The notes below the pieces were generated by a model. It was given only the letters and a program-made list of their open reading frames with translations. It had not been told where the DNA came from and ran no database searches. A DNA stretch of 63,687 bases, from NCBI GenBank assembly GCA_029781975.1, contig JAKOVQ010000051.1:1-63687 (forward strand). The letters are read 5' to 3'. Below, piece after piece: positions 1 through 63,687 of this stretch (its first letter is position 1; each line of letters starts with the position of its first letter). The DNA is from Acidobacteriota bacterium. Its GTDB lineage: Bacteria; Acidobacteriota; Thermoanaerobaculia; UBA5066. The translations under genes were made by a program, and so were the position numbers.

Positions 1-58
1 GGTCGCGTCCGACCCAGAGCTTGAGAGCGACGAGGAGATCCTGCGGCTTCAGGGCCAT
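1..58 (-). CDS. N-terminal fragment of an unidentified protein, cut by the window edge
   Basis: Reading leftwards from an ATG at 58, an open frame runs off the edge and gives 19 residues beginning MALKPQDLLVALKLW. This opening resembles small winged-helix/MarR-like proteins that start with a similar MLKPQD-type sequence, but 19 residues cannot prove it. No strong Shine-Dalgarno is visible: the bases just upstream of the ATG read ACTCCCTCC. A perfect TTCGCG/CGCGAA inverted repeat at 78-92 lies 20-34 bases upstream of the start and could be its operator. The function is unknown. Confidence 0.45.
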   Translation of the reverse strand, partial: MALKPQDLLVALKLWVGRD

Positions 59-77
59 GGAGGGAGTGTATTCGTGA

Positions 78-92
78 TTCGCGAAACGCGAA
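78..92. promoter_or_regulatory. small inverted repeat, possible operator
   Basis: TTCGCG-AAA-CGCGAA is a perfect 6-bp dyad with a 3-base spacer. It sits just upstream of the leftward gene at 1-58, where a repressor site would be placed. No partner regulator can be assigned. Confidence 0.3.
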
Positions 93-244
93 AGAACCGA
101 CAAACAGCCGACCTCGAACGTGTTCTGTCGGTCCGTCATGTGGCCGCAGAGGTGACGGGAGGCGAGGAGGTGTCCACACTTCTGTCCACATCGACCGTAC
201 CCATTGGCCTCCCGGCGTCGAAAACGCTCCTCTCGCCCATGGGG

Positions 245-283
245 TTCAAGGGGTCGCGGGTTCGAATCCCGCCGTTCCGACCA
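245..283 (+). other. isolated tRNA 3' end (T arm, acceptor strand and CCA), possible attachment-site remnant
   Basis: The stretch contains a perfect T arm, GCGGG-TTCGAAT-CCCGC (256-272), then CGTTCCG, the discriminator A and CCA (273-283). This is the exact geometry of the 3' end of a tRNA gene with an encoded CCA. A matching 5' acceptor strand (CGGAACG) is absent where a tRNA start would lie (near 208), and no anticodon arm folds, so it is not a complete tRNA. tRNA 3' ends are the usual duplicated core of integrase attachment sites, so this may mark the edge of an old or present integrated element. Confidence 0.5.
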
Positions 284-331
284 CTGATTCCAAAGGCCTA
301 CGCGCCGCCGGGAACGGCGGCTCTTCCTGTG

Positions 332-351
332 GTGGCCACGATCGTGGCCAC
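332..351. repeat. perfect 20-base palindrome
   Basis: GTGGCCACGATCGTGGCCAC is fully self-complementary. It lies about 180 bases beyond the end of the decayed E1 beta gene and could be an operator or part of a terminator-like structure. No T-run follows on either side. Confidence 0.4.
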
Positions 352-533
352 AGGGGCCCGAGGCCCCTCAGCCCGCATTCACGCCGGGGTACAGGTCGAG
401 GTAGCTCGCGTGGAGTACACGAGCCGCCAAGGCGAGGGCTCCGGTCTCCCTCGAACGCCGCGGACGCCAGCGCCGCGAGGAGTGGGACGACGGCGGCGGT
501 GCAGCCCGAACGCCCGGGCGGTCCGTCGACCGG

Positions 534-1142
534 CTACCGAGCCGGCTGTTCCACGAGCCGCCGGGCCGCGTCGGCGATCCGCTCGACGTTCGGCAGCGTC
601 GCGCGCTCCCGCACGGGGTCGAAGGGGATCGTCCCCTCGACGGCGACGCGCGCGTATCGGGCGGGGACCCCCGCCTCGAGGAGCGTGGCGGCCAGCTATC
701 CCGACAGGCCGAAGTCGCGGTAGTCCTCGTCGACGACGAGAAGCCGGCCCGTGCGGGCGACGTCGCGCGCGACGGCCTCCCGGTCGAGGGGAGCCACGCT
801 CCGCAGGTCGAGGACGGTCGCCGAGATCCCCTCGCGCGACAGCGCCTCGGCAGCGGCCGCGCCCCGGTGGATCCCGACGCCGACCCCGGCGATCGTCAGG
901 TCCGAGCCCTGCCGGCGTACCGCCGCCTCACCCAGGAGGATCGGCTCCCAGCGGTCCGGGACCTCGCCCTCCCGCCCCTCCGGCGGCACGTCGTACGACA
1001 CCGTCGTCCGCCCTCCCGATCCCAGGTACTCGAGCCAGTCGTCGGCCAGGAGCTTGTGCTCAAGGAAGACGACGGGGCCGTCGTCGGCGATCGCCTGGGC
1101 GAGGGCGTCCTCGATCGCCGCCGCGAAGGTCATCCTCCTCAT
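534..1142 (-). pseudogene. 2-oxoacid dehydrogenase E1 beta subunit, decayed (internal deletion and in-frame TAG)
   Basis: The frame starts at an ATG that overlaps the TGA of the upstream E1 alpha gene (ATGA), as expected for the alpha/beta pair. It reads MRRMTFAAAIEDALAQAIADD and then at once GPVVFLEHKLL, which in the E1 beta family lies roughly 145 residues further on. Most of the pyrimidine-binding domain is therefore missing. The C-terminal transketolase-type domain follows (LLVVDEDYRDFGLSG), is interrupted by TAG at 696-698, and then continues in the same frame for 53 more codons (LAATLLEAGVPARYA to LVEQPAR) to a second stop at 534-536. Family members have a coding residue at the TAG position (GAG to TAG is one base). 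The deletion joint at AIADD suggests recombination between two similar short sequences. Two independent lesions make a pseudogene more likely than a single sequencing error. Confidence 0.8.
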
Positions 1143-2173
1143 GGCCGCACCTCCTCGCCGGTCCCGAGCGCCCTCCCGACGGCCTCTCCGACGGCGAGCT
1201 CGACCTCGCGCTCGAGCGTCGCCAGGGCGTCCGAGGAGATGGCGAGCCGGCCGCGCAGCCGCCGCACCGGGTCGTGCGCGTGGCCGAGCTGAGTCCTCGC
1301 GGCGAGCCCGAGCATCCGACCGATCCGGCCCAGGCTCGCGGCGCGCTCGGCCACGGGCGCTCCCGCGGCGCCGACGGCCGCCGAGACGAGAGGTCCGACG
1401 CGCGGCTTGAGCTCGGCAACGGGCCTGCGCGCGATGCGGATCAACGGGTCGCCGAGGAAGTGGCCTTCCGGCCTCACGCAGGTCGCCCTCAGGAACGACG
1501 GCCCCCGGCCGCCCCGCGCGCGGTCGACCGTCTCGTCCGCCGCGTGCCAGACGGCCTCCACGTCCGCCCCGTCGACGCGGCGGCCCGGCACGCCGAGCCC
1601 CCGGGCCCTCTCCTCGAGGTCGCCGGCCGTGACCGACGCCGAGGGGGTCGTGATCGACATCCCGTTGTCCTTGCAGACGAAGAGGACGGGGAGCTCCCAG
1701 ATTGCCGCGAGGTTCATCGACTCCAGCAACATTCCCTGGTTCATCGCGCCCTCGCCGAAGAAGGCGACGGCGACCTTGCCGGGCCGCAGGTGCTGGTGGG
1801 CGAGGGCGAAGCCGCACGCCGTGGGGCCGGCGGCGCCCACGATCCCGGAGGCGGCTGCGAGGTGGTCCTTCGAGTGGAGGTGCATGTGGCCGCCCATGCC
1901 TCCGCACAGGCCGTCGGCCCTGCCCAGGCACTCCGCGACGACGGCCGCCGGGTCTGCGCCGCGCAGGAGCATGCCGGCGGTGCCGCGGTGGTCCAGGGCG
2001 ACGGCATCGCCGTCCGCGAGATGGTCGAGCACGCCGGCGTTGATCCCTTCCTCGCCGATCCCGAGGTGCATCTCGCCCGGGATCAGCCCCTCGTGCCAGA
2101 GGTCCGCGATGGCCTCTTCGATCCGGCGGCAGGTCAGCATCCTGCGGTAGAGGGCCACCCGGTCAGGTCCCAT
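1139..2173 (-). CDS. pyruvate/2-oxoacid (acetoin-type) dehydrogenase E1 component, alpha subunit
   Basis: This is the thiamine-diphosphate-dependent alpha subunit of a 2-oxoacid dehydrogenase; with the beta subunit it decarboxylates pyruvate, acetoin or branched 2-oxoacids. It has 344 residues from the ATG at 2173, chosen because GGAGGCGAG sits just upstream and the family N-terminus begins there; an earlier in-frame start would add 27 unconserved residues. Family landmarks are MHLGIGEEG, GGMGGHMH, SGIVGA and the ThDP/Mg motif around FFGEGAMNQG followed by ELPVLFVCKDN. The gene appears intact, but its beta partner just downstream is broken, so a working E1 would need a beta subunit from elsewhere. 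The substrate cannot be told from sequence alone. Confidence 0.85.
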   Translation of the reverse strand: MGPDRVALYRRMLTCRRIEEAIADLWHEGLIPGEMHLGIGEEGINAGVLDHLADGDAVALDHRGTAGMLLRGADPAAVVAECLGRADGLCGGMGGHMHLHSKDHLAAASGIVGAAGPTACGFALAHQHLRPGKVAVAFFGEGAMNQGMLLESMNLAAIWELPVLFVCKDNGMSITTPSASVTAGDLEERARGLGVPGRRVDGADVEAVWHAADETVDRARGGRGPSFLRATCVRPEGHFLGDPLIRIARRPVAELKPRVGPLVSAAVGAAGAPVAERAASLGRIGRMLGLAARTQLGHAHDPVRRLRGRLAISSDALATLEREVELAVGEAVGRALGTGEEVRP

Positions 2174-2313
2174 CTCGCCTCCCCGGCATCCGGCCTCGCT
2201 CTTTACCCGAGGATAGCCCCGGAGGCGGCGGGCGGCCTTGCCGGCTCGCGTCACCGAGGCGGCCCGGCTGAGCTCCCTCCCGTCCGATCTCGTCCGGCCG
2301 GCGTAGAGGGGGC

Positions 2314-2946
2314 GTGAGACACGAAAAGGGATGCCTGCTCGTGGCCGTGGCGCTCGCCATCGGCATGGCGGGAACGGGGGAGCTGATGGCGACCGAGGAA
2401 CCGAAGTACCGCGTCGAGGCCGACCACGGCTCCTTCCAGCTCCGCCTGTACGATCCCGTCGTCGTCGCCGAGACGGTGGTCGGGGGCGAGTTCGGGCCGG
2501 GCGGGAACGAGGGCTTCCGCCGCCTCGCCGGCTACATCTTCGGCGGCAACGACGGCGGCCGGAAGATCGCGATGACCGCGCCCGTCGCCCAGACGCGCGG
2601 GACGGGTACGAAGATCCCGATGACGGCGCCGGTCTCCCAGGAACGCCGCGCGGAAGGCTGGGTCGTGGCGTTCACGATGCCGGCCGGCTCGACCGTCGAG
2701 GCGATGCCGGCCCCGGACGACCCCAGGGTGTCCCTTCGCCGGGTCGGCGAACGGCGCGTCGCGGCGGTCCGCTTCTCGGGCACGTGGGGGCTCGAGAAGT
2801 TCGACGAGAAGGCGCGCGCGCTCCTGGCAGAGGTGAAGGCGAAAGGGCTGACCCCTTCTGGCGAGCCGGTGTACGCCCGCTACGACCCCCCGTGGACTCC
2901 GTGGTTCCTGCGGCGCAACGAGGTGCTCGTCCCGGTCGAGCGGTAG
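2314..2946 (+). CDS. SOUL-family haem-binding protein, exported
   Basis: The 210-residue protein has an N-terminal hydrophobic signal (about residues 8-26, VAVALAIGMAG) followed by a SOUL domain, recognisable from the early YRVEADHGSFQLRLYDP segment and the repeated KIAMTAPVAQ / KIPMTAPVSQ motifs. SOUL proteins bind haem or related tetrapyrroles; the bacterial role is not settled. The start is GTG at 2314, preceded by GAGGGGGC. It stands divergent from the E1 alpha gene and is followed by an outer-membrane barrel gene, with no evident functional tie. Confidence 0.85.
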   Translation: MRHEKGCLLVAVALAIGMAGTGELMATEEPKYRVEADHGSFQLRLYDPVVVAETVVGGEFGPGGNEGFRRLAGYIFGGNDGGRKIAMTAPVAQTRGTGTKIPMTAPVSQERRAEGWVVAFTMPAGSTVEAMPAPDDPRVSLRRVGERRVAAVRFSGTWGLEKFDEKARALLAEVKAKGLTPSGEPVYARYDPPWTPWFLRRNEVLVPVER

Positions 2947-3019
2947 GGGCCCGGACGGCCGCGGACCCCGGTTGCGGCGCCGCAGCATCCGGGGCGGCGT
3001 CCGGGACGGAGAGCGTGCG

Positions 3020-3763
3020 ATGAACCGACGCCGTGCTCTCCTCGCGTCTCTCTTTCTGCTTGCCGCCGCCGCCCGCCCCGCCGCGGCGGAAGGGTTCCGT
3101 CTCGAGCTCGAGGGGGGCGCGGCCTGGCAGCTCCGGAACGACTTCGCCGTGCCGGGCGACAGCGGGACCCGCCTCTCGATCGACGAGGCGAACCGGGGAC
3201 CCTTCGCCGCCTTCCGCGGCACCCTCTGGTACGACCTCGGTCCGCGCAGCTCGCTGCGCCTCGTGGCCGCCCCCCTGCGGACGACGGCGACGCTGCAGCA
3301 GGACGAGCCGGTGGCGTTCAACGGGACCGTCTTCCCCGCTGGCATGCCGCTCGACGTCACCTACGTCTTCAACTCGTATCGCCTCTCCTGGGTCTACCGC
3401 TTCCGCTCGGGCGGTCCGGTCTCCTTCCGGGCGGGCCTCACCGCCAAGGTGCGGGACGCGAAGATCGAGCTCGCGGGAGGGGGAGCGACGAGCGCCAAGA
3501 CGAACACCGGCTTCGTGCCCCTCCTCTACGGAGGCGCGAGGTGGCAGATGTCGGACACCCTCGCGCTCGACCTCGACGTCGACGCCCTCGGCGCGAGCCA
3601 GGGCCGCGCGGAGGACGTCGCCCTGCGGCTCGAGGCGCGGGTCTCCCCGAAGGTCGACGTCTTTGCCGGGGTGAGGACCCTCGAAGGGGGAGCGGACAAC
3701 GACGAGGTCTACAGCTTCGCCTGGTTCACCTACGCCGTCGGAGGAGTCTCGATCCGGTTCTGA
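3020..3763 (+). CDS. outer-membrane beta-barrel protein of unknown function
   Basis: The protein has 247 residues from the ATG at 3020 (GGAGAG upstream). A clear signal peptide (ALLASLFLLAAAARPAAAEG) is followed by alternating amphipathic strands (SLRLVAAPL, YRLSWVYRF, VSFRAGLTAKV, LALDLDVDAL, VALRLEARV, KVDVFAGVRTL), ending in VGGVSIRF with the terminal aromatic Phe typical of Bam-assembled barrels. Strand count suggests an 8- to 10-stranded barrel. No specific family is recognised. Confidence 0.65.
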   Translation: MNRRRALLASLFLLAAAARPAAAEGFRLELEGGAAWQLRNDFAVPGDSGTRLSIDEANRGPFAAFRGTLWYDLGPRSSLRLVAAPLRTTATLQQDEPVAFNGTVFPAGMPLDVTYVFNSYRLSWVYRFRSGGPVSFRAGLTAKVRDAKIELAGGGATSAKTNTGFVPLLYGGARWQMSDTLALDLDVDALGASQGRAEDVALRLEARVSPKVDVFAGVRTLEGGADNDEVYSFAWFTYAVGGVSIRF

Positions 3764-3866
3764 CCGGGTCCCGGGCGCCCGGACCGCCGGGGAGCCGGGG
3801 CCGCCGGCCTTCCCTCGACGGGCCGGGAGAGACGACGCGATGGACGGCCCCGGCTTTTCCGGGTAG

Positions 3867-6593
<2,727 letters not shown>

Positions 6594-6685
6594 TCGCGGC
6601 GCCCGGGAGTCTTCGCAGGGTTTCCGCCAAAGGCCGGACGTCCCGCCCCTGACACGCACGGGGCGTCCGGCTATCCTCCAGCGCC

Positions 6686-7621
6686 ATGGGCTGGCGGCGC
6701 GGCGACGAGGAGAAGGACCTGGGGCTCGGCTCGGTCGTGGCGCAGAGGAGCCGCGACCGATTCCTCAACAAGGACGGCAGCTTCAACGTCGTCAGGCACG
6801 GCCTCCCGTTCCTGGAGTCGCTGAGCCCGTACCACTCCCTCCTGACCATCTCGTGGATCCGGTTCCACGCCGTCCTCGTCGGCTCGTACCTCGTCGCGAA
6901 CGCCGCGTTCGCCCTCGCCTATCTCGCCTGCGGACCCGGCGCGCTGCAAGGCGCGGAGAGCCTCGGCACGGGGTTCGCCCGCGCCTTCTTCTTCAGCGTC
7001 GAGACGTTCTCCACGATCGGCTTCGGGAACATCATCCCGACCGGCCTCGCCGCGAACGTCGTCATGACGGCCGAGGCGCTCCTCGGGCTCCTCTGGGTCG
7101 CGATGGCCACGGGCCTCCTCTTCGCCCGGTTCTCGCGGCCGACGGCGAAGATCCTGTTCAGCCGGAACGCCGTCGTGGCGCCGTATCGAGGGATCACGGC
7201 CCTCATGTTCCGGGTCGCCAACGGGCGCACGAACCAGCTCATCGGGCTCCACGCGCGGGTGATGCTGGGCCGCTTCGTGACCGAGGACGGCCGGAAGGTC
7301 CGGAGGTTCGAGGACCTCACGCTCGAGCGAGCGGAGGTGATGTTCTTCCCGCTCAGCTGGACGGTCGTCCACCCGATCGACGAGACGAGCCCGCTCCGGG
7401 GCCTCGACGCGGAGGGGTTCCGGGCCGCGGACGCCGAGCTCCTGATCCTCCTCTCGGGGACCGACGAGACCTTCTCCCAGACCGTCCACACGCGCACGTC
7501 GTACAAGCCCGACGAGGTCGTCTGGAACGCCCGCTTCACCGGGATCTTCGAGTCGCCGAAGGAAGGGGAGCATCTGGCGATCGACCTCCGCCGCCTGAGC
7601 GAGATCGAGCCCCTCTCCTGA
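6686..7621 (+). CDS. inward-rectifier (KirBac-type) potassium channel
   Basis: The 311-residue protein has an amphipathic slide helix (about 45-60), outer helix (VLVGSYLVANAAFALAYL), pore helix and selectivity filter TIGFGN in FFFSVETFSTIGFGNI, inner helix (NVVMTAEALLGLLWVAMATG), and then a cytoplasmic immunoglobulin-like Kir domain (ILFSRNAVVAPYRG; LMFRVANGRTNQL). This order and length match prokaryotic Kir channels, which pass K+ down its gradient. It stands alone, 92 bases after katG and convergent with the next gene. Confidence 0.92.
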   Translation: MGWRRGDEEKDLGLGSVVAQRSRDRFLNKDGSFNVVRHGLPFLESLSPYHSLLTISWIRFHAVLVGSYLVANAAFALAYLACGPGALQGAESLGTGFARAFFFSVETFSTIGFGNIIPTGLAANVVMTAEALLGLLWVAMATGLLFARFSRPTAKILFSRNAVVAPYRGITALMFRVANGRTNQLIGLHARVMLGRFVTEDGRKVRRFEDLTLERAEVMFFPLSWTVVHPIDETSPLRGLDAEGFRAADAELLILLSGTDETFSQTVHTRTSYKPDEVVWNARFTGIFESPKEGEHLAIDLRRLSEIEPLS

Positions 7622-7675
7622 CGGTCCGTCGGACGTCGAGCGCGCCGCCTTCGAGGACCGTCACCCGGGCCGTGA

Positions 7676-10303
<2,628 letters not shown>

Positions 10304-10306
10304 GGC

Positions 10307-10690
10307 TCAGGCTCCCTGCGGCAGCGGCGCGGCTGACGGGTGGACGTCCGGAACGCGAACGGAGAGCGCCCGCCAGATGCCCCGCAGCGTCGCGTCGACG
10401 GCTTGCCACTGCCTCCGTTCCTCGGCGAGCTGGGCGCGGCCCCCGGGCGTGATCCGGTAGTACTTGCGGCGGCGGCCGCTCTCGGCCACCTCCCAGCGCG
10501 CCTCCACGTGGCCGAGCCGCTCGAGGCGATGGAGGACGGGGTAGAGCATCCCGTCCGTCCACGTGAGGTGCCCTCCGGACAGCTCCCGGACCCTCTGGAG
10601 GATGGCGTAGCCGTAGCTGTCCCCTTCGGCCAGGATCGCCAGGACGATCGAGGTCGAGGAGGCGGCGATCAGGTCCTTGCTGATCTCCAT
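10307..10690 (-). CDS. PadR-family transcriptional regulator
   Basis: The 127-residue protein has a PadR winged helix: MLYPVLHRLERLGHVEARW is the recognition/wing region and RKYYRITPGGRAQLAEE the wing and C-terminal helix. The N-terminal part (IVLAILAEGDSYGYAILQRV) is classical. It is co-transcribed with the HAAS membrane gene just downstream. An ATACAT/ATGTAT dyad covering a TATAAT box lies upstream and fits autorepression. The ligand is unknown. Confidence 0.93.
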   Translation of the reverse strand: MEISKDLIAASSTSIVLAILAEGDSYGYAILQRVRELSGGHLTWTDGMLYPVLHRLERLGHVEARWEVAESGRRRKYYRITPGGRAQLAEERRQWQAVDATLRGIWRALSVRVPDVHPSAAPLPQGA

Positions 10691-10732
10691 CGTTCAGCCG
10701 GCCTTCGCGGCGCCGATCGAGCCGAAGCCGTC

Positions 10733-10768
10733 ATACATGGCAGCATTATACATGGCAGAGCTATGTAT
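10733..10768 (-). promoter_or_regulatory. PadR promoter with overlapping ATACAT/ATGTAT operator
   Basis: On the minus strand a consensus -10 box TATAAT lies at 10750-10745, 55 bases before the PadR start. ATACAT occurs at 10733-10738 and again at 10748-10753, and the second copy forms a dyad with ATGTAT at 10763-10768 (9-base spacer). PadR proteins commonly bind ATGT/ACAT dyads, and the overlap with the -10 region suggests direct autorepression. This AT-rich block stands out strongly from the surrounding GC-rich DNA. Confidence 0.65.
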
Positions 10769-10883
10769 GCGATCCGGTCCGTCCTCGGCGCGCCGTCCTC
10801 GCCCTTCCCGGGCCGGGCGCGATCAGGGGACGGAAGCGACCTTCGACGCCTCCGCCGACCCGGCTCCGGCGGGGGAGCGGCGG

Positions 10884-13079
10884 TCAGCCCCGTCGAGCCA
10901 CGCCGGCCCGGGCCTTCGGGGGCCGCGCGGACGGCGTGGGGCGCCGCTTCGCGGGCCGCGCGGGGCGCGCGGGGCCGGGTCGCGCTCCCTTTGCGGCCCC
11001 GCCCGCACCCCCCGCCGTCGCCGCCTTCTCCGCCTCCCGTGACGCGGCGGCCCGGGCGCGCGCGGCCAGGGCCAGCTCGCGCACGCGGTCGATGTCCGCG
11101 TCGGAGAAGGGGCCGTTGACCCCGGAGATGGCGGCGAGCTTCATCCCGTGCTTCAGCCCGAGGCGGTAGATCTCGCGGACCTTCTCCCACTCGATGTCGC
11201 GGCCCACCGTGAAGCTCTCGAACTTCCCCTCCAGCGCCAGGACGATCGTCTCGGCGAGGCAGGCGTAGGCGACGTTCTCCGGCAGCCCGATGTTCTTCAT
11301 CTTCACGTCGCCGGGGAGCTGGATCTCGCCCGACTCGACGACGAGGACGTCCGGACGCTTGGCCACCTCGCTCGGCGGCAGGTCGAGGGGGCGAGCCACG
11401 TCGGTGATGACGCACCCGGGCTTGACCTTCATGATGTCGAGGATCTTCTTGCCGGCGCCGGACGTCGCGGTGACGATCATGTCCATCTCCGCGATGTCCT
11501 TGTCGGCGCGCGACGAGAGGAAGAGACGGGCGTCGGGCGTGTCCTTGAGGATCGACTCCTTCAGCGACAGGAGCTTGGCCGTCTCGGGGGACACCATGTA
11601 GACCTCCCGGGCGGCCATCGCCAGGAGGCGGGCGCAGACCGAGCCGATCGCCCCGGTGGCCCCCACGACCATCGCCTTCATCGCGATCTTCTTCCCGGGC
11701 TTCGGCGCGGGGAGGAGCCGGAGGCGCAGGAGCGCGTCGCGCGCCGCCCAGAGCGCGCCGGAGGCGCTGTAGCTGTTGCCGGTGGTGATCGGCAGCGGCG
11801 CGCGCCTCGTGACGGTGAGGCCCGCGTCGCCCACGACCTTGGTGAAGGCCCCCAGGCCCATGATCTGCGCGCCGAGCTGCTTGGCGATCTTCGCGGCGTC
11901 CAGCAGCCGGCGATAGGTGAACTCCGGGTCGTGGCTCATGATCTCCCGGGGCGTCCCTCCCACGGAGATGAGCCAGCCCTCCGCCTCGACGCCGGTGGGG
12001 GAGCGGATGCCGGTCACCCTCGAGTAGACGAAGGGCGGCATGTACGCCATGGCCTTCTCGAGCGTGTCCATGAAGACCGGCGGCGACACCTGCGAGAGCA
12101 GCTCGATCGGCTTGACCTTCTTGAAGTACTCCTGCGAGAGCGGGTGGATGACGAAGGCGAAGCGGTTGACGCGCTTGAAGCCGTTGGGGTAGAGGATCCG
12201 GGGCTCGGCCTCGAGGCGCGTGAGGATCTCCAGGTAGTCGTCCTCCTGGAGCCCCGCGGGCTTCGTCCCCGTCGCCGCGATGATCATGGCGTCCAGCAGG
12301 CTGGGCGCGATCACGTGGCCGAAGAGGAGCGGCGAACCGTCGACCACCATGGCGACGCCCTTGTCCCCGAGCCTCGCGAGGCGCTCGTCGCTGACGGTGG
12401 AGGTGACGACGGTCTTGCCGGCCAGGTCCTCCCGGTCGAAGTCGTCGAGGTCGTGGACGGGGGCCACGACGATCGTGGCGCCGTGGATCGCCTTGCGGAG
12501 CAGGAAGCGGGTCCACTCCTTCATCGGGTCCGACGCCATGACGCCGGGCAGCGTCCAGTCGAGCACGTGGTGGGCGCCGGCCGTGTAGAGGCGGAGCGCG
12601 TCCAGCGAGGTCAGGAGCTTGGGGATGCCCAGCTGCAGCAGGGGGTCGGCGAAGCTGACGTTCTGCGTGTACTCGAGCATCGTCTGCGCGAGCTTGAGGT
12701 TCGACATCCCCGAGAAGAAGAGGACGTTGGAGTTGGTGAAGTAGGAGCCGAGCGCGTTCTGGACGTGGCGCACGGCCCACTCCTGGAGGATGTCGGCGAG
12801 GCGCGTCCCCGTGGTGACGGGAACGCGCCTCACGACGCCCGTCAGCCGCGCGACGTCCTTCTCGTCGTAGCGCCGGGACGGGAGCGCGTAGCGCTCCTTG
12901 CCGAGGCCGATGCCGATCGCGTCGGCCGTCCGCTCCCATCTCCGGAGGAGCTGGACGGTCTTGGTCATGCTGGCGTCCGTCCCGAGGCGGAACACCTTGA
13001 GGCGCTTCCCGAGGAAGTCCGCCTCGAAATCGAAGTTGTGCTCGCCCGAGCCCAGGCTGACGCCGACGGCTGTTCTCAT
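10884..13079 (-). CDS. large fusion protein with a C-terminal acyl-ACP-reductase/shikimate-dehydrogenase-like half
   Basis: The 731-residue protein starts at the ATG at 13079 (GAGGTCGAG upstream). Residues 1 to about 300 form a domain I cannot name (SLGSGEHNFDFEADF; VTTGTRLADILQEWAVRH). From about 300 to 660 it resembles the cyanobacterial long-chain acyl-ACP reductase: GLGAFTKVVGDAGL, LPITTGNSYSASGAL, and the Rossmann nucleotide-binding motif VVGATGAIGSVCARLL, followed by DMIVTATSGAG. Such enzymes reduce acyl thioesters to aldehydes with NADPH. The last 60 or so residues are a low-complexity Ala/Pro/Arg/Lys tail. An acyl-CoA ligase is encoded two genes away. A dehydrogenase/reductase role is likely; the substrate is inferred only. 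Confidence 0.6.
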   Translation of the reverse strand: MRTAVGVSLGSGEHNFDFEADFLGKRLKVFRLGTDASMTKTVQLLRRWERTADAIGIGLGKERYALPSRRYDEKDVARLTGVVRRVPVTTGTRLADILQEWAVRHVQNALGSYFTNSNVLFFSGMSNLKLAQTMLEYTQNVSFADPLLQLGIPKLLTSLDALRLYTAGAHHVLDWTLPGVMASDPMKEWTRFLLRKAIHGATIVVAPVHDLDDFDREDLAGKTVVTSTVSDERLARLGDKGVAMVVDGSPLLFGHVIAPSLLDAMIIAATGTKPAGLQEDDYLEILTRLEAEPRILYPNGFKRVNRFAFVIHPLSQEYFKKVKPIELLSQVSPPVFMDTLEKAMAYMPPFVYSRVTGIRSPTGVEAEGWLISVGGTPREIMSHDPEFTYRRLLDAAKIAKQLGAQIMGLGAFTKVVGDAGLTVTRRAPLPITTGNSYSASGALWAARDALLRLRLLPAPKPGKKIAMKAMVVGATGAIGSVCARLLAMAAREVYMVSPETAKLLSLKESILKDTPDARLFLSSRADKDIAEMDMIVTATSGAGKKILDIMKVKPGCVITDVARPLDLPPSEVAKRPDVLVVESGEIQLPGDVKMKNIGLPENVAYACLAETIVLALEGKFESFTVGRDIEWEKVREIYRLGLKHGMKLAAISGVNGPFSDADIDRVRELALAARARAAASREAEKAATAGGAGGAAKGARPGPARPARPAKRRPTPSARPPKARAGVARRG

Positions 13080-13308
13080 CTCGACCTCGCAGCAGGACCG
13101 ACCATCGGCCGGACCGGAACGCCGGCTCCCGCGCTCGCTCCCATCGTAACGCCTGGGAAGCCGGGCGGGTCCGCCCGTCTCCGCGAAGGGACGCCCGGCG
13201 TGGCGCGGGTCTTGCGCTGCACGGCGTGGAGCCCGTCGGGCGAACGGCCCCGCAGGGTTCACGTCGAATCTCCCCACCGTTCACGGCGCGGGGTGGCGCG
13301 GAGGACCC

Positions 13309-15096
13309 ATGAGCTACCGACTGGCCCGACAACTCGCTCTCCTGGCAGTGATTCCGGGGATCTCGTTCGTCTCGACGGCCGAGGTTCTCGAGACGGCCCC
13401 CTACGCCGAGCGGAGGGGATCGATCCCCTCGGAGCAGCTCTCGGCGGCCCAGCTGGAGGACCTCGTCTCCCCGGTCGCTCTCTATCCCGACGCCCTGTTG
13501 AGCCAGGTTCTCGTCGCGACCACCTATCCGCTCGAGGTGGTGTCGGCGCAGCAGTGGCTGCAGAGGAACGGGAGCCTCGAGGGGCAGGCGCTGATGGACG
13601 AGGCCCGGAAGCAGAGCTGGGACGCCAGCGTCCAGAGCCTCGTGGCCTTCCCGGACGCCCTCGCGACGCTGAACCAGGACGTCGAGTGGACCGCGGCCCT
13701 CGGGAACGCCTTCCTCGCGCAAGAGGCCGAGGTCCTGGGTGCGGTGCAGCGGCTCCGCTCGCGCGCCCGGGAGAACGGAAAGCTCGTCTCCACGTCGCAG
13801 CAGACGGTCAGCTCCGTGGCGGCGGAGGGAGAGACCGTCGTCGAGATCGTGCCGGCCGACCCCGAGGTGATCTACGTGCCGCTGTACGACCCGTACGACG
13901 TCTGGGGCCCCCCCACCTGGTCGGACTACCCGTCCCTGGCCTATTCCCGCGGGTACGGCTTCGGAGCCGGGATCGACGTCGGGTTCTGGTTCAGCGGGTG
14001 GGGCTGGGGCTCGGGATGGGGCTGGTACCCGAACTGGTACGGCCGGTCGGTCTGGGTGAACGGCGCGTGGTTCGACCGCTGCGGCTACAGCTACTCCCGG
14101 TACGACCACCGGAGCGGCGGCTACCGCGGGGGCTACGGCGGCGTTCACGCCCGGGGCTCCGGCGGCTCCGGCGGCTACGGCGGCCACGGCGGGCGAGGCG
14201 GCGGCTACGGAGCGCCCGGTGCCGGCGGGCGGGGCGGCCGCGAGGCATGGCAGCACGACCCGGGGCACCGTCAGGGAGTCCCCTACGGGAACGGCCGGGT
14301 CGCCTCGCGATTCGGGTCCGCTTCGGCCTCTTCGCGCTCGGCATCGAGCGGGACGGGAAGCTGGCGGAATCGCGACGGAAGGGATTCCTTCTCCGGGTCC
14401 CGGGCGCCGGCCTTCGGCTCCCGCGGCGGGTCGGAACGATTCGGGCGGACACCGGGTGATGCGCCGCGCGGCTCCATGGGTTCGTCGCAGGGCCGGGTCC
14501 CGGGGCGTGACCCCTCCACGTCGTCGTGGCGTTCGCAGGCTGCGGCGCCGCGCTCCGGGGACACGGGGTGGCGCAACCCGGCTGCCGCTCAGCGCTCTCC
14601 CGGCTCGGGATGGCGCTCCTCGACGTCGTCACCGCGCTCTCCGGACACGGGGTGGCGCAGCTCGATTCCTGCTCCGCGCTCTCCGGACGCCGGATGGCGC
14701 TCGTCGGCTCCTTCGCCTCGCTCGTTCGGCACGTCGCCTCGCTCGTTCGGCACGTCGCCTCGCTCGTTCAGCACGTCGCCTCGCTCCTCGCTCCCGGGGG
14801 CCGGGTCCTCGTCCCGTGAGCCTTCCCGGAGCTTCCGGGCGGCGCCGCACGGCGGCTCGTCGGGCGGCTACGGGAGGAGCTCCGGCGGCGGGTCGAGCTG
14901 GTCCGGCGGGAGCGGGCCGCGAGGCATGGCCGGCGGCAGCGGCGCGAGCGGCGGCTCGCGCGGCACGGCGGGCGGCTTCTCCGGCGGGGGGAGCTCGCGC
15001 GAACGAGGCGGAGGCTTCGGGTCGAGCGGCGGCTCGCGCGGGGACGGCGGCTCGCGCGGCAACAGCGGCCCGCGCGGCGGCGGCCGCCGCCGCTGA
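13309..15096 (+). CDS. DUF3300-domain secreted protein with long repetitive Gly/Ser/Arg tail
   Basis: The protein has 595 residues. A signal segment (LALLAVIPGISFVSTAE) is followed by a DUF3300 domain at about 40-210 (LVSPVALYPDALLSQVLVA; EVVSAQQWLQRN; VEIVPADPEVIYVPLYDPY). The rest is low complexity: a Trp/Gly-rich region (GFWFSGWGWGSGWGWYPNW), then SSPRSPDTGWRSS-like units, then SFGTSPR repeats, then Gly/Ser-rich stretches. The start at 13309 has GGAGGACCC upstream. DUF3300 proteins are exported or outer-membrane associated with no known activity; the tail may bind polymer or matrix. Confidence 0.8.
   Translation: MSYRLARQLALLAVIPGISFVSTAEVLETAPYAERRGSIPSEQLSAAQLEDLVSPVALYPDALLSQVLVATTYPLEVVSAQQWLQRNGSLEGQALMDEARKQSWDASVQSLVAFPDALATLNQDVEWTAALGNAFLAQEAEVLGAVQRLRSRARENGKLVSTSQQTVSSVAAEGETVVEIVPADPEVIYVPLYDPYDVWGPPTWSDYPSLAYSRGYGFGAGIDVGFWFSGWGWGSGWGWYPNWYGRSVWVNGAWFDRCGYSYSRYDHRSGGYRGGYGGVHARGSGGSGGYGGHGGRGGGYGAPGAGGRGGREAWQHDPGHRQGVPYGNGRVASRFGSASASSRSASSGTGSWRNRDGRDSFSGSRAPAFGSRGGSERFGRTPGDAPRGSMGSSQGRVPGRDPSTSSWRSQAAAPRSGDTGWRNPAAAQRSPGSGWRSSTSSPRSPDTGWRSSIPAPRSPDAGWRSSAPSPRSFGTSPRSFGTSPRSFSTSPRSSLPGAGSSSREPSRSFRAAPHGGSSGGYGRSSGGGSSWSGGSGPRGMAGGSGASGGSRGTAGGFSGGGSSRERGGGFGSSGGSRGDGGSRGNSGPRGGGRRR
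14713..14783 (+). repeat. 21-base tandem repeats inside the DUF3300 gene tail
   Basis: A 21-base unit (TCGCCTCGCTCGTTCGGCACG) is repeated in phase from 14713, 14734 and 14755 and then partly again, encoding the SFGTSPR-type heptads. Looser copies of a related Ser/Pro/Arg/Trp unit precede it from about 14580. Copy number probably varies by slippage without shifting frame. Confidence 0.75.
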
Positions 15097-15114
15097 GAGC
15101 CCGCGGCGGGCGGC

Positions 15115-16920
15115 TCAGGCCCGGGCCGCCCCGCCGCCCCGCTCCTCGGCGGCGACGTACATCCCGTCGATGACGTCGCGATAGCGCTGCTCGACCACGC
15201 GTCTCCTCACCTTGAGGGTGGGCGTGACCTCGCCCGCCTCCTGCGTCAGCTCGCGCGGCAGCACGACGAACCGCTTGATCCGCTCGTGGCCGGCGAGCTC
15301 GCGCGAGCGCTCGCTCAGGACGCTCTCGTAGAGCGCGACGACCTCCGGGCGGTTCACCAGCTCCTCCCGCGAGGAGAAGGGGATCCCGTCCGACTTCGCG
15401 CGCTCCTCGAGCGCCAGGAAGTTCGGCACGACGAGAGCGCTGAGGAACCTGCGCCGGTCGCCGATGACCACCACCTGCTCCAGCAGGGGGTGCCCGGAGA
15501 GCGTCCCCTCGACGCGCTGGGGAGCGACGTTCTTGCCCTGCGAGGTGATGATGAGGTCCTTGATCCGGTCCGTGATCCGCAGGTAGCCGTCCGGGTCGAG
15601 CACCCCGACGTCGCCGGTCCTGAACCAGCCGTCCTCGAAGGCGGCCGCGGTCTCGGCGGGCCTGCCCCAGTAGCCCTTCATCACGTTGTCGCCGCGCACC
15701 TGCACCTCGCCCTCGTGCGCGATGCGGACCTCGCAGCCGGGAATGGGGCGGCCGACGGTGCCGAAGCGGAACGCGCCGGGCGCGTTGCAGGAGACCATGG
15801 GCGAGGTCTCGGTGAGCCCGTAGCCCTGGCAGACGAGGAGCCCCGCGGAGAGGAAGAACTCCTCGATCTCCCGTGCCAGGGGCGCGCCGCCGGCCGAGAA
15901 GAACCTCTTGTCGCCCCCCACGGCCTCCCGGATCCTGGAGAGGACCAGCGTGTCGGCGACCCGGTGCTTCACCCGGAGCGCCGGCCCCACGCGCCGCCCC
16001 GTGCGGCTCGCGTGCTCGAAGGCGGAGCCGACGCCGAGCGCCCAGCGGAAGAGGCGCCTCCGCGCGGGGGAGCTCCGGGCGACGCGGTCCTGGACGGCGG
16101 CGTACACCTTCTCGTAGAGCCGCGGGACGCTCACCATCGCCGTGGGCCTCACCTCGGGCATGGCGACGACGGCGTCCCTGGGGTCCCGCAGGTAGACGTT
16201 GGCCGCGCCGGAACGGAAGACGAAGTACGACCAGGCCCGCTCGTAGACGTGGCTGAGCGGCAGGAAGCAGAGGCTGCGGTCCTCGGGGCCGAACTCGAAC
16301 CGCTCGTCGAGCGTACGGAACTGGGAGGCGAAGTTGGCGTGGGTGAGCATGGCGCCCTTGCGCTCGCCCGTGGTCCCCGACGTGTAGATGATGGTGGCGA
16401 GGTCCTCCGGCTTCGCCGCGGCCAGGCGGGCCTCCACCTCCGCCGCGCTCCCGGGCGTGGCGCGTGCGAGGAAGCTCGCCAGCGAGGAGGAGCCCGGACC
16501 CTGCAGCCGCGTCGCCGGGTCGAACGCCACGACCGCGGGGGCCCCCGACTCGAAGGCCACGGCCTTGTCGTGCTGCTCCTGGCCGCCGACGAAGAGGAGC
16601 TTCGCGCCGGCGTCGAGGAAGACCTGCTCGGCCTGCCGGGCGGTGTCCGTCGCGTAGACGGGCACGCCGACGGCGCCGGCCATCATCACGCCGAAGTCGG
16701 CGACGGCCCATTCGGGACCGTTGGGCGCGAAGATCGCCACCCGGTCGCCGGCCGCGATGCCGGCGCCGACCAGGGCGCGCGCCATGGCCTCGACGCGCGC
16801 TCCGAGCTCGGCGTAGGTGACGGAGCGCCACCCCTTCTCGTCGCGGTAGCGCATCGCCTCCCGCGGGCCGAAGCGCGCCGCCGATTCCCGGATCATGCGT
16901 GAGAGATGGTCGGGGGCCAT
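15115..16920 (-). CDS. long-chain fatty-acid-CoA ligase (AMP-forming)
   Basis: The 601-residue protein starts at the ATG at 16920, where GGAAGGAGCACC precedes it. ANL superfamily motifs are present: the P-loop-like TIIYTSGTTGERKGAML, LPLSHVYERAW, the adenine-binding GYGLTETSPMVS, and the hinge region DGWFRTGDVGVLDPDGYLRITDR followed by KDLIITSQGKNVAP. It activates fatty acids to acyl-CoA through an acyl-adenylate at the membrane face. Length and motifs match FadD/Faa-type AMP-dependent synthetases. It converges with the DUF3300 gene. Confidence 0.93.
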   Translation of the reverse strand: MAPDHLSRMIRESAARFGPREAMRYRDEKGWRSVTYAELGARVEAMARALVGAGIAAGDRVAIFAPNGPEWAVADFGVMMAGAVGVPVYATDTARQAEQVFLDAGAKLLFVGGQEQHDKAVAFESGAPAVVAFDPATRLQGPGSSSLASFLARATPGSAAEVEARLAAAKPEDLATIIYTSGTTGERKGAMLTHANFASQFRTLDERFEFGPEDRSLCFLPLSHVYERAWSYFVFRSGAANVYLRDPRDAVVAMPEVRPTAMVSVPRLYEKVYAAVQDRVARSSPARRRLFRWALGVGSAFEHASRTGRRVGPALRVKHRVADTLVLSRIREAVGGDKRFFSAGGAPLAREIEEFFLSAGLLVCQGYGLTETSPMVSCNAPGAFRFGTVGRPIPGCEVRIAHEGEVQVRGDNVMKGYWGRPAETAAAFEDGWFRTGDVGVLDPDGYLRITDRIKDLIITSQGKNVAPQRVEGTLSGHPLLEQVVVIGDRRRFLSALVVPNFLALEERAKSDGIPFSSREELVNRPEVVALYESVLSERSRELAGHERIKRFVVLPRELTQEAGEVTPTLKVRRRVVEQRYRDVIDGMYVAAEERGGGAARA

Positions 16921-17085
16921 GGTGCTCCTTCCTGCTCCTGCCGCGCTCCGGCATGACAGCACGATCGGCACCCCGCCGCCAGGGGTCCTCCGGCCGCGCC
17001 TTTCCACCGGCCCCCCCGTGCCGGCCCGCGGAGATACCATGGGCCCGAGGGCTCCGACTCGAGAGGGCCTCGAGGAGCGTGCGGT

Positions 17086-18138
17086 ATGAAGACCCTGACC
17101 CTTCTGGGGACCACGCTGGGGCTCAGCTTCACGGCGGGCCTCAACCTCTACGCCACCGTCCTGGTGACGGGCCTGGCGGTCCGGCTGGGCTGGGTCCGGC
17201 TGCCGCCGGGTCTCGAGGGGCTCGGGGCGCTCGCGCACCCCGCCGTCCTGACCGTCGCCGGGCTGCTCTACGTCGTCGAGTTCCTCGCGGACAAGGTCCC
17301 TGCCGTGGACCACGTCTGGGACGTCGTCCACACGTTCGTCCGGCCGCTCGGTGCCGTCCTGATCACCTGGACGGCGGTCTCCGGGATGGACCTCCCGCAG
17401 ACGCTGGAGGTCCCGCTCCTCCTCCTCGCGGGCGGCGTGACCCTCTCGACGCACGCCGGGAAGGCGGGGACCCGCCTGGCGAGCGCCGGGACCGGGGCGA
17501 ACGCGCTGGGCGCCGGCATCGGCCTCAGCGTGCTCGAGGACGTCGCGGCGTTCTCGATCGCGCCCCTCGCCCTCGCGCACCCCGTCGCCACCCTGGTCGT
17601 CGTCCTCGTCGGCCTCGGGCTCCTGGGGATCGTCGCGCCCCTCGGCTGGAGGCTCCTGAAGTCGCGCCTGGCGGCGCTCGGGTACCTCTTCCGACACAAG
17701 CTCGTCGACCGGCAGCTTCCCGGCCTCGACACCTCGCACCTGCCCGAGCCGGTGGTCCTCGCCTTCGCCGACAACGGCGTCGTCGCGGGAGAGGAGGGGC
17801 TGATCCTCCCCGCGTACGTCAGCTCGCTGCCGGGCATCCCGCGGTGGTCCCCCGGCTTCGTGGCGCTGGTCCCGGGCGGCGCCGTCTTCGCGTGCCGCGG
17901 CTGGCTCCGGACCCGGGTGGCGCGGGTCTCCTGGAGCGACGGACGGCCCGTGCTCCTCCCCCGCGTCACCGGCTACCTCCTCCAGGCGAGGACCCCGAAG
18001 GGCCGCGCGACCTTCACGTTCTTCCCGCTGACGGCGCCGATGGGAGAGGCGCTGGAGCGGACCGTGGCTCGAGAGGCCGACGGGCCGTCGCGGCCCGGGC
18101 CGGCCTTCGGGGCGCTTCCCCGGGAAGCCCGGGTCTAG
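17086..18138 (+). CDS. DUF4126-domain membrane protein
   Basis: The 350-residue protein has about six hydrophobic helices in the first 200 residues (LGLSFTAGLNLYATVLVTGLAV; HPAVLTVAGLLYVVEFLADKV; AVLITWTAVSGM; VATLVVVLVGLGLLGIVAPL). The segment VEFLADKVPAVDHVWDVVHT is typical of DUF4126. A soluble C-terminal half (about 215-350) follows. The start has CGTGCGGT upstream and no obvious strong SD. Function is unknown; it lies divergent from the acyl-CoA ligase, 165 bases away. Confidence 0.75.
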   Translation: MKTLTLLGTTLGLSFTAGLNLYATVLVTGLAVRLGWVRLPPGLEGLGALAHPAVLTVAGLLYVVEFLADKVPAVDHVWDVVHTFVRPLGAVLITWTAVSGMDLPQTLEVPLLLLAGGVTLSTHAGKAGTRLASAGTGANALGAGIGLSVLEDVAAFSIAPLALAHPVATLVVVLVGLGLLGIVAPLGWRLLKSRLAALGYLFRHKLVDRQLPGLDTSHLPEPVVLAFADNGVVAGEEGLILPAYVSSLPGIPRWSPGFVALVPGGAVFACRGWLRTRVARVSWSDGRPVLLPRVTGYLLQARTPKGRATFTFFPLTAPMGEALERTVAREADGPSRPGPAFGALPREARV

Positions 18139-18247
18139 CGGCGGGAGGGACCGGCCGGAGCGCGGGGCTCCCCGCCGGGCGACCTCGACCGGGCGATCGA
18201 GGCGCGAGCGGCGGCGGACGCGATCGAGGAGGCGGGCGCTGGCCCCG

Positions 18248-19162
18248 TCAGAGGCTCTTCAGGATCTCCTGCCGCTTCGCCTGGTACTCCTCGGGGGTGA
18301 TCAGCCCGCGGTCCAGGAGGTCCTTCAGCCGCTGGAGGCGCTCCGCCGGGTCGAGGGCCGCGGGCGGGGCCGGGGGAGCGGGAGGCGCCGGGGCGGCCAT
18401 CGGAGCGGGGGAGGCGGCGGCCGCCGGTGCCGCGGCGGCGGGGGGAGGCGTCGGGGCGGCCACGGCGCGGGGGGCCTCCGGAGCAGGGGCGAGGAACGCC
18501 GCGAGGTCGTAGACGAGCCAGTTGGACCGTGCCCTTCCGAGCCAGCGATCGCCCGGGACCAGCGGGGGAGGCGCGACGGCGGGACCGAGCCCCTTCGCGG
18601 TCAGGCGGACGTCCTCGAACGCCCGCAGGTCCCGCGGGTCGATGGTCGAGGGCTCGCTGCTGGTGACGTACTTCTCGGCCGTGTCGAAGAAGATGTTGCC
18701 CAGGACCAGATTGAGCCTGCCGTTCTCGACGAAGCAGATGCCGTCCGTGAAGCGAGGTGTGGCTGACGAGGTGCTGCCCCGCTCGCCGGTCACGGAGAAG
18801 TAGACCCACTGGTCGGCGGTCGCCTTCCGGAGGCCCTCGGCCAGCTTCGGGGCCAGCTGCGCGATCTCCCCGGCGGAGAAGAGCGGCCCCTTGTCGCTCC
18901 AGGTGAGGACCGACAGCTTCTCGAATCCCACGGCGCCCAGGACCTTCTCGACCTCGGAAGCGGTGAGGCTCGCCGGGTGGGAGTAGCCCTTCGGGACCGG
19001 GCGGCCCCCCTCGACGTCGTACCGCAGGGAGACCTGCACCGGCGGGCCCTTGTAGAGGTCGACCTGTCCAACGGTCGACGCGCAGCCGCCGCCGGCGAGC
19101 ATCAGGCCGGCGAGAAGGCTGGGGACGGCGAGGCGACGGGACTGCCGGTCAGCGCGTGACAT
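18248..19162 (-). CDS. lipoprotein with C-terminal SHOCT domain
   Basis: The protein has 304 residues from the ATG at 19162. A lipobox (LMLAGGGC) ends a hydrophobic signal, so the mature protein should be lipid-anchored at a Cys near residue 27. The middle is a folded domain of unknown family (VQVSLRYDVEGGRP; DGICFVENGRLNLVLGNIF). An Ala/Pro-rich linker (about 225-265) leads to a SHOCT module, LQRLKDLLDRGLITPEEYQ then AKRQEIL. SHOCT modules are short helical tails often found on exported proteins. A start five codons earlier is possible. Confidence 0.75.
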   Translation of the reverse strand: MSRADRQSRRLAVPSLLAGLMLAGGGCASTVGQVDLYKGPPVQVSLRYDVEGGRPVPKGYSHPASLTASEVEKVLGAVGFEKLSVLTWSDKGPLFSAGEIAQLAPKLAEGLRKATADQWVYFSVTGERGSTSSATPRFTDGICFVENGRLNLVLGNIFFDTAEKYVTSSEPSTIDPRDLRAFEDVRLTAKGLGPAVAPPPLVPGDRWLGRARSNWLVYDLAAFLAPAPEAPRAVAAPTPPPAAAAPAAAASPAPMAAPAPPAPPAPPAALDPAERLQRLKDLLDRGLITPEEYQAKRQEILKSL

Positions 19163-19192
19163 CGAGCCAGCCCTCATCGGATCGGTCGGGCG

Positions 19193-21328
19193 CTAGTTGG
19201 CGAGAAGCCCGCGCGTCGCGAGGAGCGGCTCGATCTTCGGGTCGCGGCCGCGGAACGCGCGGTACATCTTCGCGAGGTCCTCGGTGTTGCCGCGCGAGAG
19301 GACCATCGCGCGGAAGCGGTCGCCGTTGGCGCGGGTCAGGCCGCCGTTCTCCGAGAACCAGGCGAAGGCGTCGTCGTCGAGCATCTCGGCCCAGAGGTAG
19401 GCGTAGTACCCGGCCGCGTAGCCGTTGCTCCAGATGTGGAGGAAGTAGCTCGAGCGGTACCGGGGCGGAACCTGCTTCAGCTCCACGCCGGCCTTCGCGA
19501 GCGCCTCGGCCTCGAACGGGTCGACCCGCTGAGCGGGGGCGGTGGCGGGGAGGGAGTGCCACGCCATGTCGAGCTCGGACGCGGCGAGGATCTCGGTGAG
19601 GGCGTACCCCTGGTTGAAGGTGGCCGCCTTCCTGATCTTGTCCACGAGCGCCTGCGGGATCGGCTTGCCGGTGGAGACGTGGATCGCGTAGTGCGGGAGC
19701 ACCTTCGGGTCGAGCGCCCAGTGCTCGTTGATCTGCGACGGGAACTCCACGAAGTCGCGCGCGACGTTCGTCCCGGAGAGGCTCGGGTAGCGCTGGTCGG
19801 CGAACATGCCGTGCAGGGCGTGACCGAACTCGTGGAACATCGTGGTCACGTCGTCCCAGCTCAGGAGGGCGGGCTGGCCCGGCGCGGGCTTGGTGAAGTT
19901 CGTGACGTTGAAGACCACCGGCTTCGTGCCGAAGAGCTTCGACTGGCCGACGAGGTTGTCCATCCAGGCGCCGCCGGACTTGTTGTCGCGCTTGAAGTAG
20001 TCGCAGTAGAAGAGGGCGAGCGGCGAGCCGTCCCGGTCGATCACGTCGAAGACGCGGACGTCGGGGTCCCACACCGGGAGGTCGTGGCGCTCCTTGAACG
20101 TCAGGCCGTACAGCTCGTGGGCGGCGTAGAAGACGCCGTCCGTCAGGACGCGGTTCAGCTCGAAGTACGGCTTGATCTCCGCGTCGTCGAGGTCGTAGGT
20201 CGCCTTGCGGACCTGGTCGGCGTAGAAGTCCCAGTCCCAGGGCTCGAGGGCGAAGCCCCCTCGCTGGCGGTCGATCAGGGCCTGGATCTGGCCGGCCTCG
20301 CGGCGCGCGTTGGCGACCGCCGCCGGGACCAGCTTCCCCAGGAACCCGTCCACCCCCTCGGGCGTCTTCGCCATCTGGTCCTCGAGCCTCCAGGCGGCGT
20401 AGCTGGGGAAGCCGAGGAGCTTCGCCTTCTCGGCGCGGAGGGCCGCGAGCTCGGAGATGGTGGCCCGCGTGTCGTTGGCGTCGCCCTGCTCGGCGCGCGT
20501 CCACGACGCCTCGAACAGCTTCCGGCGGGTGGCGCGGCTGGCGAGCGACGAGAGCGCCGGCTGCTGCGTGGTGTTCTGCAGGGGGAGGAGCCACTTCCCC
20601 TCGAGGCCGCGGGCCTTCGCCGCCTGCGCCGCCGCGTCGAGGTCGCCCGCCCCGAACCCGGCGAGCTCGGCCTTGTCGCTCACCACCAGCGCGCCCTCCT
20701 TGGCAGCGGCGAGCAGCTGGTTGGTGAACCGGGCCGAGAGGGCCGCCTCCCGCTCGTTCAGCTTCATGAGCGTCGCCTTGTCGGCGTCGGAGAGCCGGGC
20801 GCCGGCGTGGACGAACTCCTGGTGGTCGTACTCGACGAGGCGCATGGACTCGGGGTCGAGGCCCAGCGCGGCGCGCTGCGCGTAGATCGCCTCGACGCGC
20901 TTGAACAGCCGGGCGTCGAGGAAGATCGCGTCGTGCAGCGCCGCGAGCTTCGGGGCCACCTCCTCCTGCAGGGCCTGCAGGGTGGGGTTGGTGTTGGCGC
21001 CGGAGAGGGCGTTGAAGACGAGGTTCACCCGGGTCAGGAGCTCGCCGCTCCTCTCCAGGGCCACGAGCGTGTTCTCGAAGGTGGGGGCCGCCGGGTCGGC
21101 GGCGATCTTCTCCACCTCCTGCCGCTGCTGCCGGATCCCCTCCTCCAGCGCGGGCTTGAAGTCCTCGTTCCGGATCCGGTCGAACGGGGGCGCCTGGAAG
21201 GGGAGGGGGCTGGCGGTCAGGAAGGGGTTGGCCCGCGGCGCAGCCTCGGCGGCCGTCGCGGACGGCGCGCGGAGGCAGAGGAGCGTGGCGGTTCCGACGA
21301 TTCCGAGCGTGATGATTCGCAGCGTCAC
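19193..21328 (-). CDS. M3-family zinc metallopeptidase (peptidyl-dipeptidase Dcp type), exported
   Basis: The protein has 711 residues from GTG at 21328 (GAGAGGTC upstream); an ATG 16 codons earlier is less likely. Signal peptide LRIITLGIVGTATLLCLRAP. The zinc motif HExxH is in TMFHEFGHALHGMF, with the downstream Glu ligand in the ARDFVEFPSQINEHW region typical of thimet oligopeptidase/Dcp enzymes. It cleaves short peptides, here presumably in the periplasm. Full length, no lesions. Confidence 0.92.
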   Translation of the reverse strand: MTLRIITLGIVGTATLLCLRAPSATAAEAAPRANPFLTASPLPFQAPPFDRIRNEDFKPALEEGIRQQRQEVEKIAADPAAPTFENTLVALERSGELLTRVNLVFNALSGANTNPTLQALQEEVAPKLAALHDAIFLDARLFKRVEAIYAQRAALGLDPESMRLVEYDHQEFVHAGARLSDADKATLMKLNEREAALSARFTNQLLAAAKEGALVVSDKAELAGFGAGDLDAAAQAAKARGLEGKWLLPLQNTTQQPALSSLASRATRRKLFEASWTRAEQGDANDTRATISELAALRAEKAKLLGFPSYAAWRLEDQMAKTPEGVDGFLGKLVPAAVANARREAGQIQALIDRQRGGFALEPWDWDFYADQVRKATYDLDDAEIKPYFELNRVLTDGVFYAAHELYGLTFKERHDLPVWDPDVRVFDVIDRDGSPLALFYCDYFKRDNKSGGAWMDNLVGQSKLFGTKPVVFNVTNFTKPAPGQPALLSWDDVTTMFHEFGHALHGMFADQRYPSLSGTNVARDFVEFPSQINEHWALDPKVLPHYAIHVSTGKPIPQALVDKIRKAATFNQGYALTEILAASELDMAWHSLPATAPAQRVDPFEAEALAKAGVELKQVPPRYRSSYFLHIWSNGYAAGYYAYLWAEMLDDDAFAWFSENGGLTRANGDRFRAMVLSRGNTEDLAKMYRAFRGRDPKIEPLLATRGLLAN

Positions 21329-21482
21329 GTGAGACCTCTCGTGGAGCTTCCTCGTCGGCCGGACCCGCGGGGGCACGCCCCGCTCGCGGCCGCCGCGGCA
21401 CGGTATGCGGGCGGCGCCACGGGGTCAAGCGGCCGTCCGGCAGGGCCGGGAGCGCCGGCCCGGCCCCCTGGACGAGAATGGC

Positions 21483-22970
21483 GTGGGAAACGGCTCCGTG
21501 GAGAGAGGGTCGACGTCGTCCTTCCGGAGGGTCGCGCTCGGGGCCGCCTTCGCGGTCCTCCTGGCGGTGACGCTCCTGCCGGCTCCCGAGGGGCTGCCCG
21601 TCGCCGGGCAGAGGATGCTCGGGATCCTCGCCTTCGCCGTCGTCGTCTGGATGACCGAGGCGGTCTCCTACCCGGTCAGCGCGGGGCTGATCCTCACCCT
21701 GACGGCCTTCCTCCTCGGGACGGCTCCGCCGGCGGGAGGCCCGGCGAAGGCCCTCGGGACGGCCGGCGGGCTCGGCCTGGCGCTGACGGGCTTCGGCAAC
21801 ACGGCGTGGGCCCTCGTGGCCGGAGCGCTCTTCCTGGCCGCGGCGATGACGAAGACCGGCCTCGACCGGCGGATCGCGCTCGTCGTCCTCTCGAGGATGG
21901 GCGCCCGGACGAACCACGTCCTGATCGGGGTGATCCTCGTCGGGTTCGTCCTCAGCTTCCTCGTCCCGAGCACGACCGCCCGGGTCGCGTGCCTCGTCCC
22001 GATCGTCACGGGGATCGTCGCCGCGTTCGGCGTGCCCCTGAAGAGCCGCTTCGCGGGGATGATGATGATCGCCGTCGCGCAGGCGGACAGCCTCTGGAAC
22101 GTGGGGATCAAGACGGCCGCGGCGCAGAACATGGTGGCGGTGACGTTCATCCGCGAGCAGCTGGGCGTCGAGGTCACCTGGCTCCGCTGGTTCGTCGCCG
22201 CGGCGCCGTTCTCGGCGATCATGTCCGTCGCCCTCTACTTCGTCCTGATGAGGCTGATGCCCCCCGAGACGGAGGAGATCGCCGGGGGGAAGGAGGCCGT
22301 GGCGAGGTCGCTGGCCGAGCTCGGGCCGACGACCGGGGCCGAGAAGCGCCTCCTGGCCGTCTCCGTCGTCCTCCTCCTCTTCTGGACGACGGAGGGTGTG
22401 CTCCACCCCTTCGACACGTCGACGACCACGCTCGCGGCGGTGACCGTCCTCCTCCTCCCGGGCGTCGGCGTCATGAGCTGGAGCGACGCCCAGGAGCGGA
22501 TCCCGTGGGGGACGCTCGCGCTCTTCGGGGTCGGGATCGGCCTGGGGTCGGCCCTCCTCTCGACCAAGGCGGCGCCCTGGCTCGCGCGGATCGTCGTCTC
22601 CCGCCTGGGCCTCGAGTCGGCCTCCGCGCTCGCGATCCTGGCGGTCCTCGCGGCCTTCCTGGTGGTGATCCACCTCGGCTTCGCGAGCGCGACCGCGCTC
22701 GCGGCCGCGATGATCCCGATCGTGATCTCGATCCTCCAGGGGGTGAAGACCCCGGGGCTGAACCTGGTCGGGATGACGATGGTCCTCCAGTACGTGGTGA
22801 GCTTCGGGATGGTCCTGCCCGTGAACGCCCCGCAGAACATGATCGCCTACGGCACGGGCGCGTTCGAGGCGAGGGACTTCGTCCGGACGGGGATCCCGCT
22901 GACGATCCTCGCCTACCTCCTCGTCCTCGCGCTCGGGGCGACCTACTGGCGCTGGCTGGGGCTGGTGTAG
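21483..22970 (+). CDS. SLC13/DASS-family anion permease
   Basis: The protein has about 495 residues from GTG at 21483 (GGACGAG upstream); an ATG at 21405 would add a poorly conserved 26-residue lead. It has 11-12 transmembrane helices (VALGAAFAVLLAVTLLP; MLGILAFAVVVWMTEAVSYPV; HVLIGVILVGFVLSFLVPSTT; ILAVLAAFLVVIHLGF). The two re-entrant Ser/Asn-Thr type motifs are near PSTTARVACLVPIV and SFGMVLPVNAPQNMIAYGTG, as in Na+-coupled dicarboxylate/sulfate symporters. The substrate is uncertain; organic dicarboxylate is most common, and inorganic sulfate is possible given the genome context. Confidence 0.8.
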   Translation: MGNGSVERGSTSSFRRVALGAAFAVLLAVTLLPAPEGLPVAGQRMLGILAFAVVVWMTEAVSYPVSAGLILTLTAFLLGTAPPAGGPAKALGTAGGLGLALTGFGNTAWALVAGALFLAAAMTKTGLDRRIALVVLSRMGARTNHVLIGVILVGFVLSFLVPSTTARVACLVPIVTGIVAAFGVPLKSRFAGMMMIAVAQADSLWNVGIKTAAAQNMVAVTFIREQLGVEVTWLRWFVAAAPFSAIMSVALYFVLMRLMPPETEEIAGGKEAVARSLAELGPTTGAEKRLLAVSVVLLLFWTTEGVLHPFDTSTTTLAAVTVLLLPGVGVMSWSDAQERIPWGTLALFGVGIGLGSALLSTKAAPWLARIVVSRLGLESASALAILAVLAAFLVVIHLGFASATALAAAMIPIVISILQGVKTPGLNLVGMTMVLQYVVSFGMVLPVNAPQNMIAYGTGAFEARDFVRTGIPLTILAYLLVLALGATYWRWLGLV

Positions 22971-22995
22971 GCCGACGGCCCGGCCCGCGGGGCCC

Positions 22996-23928
22996 CTACG
23001 CGGACGCCTCGGACAGGCGCCGCATCTCGTCGGCCGTCAGGCGGAGCGAGACGGCCGGCAGGAGCTCGGCGAGCTGCTCCGGCGTCCGGGCGCTGGCGAT
23101 CGGGGCGACGACGGCCGGACGGTCGAGGAGCCAGGCGAGGGCGACGGTGGAGACGGCCGTCCCCCGCCCGGCGGCGACGGCATCGAGCGCGGCGAGGACG
23201 CGGACCCCCTTCGCGTCGAGGTGCTTCGACGCCCCGCCCGCGCGGGCGCTCTCCACCTTCGCGCCGGGGCGGTACTTCCCCGAGAGGAACCCGCTCGCGA
23301 GGGCGTAGTAGGGGAAGCAGGCGAGCCCCTCGCGCGCGCAGAGCGCCGCCAGGTCCCCCTCGTACTCGTCCCGGTGGACGAGGTTGTAGTTGGGCTGCAG
23401 GGCCACGAAGGAGGCGAGGCCGGAGCGCCTCGAGATCGAGAGCGCCTCGGCGAGGCGGGGCGCGGCGTAGTTCGAGGCGGCGACGTGGCGGACCTTCCCC
23501 TCGCGCACGAGCGCGTCGAAGGCGGCGAGGGTCTCCTCGAGGGGCGTTCCGGGGTCGTCGCGGTGGGCGTAGTAGAGGTCGATCCGGTCCGTCCGGAGCC
23601 GGCGGAGCGATGCCTCAGCCGCGGCGCGGATCGTCTTCGGCGAAAGGCCCGTCAGGCCCGCCAGCATCCCCACCTTCGTCGCGACGACGATCCGGTCGCG
23701 ATTGCCCCGGGCGGCCATCCATCGCCCGAGGATCGTCTCGGACTCGCCGCCGGAGTGCCCGGGCACCCAGGCCGAGTAGACGTCCGCGGTGTCGACGAAG
23801 TTGCCGCCGGCCGCGGCGTAGGCGTCGAGGACGGCGAACGACTGCGCCTCGTCGGCCGTCCAGCCGAAGACGTTGCCGCCGAGGCAGAGGGGGAAGACGT
23901 CGAGGGCGGTGGTTCCGATCTTCGTCAT
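22996..23928 (-). CDS. aldo/keto reductase (second)
   Basis: The 310-residue protein starts at the ATG at 23928 with GGAGGACTC upstream. AKR tetrad: Asp and Tyr in FVDTADVYSAW, Lys in IVVATKVGML, His in DLYYAHRDDP. The cofactor end reads VVAPIASARTPEQLAELL. It resembles AKRs of the YajO/YdjG sort. Convergent with the SLC13-type permease, 25 bases apart. The substrate is not predictable. Confidence 0.9.
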   Translation of the reverse strand: MTKIGTTALDVFPLCLGGNVFGWTADEAQSFAVLDAYAAAGGNFVDTADVYSAWVPGHSGGESETILGRWMAARGNRDRIVVATKVGMLAGLTGLSPKTIRAAAEASLRRLRTDRIDLYYAHRDDPGTPLEETLAAFDALVREGKVRHVAASNYAAPRLAEALSISRRSGLASFVALQPNYNLVHRDEYEGDLAALCAREGLACFPYYALASGFLSGKYRPGAKVESARAGGASKHLDAKGVRVLAALDAVAAGRGTAVSTVALAWLLDRPAVVAPIASARTPEQLAELLPAVSLRLTADEMRRLSEASA

Positions 23929-24088
23929 GAGTCCTCCGTGACCTCCTGGCCTCAGCTCCCTCACCCGGGCCGATCTTCCCACGGGCGTCGGCGAAGGCGA
24001 CCACCGGCCGGAACTCGTTGCCGCCGAACGCGATCGCCCCCGGGAGGCGCCCAGGGGGGGAAAGCTCCGGCGCACGAGGATTGCGCCT

Positions 24089-24448
24089 ATGGAGGTCCAA
24101 GAGAATAGAATCGCGGTCGTGAGGGCCCTCTCCCGCAAGGTCGTCGTCCTCGCCGCCGTGCTCGCGCTGCTCGGCGGGGGAGCGAAGCACGACGAGCTGG
24201 CCACGGCGCTCTCGCACGGCTCGTTCCTCTTCCCTCCGGACCACCCGGCCCACGCGCCGTTCGTGCCGCCGGCGGAGCACATCTGCCTGGCCTGCGCCCT
24301 CGCGGCGCTGTCGGTCCCCGCCCCGGCCCCCGGCTCCCTGCTGCCGCCTCCCGACCAGCCGGTCCTCGAGGTGCGTGCCGAGAGCCTCGCCTCGGCGCCC
24401 GACACGCCCGAGCTCCCCGGTCGCTCCCCGCCCCCCTCTCCCGCCTGA
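24089..24448 (+). CDS. small exported protein leading a metal-efflux operon
   Basis: The 119-residue protein has a hydrophobic signal-like segment (VVVLAAVLALLGGG), then a His/Pro-rich part (LSHGSFLFPPDHPAHAPF) and a single CxxC (HICLACALA), ending Pro-rich. It is the first gene before tolC/cusB/cusA-like genes in the same direction (79-base gap), so a metal-binding or sensing role in the envelope is plausible. An alternative GTG start ten codons later (24119) would place the signal sequence right at the N-terminus. No named family recognised. Confidence 0.5.
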   Translation: MEVQENRIAVVRALSRKVVVLAAVLALLGGGAKHDELATALSHGSFLFPPDHPAHAPFVPPAEHICLACALAALSVPAPAPGSLLPPPDQPVLEVRAESLASAPDTPELPGRSPPPSPA

Positions 24449-24527
24449 CGGACGCTCCCGAGGCGTTCTCGGCGGGAGGCGCGTGCCTCCCCGGGACCGG
24501 TCGCTCCACCGCTGGAGGCAAGGATTC

Positions 24528-25835
24528 ATGGCAGGTCCGGATTCGATCCGCGTCATCAACGCCGTCGTGGTCGCCGCGTGTCTCGCGGCGCCCGCGGCGG
24601 CCCAGGTCGCCGCCCGGGAGGGGACCGGAGGAGCCGAGCCGCTTCGCGTCACGCGCGAGCAGGCGATCGAGCAGGCTCTCGGACACAACCCGGGCCTCGT
24701 CGCCGTCCGGGAGCAGGTGGAGCAGGCGCGCGCGCAGGTCGTCGTCGCCGGCGCGTTCCCGGACCCGACGTTCAACGCCGACCTGACCGGCCAGGGCCGC
24801 CCGTTCAGCCCCGGCTCGGCCACGGGGAGCGACCAGAGCATCGGCGTGACGATCCCCTTCCCGGGGAAGCTCGGGATGAGCCGGGCGGTGGCCCGGTCGG
24901 CGGTCCAGGCCGCCGAGTTCAGCCTGGCCCAGATGCGCCAGGAGGTCTCGTCGCAGACCGCGCAGGCGTACGACGCGCTCCTCGTGGCTCTCCGGCACCG
25001 GGACGACCTGCTGAAGAGCCGGGAGTACGCGTCCGACTTCCTCCGGAAGACCCAGGCCCGGTTCCAGGCCGGGACCGTTCCGAAGGTCGACGTCGTCAAG
25101 GCGCGCGTCGACGTCGCGCAGGCCGAGAACGACCTCATCGCGAACGAACGGGCGACCGCGGCCGCGCGGGCTTCGCTCAACCGTCTCCTGGGCCGGCTCG
25201 GAGGCGCCCCTCTCGAGGCGACCGGGAGCCTCGACGTCCCGGCCGAGCCGGCGCCGGTGGAGGCGCTCGAGGAGCTCGCGGAGGCGTCGCGCCCCGAGGT
25301 CAAGGGCCTCGCGGCCCAGCTCTCCGGGGCCCGGGTCGCGACGCGCCTGGCCCGGGAGTACTGGGCGCCGGACGTCGGCCTCGCCCTGGAGCGCAACGCC
25401 GCCGACGGCGCCCCCACCTCGTACACGAGCTACCTCTCGCTCTCCGTCCCGCTCCTCTTCTGGCAGCACCAGAAGGGGGAGGTCGCCGCAGCGCGCCACC
25501 GCGAGGCCGAGCTCGCGGCGACCATCGACGACGCGCGGGCCCAGGTGAGCCTGGACGTGCACGGCGCCTGGGCCGCGGCCTCGACCGCGCGGCGGCAGGC
25601 GGTCTACATCCGCGACGAGCTCCTGCCCGAGGCGCAGGAGGTCTACCGGGTCGCGGCGGTCAGCTACGGCCTCGGCGGCTCCTCCGCCCTCGAGCTCCTC
25701 GACGCCAAGCGGACCCTGGTGGACGCGCAGCGGCAGTACGTCGACGCGCTCGGGGCGGCCAACGACGCGCAGGCCGCGCTCGAGCTGGCCGTCGGCGCCC
25801 CCCTTCCCTCCACGACCTCGGGAGACCATCCATGA
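24528..25835 (+). CDS. TolC-family outer-membrane efflux protein (CusC/CzcC-like)
   Basis: The protein has 435 residues from the ATG at 24528 (GGAGGCAAGGATTC upstream). A signal peptide is followed by two OEP repeats: VTREQAIEQALGHNPGLVAV starts the first and RPEVKGLAAQLSGARVATRL the second, with long coiled helices between (AQTAQ-like QTAQAYDALLVALRHRDDL). Trimeric outer-membrane exit duct. It overlaps the adaptor gene by four bases (ATGA), fixing the operon order outer channel, adaptor, pump. Confidence 0.92.
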   Translation: MAGPDSIRVINAVVVAACLAAPAAAQVAAREGTGGAEPLRVTREQAIEQALGHNPGLVAVREQVEQARAQVVVAGAFPDPTFNADLTGQGRPFSPGSATGSDQSIGVTIPFPGKLGMSRAVARSAVQAAEFSLAQMRQEVSSQTAQAYDALLVALRHRDDLLKSREYASDFLRKTQARFQAGTVPKVDVVKARVDVAQAENDLIANERATAAARASLNRLLGRLGGAPLEATGSLDVPAEPAPVEALEELAEASRPEVKGLAAQLSGARVATRLAREYWAPDVGLALERNAADGAPTSYTSYLSLSVPLLFWQHQKGEVAAARHREAELAATIDDARAQVSLDVHGAWAAASTARRQAVYIRDELLPEAQEVYRVAAVSYGLGGSSALELLDAKRTLVDAQRQYVDALGAANDAQAALELAVGAPLPSTTSGDHP

Positions 25836-26977
25836 AGCACCGTCACCCTCTCTCCACGCGCTCCTGGAGCGCGATCGTCGCCGGCATCGGCGTGGCCCTC
25901 CTCGCGGCCGCGTGTCATCGGGAGGCGCCCGGAGACGCCGCCGCCGGGCCGGGCCCGAAGGACCCCGCGCCCCGGGGGATCCGGACGGAGAAGGTCGCCG
26001 TCTCCTCGTACCGGCGGAGCGTCGAGACGACCGGGACCGTGGCGTTCGACCAGGACCGCTCGACGACGGTCCTCTCTCCGGTCTCCGGACCGGTCAGCCG
26101 GGTCCTCGTCCAGGCGGGCGCGCGGGTGAAGGCCGGAGACCCGCTCGCCGTCGTCCTGTCGCCCGACTTCGCGGCGGACACGAGCGCCCTGAGGAAGGCC
26201 GAGGCGACCGCGCGGAACGCGGAGCGGATCGCCGAGCTCGACCGCCAGCTCTTCGAGAACGACGGGATCTCGCGGCGGGACCTCGAGCAGGCCCGGACCG
26301 ACGCCGTCGGCGCGGCGGCGGACCGCGACGCGGCGCTCCAGCAGCTCCGGAGCCTCGGCGTCGACGAGAGGACGCTCGACGACATCCGGCAGAACAGGCC
26401 CGTGGCGGACCCCGGCGGGGTCATCCGCTCCCCGCTGGCCGGCACCGTCGTCGAGAAGCTCGTCTCGCCGGGTCAGCTCCTGGCGGCCGGCACGACCCCC
26501 TGCTTCACGGTGGCGGACCTCTCCTCGGTGTGGGTCCTGGCCAACGTCTTCGAGGCGGACCTGCCGTTCGTGAAGGTGGGCGACCCGGCCGAGGTGAGGA
26601 TCGGGGCCGGTGCGACGCCGCTCCCGGGGAGGGTGACCTACATCGCCGCGCTCGTCGACCCGGCCACGCGGGCCGTCGCCGTCCGGCTCGAGGTGCCGAA
26701 CACCGGGATGGCGCTCCGGCGGGACCTCTACGTGGACGTGACGATCCGCTCGCGGGTGGAGAGCAGCGCGGTGATGGTGCCCGTGTCGGCGGTCCTGCGC
26801 GACGAGGACGACCTCCCGTTCGTCTTCACGGCCGAGCCGGACGGCACCTTCGCGCGCCACCGCGTCGAGATCGGCCCGCGGGTCGGGGACCGGCAGGCGA
26901 TCGCCTCGGGCCTCGCGGCGGGGGAGTCCGTCGTGGTCGAGGGAGGGCTCTTCCTCTCGGCGGCGGGTCGCTCGTGA
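25832..26977 (+). CDS. RND efflux periplasmic adaptor subunit (CusB/CzcB-like)
   Basis: The 381-residue protein has a lipobox-like signal (LLAAACHR) suggesting a lipid anchor. The membrane-fusion order is visible: beta-barrel start (VETTGTVAFDQDRSTTV), lipoyl half 1 (VSGPVSRVLVQAGARVKAGDPL), helical hairpin (ALRKAEATARNAERIAELDRQ), lipoyl half 2 (IRSPLAGTVVEKLVSPGQLL), barrel (VWVLANVFEADLPFVKVGDP) and a membrane-proximal domain. It bridges pump and TolC-like channel and may hand metal to the pump. Confidence 0.92.
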   Translation: MKHRHPLSTRSWSAIVAGIGVALLAAACHREAPGDAAAGPGPKDPAPRGIRTEKVAVSSYRRSVETTGTVAFDQDRSTTVLSPVSGPVSRVLVQAGARVKAGDPLAVVLSPDFAADTSALRKAEATARNAERIAELDRQLFENDGISRRDLEQARTDAVGAAADRDAALQQLRSLGVDERTLDDIRQNRPVADPGGVIRSPLAGTVVEKLVSPGQLLAAGTTPCFTVADLSSVWVLANVFEADLPFVKVGDPAEVRIGAGATPLPGRVTYIAALVDPATRAVAVRLEVPNTGMALRRDLYVDVTIRSRVESSAVMVPVSAVLRDEDDLPFVFTAEPDGTFARHRVEIGPRVGDRQAIASGLAAGESVVVEGGLFLSAAGRS

Positions 26978-29900
26978 GCGAGCCCGGACCGGTCCCCCCG
27001 GCGGGACCCGGCGAGCGGCCGGCGCCCTCGCTCATCAACCGGGTGGTGGAGGGGGCGCTCCGCCAGCGGCTCCTCAGCGTCTTCCTGGCGGCGCTCCTCG
27101 TCGCGGTCGGAATCCACTCCTTCCGCCGCCTCCCCGTCGACGCCTATCCCGACCTCTCGCCGCCGCAGGTGGAGGTGATCACGCAGTGGGGCGGCCGGGC
27201 CGCGGAGGAGGTCGAGCGGCTCATCACGGTCCCTATCGAGGTCGAGATGAACGGCGTGCCGGGCCTGAAGGTCGTCCGCTCGATCTCGCTCTACGGCCTC
27301 TCGGACGTCCGCCTGACGTTCGTCACCGGGACCGACAGCTACTTCGCCCGGCAGCAGGTGTTCGAGCGGCTCGCCGGGGTCTCCCTCCCGGACGGCGTCG
27401 CGCCGAGCGTCGCGCCGCTCTTCTCCCCCTCGGGGCTGATCTACCGCTACGTCCTCGACAGCCCGGACCGCTCGCCGATGGAGCTGAAGAACCTCGAGGA
27501 CTGGGTGATCGAGCGGCAGTACAAGTCGGTGCCGGGCGTCGCGGACGACTCGGGCCTCGGCGGCCCGACCATGCAGTACCAGGTGCTGCTCGACCCGGCG
27601 AAGGTGGCCGCCGTCGGCCTCTCGGTGCCCCTGATCGTCGGGTCGCTGGGCGCCAACAACGGCAACGCGGGCGGCGGGTTCTACTCCCAGGGGGGGCAGT
27701 TCACCTACGTGCGCGGCCTGGGGCGCCTGGCGACGCCGGAGGACATCGGCAACGTCGTCCTCGCGGTCCACGACGGCACGCCCGTCCTGGTGAAGGACGT
27801 CGGCCGCGTGGTCATCGGGGAGGCTCCGCGCCTCGGCCAGTTCGGGTTCGACGAGCGCGACGAGGCGGTCGAGGGCGTGATCCTGATGCGCCGCGGGGAG
27901 CAGGCCCAGGTCGTGCTGAACCGGATCGAGAAGAAGACGAAGGAGCTGAACGACACGATCCTACCGAAGGACGTGAAGATCCGCCCCTTCTACGACCGGC
28001 GCGAGCTCATCGAGCTGACGACGCGGACCGTCGAGGACAACCTGCTGCGCGGCATGCTCCTCGTGGTCGTCGTCCTCGTCTTCTTCCTCTTCGACCTCCG
28101 CTCCGGCCTGATCGTCGCCGTCACCATCCCGCTGTCGCTCCTCTTCGCCTTCATCTGCCTCGACCTGAAGCACGTCCCCGCCAACCTCCTGTCGATCGGG
28201 GCGATCGACTTCGGCATCCTCGTCGACGCCTCCGTCGTGATGGTCGAGAACGTCTTCCGGCGGATGGCCCTGAACGGCGAGCAGGGGAGCCCGCTGGGCG
28301 TGACGGAGGTGATCGTCCAGGCGGCGGCGGAGGTGGACCGGCCGATCTTCTACGCCGTGGCCGTCATCATCGCCGCGTTCCTTCCCATCTACGCGCTGTC
28401 GGGGCCGTCGGGCGCGCTCTTCCAGCCGATGGCCGACACGACGATCTTCGCGCTGATCGGGTCCCTCCTCGTGGCGCTCACGCTCGTTCCGGTCCTGTGC
28501 GCCTTCTCGCTCCGGGGCGGCGTGAAGGAACGGCGAAACGTCGCGTTCGAGAAGGCCCGGGACCTCTACGCGCGCGGCCTCGACGCCTGCCTCGCGCATC
28601 CCTGGCGCACGACGTTCGCCAGCGTCGTTCTCCTGGGTCTCTCCCTCCTCCTCGTCCCCGGGATCGGGGCCGAGTTCATGCCCCACCTCGACGAGGGCTC
28701 CCTCTGGATCCGGGCCACCATGCCGTCCACCATCTCGTTCGAGGAGGCCGCGAAGATCTCGCCGCGGGTGCGCGCGATCCTCCGCTCCTTCCCCGAGGTC
28801 ACGGTGGTCGGCTCCGAGCTCGGGCGGCCGGACGACGGGACGGACCCGACCGGCTTCTTCAACGACGAGTTCTTCGTCGGGCTGAAGCCCTACCGCGAGT
28901 GGACGGGGAAGTATCCCGACAAGGACGCGCTGATCGCGGCGATCGACGAGAAGCTGAAGGCGTTCCCGGGGATCGTCTTCAACTTCACGCAGCCGGCCGA
29001 GGACGCCGTGGACGAGGCGGAGACCGGGCTGAAGAGCGCCCTGGCCGTGAAGATCTTCGGGCCGGACCTGACCGTCCTCGAGAACCGCGCGAACGCCGTC
29101 AAGGGCGTCCTGCAGAAGGTGCGCGGGATCACGGAGGTCTCGGTGGTTCACCAGCTGGGGCAGCCCAGCCTCACCGTGACGATCGACCGGGCGAAGATCG
29201 CGCGGTACGGCCTGAACGTCGCCGACGTGAACGGGCTCATCGAGGCCGCGGTCGGCGGCGCCGTCGCGACGCAGGTGGTGCAGGGCGAGAGGCTCTTCGA
29301 CCTCGTCGTCCGCCTCGAGCCGTCGTTCCGCCAGACGCCGGCCGCCATCGGGGACATCCTCGTCGCCACCCCCGGAGGCCAGCAGGTGCCGATGAAGGAG
29401 CTGGCCGACATCCGCGAGGTGAGCGGGGCCTCGTTCGTCTACCGCGAGGACAACTCCCGGTACATCGGCGTCCAGTACTCGATCAAGGACCGCGACCTCG
29501 CCGGGGCGGTCGAGGACGCGCAGCGGCAGGTCGCCCGGGCGGTGACGGTCCCCGCGGGATACCGCGTCGTGTGGGGAGGCGAGTACGAGAACTACACCGC
29601 CTCGCGCCGCCAGCTCCAGGTGATCGTCCCCGTGACGCTGCTCGTGATCTTCCTCCTCCTCTTCATGCTCTACTCGAACTTCAAGTTCCCGATGATCACC
29701 GTCCTCGCGGTCCTCCTCTCGGGCCCGATCGGCGGCCTCATCGCCCTCGAGGCGACCGGGACACCGTTCTCCGTCTCCTCGGGCATCGGCTTCCTCGCGC
29801 TCTTCGGCGTCTCCGTGCAGACGGCCGTCATCTTCGTCTCCTACGCGAACGAGCTCCGGAAGGCGGGGAGGGGGATCCTGGAGGCGACGCGCGAGGCGGC

Positions 29901-30114
29901 GGTCCTCCGCTTCCGCCCCATCATGATGACCGGCCTCGTCGCGGCGTTCGGGCTCCTCCCCGCGGCGCTCGCGACCGGGATCGGCTCCGACACGCAGCGG
30001 CCGTTCGCCCTCGTCATCGTGGGGGGGCTCTTCTCGCGCCTCCTCATCAGCGTCTTCCTGATGCCCGCGCTCTACCTGCTGGTGGCGCGGCCGCACGACC
30101 GGCTGGAGGTGTGA
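26974..30114 (+). CDS. heavy-metal efflux RND pump (CusA/CzcA family)
   Basis: The 1046-residue protein starts at GTG 26974 inside the adaptor stop. Twelve transmembrane helices flank two large periplasmic loops. The HME-type TM4 signature reads DFGILVDASVVMVEN, and the family N-terminus is FRRLPVDAYPDLSPPQVEV. It is a proton-driven exporter of heavy-metal cations. The metal (Cu/Ag versus Zn/Co/Ni) cannot be fixed here: I did not identify the Met-pair set of CusA with confidence. Confidence 0.93.
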   Translation: MSEPGPVPPAGPGERPAPSLINRVVEGALRQRLLSVFLAALLVAVGIHSFRRLPVDAYPDLSPPQVEVITQWGGRAAEEVERLITVPIEVEMNGVPGLKVVRSISLYGLSDVRLTFVTGTDSYFARQQVFERLAGVSLPDGVAPSVAPLFSPSGLIYRYVLDSPDRSPMELKNLEDWVIERQYKSVPGVADDSGLGGPTMQYQVLLDPAKVAAVGLSVPLIVGSLGANNGNAGGGFYSQGGQFTYVRGLGRLATPEDIGNVVLAVHDGTPVLVKDVGRVVIGEAPRLGQFGFDERDEAVEGVILMRRGEQAQVVLNRIEKKTKELNDTILPKDVKIRPFYDRRELIELTTRTVEDNLLRGMLLVVVVLVFFLFDLRSGLIVAVTIPLSLLFAFICLDLKHVPANLLSIGAIDFGILVDASVVMVENVFRRMALNGEQGSPLGVTEVIVQAAAEVDRPIFYAVAVIIAAFLPIYALSGPSGALFQPMADTTIFALIGSLLVALTLVPVLCAFSLRGGVKERRNVAFEKARDLYARGLDACLAHPWRTTFASVVLLGLSLLLVPGIGAEFMPHLDEGSLWIRATMPSTISFEEAAKISPRVRAILRSFPEVTVVGSELGRPDDGTDPTGFFNDEFFVGLKPYREWTGKYPDKDALIAAIDEKLKAFPGIVFNFTQPAEDAVDEAETGLKSALAVKIFGPDLTVLENRANAVKGVLQKVRGITEVSVVHQLGQPSLTVTIDRAKIARYGLNVADVNGLIEAAVGGAVATQVVQGERLFDLVVRLEPSFRQTPAAIGDILVATPGGQQVPMKELADIREVSGASFVYREDNSRYIGVQYSIKDRDLAGAVEDAQRQVARAVTVPAGYRVVWGGEYENYTASRRQLQVIVPVTLLVIFLLLFMLYSNFKFPMITVLAVLLSGPIGGLIALEATGTPFSVSSGIGFLALFGVSVQTAVIFVSYANELRKAGRGILEATREAAVLRFRPIMMTGLVAAFGLLPAALATGIGSDTQRPFALVIVGGLFSRLLISVFLMPALYLLVARPHDRLEV

Positions 30115-30178
30115 GGGCGCGGCGTTCCCGGACGCCGCGCCGCAAGGCCCGGCCCCCGGGCTCGCCGGCCGCCGCGCC

Positions 30179-30877
30179 TCAGGGCGGGGGGGGCGGACCT
30201 TCGGGGTCGGGGTCCATCGACTCCTCGCTCGGCGTCACGGCCGCCAGGACGGTGGCCGTCAGGACGAAGAGCGTGGCGGTGATGGCGACGAAGGGGCTGG
30301 CGATCATCTCCCCCACCGCGAGCCGCCGGTGGAACTCGAGGACGTCCTTCGCGCCGACGGGATGGAGGAACACCTTCGTGAGCCAGACCGCGCTGATGAA
30401 GTAGACGAGGAGGAGGTAGTTGCGGCGGAGCCGGAGCCGCATGGCCATCAGCAGGTCGACGGGCGGGGCGGGCCGGCGGAGGTCCTCCGCGAGGCGGAGC
30501 CTCCAGGCCGGGTCCGCGACGGCTCCGCCGGGGCAGAGCTGCCCGAAGAAGTAGTTGGCCTCGAGCATGTGCACGCGCCACTTGGAGTGGAGGATGTGCC
30601 GGTAGCGGCGGGCCTCGATGATCAGGCAGATCGCGATGAGGGCGAGGCAGAGGAGGAGGATGTAGTGGGGGATCGCCGTCGAGCCGAGCGTGAAGGTGGT
30701 CATGCCGGTCGTCAGCAGGATCGCCCAGTTGCTCGTGGTATCGAGGCGGCTCCGCCAGACCGTCATCCGCTGCATCTCGCCGCGGTAGAGGTGGGCCAGG
30801 GCGGTGTGGTAGCCCTCGGGCTCCGTCCCTGGCGCGCGGGCCAGGTACGGGACGGCGGAGAGCTCGTCGGGAGTCAT
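30179..30877 (-). CDS. DUF2270-family membrane protein
   Basis: The 232-residue protein has conserved family features: LAHLYRGEMQRMTVWRSRLD, TTSNWAILLTTGMTTFTLG, a central helix pair (ILLLCLALIAICLIIEARRYR), the motif HMLEANYF, and a C-terminal pair of helices ending in a Pro-rich tail. Function is unknown. It converges with the RND pump gene. Confidence 0.8.
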   Translation of the reverse strand: MTPDELSAVPYLARAPGTEPEGYHTALAHLYRGEMQRMTVWRSRLDTTSNWAILLTTGMTTFTLGSTAIPHYILLLCLALIAICLIIEARRYRHILHSKWRVHMLEANYFFGQLCPGGAVADPAWRLRLAEDLRRPAPPVDLLMAMRLRLRRNYLLLVYFISAVWLTKVFLHPVGAKDVLEFHRRLAVGEMIASPFVAITATLFVLTATVLAAVTPSEESMDPDPEGPPPPP

Positions 30878-30989
30878 CCCGGAGGCAGGCTACCACGGGG
30901 GCGGGAGGGGCCTGGGCCCCTCGGCTCCCGGCGGGGCCTCCCGCTCGAGGCGTCGCGGCGGCGCCGCCGGAGGCGACCGCAGGAGGCGG

Positions 30990-32213
30990 TCACCGGAGGA
31001 CCCCGTGGAGGAGGAGCCCCAGCGCGGCCCCGCCGACGACGAGCCACGTCGGGTTCACGCGCGTGGCCAGGAGGATCGCGGCCCCGAGGACGGCGAGGCC
31101 GACCGTCCAGCCGTCCACCAGGGCGCTCCGCGCCAGGTCGAAGGTCACCGAGGCCATGAGGGCGAGGGCGGCCGCGTTCACGCCGTCGAGGAAGGCGCCG
31201 GCCGTGCGGCTCGCCCTCAGGCGAGAGACGATCCGGACGAGGAAGCCGACGAAGACGAAGCTCGGCAGGAAGATCCCCACGGTGGCCACGACGGCCCCCG
31301 GGCCGCCCGCCAGCAGGTAGCCGATGAAGGTGGCCGTCGAGAAGAGCGGGCCCGGGGTCACCTGGCCGATGGCGATCGCGTCGAAGAGCTGCGTCTCGGT
31401 GAGCCAGCGGTAGCGCTCGACGAGGTCGGCGTGCAGGAAGGCGAGGAGGACGTAGCCGGACCCGAAGAGGACGGCGCCAAGCTTGACGAAGAAGAGGAAG
31501 ACGCTCAGGAGGCCGACCGCGGGAAGGGCAGAGGGAGCTCCCGCCGTCACGAGGAGCGCGAGGGCGGCGGGTCGGCGAGGGCGGACGGCCGACGCGGCCG
31601 AGACCAGGCCGCAGGCGACGAGGACCAGGAGGGGATGGACGGCGAGACGGGTGGCCAGGAGGGCGAGGAGCGCGAGGGGGATCAGCCAGCGGCGCCGGAA
31701 GGCGCTCCGGCCGAGCCTCGAGAGGGCCTCGACGATGATGCCGAGGACGACGGGCTTGACCCCCCAGAGGAGCCCGTGCGCCGCGGGCAGCGCCCCGTAG
31801 CGCACGTAGGCGACGGCCGCCGCGTAGGAGAGGAGCGCGGCGGGGAGGACGAAGCAGAGCCCTCCGAGCACCAGCCCCATCCCGCCCGCCCGCTGGTAGC
31901 CGATCGCCATCGCCATCTGCGTCGCGCTCGGACCCGGGATGAGGTTGCACGCCCCGAGCATGTCGAGGAACGCCTGCCGGCTCAGCCAGCCCCGGCGCTG
32001 CACCGTCTCCGTCTCCATCAGCGAGACGTAGGCCGCGGGGCCGCCGAAGGCGGTGAAGCCGAGCCGGAGGAAGTAGCCGGCGACGTCCCGGAGGGTCTGC
32101 TTGGACGGCCGTCCCGCCGCGACCGCTCCGCTCGCCCCCGAGCCGCCGTCCCGGCCGTCCCCGGCGCCGCGGAGGGCGTCGATCTCGCCTTCCGGCCCGC
32201 CCCTTCGCGTCAC
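30990..32213 (-). CDS. chrA: chromate (CHR-family) transporter, two-domain form
   Basis: The 407-residue protein has duplicated CHR domains: the first carries LGFTAFGGPAAYVSLME and ACNLIPGPSATQMAMAIGY, and the second carries LGAVLFGSGYVLLAFLHADLV and AIGQVTPGPLFSTATFIGYLL. About ten to twelve helices. Long-form ChrA proteins export chromate, competing with sulfate as an analogue. It is the last gene of a minus-strand operon, 24 bases after a PEP-synthase-like gene; in a sulfate reducer an oxyanion exporter might protect Sat or handle sulfate analogues. Confidence 0.9.
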   Translation of the reverse strand: MTRRGGPEGEIDALRGAGDGRDGGSGASGAVAAGRPSKQTLRDVAGYFLRLGFTAFGGPAAYVSLMETETVQRRGWLSRQAFLDMLGACNLIPGPSATQMAMAIGYQRAGGMGLVLGGLCFVLPAALLSYAAAVAYVRYGALPAAHGLLWGVKPVVLGIIVEALSRLGRSAFRRRWLIPLALLALLATRLAVHPLLVLVACGLVSAASAVRPRRPAALALLVTAGAPSALPAVGLLSVFLFFVKLGAVLFGSGYVLLAFLHADLVERYRWLTETQLFDAIAIGQVTPGPLFSTATFIGYLLAGGPGAVVATVGIFLPSFVFVGFLVRIVSRLRASRTAGAFLDGVNAAALALMASVTFDLARSALVDGWTVGLAVLGAAILLATRVNPTWLVVGGAALGLLLHGVLR

Positions 32214-32237
32214 CCGGTGCCCCCCTTCGGCCTCGGG

Positions 32238-34709
32238 TCAGGCGAACGCGGCGTAGTCGCCCGCCGCGAAGCGCTCGGCGAAGTGGCGGACGGAGGCTTC
32301 GTCCCGCATCAGCATGTCGAGCTGGCGCGCGCACCCCATGAGCGCTCCGAGCGTCGCGAGGCCCTCCTCGGAGGCCCGTGCCGGATAGCGCCGGAGCCAG
32401 GCCGTGACGAGGTCCCCCTTCCGGTCGACCGCGAACCCGGCCTGCCGGAGGGCCTCCTCCACGAAGCGGGCGCGCAGGTCCCGCCGCTCGGGTCCGGCCC
32501 CGCCGCCGCGGAACCGGAAGTTCACGAAGTTGTTCTCCGGGACGACGGAGACGAACGCGTCGACCATGGCGAAGTGGTAGGCGAGCCGGGCGTTCAGGTT
32601 GACGTAGTCCGGCGCCACCATGAGGTAGTTGCGGCCTCCCACCTGCCGGGCGTCCGAGGGGGCGGCGCTCACGGAGGAGGAGACGACCGAGAGGAACCCG
32701 CCGAGGCTGACCTGGGTCCGGCCCGCCCAGCTCACTCCCGGCCGGGTCATGCCGCGGTAGAGCGCCTGGAAGGGCGGGGAGGCCACCTCCTCCGGTCCGA
32801 CCTTCCCCCGCTCGAGGGCGGCCTGGGGCAGGGCGGCGCCCAGGTCGAGGACGGCGAGCGCCACGGGGAGCGCGGTCTCGAGGTCGCACACCCGGTGCCC
32901 GCCCCGCCGTCCGACCTCGTCGCCGAGGCCGAACATCGCGGCGACGGCCTTCTCGTGCGCGTAGCGGACGATGTCGTGGACCGACCGGCACCCCGCGGGG
33001 CGGAAGCCGAGCGCGTGGGGGTTGGTGAGGTGGAGCGCCAGGACGGGCTCGTGCAGGGGGCCGGCGAGGCGGCGGGAGGCGGCGTGGCGAGCCCGGCTGC
33101 GGGCGCGCTCGCGCGCCTCGGGCCAGAGGAGGCCGCCGAAGACGGCGCGGTCCGTGGCGTCGAGGCTGAGGGCCTGGTGATCGGCGAGGAGCCTCCAGGC
33201 GTCGGGGACGCCGAAGAGCGAGGGGACCCCGAACTCGCGGACGAGCGCGGCGGCGTGTCCGGCCTGGTTGCCCTGCTCGGCGACGAGGCCGGCGGCCCGG
33301 GGGAGCGCCGCCGCGAGCTCGGGTCCCGCCTGGCGGACCACAAGGATGGCCCCCTCGGGGGCGGCGAGGAGCTCGTCGGCCGTCGTGGCGAGGTGCGCCG
33401 GGCCGGCGGCGCGCCCCGGGACGATCGTCGTCCCGCCCCTCGCCACCGCCTCCCTCGGCTCGGGAGCCACGCGGCGGCGCGGCTCGCGCGCGGTCGAGCG
33501 GAGCCCGCGGCACTGGACGACCTTCGGCTCGTCCCCGGCCGTGAGGACCCATTCGACGTCCAGCGGGTGGCCCAGCTCGGACTCCAGCGAGAGGCCCAGC
33601 GTCACGAGACGCCGGACGTCGGCCGGGGTGAGGGGACCCGGCGCGCCGGGGTCGCCCCCTTCCCGGGCCGGGGGAGGCTCCACCTCCCCGGGCCGGCTGC
33701 GGCGGGCGAGGAGCGTCGAGGCCGGCGCCCGGCCTCTCGCCATCTCCCCGGCGAGGCCCGCGACCGCGTCGATGACCATCCGGTCGGCGGCCTCGTCCCG
33801 CGGGTCGCGGGTGTAAAGGACGCCGGCGGCCCGGGCGCGGACCATCGGCATCACCAGGACGGCCATCGGCGTCGCCACCTCGGTGAACCCGGTCGCGAGC
33901 CTGTAGAGGACCGAGTGGTCGCTCCAGCGGCTCGCGAGGACCGTGCGGTAGGCGGCCGGCAGGTCGCCGGTCGCGACGTCGAGGACCGTGTCGAACTGGC
34001 CGGCGAAGCTCATCCGCCCGTCCTCGCCGACCGCGCTCGACCGGACGGCCCAGCGCGCGGCGGGGTCGGCGGTGATGCGTCGGGCGCCCGACTCGAGCGC
34101 CTCGACGAGCGGGGCGGGGACGGGGCTGCGGGTGACGAGCGTGCGGATCGCCGCGGTCCGCTCCTTGAAGAGCCGCCTGCCCGCGATCAGGGTGAGGTCC
34201 GAGAAGAGCTCCCGGATCGGCCCGTGGAGCGCGTTCTCGGAGAGGAAGAGCCGGTACGCCGCGCTCGTCAGGACGAAGCCCGGCGGGACCGCCTCGCCCA
34301 GGAGCCTGCGGAGGCGGCAGAGCCCCGCGGCCTTCCCTCCGATCTCCTGCACCCGGGCGTCGCATGCCTCCTCGAGCGGCACCAGGAGCGGGAAGGAGGC
34401 GGAGTCGGGACAGGCGCGGAGCGTCTCGCGGACGGCGCGCTCGACGCCGGCGTGGGCCGCGTAGAGCGCGCGGTGCGTGTTCCCCGTCAGGATGTTCAGG
34501 TTCTCGGCGAGAAGGAGCGAGCCGTCGAGGAGGCGGACGACGCTCTCGCGGACGGAGGCGTCGTCCAGCTCGAGATGGGCGACGTCGGCCTCGAGGGCGG
34601 CCATCAGCTCGAGCATCTCGCTGTTGGACGCCAGCAGCCGCCTGAAGACGCGGTAGCGCTGCTTCAGCCGCCCGGCGGCCGGGGTCTCGGGGAGGTCAGG
34701 GGAGAGCAT
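32238..34709 (-). CDS. PEP-synthase-like protein: ATP-grasp plus phosphohistidine domain, no PEP barrel
   Basis: The protein has 823 residues. About 1-110: helical N-terminal domain. About 115-420: pyruvate-phosphate-dikinase ATP-grasp (IGGKAAGLCRLRRLL; WAVRSSAVGEDGRMSFAGQF; GVLYTRDPRD; VVQCRGL). About 430-520: swivelling phosphohistidine domain with the phosphorylatable His kept (NQAGHAAALVREFG, His485). The C-terminal part (about 540-823) is not the PEP/pyruvate TIM barrel of true synthases; it contains CRSVHDIVRYAHEKAV and NYLMVAPDYVNLNARL and is shared with the paralogue at 35141-36667. It may phosphorylate itself from ATP and pass the phosphate to an unknown acceptor. A response regulator gene lies immediately upstream (21-base gap). 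Confidence 0.75.
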   Translation of the reverse strand: MLSPDLPETPAAGRLKQRYRVFRRLLASNSEMLELMAALEADVAHLELDDASVRESVVRLLDGSLLLAENLNILTGNTHRALYAAHAGVERAVRETLRACPDSASFPLLVPLEEACDARVQEIGGKAAGLCRLRRLLGEAVPPGFVLTSAAYRLFLSENALHGPIRELFSDLTLIAGRRLFKERTAAIRTLVTRSPVPAPLVEALESGARRITADPAARWAVRSSAVGEDGRMSFAGQFDTVLDVATGDLPAAYRTVLASRWSDHSVLYRLATGFTEVATPMAVLVMPMVRARAAGVLYTRDPRDEAADRMVIDAVAGLAGEMARGRAPASTLLARRSRPGEVEPPPAREGGDPGAPGPLTPADVRRLVTLGLSLESELGHPLDVEWVLTAGDEPKVVQCRGLRSTAREPRRRVAPEPREAVARGGTTIVPGRAAGPAHLATTADELLAAPEGAILVVRQAGPELAAALPRAAGLVAEQGNQAGHAAALVREFGVPSLFGVPDAWRLLADHQALSLDATDRAVFGGLLWPEARERARSRARHAASRRLAGPLHEPVLALHLTNPHALGFRPAGCRSVHDIVRYAHEKAVAAMFGLGDEVGRRGGHRVCDLETALPVALAVLDLGAALPQAALERGKVGPEEVASPPFQALYRGMTRPGVSWAGRTQVSLGGFLSVVSSSVSAAPSDARQVGGRNYLMVAPDYVNLNARLAYHFAMVDAFVSVVPENNFVNFRFRGGGAGPERRDLRARFVEEALRQAGFAVDRKGDLVTAWLRRYPARASEEGLATLGALMGCARQLDMLMRDEASVRHFAERFAAGDYAAFA

Positions 34710-34730
34710 CGCCCGCGGCGACCCCCGGCC

Positions 34731-35144
34731 TCATCCCGCGGTCCCCGGGCCGTCCCGCGTCTCGCGCAGGAAGGCGGCGGCGCGCTCGACCATCCGGCGC
34801 AGCGCGTCGATCGTGAAGGGCTTGGCCATGAACGCGAAGGCGCCCAGCCCGAGGGCCTCCGCCCCCACGTCGCTCGCGGGGAGGCCCGTGATCAGGATCA
34901 CCTTGCAGTCGCGCGACCGGTCGCGGATCCGCCGGAGGAGCGCGAGGCCGTCCAGCCCCGGCATCCTCACGTCGGCCACGACGACGTCGAACGCGGCCTC
35001 CTCGAAGCGCTCGAGCGCCCTCCGGCCGTCGAGGAACGTCTCCACCTCGAACCCGAGCTTCTCGAGGACGGGCCGGACCCGCCGGCAGACGATCGGCTCG
35101 TCGTCGACGACCATGACGCGGAGGGGCCCCTGCTCCTGGCTCAC
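34731..35144 (-). CDS. single-domain response regulator
   Basis: The 137-residue CheY-like receiver has an acidic pair in MVVDDEP, phospho-acceptor Asp in DVVVADVRMPG, the Thr in ILITGLP and Lys in AFMAKPFT. No output domain. It starts at GTG 35144, overlapping the stop of the 508-residue gene by GTGA, and lies between the two PEP-synthase-like paralogues, so it is almost certainly translationally coupled to them. Confidence 0.9.
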   Translation of the reverse strand: MSQEQGPLRVMVVDDEPIVCRRVRPVLEKLGFEVETFLDGRRALERFEEAAFDVVVADVRMPGLDGLALLRRIRDRSRDCKVILITGLPASDVGAEALGLGAFAFMAKPFTIDALRRMVERAAAFLRETRDGPGTAG

Positions 35145-36667
35145 GCCACCTCCCCCAGGAAGGCGTCGATGTCCGCGGCGACGCCGGCGGCGGGTCGCCT
35201 CCCGACGGCCGCGAGCCGGGCGAGGAGCCGTCCCAGGAGGAGCGCCCGGCTCTCGGCCTCGGCGAGGGGGATCCGGCGGCTGGCGGCCCAGACCCAGGGG
35301 CCCGCGGCCGACACGCGGAAGCCGAGGCGCCCGAGGACGGCGGCGGCGAAGGCCCCTCGGGCCGATTCCGAGCCGTCGTCCCCGAGGGCCGCCAGCTGGC
35401 AGTGGACCTTGCCCGCGTGAGGGGACCCTTCGACGTCGACGTCGAGGAGATCGAGGCCGCCGGCGCCCGGCGCCGCCACGAGGACCCTCCCCCCGCTGGC
35501 GACCGCGCAGAGGGGAGCCGTCCCGCCGCGCTCGCCGGCAGGGGCCGTGGCGACGCCCCGGAGGAAGGCCTGGAGCGGGGGAGGAGGCACGGCGCCTCTC
35601 GCCGAGCCGTGCGGCTCGTCGAGGCGGATCAGCCGGAGCGTCTCCCAGGGCCCGCCGTCGAGCGGGACGGAGACGCCGCGTGCCGCGCAGGCCTTCGAGA
35701 CGATCTCCCCGATCGCGTCGCCCGCGAGGCTCGCCGAGAGGTGGACGACGTCGTGAAGCGTCCGGCAGCCGGCGACCGGCGCGGGCCGGCCGGGCACCAG
35801 GGTCAGGGGGAACCCCGCCCGGCGGACCGCCCGGAGGAGCACGTACTCGGGCTCCTCCTCCTGCTCCGCCCCCGGGCGTGACTGGCGGTGGTACTCGAGG
35901 AGCTCCGGCACCTCCCCCAGGTAGACGACGTTCTCGTCCGCGTCGACCGTGACGAAGGCGCCGTCGGGAAGCTGCGCCGTGACGTCCCCCAGCGCCAGGA
36001 TCGCGGGGACCCGGAGCTCGCGTGCGAGGCGGGCCGCCGGGCCCGCGGCGGTCCCGCGGTCGAGGAGGATGGCGGAGGGCCTGCGGGTGGAAAGGACGGC
36101 CGCTCCGTCGCCCCGCAGGTCCTCGGCCACGAGGACGCTCGCCGCGGGCGTGTCGGCGAGGGACGCGCCTCCGGCCAGGTTGCGGACGGTTCCCGCGGCC
36201 ACGCCCCGGCAGGCGACCTGCCCGCCGTCGCGGAAGAGCGCCGTCGCGGCCGCGAGGGCCCTCGCCAGGGCCGCCGGGCTGACCGAGGACGTCCCGCCGG
36301 GCGGCTCCCGGCCCTCGTCGGACGTCTCCTCGGCTCCCATCGCGCCGGAGCCCTCGGCGAGTGTCGCGCGGAGCTCTCCCTGGAGGCGCTCGACGGTCTC
36401 GAAGAGGGGGACGTCTCCCAGCGAGGTGACGACGCTCAGGTCGAAGACGGCGTCCTCGGCGATCCTGCCGGCCTGCTCGACGACGGTCACGACGTACTGC
36501 CGGTCGAGGACGAAGCCGCCGCCCTGCTTCTCCGCGGCGTCCTCGATCAGGGCGTCCAGCGCCGCGCGGGTGTCGAGGAGGTGGCGGAACCGCGTCACGC
36601 GCAACGTAAGGACCGTGCGGACCTCGCGCGTCGGCGCTCCCCCCAGGAGTCTCCTCCACCACGGCAT
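35141..36667 (-). CDS. degenerate PEP-synthase-like paralogue lacking ATP-grasp and phospho-His
   Basis: The protein has 508 residues from the ATG at 36667 (GAGGACCGAGCG upstream). A helical N-terminal part (TVLTLRVTRFRHLLDTRAALD) is followed by a phosphohistidine-type swivel domain at about 165-250, in which the His position is Pro: AAGPAARLAREL (Pro210) against QAGHAAALVREF in the partner. A C-terminal region homologous to the partner follows (CRTLHDVVHLSASLAG; LQAFLRGV; AGKVHCQLAALGDD; GRLGFRVSAAG). It has no ATP-grasp. I infer a scaffold or regulatory partner of the 823-residue protein. It heads the operon that continues through the response regulator, the partner and chrA. Confidence 0.6.
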   Translation of the reverse strand: MPWWRRLLGGAPTREVRTVLTLRVTRFRHLLDTRAALDALIEDAAEKQGGGFVLDRQYVVTVVEQAGRIAEDAVFDLSVVTSLGDVPLFETVERLQGELRATLAEGSGAMGAEETSDEGREPPGGTSSVSPAALARALAAATALFRDGGQVACRGVAAGTVRNLAGGASLADTPAASVLVAEDLRGDGAAVLSTRRPSAILLDRGTAAGPAARLARELRVPAILALGDVTAQLPDGAFVTVDADENVVYLGEVPELLEYHRQSRPGAEQEEEPEYVLLRAVRRAGFPLTLVPGRPAPVAGCRTLHDVVHLSASLAGDAIGEIVSKACAARGVSVPLDGGPWETLRLIRLDEPHGSARGAVPPPPLQAFLRGVATAPAGERGGTAPLCAVASGGRVLVAAPGAGGLDLLDVDVEGSPHAGKVHCQLAALGDDGSESARGAFAAAVLGRLGFRVSAAGPWVWAASRRIPLAEAESRALLLGRLLARLAAVGRRPAAGVAADIDAFLGEVA

Positions 36668-37046
36668 CGCTCGGTCCTCAGGCCCCGACCACGGTCTCGC
36701 GTCCTCCCGGCGGCCGGAATCGTAGCTCACGGGACTTCGCGGAGGGGCCCGGCGTCTCGCGCCCAAAGCCCGCGGCGCCCGCTCGGGGCGGTCCCCGGCT
36801 CCCGGCCTCGGACGGAGACCGTCCGCTCGGCGGACGCGGGACGTCGCGAAATCGGAACGTCCCGCGGCCCGGCGTTTCCGATCCGCGACATCGGACGGGG
36901 TCCCCTGGCGGGGCGCTCAACGCCGAAAGGGCAGGGCGTCGGCCCGTTACGGCCTTCGGACGCGATCGCGACGCCGTCTCGGCGCACGGGCACCGGCCTT
37001 GCGTCTCTCGAAAGCCAGCGGCGCCGCGCCGCGCTCTGGAGGTGCC
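36668..37046. promoter_or_regulatory. divergent intergenic region with 9-bp inverted repeat and a GTTAC half-site
   Basis: This 379-base region separates the PEP-synthase-like operon from the Hmc-like operon and should hold promoters for both. It contains a perfect dyad GCGGGACGT (36836-36844) / ACGTCCCGC (36857-36865) with a 12-base spacer, and CCGTTACGGCC at 36944-36954, which matches the left half of the inverted repeats upstream of apr/tmc and dsr but lacks a good right half. No gene is seen. Confidence 0.5.
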
Positions 37047-38426
37047 GTGGCGATCTCCTGCTCCTACTACCTCGAGCCGGTGGACACCCGCGATCTTCCC
37101 GGCCGGTTCCTCGAGGCGTTCGCGGCGATCCTGGCGCACTCGAGCTACGCCCCGGTCCTCGACGCGGCGGCGCGGGCGGGGGCGCGCTGCGGGCGCTGCA
37201 CGGTCGCCTGTCCCGTCCACCAGGCCTCCGGCGAGGCGCGGGACATCCCGTGCAACCGGACCGAGCTCGTCCTCGCCGTCTACCGCCGCTACTTCACGCT
37301 GGGCGGCATGGTGCGCGCGCGGCTCGGGAACGCGTTCACCCTCGACGAGGGCCACATCTCCCGGATGGCCGAGGACCTCTACCGCTGCACGGCGTGCCGG
37401 CGCTGCAAGCTCGAGTGCCCGTTCGGGATCGACCACGGCCTCATCACCCACTTCGGGCGGTGGGTCCTGGCCGAGGTCGGGATCATCCCGAAGGCCCTGC
37501 GCGTGGCCGTCCGCGAGCAGCTCGAGGGGAAGACCCACAACACCTCGGCGATCCCGGCGGCCGCCCTGCGGGACACCTGCGCGTTCCTCGAGGAGGACTG
37601 CCGCGACACCCACGCGATCGACGTCCGCTTCCCGATCGACGAGCAGGGGGCCGAGTTCGTCTTCTTCCCGGCGGTCAGCGACTACCTGCTCGAGCCCGAC
37701 ACGCTGACCGGGAACGCGGCGGTCCTGACGGCGACCGGGGCCTCCTGGACGATCGGGAGCCAGTACTTCGACGGGATCAACTACGGCCTCTTCTACTCCG
37801 ACCGGATGCTCGACCGGATCGTCTCGCTCGAGGCCGCCGAGCTGAAGCGGCTCGGCGCGCGCCGGATCCTGATCGGCGAGTGCGGCCACGCCTCCCGGGC
37901 AGCGAAGGCCTTCGTGAAGACCTTCTGCGGGGGCCGGGACGCGCCCGAGGTGGTGAACATCATGGAGTACACCGCGGACGTCCTGCGCCGCGGCCTGCTC
38001 CATCTCCGGCCGGGCACCATCGAGGAGCGGGTGACCTACCACGACCCGTGCAACATCGCCCGGTCGGGGTGGATCGTCGAGCAGCCCCGCGAGATCCTGC
38101 GGACGATCTGCTCGGACTTCGTCGACATGACGCCGAAGGGACGCGAGAACTACTGCTGCGGCGGCGGGGGCGGGTCGGTGTCGATCGACGAGATCCGGCC
38201 GTTCCGGACGAAGGTCGGCGGGGCCGCCAAGGCCGAGCAGATCCGGCGCACGGGCGCCACCACGGTCGTGGCGCCCTGCGCCAACTGCAAGAAGCAGCTC
38301 CGCGAGGTGTGCGACGACAACGGGCTGGGCCACGTGAAGGTCGTCGGCCTGCACGACCTCGTGCTCCTGGCGATCGACGCGCCCGCGTCGATGCGCGTCG
38401 CCGCAGGCCCGAAGGAGGGGGCGTGA
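37047..38426 (+). CDS. HdrD-like iron-sulfur subunit of an Hmc-like membrane redox complex (HmcF-like)
   Basis: The protein has 459 residues from GTG at 37047, chosen for the GGAGG 5 bases upstream. Two ferredoxin-type cluster motifs (CGRCTVACPVHQ; CTACRRCKLECPFGID) precede a CCG domain (YHDPCNIARSG; ENYCCGGGGGS; CANCKKQL) that binds the catalytic cluster in HdrD/DsrK/TmcB/HmcF proteins. It would sit on the cytoplasmic face and exchange electrons with a thiol/disulfide partner such as DsrC. It heads a tightly overlapping operon with NarI-like, ferredoxin and NrfD-like genes, the same subunit set as Desulfovibrio Hmc. Confidence 0.82.
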   Translation: MAISCSYYLEPVDTRDLPGRFLEAFAAILAHSSYAPVLDAAARAGARCGRCTVACPVHQASGEARDIPCNRTELVLAVYRRYFTLGGMVRARLGNAFTLDEGHISRMAEDLYRCTACRRCKLECPFGIDHGLITHFGRWVLAEVGIIPKALRVAVREQLEGKTHNTSAIPAAALRDTCAFLEEDCRDTHAIDVRFPIDEQGAEFVFFPAVSDYLLEPDTLTGNAAVLTATGASWTIGSQYFDGINYGLFYSDRMLDRIVSLEAAELKRLGARRILIGECGHASRAAKAFVKTFCGGRDAPEVVNIMEYTADVLRRGLLHLRPGTIEERVTYHDPCNIARSGWIVEQPREILRTICSDFVDMTPKGRENYCCGGGGGSVSIDEIRPFRTKVGGAAKAEQIRRTGATTVVAPCANCKKQLREVCDDNGLGHVKVVGLHDLVLLAIDAPASMRVAAGPKEGA

Positions 38427-38428
38427 CG

Positions 38429-39130
38429 ATGGACGCCTGGATCGCCCTCGCGCGCGGTCCGCTCTTCCGCATCTCGCTGGCCGTCTTCGTGCTCGGGCTC
38501 GGCTACCAGGTGGCCGAGACGGTCCTGTCCGCCTTCCTCGCGTGGCGGCGCGCCGGCGACCGTTCGCTGCCGGTCGGGGCGATCGCCCGGGCGACGGCGA
38601 GGTGGGTCCTCCCCGTCCGGCTGATGCGCGCGCACCCGCTCGCGAGCGTCGCGTCGGTCGTCTTCCACGCCGCGATCCTGCTGGTCCCTCTCTTCTCGCT
38701 CGGCCACGTGGCGCTCTGGCGGACCGGGACCTCGATCCCGTGGCCGGTCCTGCCGGCGGGAGTCGCCGACGCCCTCTCCGTGGCCGCGCTGGTCGCCCTG
38801 GCGGGGCTCGCGGTCGGCCGGCTCTCGAGCCGGGTCGGCCGCGGCCTGTCGCGCGCCCAGGACCTGCTCGTCCTCGTCCTCCTGGGAGGCGTCGTGGCGG
38901 CGGGGCTCCTCGCAGCCCACCCGGCCTGGGCGCCGGTCGACGCCCGCGCGATGCTCCTCGCCCACCTGCTGCTGGCCGACGCGACGCTGGCGCTCGTGCC
39001 GCTGACGAAGATGGCCCACTGCGTCCTCTTCCCCTTCCTCCAGCTCGTCTTCGAGGTCGGGTGGCACTTCCCGGCCGAGACCGGACGCCACGTGGCGATC
39101 GCCCTGGCCAAGGAGAACGAGCCCGTATGA
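38429..39130 (+). CDS. NarI-like cytochrome b membrane subunit (HmcE-like)
   Basis: The 233-residue protein has five hydrophobic helices (SLAVFVLGLGYQVAETVLSA; SVASVVFHAAILLVPLFSLG; ALSVAALVALAGLAVG; DLLVLVLLGGVVAAGLLA; LLLADATLALVPLTKMAHCV). His residues in VVFHAAILL, SLGHVAL, LLAHLLLAD and KMAHCVLFP are candidate haem b ligands. Probably takes electrons to or from the quinone pool and passes them to the HdrD-like subunit. A GTG at 38423 overlapping the previous stop is an equally possible start because AAGGAGG sits closer to it. Confidence 0.78.
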   Translation: MDAWIALARGPLFRISLAVFVLGLGYQVAETVLSAFLAWRRAGDRSLPVGAIARATARWVLPVRLMRAHPLASVASVVFHAAILLVPLFSLGHVALWRTGTSIPWPVLPAGVADALSVAALVALAGLAVGRLSSRVGRGLSRAQDLLVLVLLGGVVAAGLLAAHPAWAPVDARAMLLAHLLLADATLALVPLTKMAHCVLFPFLQLVFEVGWHFPAETGRHVAIALAKENEPV

Positions 39131-39921
39131 GATCCATGGCGATCCTCACCGACGTGACGCGCTGCATCGGCTGCGAGGAGTGCGTCCTCGCTTGCAAGCG
39201 GACGAACGGCACCGGCGCGGACGAGCCCCGGCGCTGGCAGCAGACGGCCGAGGACCTGTCCGAGAGCCGCTGGACGACCCTGGTCCCGGCGCCCGGGGGC
39301 CGCGCCGTGCGGCTCCACTGCCGGCACTGCCTCGAGCCCGCCTGCGCCTCCGCCTGTCCCGTCGGCGCGCTCCACCGGACGCCCGAAGGGGCGGTGGCCT
39401 ACGACGCCGACATCTGCATGGGGTGCCGGTACTGCATGATCGCCTGCCCGTTCCAGATGACGCGGTACGAGTGGTCGTCCGCCACGCCGCGCGTGCGCAA
39501 GTGCATCCTCTGCTACGAGAAGGTGTCGAGCGGAGAGCTCGACCAGCCGGCGTGCACGGCCGCCTGCCCGACGAAGGCGACGGTCTTCGGCACGCGCGAC
39601 GAGCTCCTGGCCGAGGCGCGGAGGCGGATCGCGGACGCCCCGGACCGTTACCTGAACCACGTGTGGGGCGAGCACGAGGTGGGCGGCACCTCGGTCCTGT
39701 ACGTCTCCGACGTCGACCTCGCGACGGCGGGCTGGCCCGCGGCCCTCAGGCCCGGCTCGTACCCGGCGCTGACCCGCCCCGCCCTCCACGCCGTCCCGTG
39801 GACGTTCGCGGGGGTGGGCGCGGCGGCGTTCGGGCTGAACTGGGTCATCGGCCGGCGGCGCCGCCTGGCCGGCGGCGAGGGGCCGGCGGGGCCGCCCGAG
39901 GGCGAAGGAGACGGGAAGTGA
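39127..39921 (+). CDS. four-cluster ferredoxin subunit with C-terminal membrane anchor (HmcB/HybA-like)
   Basis: The 264-residue protein has four [4Fe-4S] Cys sets: CIGCEECVLACK, CRHCLEPACASACP, CMGCRYCMIACP and CILCYEK with CTAACP. One hydrophobic helix lies near the C-terminus (WTFAGVGAAAFGLNWVIG) followed by a basic stretch. There is no Tat signal at the N-terminus, so the iron-sulfur head probably faces the cytoplasm unless exported with a partner. It wires the NrfD-like subunit to other carriers. Its start overlaps the previous stop (ATGA), and its stop overlaps the next GTG. Confidence 0.85.
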   Translation: MRSMAILTDVTRCIGCEECVLACKRTNGTGADEPRRWQQTAEDLSESRWTTLVPAPGGRAVRLHCRHCLEPACASACPVGALHRTPEGAVAYDADICMGCRYCMIACPFQMTRYEWSSATPRVRKCILCYEKVSSGELDQPACTAACPTKATVFGTRDELLAEARRRIADAPDRYLNHVWGEHEVGGTSVLYVSDVDLATAGWPAALRPGSYPALTRPALHAVPWTFAGVGAAAFGLNWVIGRRRRLAGGEGPAGPPEGEGDGK

Positions 39922-41879
39922 GCGGCCGGCCGGGGACCCGGCTGGGCGTGACGAAGGCGGTGCTCTGGCTGCTCGTCGGCGTCGCGGCGGCCGTCGGGGT
40001 CGTCCGCTACCTCCTGGGCCTCGGGTTGACGACGTCGCTCAGCGACCGGACGCCGTGGGGCCTGTGGATCGGCTTCGACGTCCTGGCGGGCGTCGCGCTC
40101 GCCGCGGGCGGGTTCGTGATCGCCGGGACCGTCCACGTCCTCCATCTCGAGCGCTACCGCTCCCTGCTGAGGGCCGCCGTCCTGACGGCGTTCCTGGGCT
40201 ACGTGGCGGTGGTCCTCGGGCTCATGGTGGACCTCGGCCGCCCGTGGAACATCTGGCGGCCGACGCTCTTCTGGCAGCCGCACTCGGCCCTCTTCGAGGT
40301 CGCCTGGTGCGTCATGCTCTACCTCACGGTCCTCGCGCTCGAGTTCGCGCCGGTGGTGGCGGAGGGCCTCCGCCTCGCAAGGGTCGTCGCGTTCCTGCGC
40401 CGGTTCACGCTCCCCCTCGTCGTCGTCGGCATCGCGCTGTCGTCGCTCCACCAGTCGTCGCTCGGGACGCTCTTCGTGATCGCCCCGCACCGGGTCCACC
40501 CTCTCTGGTACTCCCCGCTCCTGCCGCTCCTGTTCCTGATCTCGGCCGTGGCCCTGGGCCTTTCGATGGTGGCGGTCGAGAGCCTGTCGTCCTCGTGGCT
40601 GTTCCATCGCGAGCCGGAGTGGGACCTGATCGGGGGGCTGACCCGGGCCGCCGCGCCCGTGCTCGCCGCCTACCTGCTGCTGCGTCTCGGCGACCTCGGC
40701 GCGCGCGGCCAGCTGCGCCTCCTCTTCGAGCCCTCGTGGCTGACCGCGTGGTTCGTCCTCGAGCTGGCCGTCGGCGTGGTCGTCCCCCTCCTCCTCTTCT
40801 CGCTCCCCAGCGTCCGGCGCCACCGGCGCGCGCTCGGGGCCGGAGCGTTCCTCTCGGTCGCCGGCCTCGTCCTCTACCGGATCGACGTGGGCGGCCTCGC
40901 GCACGCCGCGGGGTCGGGCGACGGCTACGTGCCGGCCCTCACCGAGCTGTCGATCAGCGTCGGCATCGTGGCCGCGATGGCGCTCGTCTTCCTCTTCTTC
41001 GTCGAGCACCTCCGGGTCTGGGACGAGCCCCCCGCGCCGGCCTCCCGCTTCCGGCCGGCGTTCACCGACCTCGTCTCCGGCGTCCGCGTCCGGGCGCCCT
41101 GGATGGGGGGCGCGAGGCTCTCCGCGCTGGCGTTCACCGTCGGGGCCGTGGCGGGGCTCGGGCTCGTGCAGGCGCGGGTCGCCCGGCGCTCGGAGCCGAG
41201 GCCCTTCCCGGTCTCGCCGCCGCGGTCGGTCCTCGCGCTCCGGGTCCCGCCGCACGCGGCGGGGACGGCGGACCGCCTCCTCCTGACGACGAGCCTCGTC
41301 GCGCCCGCGCCCGCGGTGGTGGAGTCCGCGCTGCTGATCGGGGGTCCCGAGCCCGGCAAGGGCGTCCTCTTCGCCCACGCGGCCCACCAGGCACGGCTCG
41401 GCGGGACCGGCGTCTCGTGCGTCCGCTGCCATCACCGCAATCGCCGCGGGGACCGCGCCACGTCGTGCGCGGCCTGCCACCGCGACGTCCACGCGAGGAC
41501 GGACACGTTCTCGCACGAGCGGCACGCGGCGGCCCTGGGGGGGAACGACGGGTGCGTGAGGTGCCACGCGGCCGGCGCCGCCCGCACGCGGGAAGGGTCG
41601 ACGCCGTGCGAGACCTGCCACGGGCGGGACGCGCGGCTGGGGACCGGGACGGCGCCCGCCGCGACGCGGCCGGCCGGGGTCGCCGTGGGCTACCGCGACG
41701 CGATGCACGGCCTGTGCGTCGCGTGCCACCGGCAGGAGGACGTCCGAAGGAGCGACGGGGCGGGCCGCAGCCGCTGCGCCTTCTGCCACAGGGCCGGGTC
41801 GGCCGGCGGGTCGGGCGGCGGCGGGTCGGGTCCCGGCGGGGACCCCGTCCTCGTGGCGCGGGCGGGGACGATGCCGTGA
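39918..41879 (+). CDS. NrfD-like quinone-interacting membrane subunit fused to a six-haem cytochrome c domain
   Basis: The protein has 653 residues. Residues 1 to about 400 are an NrfD/HmcC-like protein with about ten helices (AVLWLLVGVAAAVGVVRYLLG; TPWGLWIGFDVLAGVALAAGG; DLGRPWNIWRPTLFWQPHS). After another hydrophobic helix (ALAFTVGAVAGLGLVQARVA), the C-terminal region carries six CxxCH haem motifs between residues about 501 and 624: CVRCHH, CAACHR, CVRCHA, CETCHG, CVACHR, CAFCHR. Distal-His patterns (FAHAAH; FSHERH) are like those of class III cytochromes. In known Hmc the cytochrome (HmcA) is a separate protein; here it is covalently joined, so quinone site and periplasmic haem wire are one chain. 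Confidence 0.88.
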   Translation: MSGRPGTRLGVTKAVLWLLVGVAAAVGVVRYLLGLGLTTSLSDRTPWGLWIGFDVLAGVALAAGGFVIAGTVHVLHLERYRSLLRAAVLTAFLGYVAVVLGLMVDLGRPWNIWRPTLFWQPHSALFEVAWCVMLYLTVLALEFAPVVAEGLRLARVVAFLRRFTLPLVVVGIALSSLHQSSLGTLFVIAPHRVHPLWYSPLLPLLFLISAVALGLSMVAVESLSSSWLFHREPEWDLIGGLTRAAAPVLAAYLLLRLGDLGARGQLRLLFEPSWLTAWFVLELAVGVVVPLLLFSLPSVRRHRRALGAGAFLSVAGLVLYRIDVGGLAHAAGSGDGYVPALTELSISVGIVAAMALVFLFFVEHLRVWDEPPAPASRFRPAFTDLVSGVRVRAPWMGGARLSALAFTVGAVAGLGLVQARVARRSEPRPFPVSPPRSVLALRVPPHAAGTADRLLLTTSLVAPAPAVVESALLIGGPEPGKGVLFAHAAHQARLGGTGVSCVRCHHRNRRGDRATSCAACHRDVHARTDTFSHERHAAALGGNDGCVRCHAAGAARTREGSTPCETCHGRDARLGTGTAPAATRPAGVAVGYRDAMHGLCVACHRQEDVRRSDGAGRSRCAFCHRAGSAGGSGGGGSGPGGDPVLVARAGTMP

Positions 41880-42295
41880 GCGTCCCGGCGCCCCCGCGGC
41901 CGCGGGTCGCCGTCATCGACGACGAGCCGGACGTCTCGACGTTCCTCCAGCTGGCCCTCGAGGACGCGGGGTTCGACGTCCTGGTGTCGAACACGCCCGT
42001 GAGCGTCCTTCAGGGGCTGCGCGCCTTCGCGCCCCACGTGATCTGCCTCGACGTGGTGATGCCGGAGCGCCTCGGCCCCTCGCTCCTCACGGACATCCGG
42101 CGGACCGAGGAGCTCCGGGAGGTCCCGGTGGTGATCCTCTCGGGCCTGCCCGACGGGGCCCGGACGCTCGACGGCCTCGACAGCGGGGGAGGCGGGCCCC
42201 CGCCGGCCGCGTTCCTCGAGAAGCCGATCGACGCCGCCGCCCTGGTCCTCACCGTCCGGCGGCTCCTGGCCGGCGGGAGCCGGGCACGGCCGTGA
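41876..42295 (+). CDS. single-domain response regulator (Rrf1-like)
   Basis: The 139-residue receiver has VIDDEPDV, phospho-acceptor Asp in VICLDVVMPE, Ser in VILSGLP and Lys in AFLEKPID. Starts at GTG overlapping the NrfD-cytochrome stop. A stand-alone receiver directly after hmc genes parallels Rrf1 of the Desulfovibrio hmc operon. No DNA-binding domain. Confidence 0.88.
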   Translation: MSVPAPPRPRVAVIDDEPDVSTFLQLALEDAGFDVLVSNTPVSVLQGLRAFAPHVICLDVVMPERLGPSLLTDIRRTEELREVPVVILSGLPDGARTLDGLDSGGGGPPPAAFLEKPIDAAALVLTVRRLLAGGSRARP

Positions 42296-43776
42296 GCTCC
42301 TGCCCGTGGCTCCCCGCCGATCGGACGCTGCTGTTCGACGAGATCCCGTGCAGCATCGTGGTGGTCGACCGGAGCTACACCATCGTGGACCGCAACCCGG
42401 CGTTCGCCGCGATCTGGGGCGACGGCCTCGGCGCGACCTGCCACGAGCTGACGCGCGGGCGCCCCGGACCGTGCTCGGGCTGCCCGGCCGAGAAGACGTT
42501 CCGGGACGGGGAGCGTCGGGTCCTTGCGCAGAACGGCCGGGACCGCCACGGCAAGCCGGTCCACACGCTCGTCCACGTGGCGCCCGTCCACGACGCGGGG
42601 GGATCGGTGTCGCACGTGGCGATCATGTCCACCGACCTGACCGTCACGCGGCGGCTGCAGGAGGAGTACCAGACTCTGTTCGAGCAGGTCCCGTGCTTCG
42701 TGGCCGTCGTCGACCGCGACCTCCGCGTCGTCAAGGCCAACCGCCTGTTCCGCCGGGTCTTCGGCGAGCCGGACGGGGAACGCTGCTACGCGCTCTTCAA
42801 GCACCGCCAGGAGAAGTGCGACGACTGCCCGGCCGAGCGGACGTTCGGCGACGGCGGGACGCACACGTCCCGCCACGTCGGCGTCTCGAGGGCGGGGGAG
42901 GAGACCCATTACCTGGTGTCGACCGCCGCCCTTCAGCCGGGCGACGACGGCCCGACCCACGTGATCGAGATGGCGCTGGACCTCACCGACCTGACGCGTC
43001 TCGAGCGCGAGAAGCTGGAGGCGGAGCGGCTCGCCGCGGTCGGCCAGACGGTGGCCGGGCTGGCGCACGGGGTGAAGAACATGCTCACGGGCCTCGAGGG
43101 AGGGATGTACGTCACCTCCACCGGGCTCAAGCGGGGCGACCCGAAGCGGACCAGCCAGGGATGGGAGATGCTGGAGCGCAACATCGGGCGCATCTCCTCC
43201 CTGGTGAAGAGCCTCCTGGCGTTCTCGCGAGGGGAGGGCCCCCGGCCCTCGCGGTTCGACCCGGGCGAGGTCGTGCGGGAGATCCACGACCTGTTCTGCC
43301 AGAGCGCGGCGCGGCACGGGGTGGAGCTCCGCGTCGACGCGGGGGCGGCGCCGGTCGGCCCGGTGGTCATGGACCGCGACGGCCTCCGCTCCTGTCTCGA
43401 GAACCTCGTCTCGAACGCCCTCGACGCCTGCCTCGTGAGCGGACCGGCGCCCTGCGTCATCGACATGCGGCTCCTCGAGCGCGACGGGACCGTGACGTTC
43501 GAGGTCGCCGATTCCGGCTGCGGCATGGACTACGACGTCAAGCAGAAGGTCTTCACGAGCTTCTTCAGCACGAAGGGGGCGGGCGGCACGGGGCTCGGGC
43601 TCCTCCTCACCCGGAAGTTCGTCCAGCAGCACGGCGGCACGATCACGTTCGACTCCACGCCGGGACGGGGGACGACGTTCCGGCTGAGCTTCCCGCGGCA
43701 GCGCCTGCCGGAGCTCCCGCCGGAGGGCGGTCCCGGGGCCACGGATCCGGAATGCGGTTCATCGAGGAGGCAGTAG
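42292..43776 (+). CDS. double-PAS histidine kinase with repeated Cys motifs
   Basis: The protein has 494 residues from GTG 42292, overlapping the previous stop. Two tandem PAS domains (about 10-120 and 125-235) each carry the same pattern, C-x10-C-x2-C followed by PAE-[KR]-TF (Cys50/61/64 and Cys165/176/179), suggesting a bound metal, Fe-S cluster or redox-switching thiols. There are no membrane helices, so it is cytoplasmic. HisKA: GLAHGVKNMLTGL. ATPase: LENLVSNALDAC, DSGCGMDY, GTGLGLLLTRKF. A redox-sensing kinase for the adjacent receivers is likely. Confidence 0.88.
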   Translation: MSSCPWLPADRTLLFDEIPCSIVVVDRSYTIVDRNPAFAAIWGDGLGATCHELTRGRPGPCSGCPAEKTFRDGERRVLAQNGRDRHGKPVHTLVHVAPVHDAGGSVSHVAIMSTDLTVTRRLQEEYQTLFEQVPCFVAVVDRDLRVVKANRLFRRVFGEPDGERCYALFKHRQEKCDDCPAERTFGDGGTHTSRHVGVSRAGEETHYLVSTAALQPGDDGPTHVIEMALDLTDLTRLEREKLEAERLAAVGQTVAGLAHGVKNMLTGLEGGMYVTSTGLKRGDPKRTSQGWEMLERNIGRISSLVKSLLAFSRGEGPRPSRFDPGEVVREIHDLFCQSAARHGVELRVDAGAAPVGPVVMDRDGLRSCLENLVSNALDACLVSGPAPCVIDMRLLERDGTVTFEVADSGCGMDYDVKQKVFTSFFSTKGAGGTGLGLLLTRKFVQQHGGTITFDSTPGRGTTFRLSFPRQRLPELPPEGGPGATDPECGSSRRQ

Positions 43777-43781
43777 GAGCC

Positions 43782-44333
43782 ATGCGCAGGCCAGAAGAGC
43801 TCACCGTTCTCGTGGTGGACGACGATCCCGACGTGACCCTGTTCCTCGGCTCGGTGCTCGAGGACGCCGGCTTCCGGGTCGCGACGGCCGGCGGCGGGCT
43901 GGAGGCGCTCGAGCGCCTGCGGCGGGGCCCCCTGCCCGACCTCATCTCGCTCGACCTCGTCATGCCGGGTCACTCCGGCATCCGCGTGCTCCACGACCTC
44001 CGCAAGCACCCCGAGTGGTCCCGCATCCCCGTCATCGTGGTCAGCGGCCACAGCCGCGAGCCCGAGGTCCGGCGCGGGCTCGACGAGGTGCTCGCCGACA
44101 GCGCGCTCTCCGGACCGTCCCTCTACCTGGAGAAGCCGGTCACGGCGGACAGCTACGTGGAGGCGGTGTGCCGCGTCCTGGAGGTCGACCGGGCGGCCGA
44201 GAGCCCCGGGGCAGGGGACGCCGACCGGCTCCGGAGCGAGGTGGCGGCGCTGATCTCCGGGGCGGGCCCGGACGCCCTGGAGGCGGCCCTCCAGGCCCTG
44301 CGGGCCGGCCCGCGGCGCGCGGACGGCCGGTGA
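43782..44333 (+). CDS. response regulator with short C-terminal extension
   Basis: The protein has 183 residues from the ATG at 43782 (TAGGAGCC upstream, 5 bases after the kinase stop); an ATG at 43752 inside the kinase gene is possible but less favoured. Receiver residues: VVDDDPDV, Asp in LISLDLVMPG, Ser in VVSGHS, Lys in YLEKPVT. The last 45 residues are an Ala/Gly/Arg-rich tail without a recognised output domain. Likely partner of the kinase just upstream. Confidence 0.87.
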   Translation: MRRPEELTVLVVDDDPDVTLFLGSVLEDAGFRVATAGGGLEALERLRRGPLPDLISLDLVMPGHSGIRVLHDLRKHPEWSRIPVIVVSGHSREPEVRRGLDEVLADSALSGPSLYLEKPVTADSYVEAVCRVLEVDRAAESPGAGDADRLRSEVAALISGAGPDALEAALQALRAGPRRADGR

Positions 44334-44364
44334 GCGGGCCCCGCGGACCGGAAAGGAGGGAGAG

Positions 44365-44769
44365 ATGGCGCAGCCGCCCGTCCGGCCCCGCGTCCTGATC
44401 ATCGACGACGAGCAGGACGTGGTGACCTACCTCGAGAGCGTCCTGAACGACAACGGGTTCGAGGCGACCGGGACGACCGACGGCGCGGAGGGGCTCGCCC
44501 TGGCGCGGCGCCTCCGGCCCGACCTGATCTGCCTCGACGTCGTCATGCCCCCGCCGACGGGCGTGAGGGTCTACCGGGACCTGCGCGGCGATCCGGCCCT
44601 CGCCGCGATCCCCGTCGTGATGGTCACCGGCGTCCAGAAGGAGTTCAAGGGGTTCATCCACCACCGCAAGCTCGTGCGGCCGCCCGACGCCTACGTCTCG
44701 AAGCCGTTCGACGTCGCCGAGCTCCTCGCCACCCTGCGGCGGCTCCTCCCAGCGGCGGCGAGCGCGTAG
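44365..44769 (+). CDS. single-domain response regulator
   Basis: The 134-residue receiver has IIDDEQDV, phospho-acceptor Asp in LICLDVVMPP, Thr in MVTGVQ and Lys in YVSKPFD. AAAGGAGGGAG lies upstream of the ATG. Third receiver in the plus-strand run after the redox complex. It ends before a bidirectional-terminator-like hairpin. Confidence 0.9.
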   Translation: MAQPPVRPRVLIIDDEQDVVTYLESVLNDNGFEATGTTDGAEGLALARRLRPDLICLDVVMPPPTGVRVYRDLRGDPALAAIPVVMVTGVQKEFKGFIHHRKLVRPPDAYVSKPFDVAELLATLRRLLPAAASA

Positions 44770-44805
44770 GGCCGGGCTTGCCCGGGGGCCGACGGGCGCG
44801 GCGAG

Positions 44806-44845
44806 GCATCGAGCGGCCTCGAGCGGCCCCGAGCGGGCTCGATGC
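44806..44845. terminator. hairpin between convergent response-regulator genes
   Basis: GCATCGAGC (44806-44814) pairs perfectly with GCTCGATGC (44837-44845), enclosing 22 bases that can form further GC pairs. It lies between the plus-strand run ending at 44769 and the minus-strand run ending at 44871, where a bidirectional terminator is expected. No T-run is obvious. Confidence 0.5.
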
Positions 44846-44870
44846 GGCCTCGGGGCCTCGGGGCGACGCC

Positions 44871-45266
44871 TTATCGCGGGACCGCGACGAGGGAGTCGAG
44901 CGCCGCGAGCAGCTGCGCCGGGTCGACCGGCTTGTCGAGGAAGGCGTCGGGCCGGTGCGCCTTCGCGTGCTCGAGGAAGGCGTGGTAGTCGGTGGTGAGC
45001 TTCTCCTGGATGCCGCTCACGACGACGACCCGGACGCCTTCCAGCCGGGGGTTCCTGCGGATGGCGACGAGCGCCGAGAGGCCGCCGCGCCGCGGCATCA
45101 TCAGGTCGAGCAGCACGACGTCCGGCGGCTCCTCCTCGACGAGCCGGAGCCCCTCGTCGGCCGCCTGGGCGGTCCTCACGCTCCAGCCGTTGTCGGAGAG
45201 GAGCGTCCCGATGTAGGTGGTGATGTCCGGGTCGTCGTCGACGACGACCGCGCTGCGCTGCTTCAT
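44871..45266 (-). CDS. single-domain response regulator at the end of the sat operon
   Basis: The 131-residue receiver has VVDDDPDI, phospho-acceptor Asp in VVLLDLMMPR, Ser in VVSGIQ and Lys in AFLDKPVD. GGAGGCGAC precedes the ATG. It lies 72 bases downstream of sat on the same strand and converges with the other receivers; probably a member of the same signalling set. Confidence 0.88.
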   Translation of the reverse strand: MKQRSAVVVDDDPDITTYIGTLLSDNGWSVRTAQAADEGLRLVEEEPPDVVLLDLMMPRRGGLSALVAIRRNPRLEGVRVVVVSGIQEKLTTDYHAFLEHAKAHRPDAFLDKPVDPAQLLAALDSLVAVPR

Positions 45267-45338
45267 GTCGCCTCCGGAAGGGCTGGAGAAGCGGCGAGCC
45301 CGTCCGGCCGGGGCCCGCCGCTCTCCCGTTCGGCGCCG

Positions 45339-46604
45339 CTAGACCTTGGCGGCGCCCGTGGCGTGACCGTGCAGCTTGATCTCGACCTTCTGCTCGACGC
45401 TGTCGTAGTACTCCTTCAGGATGGCGACGACCTCGGGCTTGGAGAACTCCGGCGGGACCATCTTCCCCTCGCTCATCAGCTTGCGCAGGAGGGTGCCGGA
45501 GAGGAGGAGGCGCGCGCCTCCCTTGTACCGTCCCTCGTCGTCGATGACGGCCTTGCTGGAGTGCGGGCAGGTCTTCATCGACGCCATCGTCCCGCACTCG
45601 TAGCAGTAGAACGTCCAGTCGAGGGGAAGGGGCTTGAGCGCGAGGGCGTCCGAGGGGATCTCGTGGAAGATCGTCTGCGCGTCGAACGGGCCGTAGTAGT
45701 CACCGACGCCGGCGTGGTCGCGGCCGACGATCAGGTGGGAGCAGCCGAAGTTCTGGCGGAAGACGGCGTGCAGGAGCGCCTCGCGCGGGCCGGCGTACCG
45801 CATCTCCATCGGGTAGCCGCCCTGCATGACGCGCTCCTTCCGGAAGTACTTGTTCACGAGGGCGTCGATGGCGCGGACCCGGACCTCGGCGGGGATGTCC
45901 CCCTCCTTGAGCTTGCCGACGAGCTGGTGGATGTAGACGCCGTCGCACACCTCGATCGCGATCCAGGCGAGGTACGCGTGGGAGTTGTGCATGGGGTTGC
46001 GCAGCTGGAGGGCGGCGACCGTCGTCCAGCCCCGCTCCTCGAACTGGGCGCGGGCCTCGACCGGGCGCTGGTAGATCCCCTTGAACATCTCGGGGTAGTA
46101 CGACTCGGAGACCACCTTCACCGGCCCGGCCAGGTTGACGGGCGCCTGCTCCATCACCTTCTGCACGCCGGGGTGCTTCGCGTCGAGGGTCCGGAAGACC
46201 TGCTTGCACTCGAGCTCTTTGTCGATGACGTACTTCTCCGTCACCTTCATCGTGCCCATCAGGGCGTCGGTCTCGGTGTCCCAGAGGGCGACCTCGTCCC
46301 CGGCCTTGAGCGGGTCGGCCACCCAGGGCTCGGCCGAGAGGGTGATCGGGATGGGCCAGAAGAGGTTCCCCTGCGAGGGGAGCTGGTAGGAGTTGCAGCT
46401 GCCCTTCCAGTCCTCGTAGCCCATGAACCCGCGGAGGGGCGTGAAAGCGCCGATCCCCATCATGATGAGGTCGGACGTCTCCCGGCTCGTCATCGGAACC
46501 TTGGGGAGCTTCTGGGCCTTCGCGATCTCCGCGTCCCGCTCCTTTCCCTCGAGGAGGAGGGGGAGGAGGACCTTGCTTCCGTGGGGCGGTACGAGCTTCG
46601 ACAT
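45339..46604 (-). CDS. sat: ATP sulfurylase (sulfate adenylyltransferase)
   Basis: The 421-residue enzyme activates sulfate to adenosine-5'-phosphosulfate (APS) with ATP, the first step of dissimilatory sulfate reduction. Active-site motifs: [12 protein letters not shown] (the QxRNPxHxxH signature) and [12 protein letters not shown]. The C-terminal zinc-binding pattern typical of dissimilatory Sat is present (CYECGTM and KTCPHSS). GAAAGGAGACCGCC precedes the ATG. It lies 57 bases downstream of qmoC, giving a transcript that covers APS formation, APS reduction and the Qmo complex. Confidence 0.97.
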
Positions 46605-46661
46605 GGTGGCGGTCTCCTTTCGTTTCCGGTGGCGCGGTCGGCGATCCGGGTTCCGGCGGTC

Positions 46662-47813
46662 TCAGGTCTCCTGGAGCCGGTCCCGGCCCGCCGGGGGCGC
46701 CGCGGCGTCCGGGGGGGCTGCCATCCGCTGGTGGACCATGGCGAGGGACCGGTAGAAGAGGTGCGCGAACTTCGAGTAGGGGAGCGTGAGGAAGAGGTTG
46801 AGGACGACGCCCAGGTGGACGATGTAGAGGGAGACGGCGAAGGCCGGGGAGAGGAAGAGCCGGCCGACCTCGGACAGGACGCCGGTCAGGATGACGAGGG
46901 AGACGACGGTGAGGAAGTAGGTGTCGAAGGCGGTCGACGTCCCCGGGCCGTTCGAGCCGGAGAGCCGTCCGGCGACGAGGAGGACGCCCCCGACGACCAG
47001 GAGGACCGCCGACAGGTTGCCGAGGATCTTGTACGGGTGCGAGAGGGCGAGCGGCATCGCCAGCCCCTGGACGTAGATGCCGACGATCAGGAGGCCGGAG
47101 GTGACCGCGGCGCCGACGAACCCCCAGAAGAGGAGGAGGTGACCGGTGAATCGCGGGTGCGCGGCATGGCACGAGCGGAAGCGCTTGTGTCCGGCGATCT
47201 CGGCCGCCACCGGCAGGAGGCTCTGCCAGAACGACCCCGACCGGGGCGTCGCCGCGCCCCAGAGCGCCCAGAGCCTCCGTCCGCTCACCCAGCTGGCGAG
47301 GACGACCCAGGCGGCGACCGGGAAGAAGACCGCGTAGATCAGGGCGTGCGGAACGACCTCCTCGAACGCGGTGAGCGTGCTCGGGAACGTCAGGTGCGAC
47401 GTGGCGGCGAGGAGCGCCGCCCAGAAGAGGACGGGCAGGAGCAGCAGCAGGGGGGCCGTCGTCGCGGCCCGCGCGACGAACCGTCCGAGGAAGGCCGGGA
47501 AGGCGAGTCTCTCGACCAGGACCGAGCGGACCGCCTGGAGCACGTCGCCCGGGCGCGCGTCGCGCGGGCAGCGCAGCGAGCAGTCGTTGCACTGGTGGCA
47601 GAGCCAGACCGCGGGGTCGGCGGCGAGGTTCTCGGCCAGCCCCCACTGGGCCGAGAGCATCTGGCGCCTGGGGAACGGCGCATCGGACGGGGCCAGCTCG
47701 CAGACGGCCGAGCAGGTGGCGCACTGGTAGCAGCGGGAGGCCGTGGCGCCGCCGCGGCGCGCGAGCTCCCGCCGGAAGGCGGGGGAGGGGAGGACGAGGG
47801 GAACGCTCGCCAT
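46662..47813 (-). CDS. qmoC: QmoC, membrane subunit of the quinone-interacting oxidoreductase
   Basis: The 383-residue protein has an HdrC-like N-terminus with two [4Fe-4S] sets (CYQCATCSAVCELAP; CHQCNDCSLRCP) fused to a NarI-like cytochrome b region with about six helices (TTAPLLLLLPVLFWAALLAA; HALIYAVFFPVAAWVVLA; HLLLFWGFVGAAVTSGLLI; YIVHLGVVLNLFLTLPYSKF). QmoC takes electrons from menaquinol and feeds QmoAB and AprAB. It follows qmoB by 10 bases. Confidence 0.96.
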   Translation of the reverse strand: MASVPLVLPSPAFRRELARRGGATASRCYQCATCSAVCELAPSDAPFPRRQMLSAQWGLAENLAADPAVWLCHQCNDCSLRCPRDARPGDVLQAVRSVLVERLAFPAFLGRFVARAATTAPLLLLLPVLFWAALLAATSHLTFPSTLTAFEEVVPHALIYAVFFPVAAWVVLASWVSGRRLWALWGAATPRSGSFWQSLLPVAAEIAGHKRFRSCHAAHPRFTGHLLLFWGFVGAAVTSGLLIVGIYVQGLAMPLALSHPYKILGNLSAVLLVVGGVLLVAGRLSGSNGPGTSTAFDTYFLTVVSLVILTGVLSEVGRLFLSPAFAVSLYIVHLGVVLNLFLTLPYSKFAHLFYRSLAMVHQRMAAPPDAAAPPAGRDRLQET

Positions 47814-47823
47814 GATGCCTCCG

Positions 47824-50070
47824 TCAGAATCCCTTGAGCGGGTTCGGGCCGAGGTCCTCCAGCGCCCTGGCGAAGTCGTCGAGCTCGGCGGGTATCCGGT
47901 CGAACTCGTCGTGGGAGAGCTCGACGACCCGGATCCGCTCGGGCTCGAGGGCCAGGCGCGTGAGCGTCTCCTGGACGTTCGTGAGGCGCGTCTTGGCCAG
48001 CTGCGACCCCCGGACGTAGTGGCACTGGTAGTCGTCGCCGGAGCGGCAGCCGATCAGGATGAGCCCGTCGATGCCTCGCGAGAGCGTCTCGGCGATCCAG
48101 ACGATGTTCATGGAGCCCAGGCAGCGGATCGGCACCACCCGCACCCACGGGTTCCAGGACCGGCGGAGGGCCGCGGCGGCGTCCAGGGCGGGGAGCGCGT
48201 CGTTCTCGCAGACCAGGGCGAGGATCCGCGGCTTCTCGTCCGCCTCGTCGGGGACGCTCATCGCCTTGATCATGGTGGCGACGCCGTCCACGGAGTAGTC
48301 GGGGAAGGAGATGATCCGCTCGGGGCAGGCCCCCATGCAGATGCCGCAGCGGCGGCAGCGGAGCGGGTTCAGGTGGGGCGTCCCCTTCTCGTCCTCGTTG
48401 AGGGTCCCGAAGGGGCACTCCTCCGTGCAGCGCTTGCACTGGGTGCAGCGCTGGAGGAAGAAGTCGGGGGCCGAGACGTCGCCCGACCGCGGGTGGACCG
48501 CCTCGCCCCGCTCGCAGGCGGCGATGCACTGGATCGCCTTCAGGGCCGCTCCCCACCCGTCCTCCTCGGCCTGCGCGGGGTCCATCGGCGCGCGCACGGT
48601 GCCGGAGGCGTAGATCCCGGTGCGGCGCGTCTCGTAGGGGAAGCAGATGAAGTGGGAGTCGTTGAAGCCGCTCTGGAGGACCGGCAGGTCCGGGCCCTGG
48701 CGGTAGGCGAGGTTCAGGATCTCGGTCCCCTGGTACGCGGCGAGGTCGGCCGCCTGCTTGCGCGCGTCGGAGCGCTGCGTCTCCGTGTCTCCGTGCTCGG
48801 CGCGGCGCTGGGCGTCGTGCAGCGCGCGGATCGACTCGCCGTCCGCCGCGGTCGGCACCATCCCCACGGCGAGCACGACGAGGTCGGCCGCCAGGTCGCA
48901 GGCGTCCCCGAGGAGGCTCTCGCGCAGGTGGACCGTGAGCCGTCCGTTCCCGTCGACGCCCGAGACCTCTCCCCGTGCGAAGAGCCGTCCCGGCTGCGAC
49001 TGGACCGCGCGGTAGAAGCGCTCGAGCGGGCCCGGCGTCCGCATGTCGCGGTAGACGACGACGGTCTCGACGTCGGGGAAGTCCCGCCCGATCGCCGCGA
49101 CCTGCACGAGGGTGGTGCCGCAGCACTCGGCGGAGCAGTAGGGGAGCCTCTCCTTCTCGCGCGAGCCGGCGCACTGGACGAAGACGACCCTCCCGGGCAC
49201 CTTCCCGTCGGAGGGACGGCGGAGCTCGCCCTTCCGGAGCATCGCCTCGAGCTCGTGCGAGGTGACGACGTTCGGAGAGACGCCATACGCGAGGTGGGCC
49301 AGCGACCGCGCGTCGTACGGGCGCGCCCCGGTGGCCTGGACGACGGCGCCGGCGGTGAAGGCCTCCGGCCCTCCCGGGGTCTCCAGCTGCACCTCGAACT
49401 GCCCGGGCTGCCCCGAGATCGAGCGGATCCTCGTCGAGGTGAAGACCCGGACCCCGGGATGCGCCGCCACCTCCCCGGCCAGCCCGGAGACGTGGCAGGG
49501 CCGCGGGGCGTCGTACGGGGGAGCGTCCGGCACCAGGTCGCGGACGTCGGCGAGGTGGCCGCCCAGCCTCCCCTCGGACTCGACGAGGACGACCGGATGG
49601 CCGGCGCCGGCCGCGGCTCGCGCCGCGGTGAGGCCGGCGAGGCCGCCCCCGACGACGAGCACGGTCCGGGCGATCTCCTCGTGGAGCGGCTGGGCGAGCG
49701 ACGCCTTGGAGAGGCGGGCGTGCCCCATCCGGAGGAGGTCCTCGGCCAGCATCTGGGTGTCCTCTTCTCCCGGCGGGTGGGACCAGACCACCTGCTCCCG
49801 GAGGGAGACGCGCTCGACCGCCGCCACCTCGGGAGGGAAGCGGAAGGCGTCCGTCTTGACCCGGGAGGAGCAGGCGGCGACGAGGAGCCCGTCCAGCTCG
49901 CGGCTCTCGACGGCCGCGCGCATGGCCGCCACCGGCTCGGCGGCGCAGAGGCAGGGGTGGGTCGTGCAGGAGGCGGCCCCCAGCTCGTCCGCCAGGCTGG
50001 CCAGGCCGCTCACGTCGAGGGCCTCTCCGATCCCGCACCCGCTGCAGAGGAAGACGCCGAGGCGCTGCAC
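47824..50070 (-). CDS. qmoB: QmoB, HdrA-like flavoprotein with MvhD-like C-terminus
   Basis: The protein has 748 residues from GTG 50070, in TAGTG overlapping the qmoA stop. Order: N-terminal Cys-rich segment (VFLCSGCGIGE), FAD Rossmann fold (VLVVGGGLAGLTAARAA), HdrA-type Cys region (VQCAGSREKERLPYCSAECC), two ferredoxin clusters (CTQCKRCTEECPFG; CRRCGICMGACPE), then an MvhD-like domain (VPIRCLGSMNIVWIAETL; LIGCRSGDDYQC). Part of the soluble QmoAB module that docks to AprAB. A variable linker near 48777-48799 contains a short repeat-derived peptide (EHGDTETQR). Confidence 0.96.
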   Translation of the reverse strand: MQRLGVFLCSGCGIGEALDVSGLASLADELGAASCTTHPCLCAAEPVAAMRAAVESRELDGLLVAACSSRVKTDAFRFPPEVAAVERVSLREQVVWSHPPGEEDTQMLAEDLLRMGHARLSKASLAQPLHEEIARTVLVVGGGLAGLTAARAAAGAGHPVVLVESEGRLGGHLADVRDLVPDAPPYDAPRPCHVSGLAGEVAAHPGVRVFTSTRIRSISGQPGQFEVQLETPGGPEAFTAGAVVQATGARPYDARSLAHLAYGVSPNVVTSHELEAMLRKGELRRPSDGKVPGRVVFVQCAGSREKERLPYCSAECCGTTLVQVAAIGRDFPDVETVVVYRDMRTPGPLERFYRAVQSQPGRLFARGEVSGVDGNGRLTVHLRESLLGDACDLAADLVVLAVGMVPTAADGESIRALHDAQRRAEHGDTETQRSDARKQAADLAAYQGTEILNLAYRQGPDLPVLQSGFNDSHFICFPYETRRTGIYASGTVRAPMDPAQAEEDGWGAALKAIQCIAACERGEAVHPRSGDVSAPDFFLQRCTQCKRCTEECPFGTLNEDEKGTPHLNPLRCRRCGICMGACPERIISFPDYSVDGVATMIKAMSVPDEADEKPRILALVCENDALPALDAAAALRRSWNPWVRVVPIRCLGSMNIVWIAETLSRGIDGLILIGCRSGDDYQCHYVRGSQLAKTRLTNVQETLTRLALEPERIRVVELSHDEFDRIPAELDDFARALEDLGPNPLKGF

Positions 50071-51404
50071 TAGTCCCTCCTTCCGGCGACGAGGGCCTTG
50101 GCCGCGGCCCCGGTGGCGTCGCGCACGGAGGCGGCGACGTCCTCGGCTCGGCGGGCCACGCCGGCCACGACGAGGGCCGACTCGATCCGGTCCCGGCCGA
50201 AGCCGTCCTCGTCCCTCTCGAAGGCGAACGGGAGCGGGTCCTGGGCGAGCGCCGGGACCATGCCGGTGGCCAGGACCACGAGGTCGGCGCTCGCGGTCAG
50301 GAGGCGCCCGCTCTCCACGTCCTCGACGCGGAGGGCGAGGGCGCCGCCGCCGTCCCTCTCGACCTTTCCCACCTTCCCCTTGATCAGCCGGACGCCGTCG
50401 AGCGAGGCGACGCGCGTGAGCATCTCCTCGTTCCGGCCCGGGCTCCTGCGGTCGATGTAGTAGACGTCGACCTTCGTCTCGGGGAGCTGCTCGCGGAGGT
50501 ACAGGACCTGCTTGAGGGAGGCCAGGCAGCAGACCGCGGAGCAGTAGGGGAGGTGGTTCACGTCGCGCGACCCGGCGCACTGCACGAAGGCCACGCGCGC
50601 GGGCGGGCGCCCGTCGGAGGGGCGGAGGATCTTCCCGCCCGTCGGCCCGCTCGGCGCCGCCAGCCGCTCCATCTGCACGTTGGAGATCACGTCGGGGAGG
50701 ACGCCGCCCCCGAGCTCCGGGAGCTTCTCGAGGGGGTAGGGGCTCCACCCCGTCGCGGCGACCACGGCGCCGACCTCCACGGTCTCCTCGCGCTCCACGG
50801 CGTCGAGGTCGATCGCCCCGGCGGGGCAGGCGTCCACGCAGGCCTTGCAGCCGGGCGGGCAGGCGGCGCGGTCGAGGACGAAGCGGCGCGGCCAGGCGTT
50901 GGGGAAGGGGAGGCGAACCGCGGGCACCTGGGACATCCCGAGGTTGAACGGGTCGGGCACCTTCGCCGGACAGACCTCGCTGCACGCCCCGCACGCGGTG
51001 CAGGCCTCCGTGACGTACGCGGGGAGGTGGGTCAGCGTGACCTGCCAGCCCCCGCCGGCCCCCGGGCCATGAGCGGTCGCGGGGGCGCTCGTCGCCGTCG
51101 TGGCCGGTGTGGCCTTCGTGGCTTTCGTGGCCTTCGTGGCCTTCGTGGCCTTGGTCACCACGCAGCGGGTGAGGACGCGGACCCGCGGGCTCCTCTCGAG
51201 CCGGCGGGTGTTGATCTCCATGCCGCACGAGGGAGGGCAGAGCTTGGGGAAGTACTTGTGGTTGCGCAGGACGCGTCCTCCCACGGCGCTGTCGCGCTCG
51301 ACGAGGACGACGTCGCGGCCCGCCTCGGCGGCCTCGACCGCCGCGGTCACGCCCGCGATCCCTGCCCCCACGACGAGGAGGGGCTGCGCCGCCTGCGGGT
51401 TCAC
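50070..51404 (-). CDS. qmoA: QmoA, HdrA-like flavoprotein
   Basis: The protein has 444 residues from GTG 51404 (GTGA overlap with the upstream YkgJ gene). FAD fold: LLVVGAGIAGVTAAVEAAEAG; HdrA-type Cys (FPKLCPPSCGMEI); clusters CTACGACSEVCPAK and CPPGCKACVDACPAG; then CAGSRDVNHLPYCSAVCC. It works with QmoB and QmoC to supply electrons to APS reductase. Oddity: residues about 83-101 are a Thr-Lys-Ala repeat (TKATKATKATKATKAT) encoded by a 9-base tandem repeat between the FAD start and the first cluster. It keeps the frame and the rest of the protein is intact. Confidence 0.95.
   Translation of the reverse strand: MNPQAAQPLLVVGAGIAGVTAAVEAAEAGRDVVLVERDSAVGGRVLRNHKYFPKLCPPSCGMEINTRRLERSPRVRVLTRCVVTKATKATKATKATKATPATTATSAPATAHGPGAGGGWQVTLTHLPAYVTEACTACGACSEVCPAKVPDPFNLGMSQVPAVRLPFPNAWPRRFVLDRAACPPGCKACVDACPAGAIDLDAVEREETVEVGAVVAATGWSPYPLEKLPELGGGVLPDVISNVQMERLAAPSGPTGGKILRPSDGRPPARVAFVQCAGSRDVNHLPYCSAVCCLASLKQVLYLREQLPETKVDVYYIDRRSPGRNEEMLTRVASLDGVRLIKGKVGKVERDGGGALALRVEDVESGRLLTASADLVVLATGMVPALAQDPLPFAFERDEDGFGRDRIESALVVAGVARRAEDVAASVRDATGAAAKALVAGRRD
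51102..51155. repeat. 9-base tandem repeat inside qmoA
   Basis: About five to six copies of GGCCTTCGT-like units run head to tail (clear copies from 51111, 51120, 51129, 51138 and 51147, with a degenerate one from 51102). On the coding strand they specify the TKA tripeptide repeat. Unit length is a multiple of three, so copy changes keep the qmoA frame. Confidence 0.85.
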
Positions 51405-52189
51405 CGCGCCGCCTCCTTCCGCGCCCGCAGGGTGGGCTCGCCGAAGAGGGAGAGCCGGAGCCAGCGGAACGCGAACCGGAGGAGCTCGTCGTCGCTCTCG
51501 CGGAGGCGGCCCACGAGGTCCGGCTCGACGTCGAACCGGTCGAGGAAGGTCGAGTCGAAGACGAACCGGCGGAAGGTGTCGAGGTCGTAGCACGCCATGA
51601 AGAACATCTCGACCCGCTTGGGGTCGAGCTGGCGCCCCCCGATGAACCAGGGATGCGAGACGATGTCCCGGAAGCCCGCCTCGAGCTCCTCCTGCTCGTC
51701 CACGCGCTGGTCGTCCCTCCACGCGGCGACCGTCCAGAGCTTCGCCTCCTCGCGGCCGCGGCAGAAGTCGTCCTCGAAGAGGAAGTGGACGGGCTCGGGC
51801 TCCCGGCCCGCCCGGGCGGGCGGGAGCGCCATGCCGACGGGGTACATGCGGCAGGCCCAGGGCCGGCTGTCGTAGACCGTGCAGCCTTCGGCGCCGACGA
51901 AGGGGCACGGCTTGCCGGGCGCCTCGCCCATCCGCAGCATCACCACCGGCAGGTGGAGCTCCTTCGTGATCGGGATCTGCGTGTGCCGATCGAGGAACTC
52001 CCCGGTCGTCAGGCCGAGCCGCCGGGAGAGGCGGAGGACGTCGACGGGCGTCAGGAGGATGTTCACGTCGGCGCAGCAGCGGTTGAAGCAGGCGACGCCG
52101 GGATGGCAGGCGAACCGGAACGGCTCGTGCGCGGCGAGCTGCTTCTGCTGCTGGACGGCCTCGGAGACCGTGGAAGGCCGAGAGCTCAT
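51401..52189 (-). CDS. YkgJ-type cysteine-cluster protein
   Basis: The 262-residue protein has the YkgJ/CxxxCxxCC-type Cys pattern: FACHPGVACFNRCCADVN, PCPFVGAEGCTVYDSRPWACR and MYPVG, predicted to bind zinc or an Fe-S cluster. The C-terminal half is helical and without a named domain. It is sandwiched, with overlaps at both ends, between a zinc-ribbon gene and qmoA, so it is tied to the apr/qmo transcript; an assembly or maturation role is a guess. Confidence 0.78.
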   Translation of the reverse strand: MSSRPSTVSEAVQQQKQLAAHEPFRFACHPGVACFNRCCADVNILLTPVDVLRLSRRLGLTTGEFLDRHTQIPITKELHLPVVMLRMGEAPGKPCPFVGAEGCTVYDSRPWACRMYPVGMALPPARAGREPEPVHFLFEDDFCRGREEAKLWTVAAWRDDQRVDEQEELEAGFRDIVSHPWFIGGRQLDPKRVEMFFMACYDLDTFRRFVFDSTFLDRFDVEPDLVGRLRESDDELLRFAFRWLRLSLFGEPTLRARKEAAR

Positions 52190-52530
52190 GGGTGGTCCTC
52201 ATAGCCCCCGCCGGTGCCGGGGGTCGTGACGAGGTCGCCTTCGCGGGCGACCTCCACGTCAGCTTCGATGATCTGGTCGCGGATCGCCGTCGGCGACCAG
52301 ACGGGGAGCGGCGAGGCCGCCCCCGTCCCGGGGTCGAGACGGTAGCGGTACGACGACCGGACGCCGTACTCCGACTCCATCCACGTCCAGCCGCGGACGT
52401 AGTACGGGCACTCGTCGTTCCAGCAGGCGAGCTGGAAGGGCGAATCCCAGCCGCCCGCCTCGGGCAGGGCGAAGGGGAGGAGGGGCTCGCCGCAGTGGGG
52501 GCAGGAGGGGACGGCTCCGTTCGACGACAC
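52186..52530 (-). CDS. small zinc-ribbon protein between aprA and the YkgJ/qmo genes
   Basis: The protein has about 114 residues. CPHCGEPLLPF followed by CWNDECPYYVRGW gives two Cys pairs as in Ogr/Delta-like zinc fingers. The rest is acidic with SSYRYRLDPGTG. The start is placed at GTG 52530 because CTCGAGGTGAAC lies upstream; a GTG at 52566 would add 12 residues overlapping the hairpin at 52553-52581. Its stop overlaps the YkgJ start (ATGA). Function unknown, but linkage to apr and qmo is tight. Confidence 0.7.
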   Translation of the reverse strand: MSSNGAVPSCPHCGEPLLPFALPEAGGWDSPFQLACWNDECPYYVRGWTWMESEYGVRSSYRYRLDPGTGAASPLPVWSPTAIRDQIIEADVEVAREGDLVTTPGTGGGYEDHP

Positions 52531-52552
52531 GTTCACCTCGAGGGGAAAGAGG

Positions 52553-52581
52553 GGCCCCGGGCGCACGGGGCGCCCGGGGCC
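52553..52581 (-). terminator. strong GC hairpin between aprA and the zinc-ribbon gene
   Basis: GGCCCCGGGCGC (52553-52564) and GCGCCCGGGGCC (52570-52581) form a perfect 12-bp stem with a 5-base loop. On the minus strand it is followed by CCTCTTTCCCC, a weak pyrimidine run. It could be a partial terminator or an mRNA-stabilising 3' end that makes apr messages more abundant than the zinc-ribbon/qmo part. Confidence 0.65.
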
Positions 52582-52594
52582 GGATGAGAGCGGA

Positions 52595-54499
52595 TCAGTG
52601 GGCGAGAACAGGCTGCTCCTGCTCGACGAAGGAGTGGATGATGGGCTTCTTGCTCATCTCCCACTGGTTCGTCGCCGGGTTCAGGCGGCAGTTGACGAAG
52701 ACGTGCCAGTTCTTCTCGTCCATCTTCGGCTTGTCGGTCCGGAAGTAGTAGCCGGGCCAGCGCGTCTCCTCGCGGAAGAGGATGGCGCGCACGTGCGCCT
52801 CGGCCTGGTACATCCGGTGGACGTTCTCCCAGCAGCGCATGAGCTCGTGGAGGTCCTCGGCGCCGAGCTTCTCCGCGTCCTCCTTGAGGAGGCCCAGGAG
52901 CTCGAGGCCCCTGTTCAGCAGGGCGTCCGAGGTGGTGAACTGCGACGTGACGCCCCCGGCGTACTCGTCCATCAGCTTCTGCAGGCGCAGCTGGAACATC
53001 TTCGGGCGGATGTAGTTCGGGTTGACGTCGGGCTGGGTCGTCGCCCCCTTGAACTCCTCGAACTGGCGGAGAGGCTTCAGGACCTCCGCCTTGAGGCGCT
53101 CGATCTCGGCCTGGTCGACCTTGGCGGGAGCGACCTTCTCCTTGACGATGTAGCGGATCGCGGCCTTGGCGGCGATGCGCCCCTCGGCGTGGGAGCCCGA
53201 GGAGAACTTGTGAGAGGAGGCCCCGGACGCGTCGCCGGCGCAGAAGAGGCCGCGGACGGTCGACATGTTCTCGTAGCCCCAGAAGTAGTCCTTGGGGGCG
53301 AGGTCCTCGGGGCCGGACACCCAGGCGCCGGAGGCGCCGGAGTGCGAGCCGATGAAGTAGGGCTCGGCGGCCGCGATCTCGGACGGCTGCTCCTCGGGCG
53401 AGACGTTCGACGCGGCCCACAGGATGGCCTGCGAGATCGTCATGTCGAGGAAGTCTTCCCAGGCCTCGGACTCGAGCTCCTTGAGCTTCTTCTTGGCGGC
53501 CTTCTGGTCGCCGGCCGCGGCCGCGATCTTCTGGATCGCCTCCTCGGTGCGCATCGAGATGGGGCCCTTGCCCGCCATCACGTCGAGCAGCATGAGGTAG
53601 TTGCGGAGGTTGGCGGGGACCGGCTTGACGTGGCCGTAGGGCGCCCAGTTGTCGAGCTCGGCCTTGCGCGTCTCCATGTAGTTCTCGCCGAGCCCGTTGG
53701 TCGCGCGCGACTTGAAGAGCAGGAACCACGCGCCGACCGGCCCGTAGGCGTCCTTGAACCGCACCGGGATGAAGCGGACCTCCTGGCACGTCATCTCGGC
53801 CCCGGCCTTCAGGGTGAAGTAGGCGGAGGCGCCGGCGTTCCAGGGCGGATACCAAGCGCGCCCCTGACCTTCGCCGGACGACCTCGGCTTGAAGACGTGG
53901 ACCGCGCCGCCCATCGCGGCGAGGACGGCCTTGGCGCGGAAGACGTAGAAGGTGTTCTCCCGGACCGAGAAGCCGTACGCGCCGACGCAGCGCTCGCCGT
54001 CCATGATCGGGCCGACGACGAAGACGCGCTCGTAGATGTTCTCCTTGCCGATCGCGTTCTTCGCCGCCTCGGCGACGACGACCTTGTACGACTCGCCGTT
54101 GATCATGAGCTGCCAGCGCCCCTCGTGGACGTAGGCGCCCTTCTCGTCCTTCCAGATCGGCAGGCCCCACTTCTCGAAGAGGTGGACGCTGGAGTCGACG
54201 TGGCGGGCGATGTTCGCGACGAGGTCCTCGCGCGTGACGCCCATGAGGTCGTTCCGCACGTAGTCGACGTAGTCCTTGATGGAGTTCTGTCCGTCCTTGA
54301 GGCCCACGTACTGGTTGATCGCCGAGAGCCCCATGGCGACGGCGCCCGAGCGGTCCACGGCGGCCTTGTCGACCATCGCGACCCTGAGCCCGTGCTCCTT
54401 GGCCCAGTAGGCGGCCTCCACGGCCGCGCCGCAGGCGGCCATGCCGCCTCCGAGGATGAGGAGGTCGGTTTCGACCTCGACCGTCTTGAAGTCCTGCAT
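52595..54499 (-). CDS. aprA: adenylylsulfate (APS) reductase alpha subunit
   Basis: The 634-residue FAD subunit reduces APS to sulfite and AMP in the cytoplasm. FAD fold: DLLILGGGMAACGAAVEAAY. Typical AprA segments: VAMGLSAINQYVG, FKPRSSGEGQGRAWYPPWN, AGAEMTCQEVRFIPVRFKD, GSHSGASGAWVSGPEDLAP and GLFCAGDASGASSHKFSSG. Length and C-terminus (RWPGYYFRTDKP) are normal. GAGGAGGCGAC precedes the ATG; it lies 10 bases after aprB. The accompanying Qmo and DsrD genes indicate the reductive type. Confidence 0.97.
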   Translation of the reverse strand: MQDFKTVEVETDLLILGGGMAACGAAVEAAYWAKEHGLRVAMVDKAAVDRSGAVAMGLSAINQYVGLKDGQNSIKDYVDYVRNDLMGVTREDLVANIARHVDSSVHLFEKWGLPIWKDEKGAYVHEGRWQLMINGESYKVVVAEAAKNAIGKENIYERVFVVGPIMDGERCVGAYGFSVRENTFYVFRAKAVLAAMGGAVHVFKPRSSGEGQGRAWYPPWNAGASAYFTLKAGAEMTCQEVRFIPVRFKDAYGPVGAWFLLFKSRATNGLGENYMETRKAELDNWAPYGHVKPVPANLRNYLMLLDVMAGKGPISMRTEEAIQKIAAAAGDQKAAKKKLKELESEAWEDFLDMTISQAILWAASNVSPEEQPSEIAAAEPYFIGSHSGASGAWVSGPEDLAPKDYFWGYENMSTVRGLFCAGDASGASSHKFSSGSHAEGRIAAKAAIRYIVKEKVAPAKVDQAEIERLKAEVLKPLRQFEEFKGATTQPDVNPNYIRPKMFQLRLQKLMDEYAGGVTSQFTTSDALLNRGLELLGLLKEDAEKLGAEDLHELMRCWENVHRMYQAEAHVRAILFREETRWPGYYFRTDKPKMDEKNWHVFVNCRLNPATNQWEMSKKPIIHSFVEQEQPVLAH

Positions 54500-54509
54500 C
54501 GTCGCCTCC

Positions 54510-54947
54510 TCAGGCCTTCATCCACACGGCGGGGAGGCCGAGGGAGCCGGGTTCGGTGAAGAGGGTCGGGCCGTCGAGCGAGGGAGCCCCGCCGAAGCCG
54601 CCGGCCGGCTGCGCCTGACCCTCGGGGGTGGTGCGGATGGGGAACTTGAAGCGCTTGATGGTGCCGTTGCGGAACTTGACCGTCCACATGATGCTGTCCG
54701 TGGACCGCAGCGGGACCACGGAAGCGCCCATGGGGACGAAGTCGGCGTAGCCGCGAACGTCGACCGCCTGCGTCGGGCAGATCTTGACGCAGTTGTAGCA
54801 CTCCCAGCACATCTCGGGCTCCCGGTTGTAGGCCTTCATGGTCTCCTTGTTGAGGACCATCAGGTCATTCGGGCAGATGTACTGGCATGCGGTCTTGTCC
54901 AGCGCCTTGCACCCGTCGCACTTCTCCGGATTGACAAAACTGGGCAT
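54510..54947 (-). CDS. aprB: APS reductase beta subunit (ferredoxin-like)
   Basis: The 145-residue protein has two [4Fe-4S] clusters: CDGCKALDKTACQYICP and CWECYNCVKICPTQAV. A beta domain and a C-terminal arm that wraps AprA follow (IMWTVKFRNGTIKRFKFPI). Electrons from Qmo pass through these clusters to the AprA flavin. AAGGAGGATATGA precedes the ATG. It is the first gene of the minus-strand apr-qmo-sat transcript. Confidence 0.97.
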   Translation of the reverse strand: MPSFVNPEKCDGCKALDKTACQYICPNDLMVLNKETMKAYNREPEMCWECYNCVKICPTQAVDVRGYADFVPMGASVVPLRSTDSIMWTVKFRNGTIKRFKFPIRTTPEGQAQPAGGFGGAPSLDGPTLFTEPGSLGLPAVWMKA

Positions 54948-55383
54948 TCATATCCTCCTTCTGTGCGAGCGTCCGGCGGACCGTTCCGCCGTCGAGGGAC
55001 GAACGAGGGCCTTCCTGGCTGACATCACCTCCCCTGCGTGCGATGAGGACGGGCTCGGCGCCATCCGGACCTCGGCCGTGCAATCCGGGTGCCGCGTCCG
55101 GGGACCCCCTCCCGCCGGGCGGGCCGAGCGTCGCCGGGGCCGGAGACCAGAAGCCGGAGGAGCTCTCCGGTCTCTCGCGCCCGGTCGGCCCGAGGTCCTC
55201 GGGAACGTTCGCGCTGTTACGGCCACGGAACGGTTACGGGTCCGTGACGACGCCCGCGGCGCTCGAACGCCCGGCGGACCGGCCGCGCGGCCGCTCGGGC
55301 CTCCCTCGCGGCTGGCACGGAACTCTCATGGACGCCCGCTCGGGAAGCGATGCCCCGGGTCGCCCGCGAGAGGAGGACACGAG
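54948..55383. promoter_or_regulatory. divergent apr/tmc control region with two tandem GTTAC-N6-GTAAC-type repeats
   Basis: This 436-base region holds no gene. It carries two adjacent imperfect inverted repeats, GTTAC-GGCCAC-GGAAC (55216-55231) and GTTAC-GGGTCC-GTGAC (55233-55248), 17 bases apart centre to centre. They lie 136-168 bases before the Tmc-like start and 269-301 before aprB. The same pattern occurs upstream of dsrA, and 13 bases (CGCGCTGTTACGG) are identical between the first site here and the dsrA site at 58116. A shared sulfur-metabolism regulator is inferred. Confidence 0.6.
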
Positions 55384-56301
55384 ATGGGAGTCGTGGAGGT
55401 CGTGACCGTCCTGCTGCTCCTGGGGTTCGTCCTGGGCTGCCTGCGCAAGGCGGTCCGGTACGCGACCATGCCGATGCACCTCCGGTGGGAGCTCTACCCC
55501 GTCGCCCACGAGAAGGAGAGGGCGGCGTACGGGGGCTCCTACTTCGAGGAGGTCGACTGGTGGACGAAGCCGCGGCAGGTCTCGCGGCTCGGCGAGGTCG
55601 AGACGATCGCCCGCGAGGTGCTGACGCTCGAGCAGGTCCGCACCCACAACCGGCCCCTGTGGCTCCCCTCGCTCGCCTTCCACTACGGCCTCTACCTCCT
55701 CTTCGCGCTGGGCGCCGCGCTCCTCGCGGGGGCGGTCCCCGGCGTGCGGTCGCTCCCGCTCCTCGGCCGCCTCGGCGGGGGGCGGGCCCTCGCGGCGTGG
55801 GCCGGGGCCGGCCTGGCGCTGGCGACGGTCGGCTGCCTCGCGCTCCTGGCGCGCCGCACGCTGAACGCCGAGCTCCGGCGGGCCTCGACGCCCGCGGACT
55901 TCTTCCACCTCGGCCTCCTCCTCGTGGTCTTCGCGGCCTCGTGGGCGAGCCTCCTCGGAGCGGACCCGCGCCTCCAGCTCGCCGCCGCGTACGTGAAGGG
56001 GATGGTCACGTTCCAGCCGGTCGAAAGGCCCCCGGGCGCCCTCGCGGCGGCCGTCCTCCTGGTCGGCCTCTTCCTCGCCTACCTCCCGTTCAGCCACATG
56101 ACCCACTTCTTCGGCAAGTACTTCACCTGGCACTCCGTCCGCTGGGACGACGTCCCGAACCTCTCGGGAAGGTTCGACGCGAGGGTCGGCAAGCTCCTCG
56201 CGCGCCCCGTCTCGTGGTCCGCGCCGCACATCGGGGGCGACGGGAAGAAGACGTGGGCCCAGGTCGCCACCGAACCCGTCCCGAAGAAGCGAGCCTCGTG
56301 A
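55384..56301 (+). CDS. NarI-like cytochrome b membrane subunit (Tmc-like, partner of an HdrD-like protein)
   Basis: The 305-residue protein opens with a transmembrane helix (VVEVVTVLLLLGFVLGCL), then a conserved loop (MPMHLRWELYPVAHEK; YGGSYFEEVDWWTKP) that I associate with TmcC-type proteins, then four helices (LAFHYGLYLLFALGAALLAG; GAGLALATVGCLALLA; FFHLGLLLVVFAASWASLL; AAAVLLVGLFLAYLPFSHM). His in LAFHYG, FFHLG and FSHMTHFF are possible haem ligands. Probably connects quinone to the HdrD-like partner whose start follows by one base. Confidence 0.75.
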   Translation: MGVVEVVTVLLLLGFVLGCLRKAVRYATMPMHLRWELYPVAHEKERAAYGGSYFEEVDWWTKPRQVSRLGEVETIAREVLTLEQVRTHNRPLWLPSLAFHYGLYLLFALGAALLAGAVPGVRSLPLLGRLGGGRALAAWAGAGLALATVGCLALLARRTLNAELRRASTPADFFHLGLLLVVFAASWASLLGADPRLQLAAAYVKGMVTFQPVERPPGALAAAVLLVGLFLAYLPFSHMTHFFGKYFTWHSVRWDDVPNLSGRFDARVGKLLARPVSWSAPHIGGDGKKTWAQVATEPVPKKRAS

Positions 56302-56302
56302 G

Positions 56303-57922
56303 ATGAGCGACGTCGAGCGACGCCCCCCCGTCACGGTCAAGGACCTCTCGCGCGAGGCCGAGCCCCTCTCGCCGCTGGACCTCGACCGGCTCCTCCCCCT
56401 CCCGCCCCCGTACGACAAGGTCCCGCCGGAGTCGCTCTGGAAGGAGATGAGCGACGAGCGGAAGGCCCAGGTGGACGCTTCCCTCGACGGGATCTCCGCC
56501 CTCAACCTCAAGCGGCCCGCGGACCCGGCCGAGGAGGAGCGGCTCGTCGAGGCCCTGAAGGCGGGCCTCGGGAAGCTCCTGAGCGCGGACGACAACTGGG
56601 GGTTCCTCCAGCCGCTCGCCCTCACGCTCGACCACTGCACCCACTGCCAGACCTGCGCGGACGCCTGCCCGATCTTCGAGGCCAGCGGGCGCGCCGAGAT
56701 CTACCGCCCGACGTACCGCGCGGACGTCCTGAGGCGCCTCGTCGCCCGGTACGGACCGGGCGCGAACCTCCTCAAGCGGGCGCTCGCCGGCTCCCTGGAG
56801 CTCAACTTCACCACCCTCGCCCGCCTGGCCGAGCTCGCGCACCGCTGCACGCTCTGCCGCCGCTGCACCCAGGCCTGCCCGATCGGCGTCGACAACGGGC
56901 TGATCACGCACGAGCTGCGCAAGCTCTTCAGCCAGGAGCTCGGGATCTCCGCGCAGGAAGCGCACGGGAGCGGGTCCGTCCTCCAGCTCTCGGTCGGCTC
57001 GTCGACCGGGATGACCCCCGCCATCCTCAAGGACAACGTCGAGTTCATCGACGACGAGATGAGCGAGAAGGTGGGGTACGCCGTCAAGACCCCGTGGGAC
57101 GTGGAGGGGGCCGACGTCCTCCTGATGCACAACGCCGGGGAGATCCTGGCGTGGCCCGAGAACCCCGGGGCCTTCGCGGTGATCATGCAGGCGGCGGGCA
57201 TCTCCTGGACCCTCTCCTCGGAGCTCCTCGCGTACGACGCGATCAACTACGGGCTCTGGTACGACGACGTCCAGTTCTCCCGCGTCGCCCTCAAGCACGC
57301 GGAGGTGGCCCGGAAGCTGAAGGTCAAGAAGATCGTGATCGGGGAGTGCGGCCACGCGCACAAGGCGCTGACGGTCGTGGCGGACCGGCTCCTCGGCGGC
57401 GACCTCGCCGTCCCGCGGGAGAGCTTCGCGCCGTTCCTCGCGTCGATCGTGGAGTCGGGCGCGCTGAAGCTCGACCCCTCCCGCAACGACTTCCCGGTCA
57501 CGCTCCACGACCCGTGCAACCTCGCGCGGGCGCTCGGGATCGTCGAGCCGCCGCGCCGGATCCTCCGGAAGATCGCGCCCCGCTTCCGCGAGATGACGCC
57601 GCACGGCGTCGAGAACTTCTGCTGCGGGGGCGGCTCCGGCTTCGCCATCATGTCCGGTAACAACTTCGAGAGCTTCCGGAACCTCGTCTCCGGCCGGGCC
57701 AAGCTCAAGCAGGTCCTGGACGCGTTCGCCGGCGAGCTCGGGCCCGAGGTCCCCAAGTACGTCTGCACGCCCTGCTCGAACTGCAAGGGGCAGTTCCGGG
57801 ACCTCTTCCGGGCCTACGGCGTCTGGGACACGAGCCGCATCCTCTACGGCGGCCTCGTGGAGCTGATCGTGAACGCGATGGCCGACGTGAAGCCGGGGTT
57901 CATCGAGTGGGAGTTCCATTGA
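56303..57922 (+). CDS. HdrD-like iron-sulfur subunit (Tmc/DsrK-like)
   Basis: The 539-residue protein has two ferredoxin motifs (CTHCQTCADACPIF; CTLCRRCTQACPIGVD) and a complete CCG domain (LHDPCNLARAL; ENFCCGGGSGF; CTPCSNCKGQF), the site of a noncubane-type cluster in HdrB/HdrD relatives. It is longer than the Hmc-like paralogue at 37047 by an 80-residue N-terminal extension. With the upstream cytochrome b it would form a two-subunit membrane complex exchanging electrons with DsrC or a similar thiol carrier. No cytochrome c3-type (TmcA) gene lies next to it. Confidence 0.82.
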   Translation: MSDVERRPPVTVKDLSREAEPLSPLDLDRLLPLPPPYDKVPPESLWKEMSDERKAQVDASLDGISALNLKRPADPAEEERLVEALKAGLGKLLSADDNWGFLQPLALTLDHCTHCQTCADACPIFEASGRAEIYRPTYRADVLRRLVARYGPGANLLKRALAGSLELNFTTLARLAELAHRCTLCRRCTQACPIGVDNGLITHELRKLFSQELGISAQEAHGSGSVLQLSVGSSTGMTPAILKDNVEFIDDEMSEKVGYAVKTPWDVEGADVLLMHNAGEILAWPENPGAFAVIMQAAGISWTLSSELLAYDAINYGLWYDDVQFSRVALKHAEVARKLKVKKIVIGECGHAHKALTVVADRLLGGDLAVPRESFAPFLASIVESGALKLDPSRNDFPVTLHDPCNLARALGIVEPPRRILRKIAPRFREMTPHGVENFCCGGGSGFAIMSGNNFESFRNLVSGRAKLKQVLDAFAGELGPEVPKYVCTPCSNCKGQFRDLFRAYGVWDTSRILYGGLVELIVNAMADVKPGFIEWEFH

Positions 57923-58370
57923 CCGGCTCCGGCGCCTCCCGCCCGCCGGGGGACGGGGACGGGCCCTCCCGGGCGCCCAGGCCCCGCGGCGGCGGCGCGA
58001 CCGGGTCTCCCGGACGGGACGGGCGTTACGGCGCGGTGACCGGAGGGCCCGCCGCGGCTGTCCGCCCCCCCGGAGAGGCGCGCCCGGGTGCAGGCGGCGA
58101 TCGGGCCGCCGCGCTGTTACGGGCGAGTAACGGTCCCCGGAAGGCGAGCCGCAGGACCGGACAGGCGTGAACCGCGAAGAAAGCGCTGTCTCAGGGGCCG
58201 TGGCGCGGTCGAGCCGCGGAAGAGACCGGGGGCACGTGGGTTGCTTGGGGTGGAGCGCGGGCCGTGTGAGGTGAGCTTCACGCCGTTCTCCGGGCCGGCC
58301 CGCGAAGGCCATCCCGTGAGCCGGCGTGAGGAGGTCCCGGGTCGGCACGGAAGCGTCGAAAGGAGCCGCG
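57923..58370. promoter_or_regulatory. long dsr upstream region with two GTTAC-N6-GTAAC-type repeats
   Basis: This 448-base region has no gene. It contains GTTAC-GGCGCG-GTGAC (58025-58040) and a perfect repeat GTTAC-GGGCGA-GTAAC (58116-58131), 331 and 240 bases before the dsrA ATG. The remaining ~240 bases would form a long 5' leader if transcription starts near the second site. No riboswitch or obvious sigma-70 boxes are recognised. AGGAGCCGCG just before 58371 is the dsrA ribosome-binding site. Confidence 0.6.
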
Positions 58371-59573
58371 ATGAGTGAGAAGAAGCGAGAGACGCCGCTG
58401 CTGGACGAGCTCGAGAAAGGTCCCTGGCCGAGCTTCGTCAAGGAGCTGAAGAAGGAGGCCGCCAGGCCGATGGTCCAGGACCTCCTGGGCCAGCTCGAGC
58501 GCTCGTACGAGGAGAAGGTCGGGCACTGGAAGCACGGCGGGCTCGTGGGTGTCATGGGGTACGGCGGAGGCGTGATCGGCCGCTACTCCGACCTCGGCGA
58601 GGAGTTCCCCGCGTGCGCCGAGTTCCACACGATGCGCATCAACCAGCCCGCGGGCTGGTTCTACACCTCGACGGCTCTCCGGACGATCGCCGACATCTGG
58701 GACCGGCACGGCTCGGGCGTCACCAACATGCACGGCTCCACGGGCGACATCATCCTCCTGGGGACGAAGACCCAGGAGCTCGAGCCGACCTTCGCCGAGC
58801 TCACGGAGCACGGCTTCGACCTCGGCGGCTCCGGCTCCGACATGCGCACCCCCTCGGCCTGCGTCGGGCCGGCCCGCTGCGAGTGGGCGTGCTACGACAC
58901 CCTCGGCGCCGTCTACGACTTCACCATGCAGTTCCAGGACGAGCTGCACCGGCCCGCGTTCCCCTACAAGTACAAGCTGAAGTTCGCCGGCTGCCCGAAC
59001 GACTGCGTGGCGTCGGTGGCGCGCTCGGACATGTCCTTCATCGGGACGTGGCGCGACGAGATCCAGGTCGACCAGGAGCAGGTGAAGGCCTACGCGGCGA
59101 GCGGCGCGATCGACGTCCAGAAGGACGTCTGCGACCGCTGCCCGACCCGCTGCATGAGCTGGGACGGGAAGACCCTCGCCATCGACGACGTCAACTGCGT
59201 GAAGTGCATGCACTGCATCAACGCGATGCCCAGGGCCCTCGCCCCCGGGAACGACCGCGGCGCGGCCATCCTCATCGGGGCGAAGGCGCCCATCGTCGGC
59301 GGCGCCCTGCTGTCGTCCGTGTTCGTGCCGTTCATCAAGATGGAGCCCCCGTACGAGGAGATCAAGGAGCTCATCGGCCGCATCTGGGACATCTGGTCCG
59401 AGCACGGCAAGAACCGGGAGCGCGTCGGCGAGTTCATCCAGAGGATCGGGCTCGGCAACTTCCTCGAGCAGATCGGGCTCGACCCGGTCCCCGAGATGAT
59501 CGTCGCCCCGCGCGCGAACCCCTACATCTTCTACCAGGACGACGTGTTCGCCCAGCCGGGCGAAGAAGCCTGA
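58371..59573 (+). CDS. dsrA: dissimilatory sulfite reductase alpha subunit
   Basis: The 400-residue protein has siroheme/[4Fe-4S] ligand regions [13 protein letters not shown] and [11 protein letters not shown], and an inserted ferredoxin domain with [13 protein letters not shown] and [12 protein letters not shown], both typical of DsrA. Together with DsrB it reduces sulfite, forming the DsrC-bound trisulfide. Start at the ATG 58371 is fixed by AGGAGCCGCG and the conserved N-terminus. Followed after 19 bases by dsrB. Confidence 0.98.
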
Positions 59574-59592
59574 CGGGACGAGGAGGAGAAGA

Positions 59593-60690
59593 ATGTCTTC
59601 GGCGCCTCGGAAGACCGACATCGGTCCGCCCCACTTCGAGCAGTTTCTCCCGCCCGTCATCAAGAAGAACTACGGGAAGTGGAAGGGCCACGAGATCATC
59701 AAGCCCGGCGTGATGGTCCACGTCGCCGCCTCGGGCGACAAGCTCTTCACCGTGCGGGCGGCGACCCCGCGCCTCCTCTCGATCGCCACGCTGCGCCTCT
59801 TCGCCGACCTGGCGGACAAGTACAGCGGCGGCCACCTGCGCTTCACGAGCCGGAACAACGTCGAGTTCCTCCTGTCGGACCCGGCGAACGTCGACCCGCT
59901 GATCGCCGAGCTCGCCCGCGAGGGGTACGGGGTCGGCGGCATCGGCCCGGCGATCTCCAACATCGTCCACACCCAGGGCTGGGTGCACTGCCACTCGGCG
60001 GCCTCCGACGCCTCCGGCGTCGTGAAGTCCGTCATGGACGAGCTCTACCCCTACTTCGCGGGGACGAGGACCCTCCCGGGGAAGCTGCGGGTGGCCTTCG
60101 CCTGCTGCCTCAACATGTGCGGCGCGGTCCACTGCTCGGACATCGCCATCCTCGGCGTCCACACGCACCCCCCGAAGATCAACGACAAGGACGTCCCGAA
60201 GATGTGCGAGATCCCGTCGGTCGTCGCGTCGTGCCCGACGGGCGCCGTGCGCCCGGCGACGGTGGACGGGGCGTCGTCCGTGGAGGTCATCCAGGAGCAG
60301 TGCATGTACTGCGGCAACTGCTTCACGGTCTGCCCGGCCATGAAGATGGCCGACGCCGAGCGGGACGGCATCTCGATCTGGGTCGGAGGGAAGGTCTCGA
60401 ACGCCCGGAGCGAGCCGAAGTTCTCCAAGCTCGCGGTCCCGTTCCTCCCGAACAACCCGCCCCGGTGGCCCGAGGTCGTCGCCGCGGTCTCGAACCTCGT
60501 GACCGTCTACGCGGCCCACGCGCGCAAGTTCGAGCGGATGGGGGAGTGGATCGAGCGGATCGGCTGGCCGCAGTTCTTCAAGCTGACGGGCATCCCCTTC
60601 ACGAAGTACCACATCGACGACTTCCGCCACGCGGGCGAGACGTTCCGGCGCTCGACCCACGTGCGCCAGAGCAAGGAGGCGGAGACGTGA
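59593..60690 (+). CDS. dsrB: dissimilatory sulfite reductase beta subunit
   Basis: The 365-residue protein carries the catalytic siroheme-cluster ligands in [17 protein letters not shown] and a ferredoxin domain ([13 protein letters not shown], with an earlier Cys in [10 protein letters not shown]). The family landmarks [12 protein letters not shown] and [19 protein letters not shown] are present. Its stop overlaps the dsrD start (GTGA), so DsrD is translationally coupled to it. Confidence 0.98.
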
Positions 60691-60923
60691 GCGCGGTGAC
60701 GGTCGACCAGGTCGCCGAGGCGATGTTCCAGCTCGTCAAGGAGACGCACGGCAAGAAGAGCCTGAAGGCCACGGACCTGACGAAGGCCATGGCGGAGAAG
60801 TTCGGCAGCGAGTGCACCAAGGACGTCTGCAAGCTGGCGATCCGCCAGCTGATGGACTCGGGGCGCTGCATCTACTCCTACTTCGGAGGGAGCTACATCA
60901 CGCTGCCGCCGGAGACGCCGTAG
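60687..60923 (+). CDS. dsrD: DsrD, small winged-helix activator of DsrAB
   Basis: The 78-residue protein starts at GTG 60687. A winged-helix fold is evident from [20 protein letters not shown], then [18 protein letters not shown] and the wing FGGSYITLP, as in DsrD of sulfate reducers. DsrD is known as an allosteric activator of DsrAB and is a marker of the reductive direction. Position right after dsrB is canonical. Confidence 0.88.
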
Positions 60924-60932
60924 CAGAGCCGG

Positions 60933-60965
60933 GGGCCCCCGGGGCCGGAACGGCTCCGGGGGCCC
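60933..60965 (+). terminator. strong hairpin between dsrD and the ferritin-like gene
   Basis: Positions 60933-60947 pair with 60951-60965 over 15 bp (one G-U) closing a GAA loop. No T-run follows, so it is probably a 3' stabiliser or partial attenuator that separates abundant dsrABD mRNA from downstream genes, not a full terminator. Confidence 0.6.
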
Positions 60966-60984
60966 GGCGCTCGGGAGAACGAAG

Positions 60985-61428
60985 ATGACGAAGCCCAAGG
61001 AGAAGGGCCCCGATCGGACCGCCAAGATCGTCTCGACGCTCCGGCTCTGGCAGGAGGACGAGAACGCGACGATCGCGCACACGACGGAGGTCGTCGGCAA
61101 GTCGAAGAACCAGCTGGTGAAGCTGCTGATGGAGATCATCCGCCACGACTCGATCATGCACCACCGGGTGCAGCAGTTCATGATCGACAGCCTGACGACG
61201 ACCACGATCACGCTGACGCCCGAGGAGCTCGGCGAGGTGTGGGAGCTGGTGGAGAAGCACATCGCCATGGAGCGCCGGACCATCGGCTACGGCGAGGAGC
61301 TGACCAGGCTGTGCACCCAGCTGGTCCACAAGCACCTCCTCGCGTACCTGCTGACCGACGAGGAGAAGCACGACAAGCTGCTGACCCAGCTCGAGGACTT
61401 CAAGAAGAAGATCCATCCCTACGCGTAG
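60985..61428 (+). CDS. ferritin-like (possibly diiron) four-helix protein in the dsr operon
   Basis: The 147-residue protein is almost wholly helical: four predicted helices at about 12-38, 41-70, 79-103 and 106-140. Acidic and His residues recur at helix positions typical of ferritin/rubrerythrin folds: Glu26/Glu35; His54-Asp55 with His59-His60 (IRHDSIMHHR); Glu90/Glu96 (EKHIAMERR); Glu126-Glu127 and His129 (DEEKHDKLL). No Cys-rich rubredoxin tail. GGGAGAACGAAG lies upstream. It sits between dsrD and a dsrL-like gene on the same strand, so a role in peroxide/oxygen protection or iron handling for Dsr is possible. The family cannot be named. Confidence 0.6.
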   Translation: MTKPKEKGPDRTAKIVSTLRLWQEDENATIAHTTEVVGKSKNQLVKLLMEIIRHDSIMHHRVQQFMIDSLTTTTITLTPEELGEVWELVEKHIAMERRTIGYGEELTRLCTQLVHKHLLAYLLTDEEKHDKLLTQLEDFKKKIHPYA

Positions 61429-61459
61429 GGACGCCGGCCGCGAGGAAGGGAGCCTGACG

Positions 61460-63142
61460 ATGGGACTTCTCAAGAGCGTCGCGAAGAAGCCCCCGCTCCG
61501 GATGGGCGGGAGCGGGGCGACCCAGGTGTCGTCTCTGAGGCCCGTGCAGGTCGAGAAGCTCGCCCCCTGCCTGGAGAGCTGCCCGAGCGGAACCGACGTG
61601 AGGGGCTGGATCACGACCATCGCGCAGCGCGAGAAGGCCGGGCTCTCGGAGGAGCAGGCGCTCGAGAAGGCCTGGCGGATGATCGTGGACAAGAACCCGT
61701 TCCCGGCCGTGATGGGACGGGTCTGCCCGCACCCGTGCGAGGCGCGGTGCAACCGGACCGAGAAGGACGGCGCGGTCGCCATCAACTCGCTCGAGCGGTT
61801 CGTCGGCGACTGGGGGCTCGAGAAGGGGCTGGCGCTCGAGCGGCTGGAGACCGACCCGAAGCCCGAGTCGGTGGGCGTGATCGGGGCGGGCCCCGCGGGG
61901 CTCTCCTGCGCCTACCAGCTCGCGCGGCGGGGCTATCCCGTCACCGTCTACGAGGCCTTCCCGGCCGCCGGCGGCATGCTGCGCTACGGCATCCCGCGCT
62001 ACCGGCTCCCGGGCGACGTGCTCGACGCGGAGGTCCGGCGGATCACCGACCTGGGGGTCGAGCTGAAGCTGGGGACGGCCGTCGGGCGGGACGTCTCGAT
62101 CGAGGAGCTCCGCTCCCGCCACCGGGTCCTCTTCGTCGGGATCGGGGCCCACCGCGGCAAGCGGATGGGGGTCCCCGGGGAGGAGGGCGAGGGGGTCCTG
62201 ACCGGGACCGAGTTCCTGAACCGTGCCAACTCCGGCGAGCGGGTCGAGGTGGGCCCGTGCGTCGCCGTCGTCGGCGGGGGAGACACCGCCATCGACGCGG
62301 CCCGCGTGGCGCGGCGCCTCGGCGCCGAGGTCTCGATCGTCTACCGCAGGACCCGCGCCGAGATGCCGGCGATCGCGAGCGAGGTCGAGCAGGCCCTGGA
62401 GGAGGGGATCCAGGTGACGTTCCTCGCCGCGCCCGTCGCGGTGAGGAGGGAGGAGGGGGACGGGAAGGTCGCCGCCCTCGTCGTCCGGAGGATGGAGCTG
62501 GGCGAGCCGGACTCCTCGGGCCGGAGGCGGCCCGTCCCGGTGCCGGGGTCCGAGTACGAGATCCCCGTGAGCACCGTGATCGCCGCCATCTCGCAGGAGC
62601 CGGAGGTCGAGCCCGTGGCCGCTCTCGGCGCCACCGACGGCTGGTTCGCGGCCGACGGCGGCGGCAAGGTGGCCGACGGGGTCTGGGCCGGCGGGGACGA
62701 CCTGGAGCTGGGGCTGGCGACGATCGCCATCTACCAGGGCCGGCGGGCCGCCGAGATGATCCACGCGTCCTTCAGGGGCCTCGCGCCGCCGCAGCCAGTC
62801 GAGCGCCCGAAGATCCCGGCGGCGCGCCTCAAGCTCGAGGCGTACGAGGCGAAGGAGCGGGCGGAGCGTGCGGTCCTGGCCCCCGGGGAGAGGCTGGCCC
62901 TTCCCGATGCCGAGATCGACCACGGCATCACGCGGGAGCAGTTCCTGGCCGAGGTCGGACGGTGCCTGTCGTGCGGCTTCTGCTTCGACTGCGAGAAGTG
63001 CTGGATGTACTGCCAGGCGTCGTGCTTCAAGAAGGTCGAGGACCCGGGTCCCGGGCACTACTTCAAGATCAAGCTCGAGCTCTGCGACGGGTGCAAGAAG
63101 TGCGCGGAGGAGTGCCCCTGCGGCTACGTGGAGATGGCGTAG
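61460..63142 (+). CDS. dsrL: DsrL-like iron-sulfur flavoprotein (GltD/NfnB-type NAD(P)H oxidoreductase)
   Basis: The 560-residue protein has an N-terminal Cys-rich helical domain (LAPCLESCPSGTDVRGW; VCPHPCEARCNR), FAD fold (GVIGAGPAGLSCAYQLARRG), NAD(P)H fold (VAVVGGGDTAIDAARVARRL followed by VYRRTRAEMPA), and a C-terminal ferredoxin-type region (CLSCGFCFDCEKCWMYCQ; CDGCKKCAEECPCGY). This order matches DsrL, which passes electrons between NAD(P)H and DsrAB/DsrC chemistry. It is somewhat shorter than the ~650-residue DsrL of sulfur oxidisers. Lying after dsrABD and before dsrN, it supports a DsrL-2-like type working in the reductive direction. Confidence 0.82.
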   Translation: MGLLKSVAKKPPLRMGGSGATQVSSLRPVQVEKLAPCLESCPSGTDVRGWITTIAQREKAGLSEEQALEKAWRMIVDKNPFPAVMGRVCPHPCEARCNRTEKDGAVAINSLERFVGDWGLEKGLALERLETDPKPESVGVIGAGPAGLSCAYQLARRGYPVTVYEAFPAAGGMLRYGIPRYRLPGDVLDAEVRRITDLGVELKLGTAVGRDVSIEELRSRHRVLFVGIGAHRGKRMGVPGEEGEGVLTGTEFLNRANSGERVEVGPCVAVVGGGDTAIDAARVARRLGAEVSIVYRRTRAEMPAIASEVEQALEEGIQVTFLAAPVAVRREEGDGKVAALVVRRMELGEPDSSGRRRPVPVPGSEYEIPVSTVIAAISQEPEVEPVAALGATDGWFAADGGGKVADGVWAGGDDLELGLATIAIYQGRRAAEMIHASFRGLAPPQPVERPKIPAARLKLEAYEAKERAERAVLAPGERLALPDAEIDHGITREQFLAEVGRCLSCGFCFDCEKCWMYCQASCFKKVEDPGPGHYFKIKLELCDGCKKCAEECPCGYVEMA

Positions 63143-63158
63143 GCAGGCGGGGGCTGCG

Positions 63159-63687
63159 GTGCGAGAGACCAGCTTGGCGCGGCTCGCGGTGGCGGGGCTT
63201 GCCGGGAACACGGGCAAGACGCTGATCGCGACCGGCCTGGCGCGGGCGCTCCGCAGGCGGGGGCACGTGGTGGCGGCCTTCAAGAAGGGGCCGGACTACA
63301 TCGACGCGGCGTGGCTCGGCGAGGCGGCCGGGGGGCCGGGACGGAACCTCGACACCTACCTGATGACGCCCACCGCCATCCACGGGGCGCTCGCGCGCGC
63401 CGCCCGGGACCACGACGTCGCCGTCATCGAGGGGAACCGGGGCCTCTTCGACGGAATGGACGCCGAGGGCTCGCATTCCACCGCCCAGCTCGCCCGGCTG
63501 GCGGGGGCGCCCGTGGTCCTGGTGGTGGACGCCACGAAGGTCACGCGGACGGTCGCTGCCCTCGTCCTCGGCTGCAAGGTGATGGACCCCAAGCTCGACC
63601 TCGCCGCCGTCGTCCTCAACCGCGTGGCGAGCCGGCGGCACGAGGCCGTGATCCGCGAGGCGATCGCCGCCACCGCCGAGGTCCCCG
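63159..63687 (+). CDS. dsrN: DsrN (cobyrinate a,c-diamide synthase-like), 5' part
   Basis: 176 codons are present and the gene runs off the right edge. Start GTG 63159, 14 bases after the dsrL-like stop. P-loop: VAGLAGNTGKTLIATGLA; the CobB-type substrate region FKKGPDYIDAAWL; and VIEGNRGLFDGMD, typical of the CbiA/CobB amidase family. DsrN is thought to amidate sirohydrochlorin/siroheme for DsrAB. Placement in the dsr operon supports DsrN rather than a cobalamin-pathway CbiA. Confidence 0.9.
   Translation, partial: MRETSLARLAVAGLAGNTGKTLIATGLARALRRRGHVVAAFKKGPDYIDAAWLGEAAGGPGRNLDTYLMTPTAIHGALARAARDHDVAVIEGNRGLFDGMDAEGSHSTAQLARLAGAPVVLVVDATKVTRTVAALVLGCKVMDPKLDLAAVVLNRVASRRHEAVIREAIAATAEVP

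Follow-up and report, generated by a model that had tools for sequence, protein, structure and literature searches.

Organization of the locus

The analyzed window, a stretch of 63,687 bases, carries on its forward strand an operon of four genes resembling those of the Hmc complex, followed by genes of two-component systems. The first gene (37047–38426, with an alternative TTG start possible at 36999) encodes an HmcF/DsrK/HdrD-like cytoplasmic iron-sulfur subunit with two 4Fe-4S motifs and a CCG domain, the latter identified by Pfam and with cysteines 335, 370, 371, 411 and 414 invariant in 69 rows. In NCBIfam, this subunit matches DsrK (4.9e-81), HmcF (6.4e-56) and TmcB (7.9e-55), in all cases under the cut-offs. 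The second gene (38423–39130) encodes an HmcE/TmcC/NarI-like membrane cytochrome b subunit with five transmembrane segments (TmcC 5.4e-29, HmcE 5.3e-26); its histidines 82, 95, 181 and 199 are kept in 96–100% of 75 rows and would suit two b haems. The third (39136–39921) encodes an HmcB-like four-cluster ferredoxin without signal peptide but with a C-terminal hydrophobic segment, whose 16 cysteines are retained in 99–100% of 78 rows. The fourth gene (39918–41879) encodes a protein of 653 amino acids, in which an HmcC/HybB-type NrfD protein is fused to a hexahaem cytochrome c.

The GTG start of the fusion gene overlaps the stop of the HmcB-like gene (GTGA), and its own stop overlaps in the same way (GTGA) with the start of a response regulator receiver (41876–42295; Pfam Response_reg, 2.9e-14). 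A soluble PAS-PAS histidine kinase (42292–43776; Pfam PAS_4 and HATPase_c) and two stand-alone response regulators (43812–44333 and 44365–44769; Pfam Response_reg) follow on the same strand. The right half of the window otherwise contains a dissimilatory sulfate-reduction cluster comprising sat, qmoCBA, aprAB, a dsrMK pair, dsrAB, dsrD, a DsrL-like gene and dsrN; here, dsrA was named by a family model, the DsrL-like gene by its domains and the others by their translations and gene order.

The fusion gene and its reading frame

The first-pass annotation had described a single uninterrupted frame of 653 codons, and this is borne out: the frame is open throughout from the GTG at 39918 to the TGA at 41879, and its GC3 coding signal is unbroken across the junction between the NrfD and the haem part. 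Pfam places NrfD at residues 42–322 (2.5e-20; PF03916, 73.8 bits versus a cut-off of 25.8) and Cytochrom_CIII at residues 481–568 (2.9e-11), while the NCBIfam HmcC model matches residues 17–372 (about 3e-88). The domain order is therefore an HmcC/HybB-type NrfD protein, an extra transmembrane helix and six haem c motifs. The six CxxCH motifs previously assigned to the C-terminal domain are indeed there, starting at residues 501, 517, 546, 564, 600 and 620 (positions 41418, 41466, 41553, 41607, 41715 and 41775). When all 63,687 bases were scanned in six frames, no CxxCH turned up outside the fusion, so the six motifs within it are not due to chance.

We further scanned GTDB genomes with the family alignment, which returned 579 relatives, and examined the best 80. 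In all 80, which were assembled separately, the junction is intact, and a single frame spans the NrfD domain and a haem domain with six sites; one relative counts five CxxCH, since its haem 4 is bound by a CX4CH motif. An assembly or frameshift artefact is thereby excluded, and the idea of a single-genome oddity was rejected. That a neighbouring NrfD gene and cytochrome gene were joined by chance read-through or by assembly, for which the sole argument is that the two are separate in well-known complexes, has a negligible probability given the 80/80 fused relatives, the continuous coding signal and the conservation of the extra helix needed for the topology.

Distribution and phylogeny of the fusion

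The best 80 of the 579 relatives span about a dozen phyla, namely Acidobacteriota, Planctomycetota, Zixibacteria, Bacteroidota/Ignavibacteria, Calditrichota, Gemmatimonadota, Myxococcota, Latescibacterota, Omnitrophota, Electryoneota and others. Upstream, genes for HmcF, HmcE and HmcB are all present in 68 of the 80 loci (HmcB in 78, HmcE in 75), and these counts are minimum values, as many of the remaining contigs break off nearby. Three planctomycete loci have a gene for a 23-haem cytochrome downstream of the fusion. On a smaller scale, the same fused operon was found in 9 of 61 related genomes.

Maximum-likelihood analysis of the NrfD part unites all 54 six-haem rows, including the window, in one clade (support 100/99). 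Fusions with 14 haems constitute a second clade, and fusions with three haems are placed elsewhere among cytochrome-free proteins. Accordingly, the six-haem fusion represents a single lineage in the tree sample, and haem domains seem to have been gained or lost repeatedly along this NrfD branch. Both other groups likewise carry the haem c domain at the C terminus of a HybB-like NrfD protein, the three-haem fusions together with a histidine kinase and response regulator (HK/RR) and the 14-haem fusions together with a Tat ferredoxin, but they differ from the six-haem fusions in tree position, haem number and neighbours, and lack HmcF and HmcE. Some three-haem matches showed apparent internal stops; that these are broken six-haem fusions was rejected, as their frames end after the third haem and belong to other branches.

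In addition, we searched for unfused forms starting from HmcE in 347 genomes of the window's phylum, Acidobacteriota. The matches fell into two well-separated groups, the strong one (E below 1e-60) comprising 18 places in 17 genomes. The full fusion is present in 16 of these 17 genomes, and the 17th is cut by a contig end, with a 67% identical NrfD at the edge. Hence, no unfused form of the complex was found among the strong HmcE matches in the 347 genomes, and homologues in which the two parts are regularly separate genes, which would have contradicted the original interpretation, did not appear within the clade even by this route. The weaker HmcE matches that were inspected belonged to other systems. 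Among them is the true Hmc of one genome of the same phylum (G164, dsrA-positive and without the fusion), which encodes a separate 16-haem HmcA (546 bits, cut-off 400) and a Tat-bearing HmcB (507 bits, cut-off 420). Within the sampled genomes, the fusion is not unusual but the rule across a cross-phylum family.

Topology and quinone site of the NrfD domain

The NrfD/HmcC domain covers residues 17–372 with helices 1–10 (39966–41033), as delimited by NCBIfam HmcC and the ActC alignment. In the AlphaFold model of the fusion (pLDDT 82, pTM 0.80), residues 4–370 superimpose on ActC of alternative complex III with a Z score of 33 and an rmsd of 3.1 over 360 residues; the Z score with PsrC is 19. A fold search with the whole model returned only ActC, PsrC and bd-oxidase folds, up to residue ~377. 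The description as a ten-helix protein holds for the NrfD domain but not for the whole chain, which has an eleventh helix at residues 394–425 (41097–41192) according to the AF2 model and to hydropathy and charge over 81 rows. On average, eleven hydrophobic helices were counted in these 81 sequences, the eleventh being centred at residue 413. Lys and Arg residues number 19.1 in the even loops versus 4.7 in the odd loops (81 sequences), a bias which places the N terminus inside and the haem domain outside. The c haems of cytochromes are attached on the outer side of the membrane. Helix 11 is accordingly predicted to bring the haem domain to the periplasmic side.

The residues of the quinone site and of the proposed proton path of HybB have been listed previously (PMC8076601). 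HybB quinone residues D58, D109, S129 and E133 correspond to D54, D105, S123 and E127 of the fusion, which are kept in 49, 53, 54 and 54 of 54 rows, respectively. Most of the proposed HybB proton-path residues are conserved, with Y99, Y141, E148, H184, E291 and R329 retained in 54/54 rows. By Pfam, a ten-helix fold with two four-helix bundles and the quinone residues, the protein fits the NrfD/PsrC superfamily and its HmcC/HybB branch. The same quinone-site and proton-path residues and the same N-in topology occur in QrcABCD and Hyd-2 HybAB; in those complexes, however, the ferredoxin is Tat-exported (HybA) and the haem or catalytic subunits are separate chains, unlike in the fusion complex.

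The hexahaem domain

The cytochrome domain comprises residues 481–626 (41358–41795), as defined by Pfam Cytochrom_CIII (44 bits versus a cut-off of 22.9) and the invariant motifs. All six haem motifs are invariant in 81 aligned rows, as are the non-motif histidines 487, 506, 533, 536 and 597, while 490 is kept in >90%. These six histidines are candidate distal ligands, one per haem, as expected for c3-like bis-His haems. With a Pfam score above cut-off and the six non-motif histidines kept, the domain follows the pattern of class III (c3/HmcA-type) cytochromes c. A profile search of the PDB with the haem domain found the 16-haem HmcA first (8e-26), then the nine-haem cytochrome (NhcA) and c3, a ranking that reflects the type of haem domain rather than strict descent, because multihaem motifs raise all such scores. 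Foldseek with the model of the haem domain alone also ranked c3/HmcA first, at an E value of 0.09 that is below significance.

The ferredoxin subunit and its side of the membrane

The HmcB-like subunit matches the NCBIfam HmcB model (6.8e-66) from profile position 36 on, leaving the first 34–35 positions unmatched. In exported relatives (DsrO, HybA-like proteins, the 14-haem group and true HmcB), a Tat signal is located ~45–55 residues ahead of the first cysteine. By comparison, the ferredoxins of the groups with six haems, three haems or HK/RR without cytochrome start only ~9–20 residues before this cysteine. Fewer than 30 codons separate an in-frame stop from the first cysteine in 52 of 75 six-haem relatives, which leaves no room for a signal, and no credible Tat signal was found on the HmcB-like subunit in any of the 75. 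The missing signal points to a cytoplasmic ferredoxin, while the topology of NrfD is identical in the groups with exported and non-exported ferredoxins. A counterargument is that exported and non-exported ferredoxins alike have Arg/Lys at the end of their C-terminal hydrophobic segment.

We tentatively propose a two-sided complex, in which an N-in NrfD protein with periplasmic quinone site would be combined with a cytoplasmic ferredoxin, and the fused hexahaem domain would serve the periplasmic side. If true, this design would be common to the six-haem, three-haem and cytochrome-free HmcB-HmcC-HK-RR loci and would differ from the NrfD modules in the surveyed literature, where ferredoxin and quinone site share one side; for SoeABC, the whole NrfD-type subunit is thought to be inverted.

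Relationship to Hmc, DsrMKJOP and other complexes

Hmc of Desulfovibrio (HmcABCDEF) shares with the fused complex HmcF-, HmcE-, HmcB- and HmcC-like subunits in one operon as well as a c3/HmcA-type haem domain. One might thus assume a plain Hmc, in which HmcA was shortened and fused to HmcC while the Desulfovibrio architecture and task were retained. The subunit set is indeed equal save HmcA and HmcD, the haem-domain profile finds 16-haem HmcA structures first, and the NrfD part is nearest to HmcC/HybB models. We nevertheless consider this explanation unlikely. All four subunits score far under the NCBIfam equivalog cut-offs of Hmc (HmcF 190 versus 750 bits, HmcE 92 versus 275, HmcB 222 versus 420 and HmcC 297 versus 550), and DsrK is a better match to the HmcF-like subunit than HmcF itself. 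Moreover, the HmcB-like subunit has no Tat signal although a true HmcB of the same phylum has one. Further differences are that the haems, six in number, belong to the HmcC-like chain whereas Hmc has a separate 16-haem HmcA, that two-component genes are attached and that no HmcD gene was seen. Since its subunits fall below the Hmc cut-offs, it has six rather than 16 haems and its ferredoxin lacks Tat, the predicted complex is not Hmc. The earlier view of a complete Hmc-like operon consequently stands as regards four Hmc-like genes without a separate cytochrome gene, but not as regards the identity of the complex. Likewise, the suggestion that the fusion replaces HmcA holds in part: the haem profile is nearest to HmcA and a separate cytochrome gene is absent, but the complex is not Hmc and the haems are six instead of 16.

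DsrMKJOP contains the same kinds of parts, i.e. NarI-like (M), HdrD-like (K), multihaem c (J), ferredoxin (O) and NrfD (P) subunits. It is likewise linked to dsrAB, and the HmcF-like subunit is nearer to DsrK than to HmcF. However, DsrP lacks a haem domain, the trihaem DsrJ is a protein of its own and DsrO carries Tat; the scores also remain under the cut-offs (DsrK 273 versus 400 bits, DsrO 92 versus 200 and DsrP 24 versus 350). Judged by its sequences, the fused complex is a relative of Hmc and DsrMKJOP yet a complex of its own, as it fails the tested features that define either. In Nhc, Ohc and Tmc, a multihaem c3-type cytochrome works with NrfD (Nhc) or HdrD/NarI (Tmc) parts, but as a separate subunit, unlike in the fusion. 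Such a fusion is not mentioned in the covered open-access NrfD reviews and acidobacterial Dsr literature, coverage that stops short of the 2021 BBA review on NrfD modules and a 2011 survey of the complexes of sulfate reducers. In genome surveys, the fused complex appears to have gone unnoticed or to have been labelled Hmc or generic NrfD.

Link to the Dsr pathway

Among the 61 relatives, the fusion is present in 9 of 10 dsrA-positive and in none of 51 dsrA-negative genomes (Fisher 6e-10). In the 347-genome sample of the phylum with 29 dsrA-positive genomes overall, 15 of the 17 fusion genomes have dsrA (Fisher 1.4e-16), and the two others are 84% and 74% complete; both Fisher values are too small, as relatedness among genomes inflates significance. 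The association reappears in eight families; among the sampled members of the window's own family, no genome but that of the window carries the fusion or dsrA. In other phyla, 40/50 fusion genomes were dsrA-positive and 10/50 showed no dsrA; some of the dsrA-less genomes may truly be without it, and most of the ten are draft MAGs. Genes of dsr, sat, apr or qmo lie within 10 kb of the fusion in 18 of the 80 loci.

A replacement of DsrJOP by the fusion was considered and rejected, as another contig of the same genome (C15) carries a complete DsrMKJOP, whose DsrO has Tat, and a DsrC-like gene. With these present elsewhere, a reductant for the Dsr pathway is already at hand, and the fused complex must do something additional. 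Predicted sulfate reducers outside Desulfobacterota are mostly uncultured. The fused complex is probably a widespread, hitherto undescribed part of electron flow to sulfate in such bacteria, and offers one marker complex that is readily spotted and accompanies dsrAB in about a dozen phyla.

Proposed function and direction of electron flow

On balance, we favour a four-subunit Hmc/DsrMKJOP-like transmembrane redox complex, which would connect sulfur chemistry in the cytoplasm with quinone and the c haems of the periplasm. The electron route, its direction and DsrC as partner are what we infer as follows. The fused cytochrome would be a built-in substitute for a separate HmcA/DsrJ-type cytochrome, passing electrons between periplasmic c-type donors and the NrfD quinone site at the periplasmic side, while NrfD would take up or release protons at the cytoplasmic face, a scheme also put forward for QrcD and HybB. 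HmcE could, through its b haems, take over electrons either from quinol or straight from the c haems and deliver them across the membrane to HmcF, which would reduce a cytoplasmic disulfide. Most likely, this disulfide would be the DsrC trisulfide or a comparable Dsr-pathway thiol, the former being the probable target because the HmcF-like subunit scores best with DsrK. In sulfate reducers, net electrons would flow from periplasm and quinone to the cytoplasm. Electrogenic quinone reduction has been demonstrated with Qrc, and HybB and HmcC have been suggested to work likewise (PMC6303296); for DsrMKJOP, a quinone cycle between two quinone-reactive subunits has been proposed (cited in PMC8076601).

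Electrons could also flow outward: leaving cytoplasmic thiols or ferredoxin, they would pass HmcF/HmcB and the quinone pool, reach the hexahaem domain in the periplasm and end at external acceptors or in an oxidative respiration, be it sulfur oxidation or metal reduction. In other organisms, NrfD and multihaem cytochrome modules have been proposed to feed metal reduction (PMC7327174; PMC9386147), and an oxidative-direction Dsr pathway has also been proposed for Acidobacteriota (PMC6018796); the 23-haem cytochrome of the three planctomycete loci would suit this direction as well. Yet, outward flow appears improbable in view of how strongly the fusion is tied to dsrA and to clusters of the reductive type with dsrD, and of the conserved HybB/QrcD-like proton path, which suggests quinone reduction. 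The covalent chain of quinone module and cytochrome with its fixed stoichiometry should be handy for structure work on the coupling of c haems, quinone and proton uptake in NrfD proteins.

As a minor observation, a response regulator lies downstream of the fusion in at least 50 of the 80 related loci. Each PAS domain of the histidine kinase contains a Cys followed about ten residues on by a CxxC, a motif found in 51 of 52 homologues of this kinase.

Histidine kinase genes next to the fusion

Downstream of the gene for the NrfD-six-haem cytochrome fusion, the window encodes a histidine kinase (42292-43776) with two PAS domains, each of which contains a cysteine followed by a CxxC motif about 10 residues further on. 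Among the loci of the best 80 six-haem fusion relatives (L049-L128), at least one such PAS motif was found in 51 of the 52 fusion-adjacent homologues of this kinase, and 36 of the 52 carry two. It seems possible that the PAS histidine kinase senses redox state or metals for the fusion complex.

Related NrfD modules and a genuine Hmc

The genome of the window contains a second NrfD-cytochrome fusion, with three CxxCH motifs (G000:C2:21270-22802, locus L042), and this three-haem type also occurs in the genomes G004, G009, G011 and G013. It lies next to an HmcB-like gene that lacks a Tat signal and to two-component genes, one for a histidine kinase and one for a response regulator; neither HmcF nor HmcE was found beside it at L042 or in these four genomes. 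In a third fusion type, a single chain of roughly 1100 aa combines NrfD with 14 CxxCH motifs (loci L043, L044, L165 and L166; genomes G001, G020, G202 and G243), with a Tat-bearing HmcB-like subunit as partner and often further multihaem genes nearby. Two-gene HmcB-HmcC modules with no cytochrome at all also occur (L152-L156, L159, L164 and L167); here, HmcB lacks a Tat signal, and two-component genes (histidine kinase, response regulator) come next. A genuine Hmc, in the order HmcE, TmcB/HmcF-like, HmcA and HmcB, is encoded by another dsrA-positive genome of the Acidobacteriota (L174, G164:C75).

Other genes in the neighbourhood

Immediately upstream of the fusion operon, on the opposite strand, two PEP-utiliser/PPDK-type proteins (32241-34709 and 35144-36604, both minus strand) are encoded on either side of a response regulator. 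In three planctomycete loci (L101, L123 and L124), a 23-haem cytochrome gene lies immediately 3' of the fusion. Within the sulfate-reduction cluster, a CxxCxxCC-domain protein (PF03692; 51404-52189, minus strand) is located between qmoA and aprA, with a homologue in the equivalent position on a Polyangiaceae contig (L057). After dsrD, a 147-aa protein without a Pfam match is encoded on the plus strand (60985-61425); its homologues likewise follow dsrD in G033, G039, G048 and G060 and adjoin dsrAB in G021.
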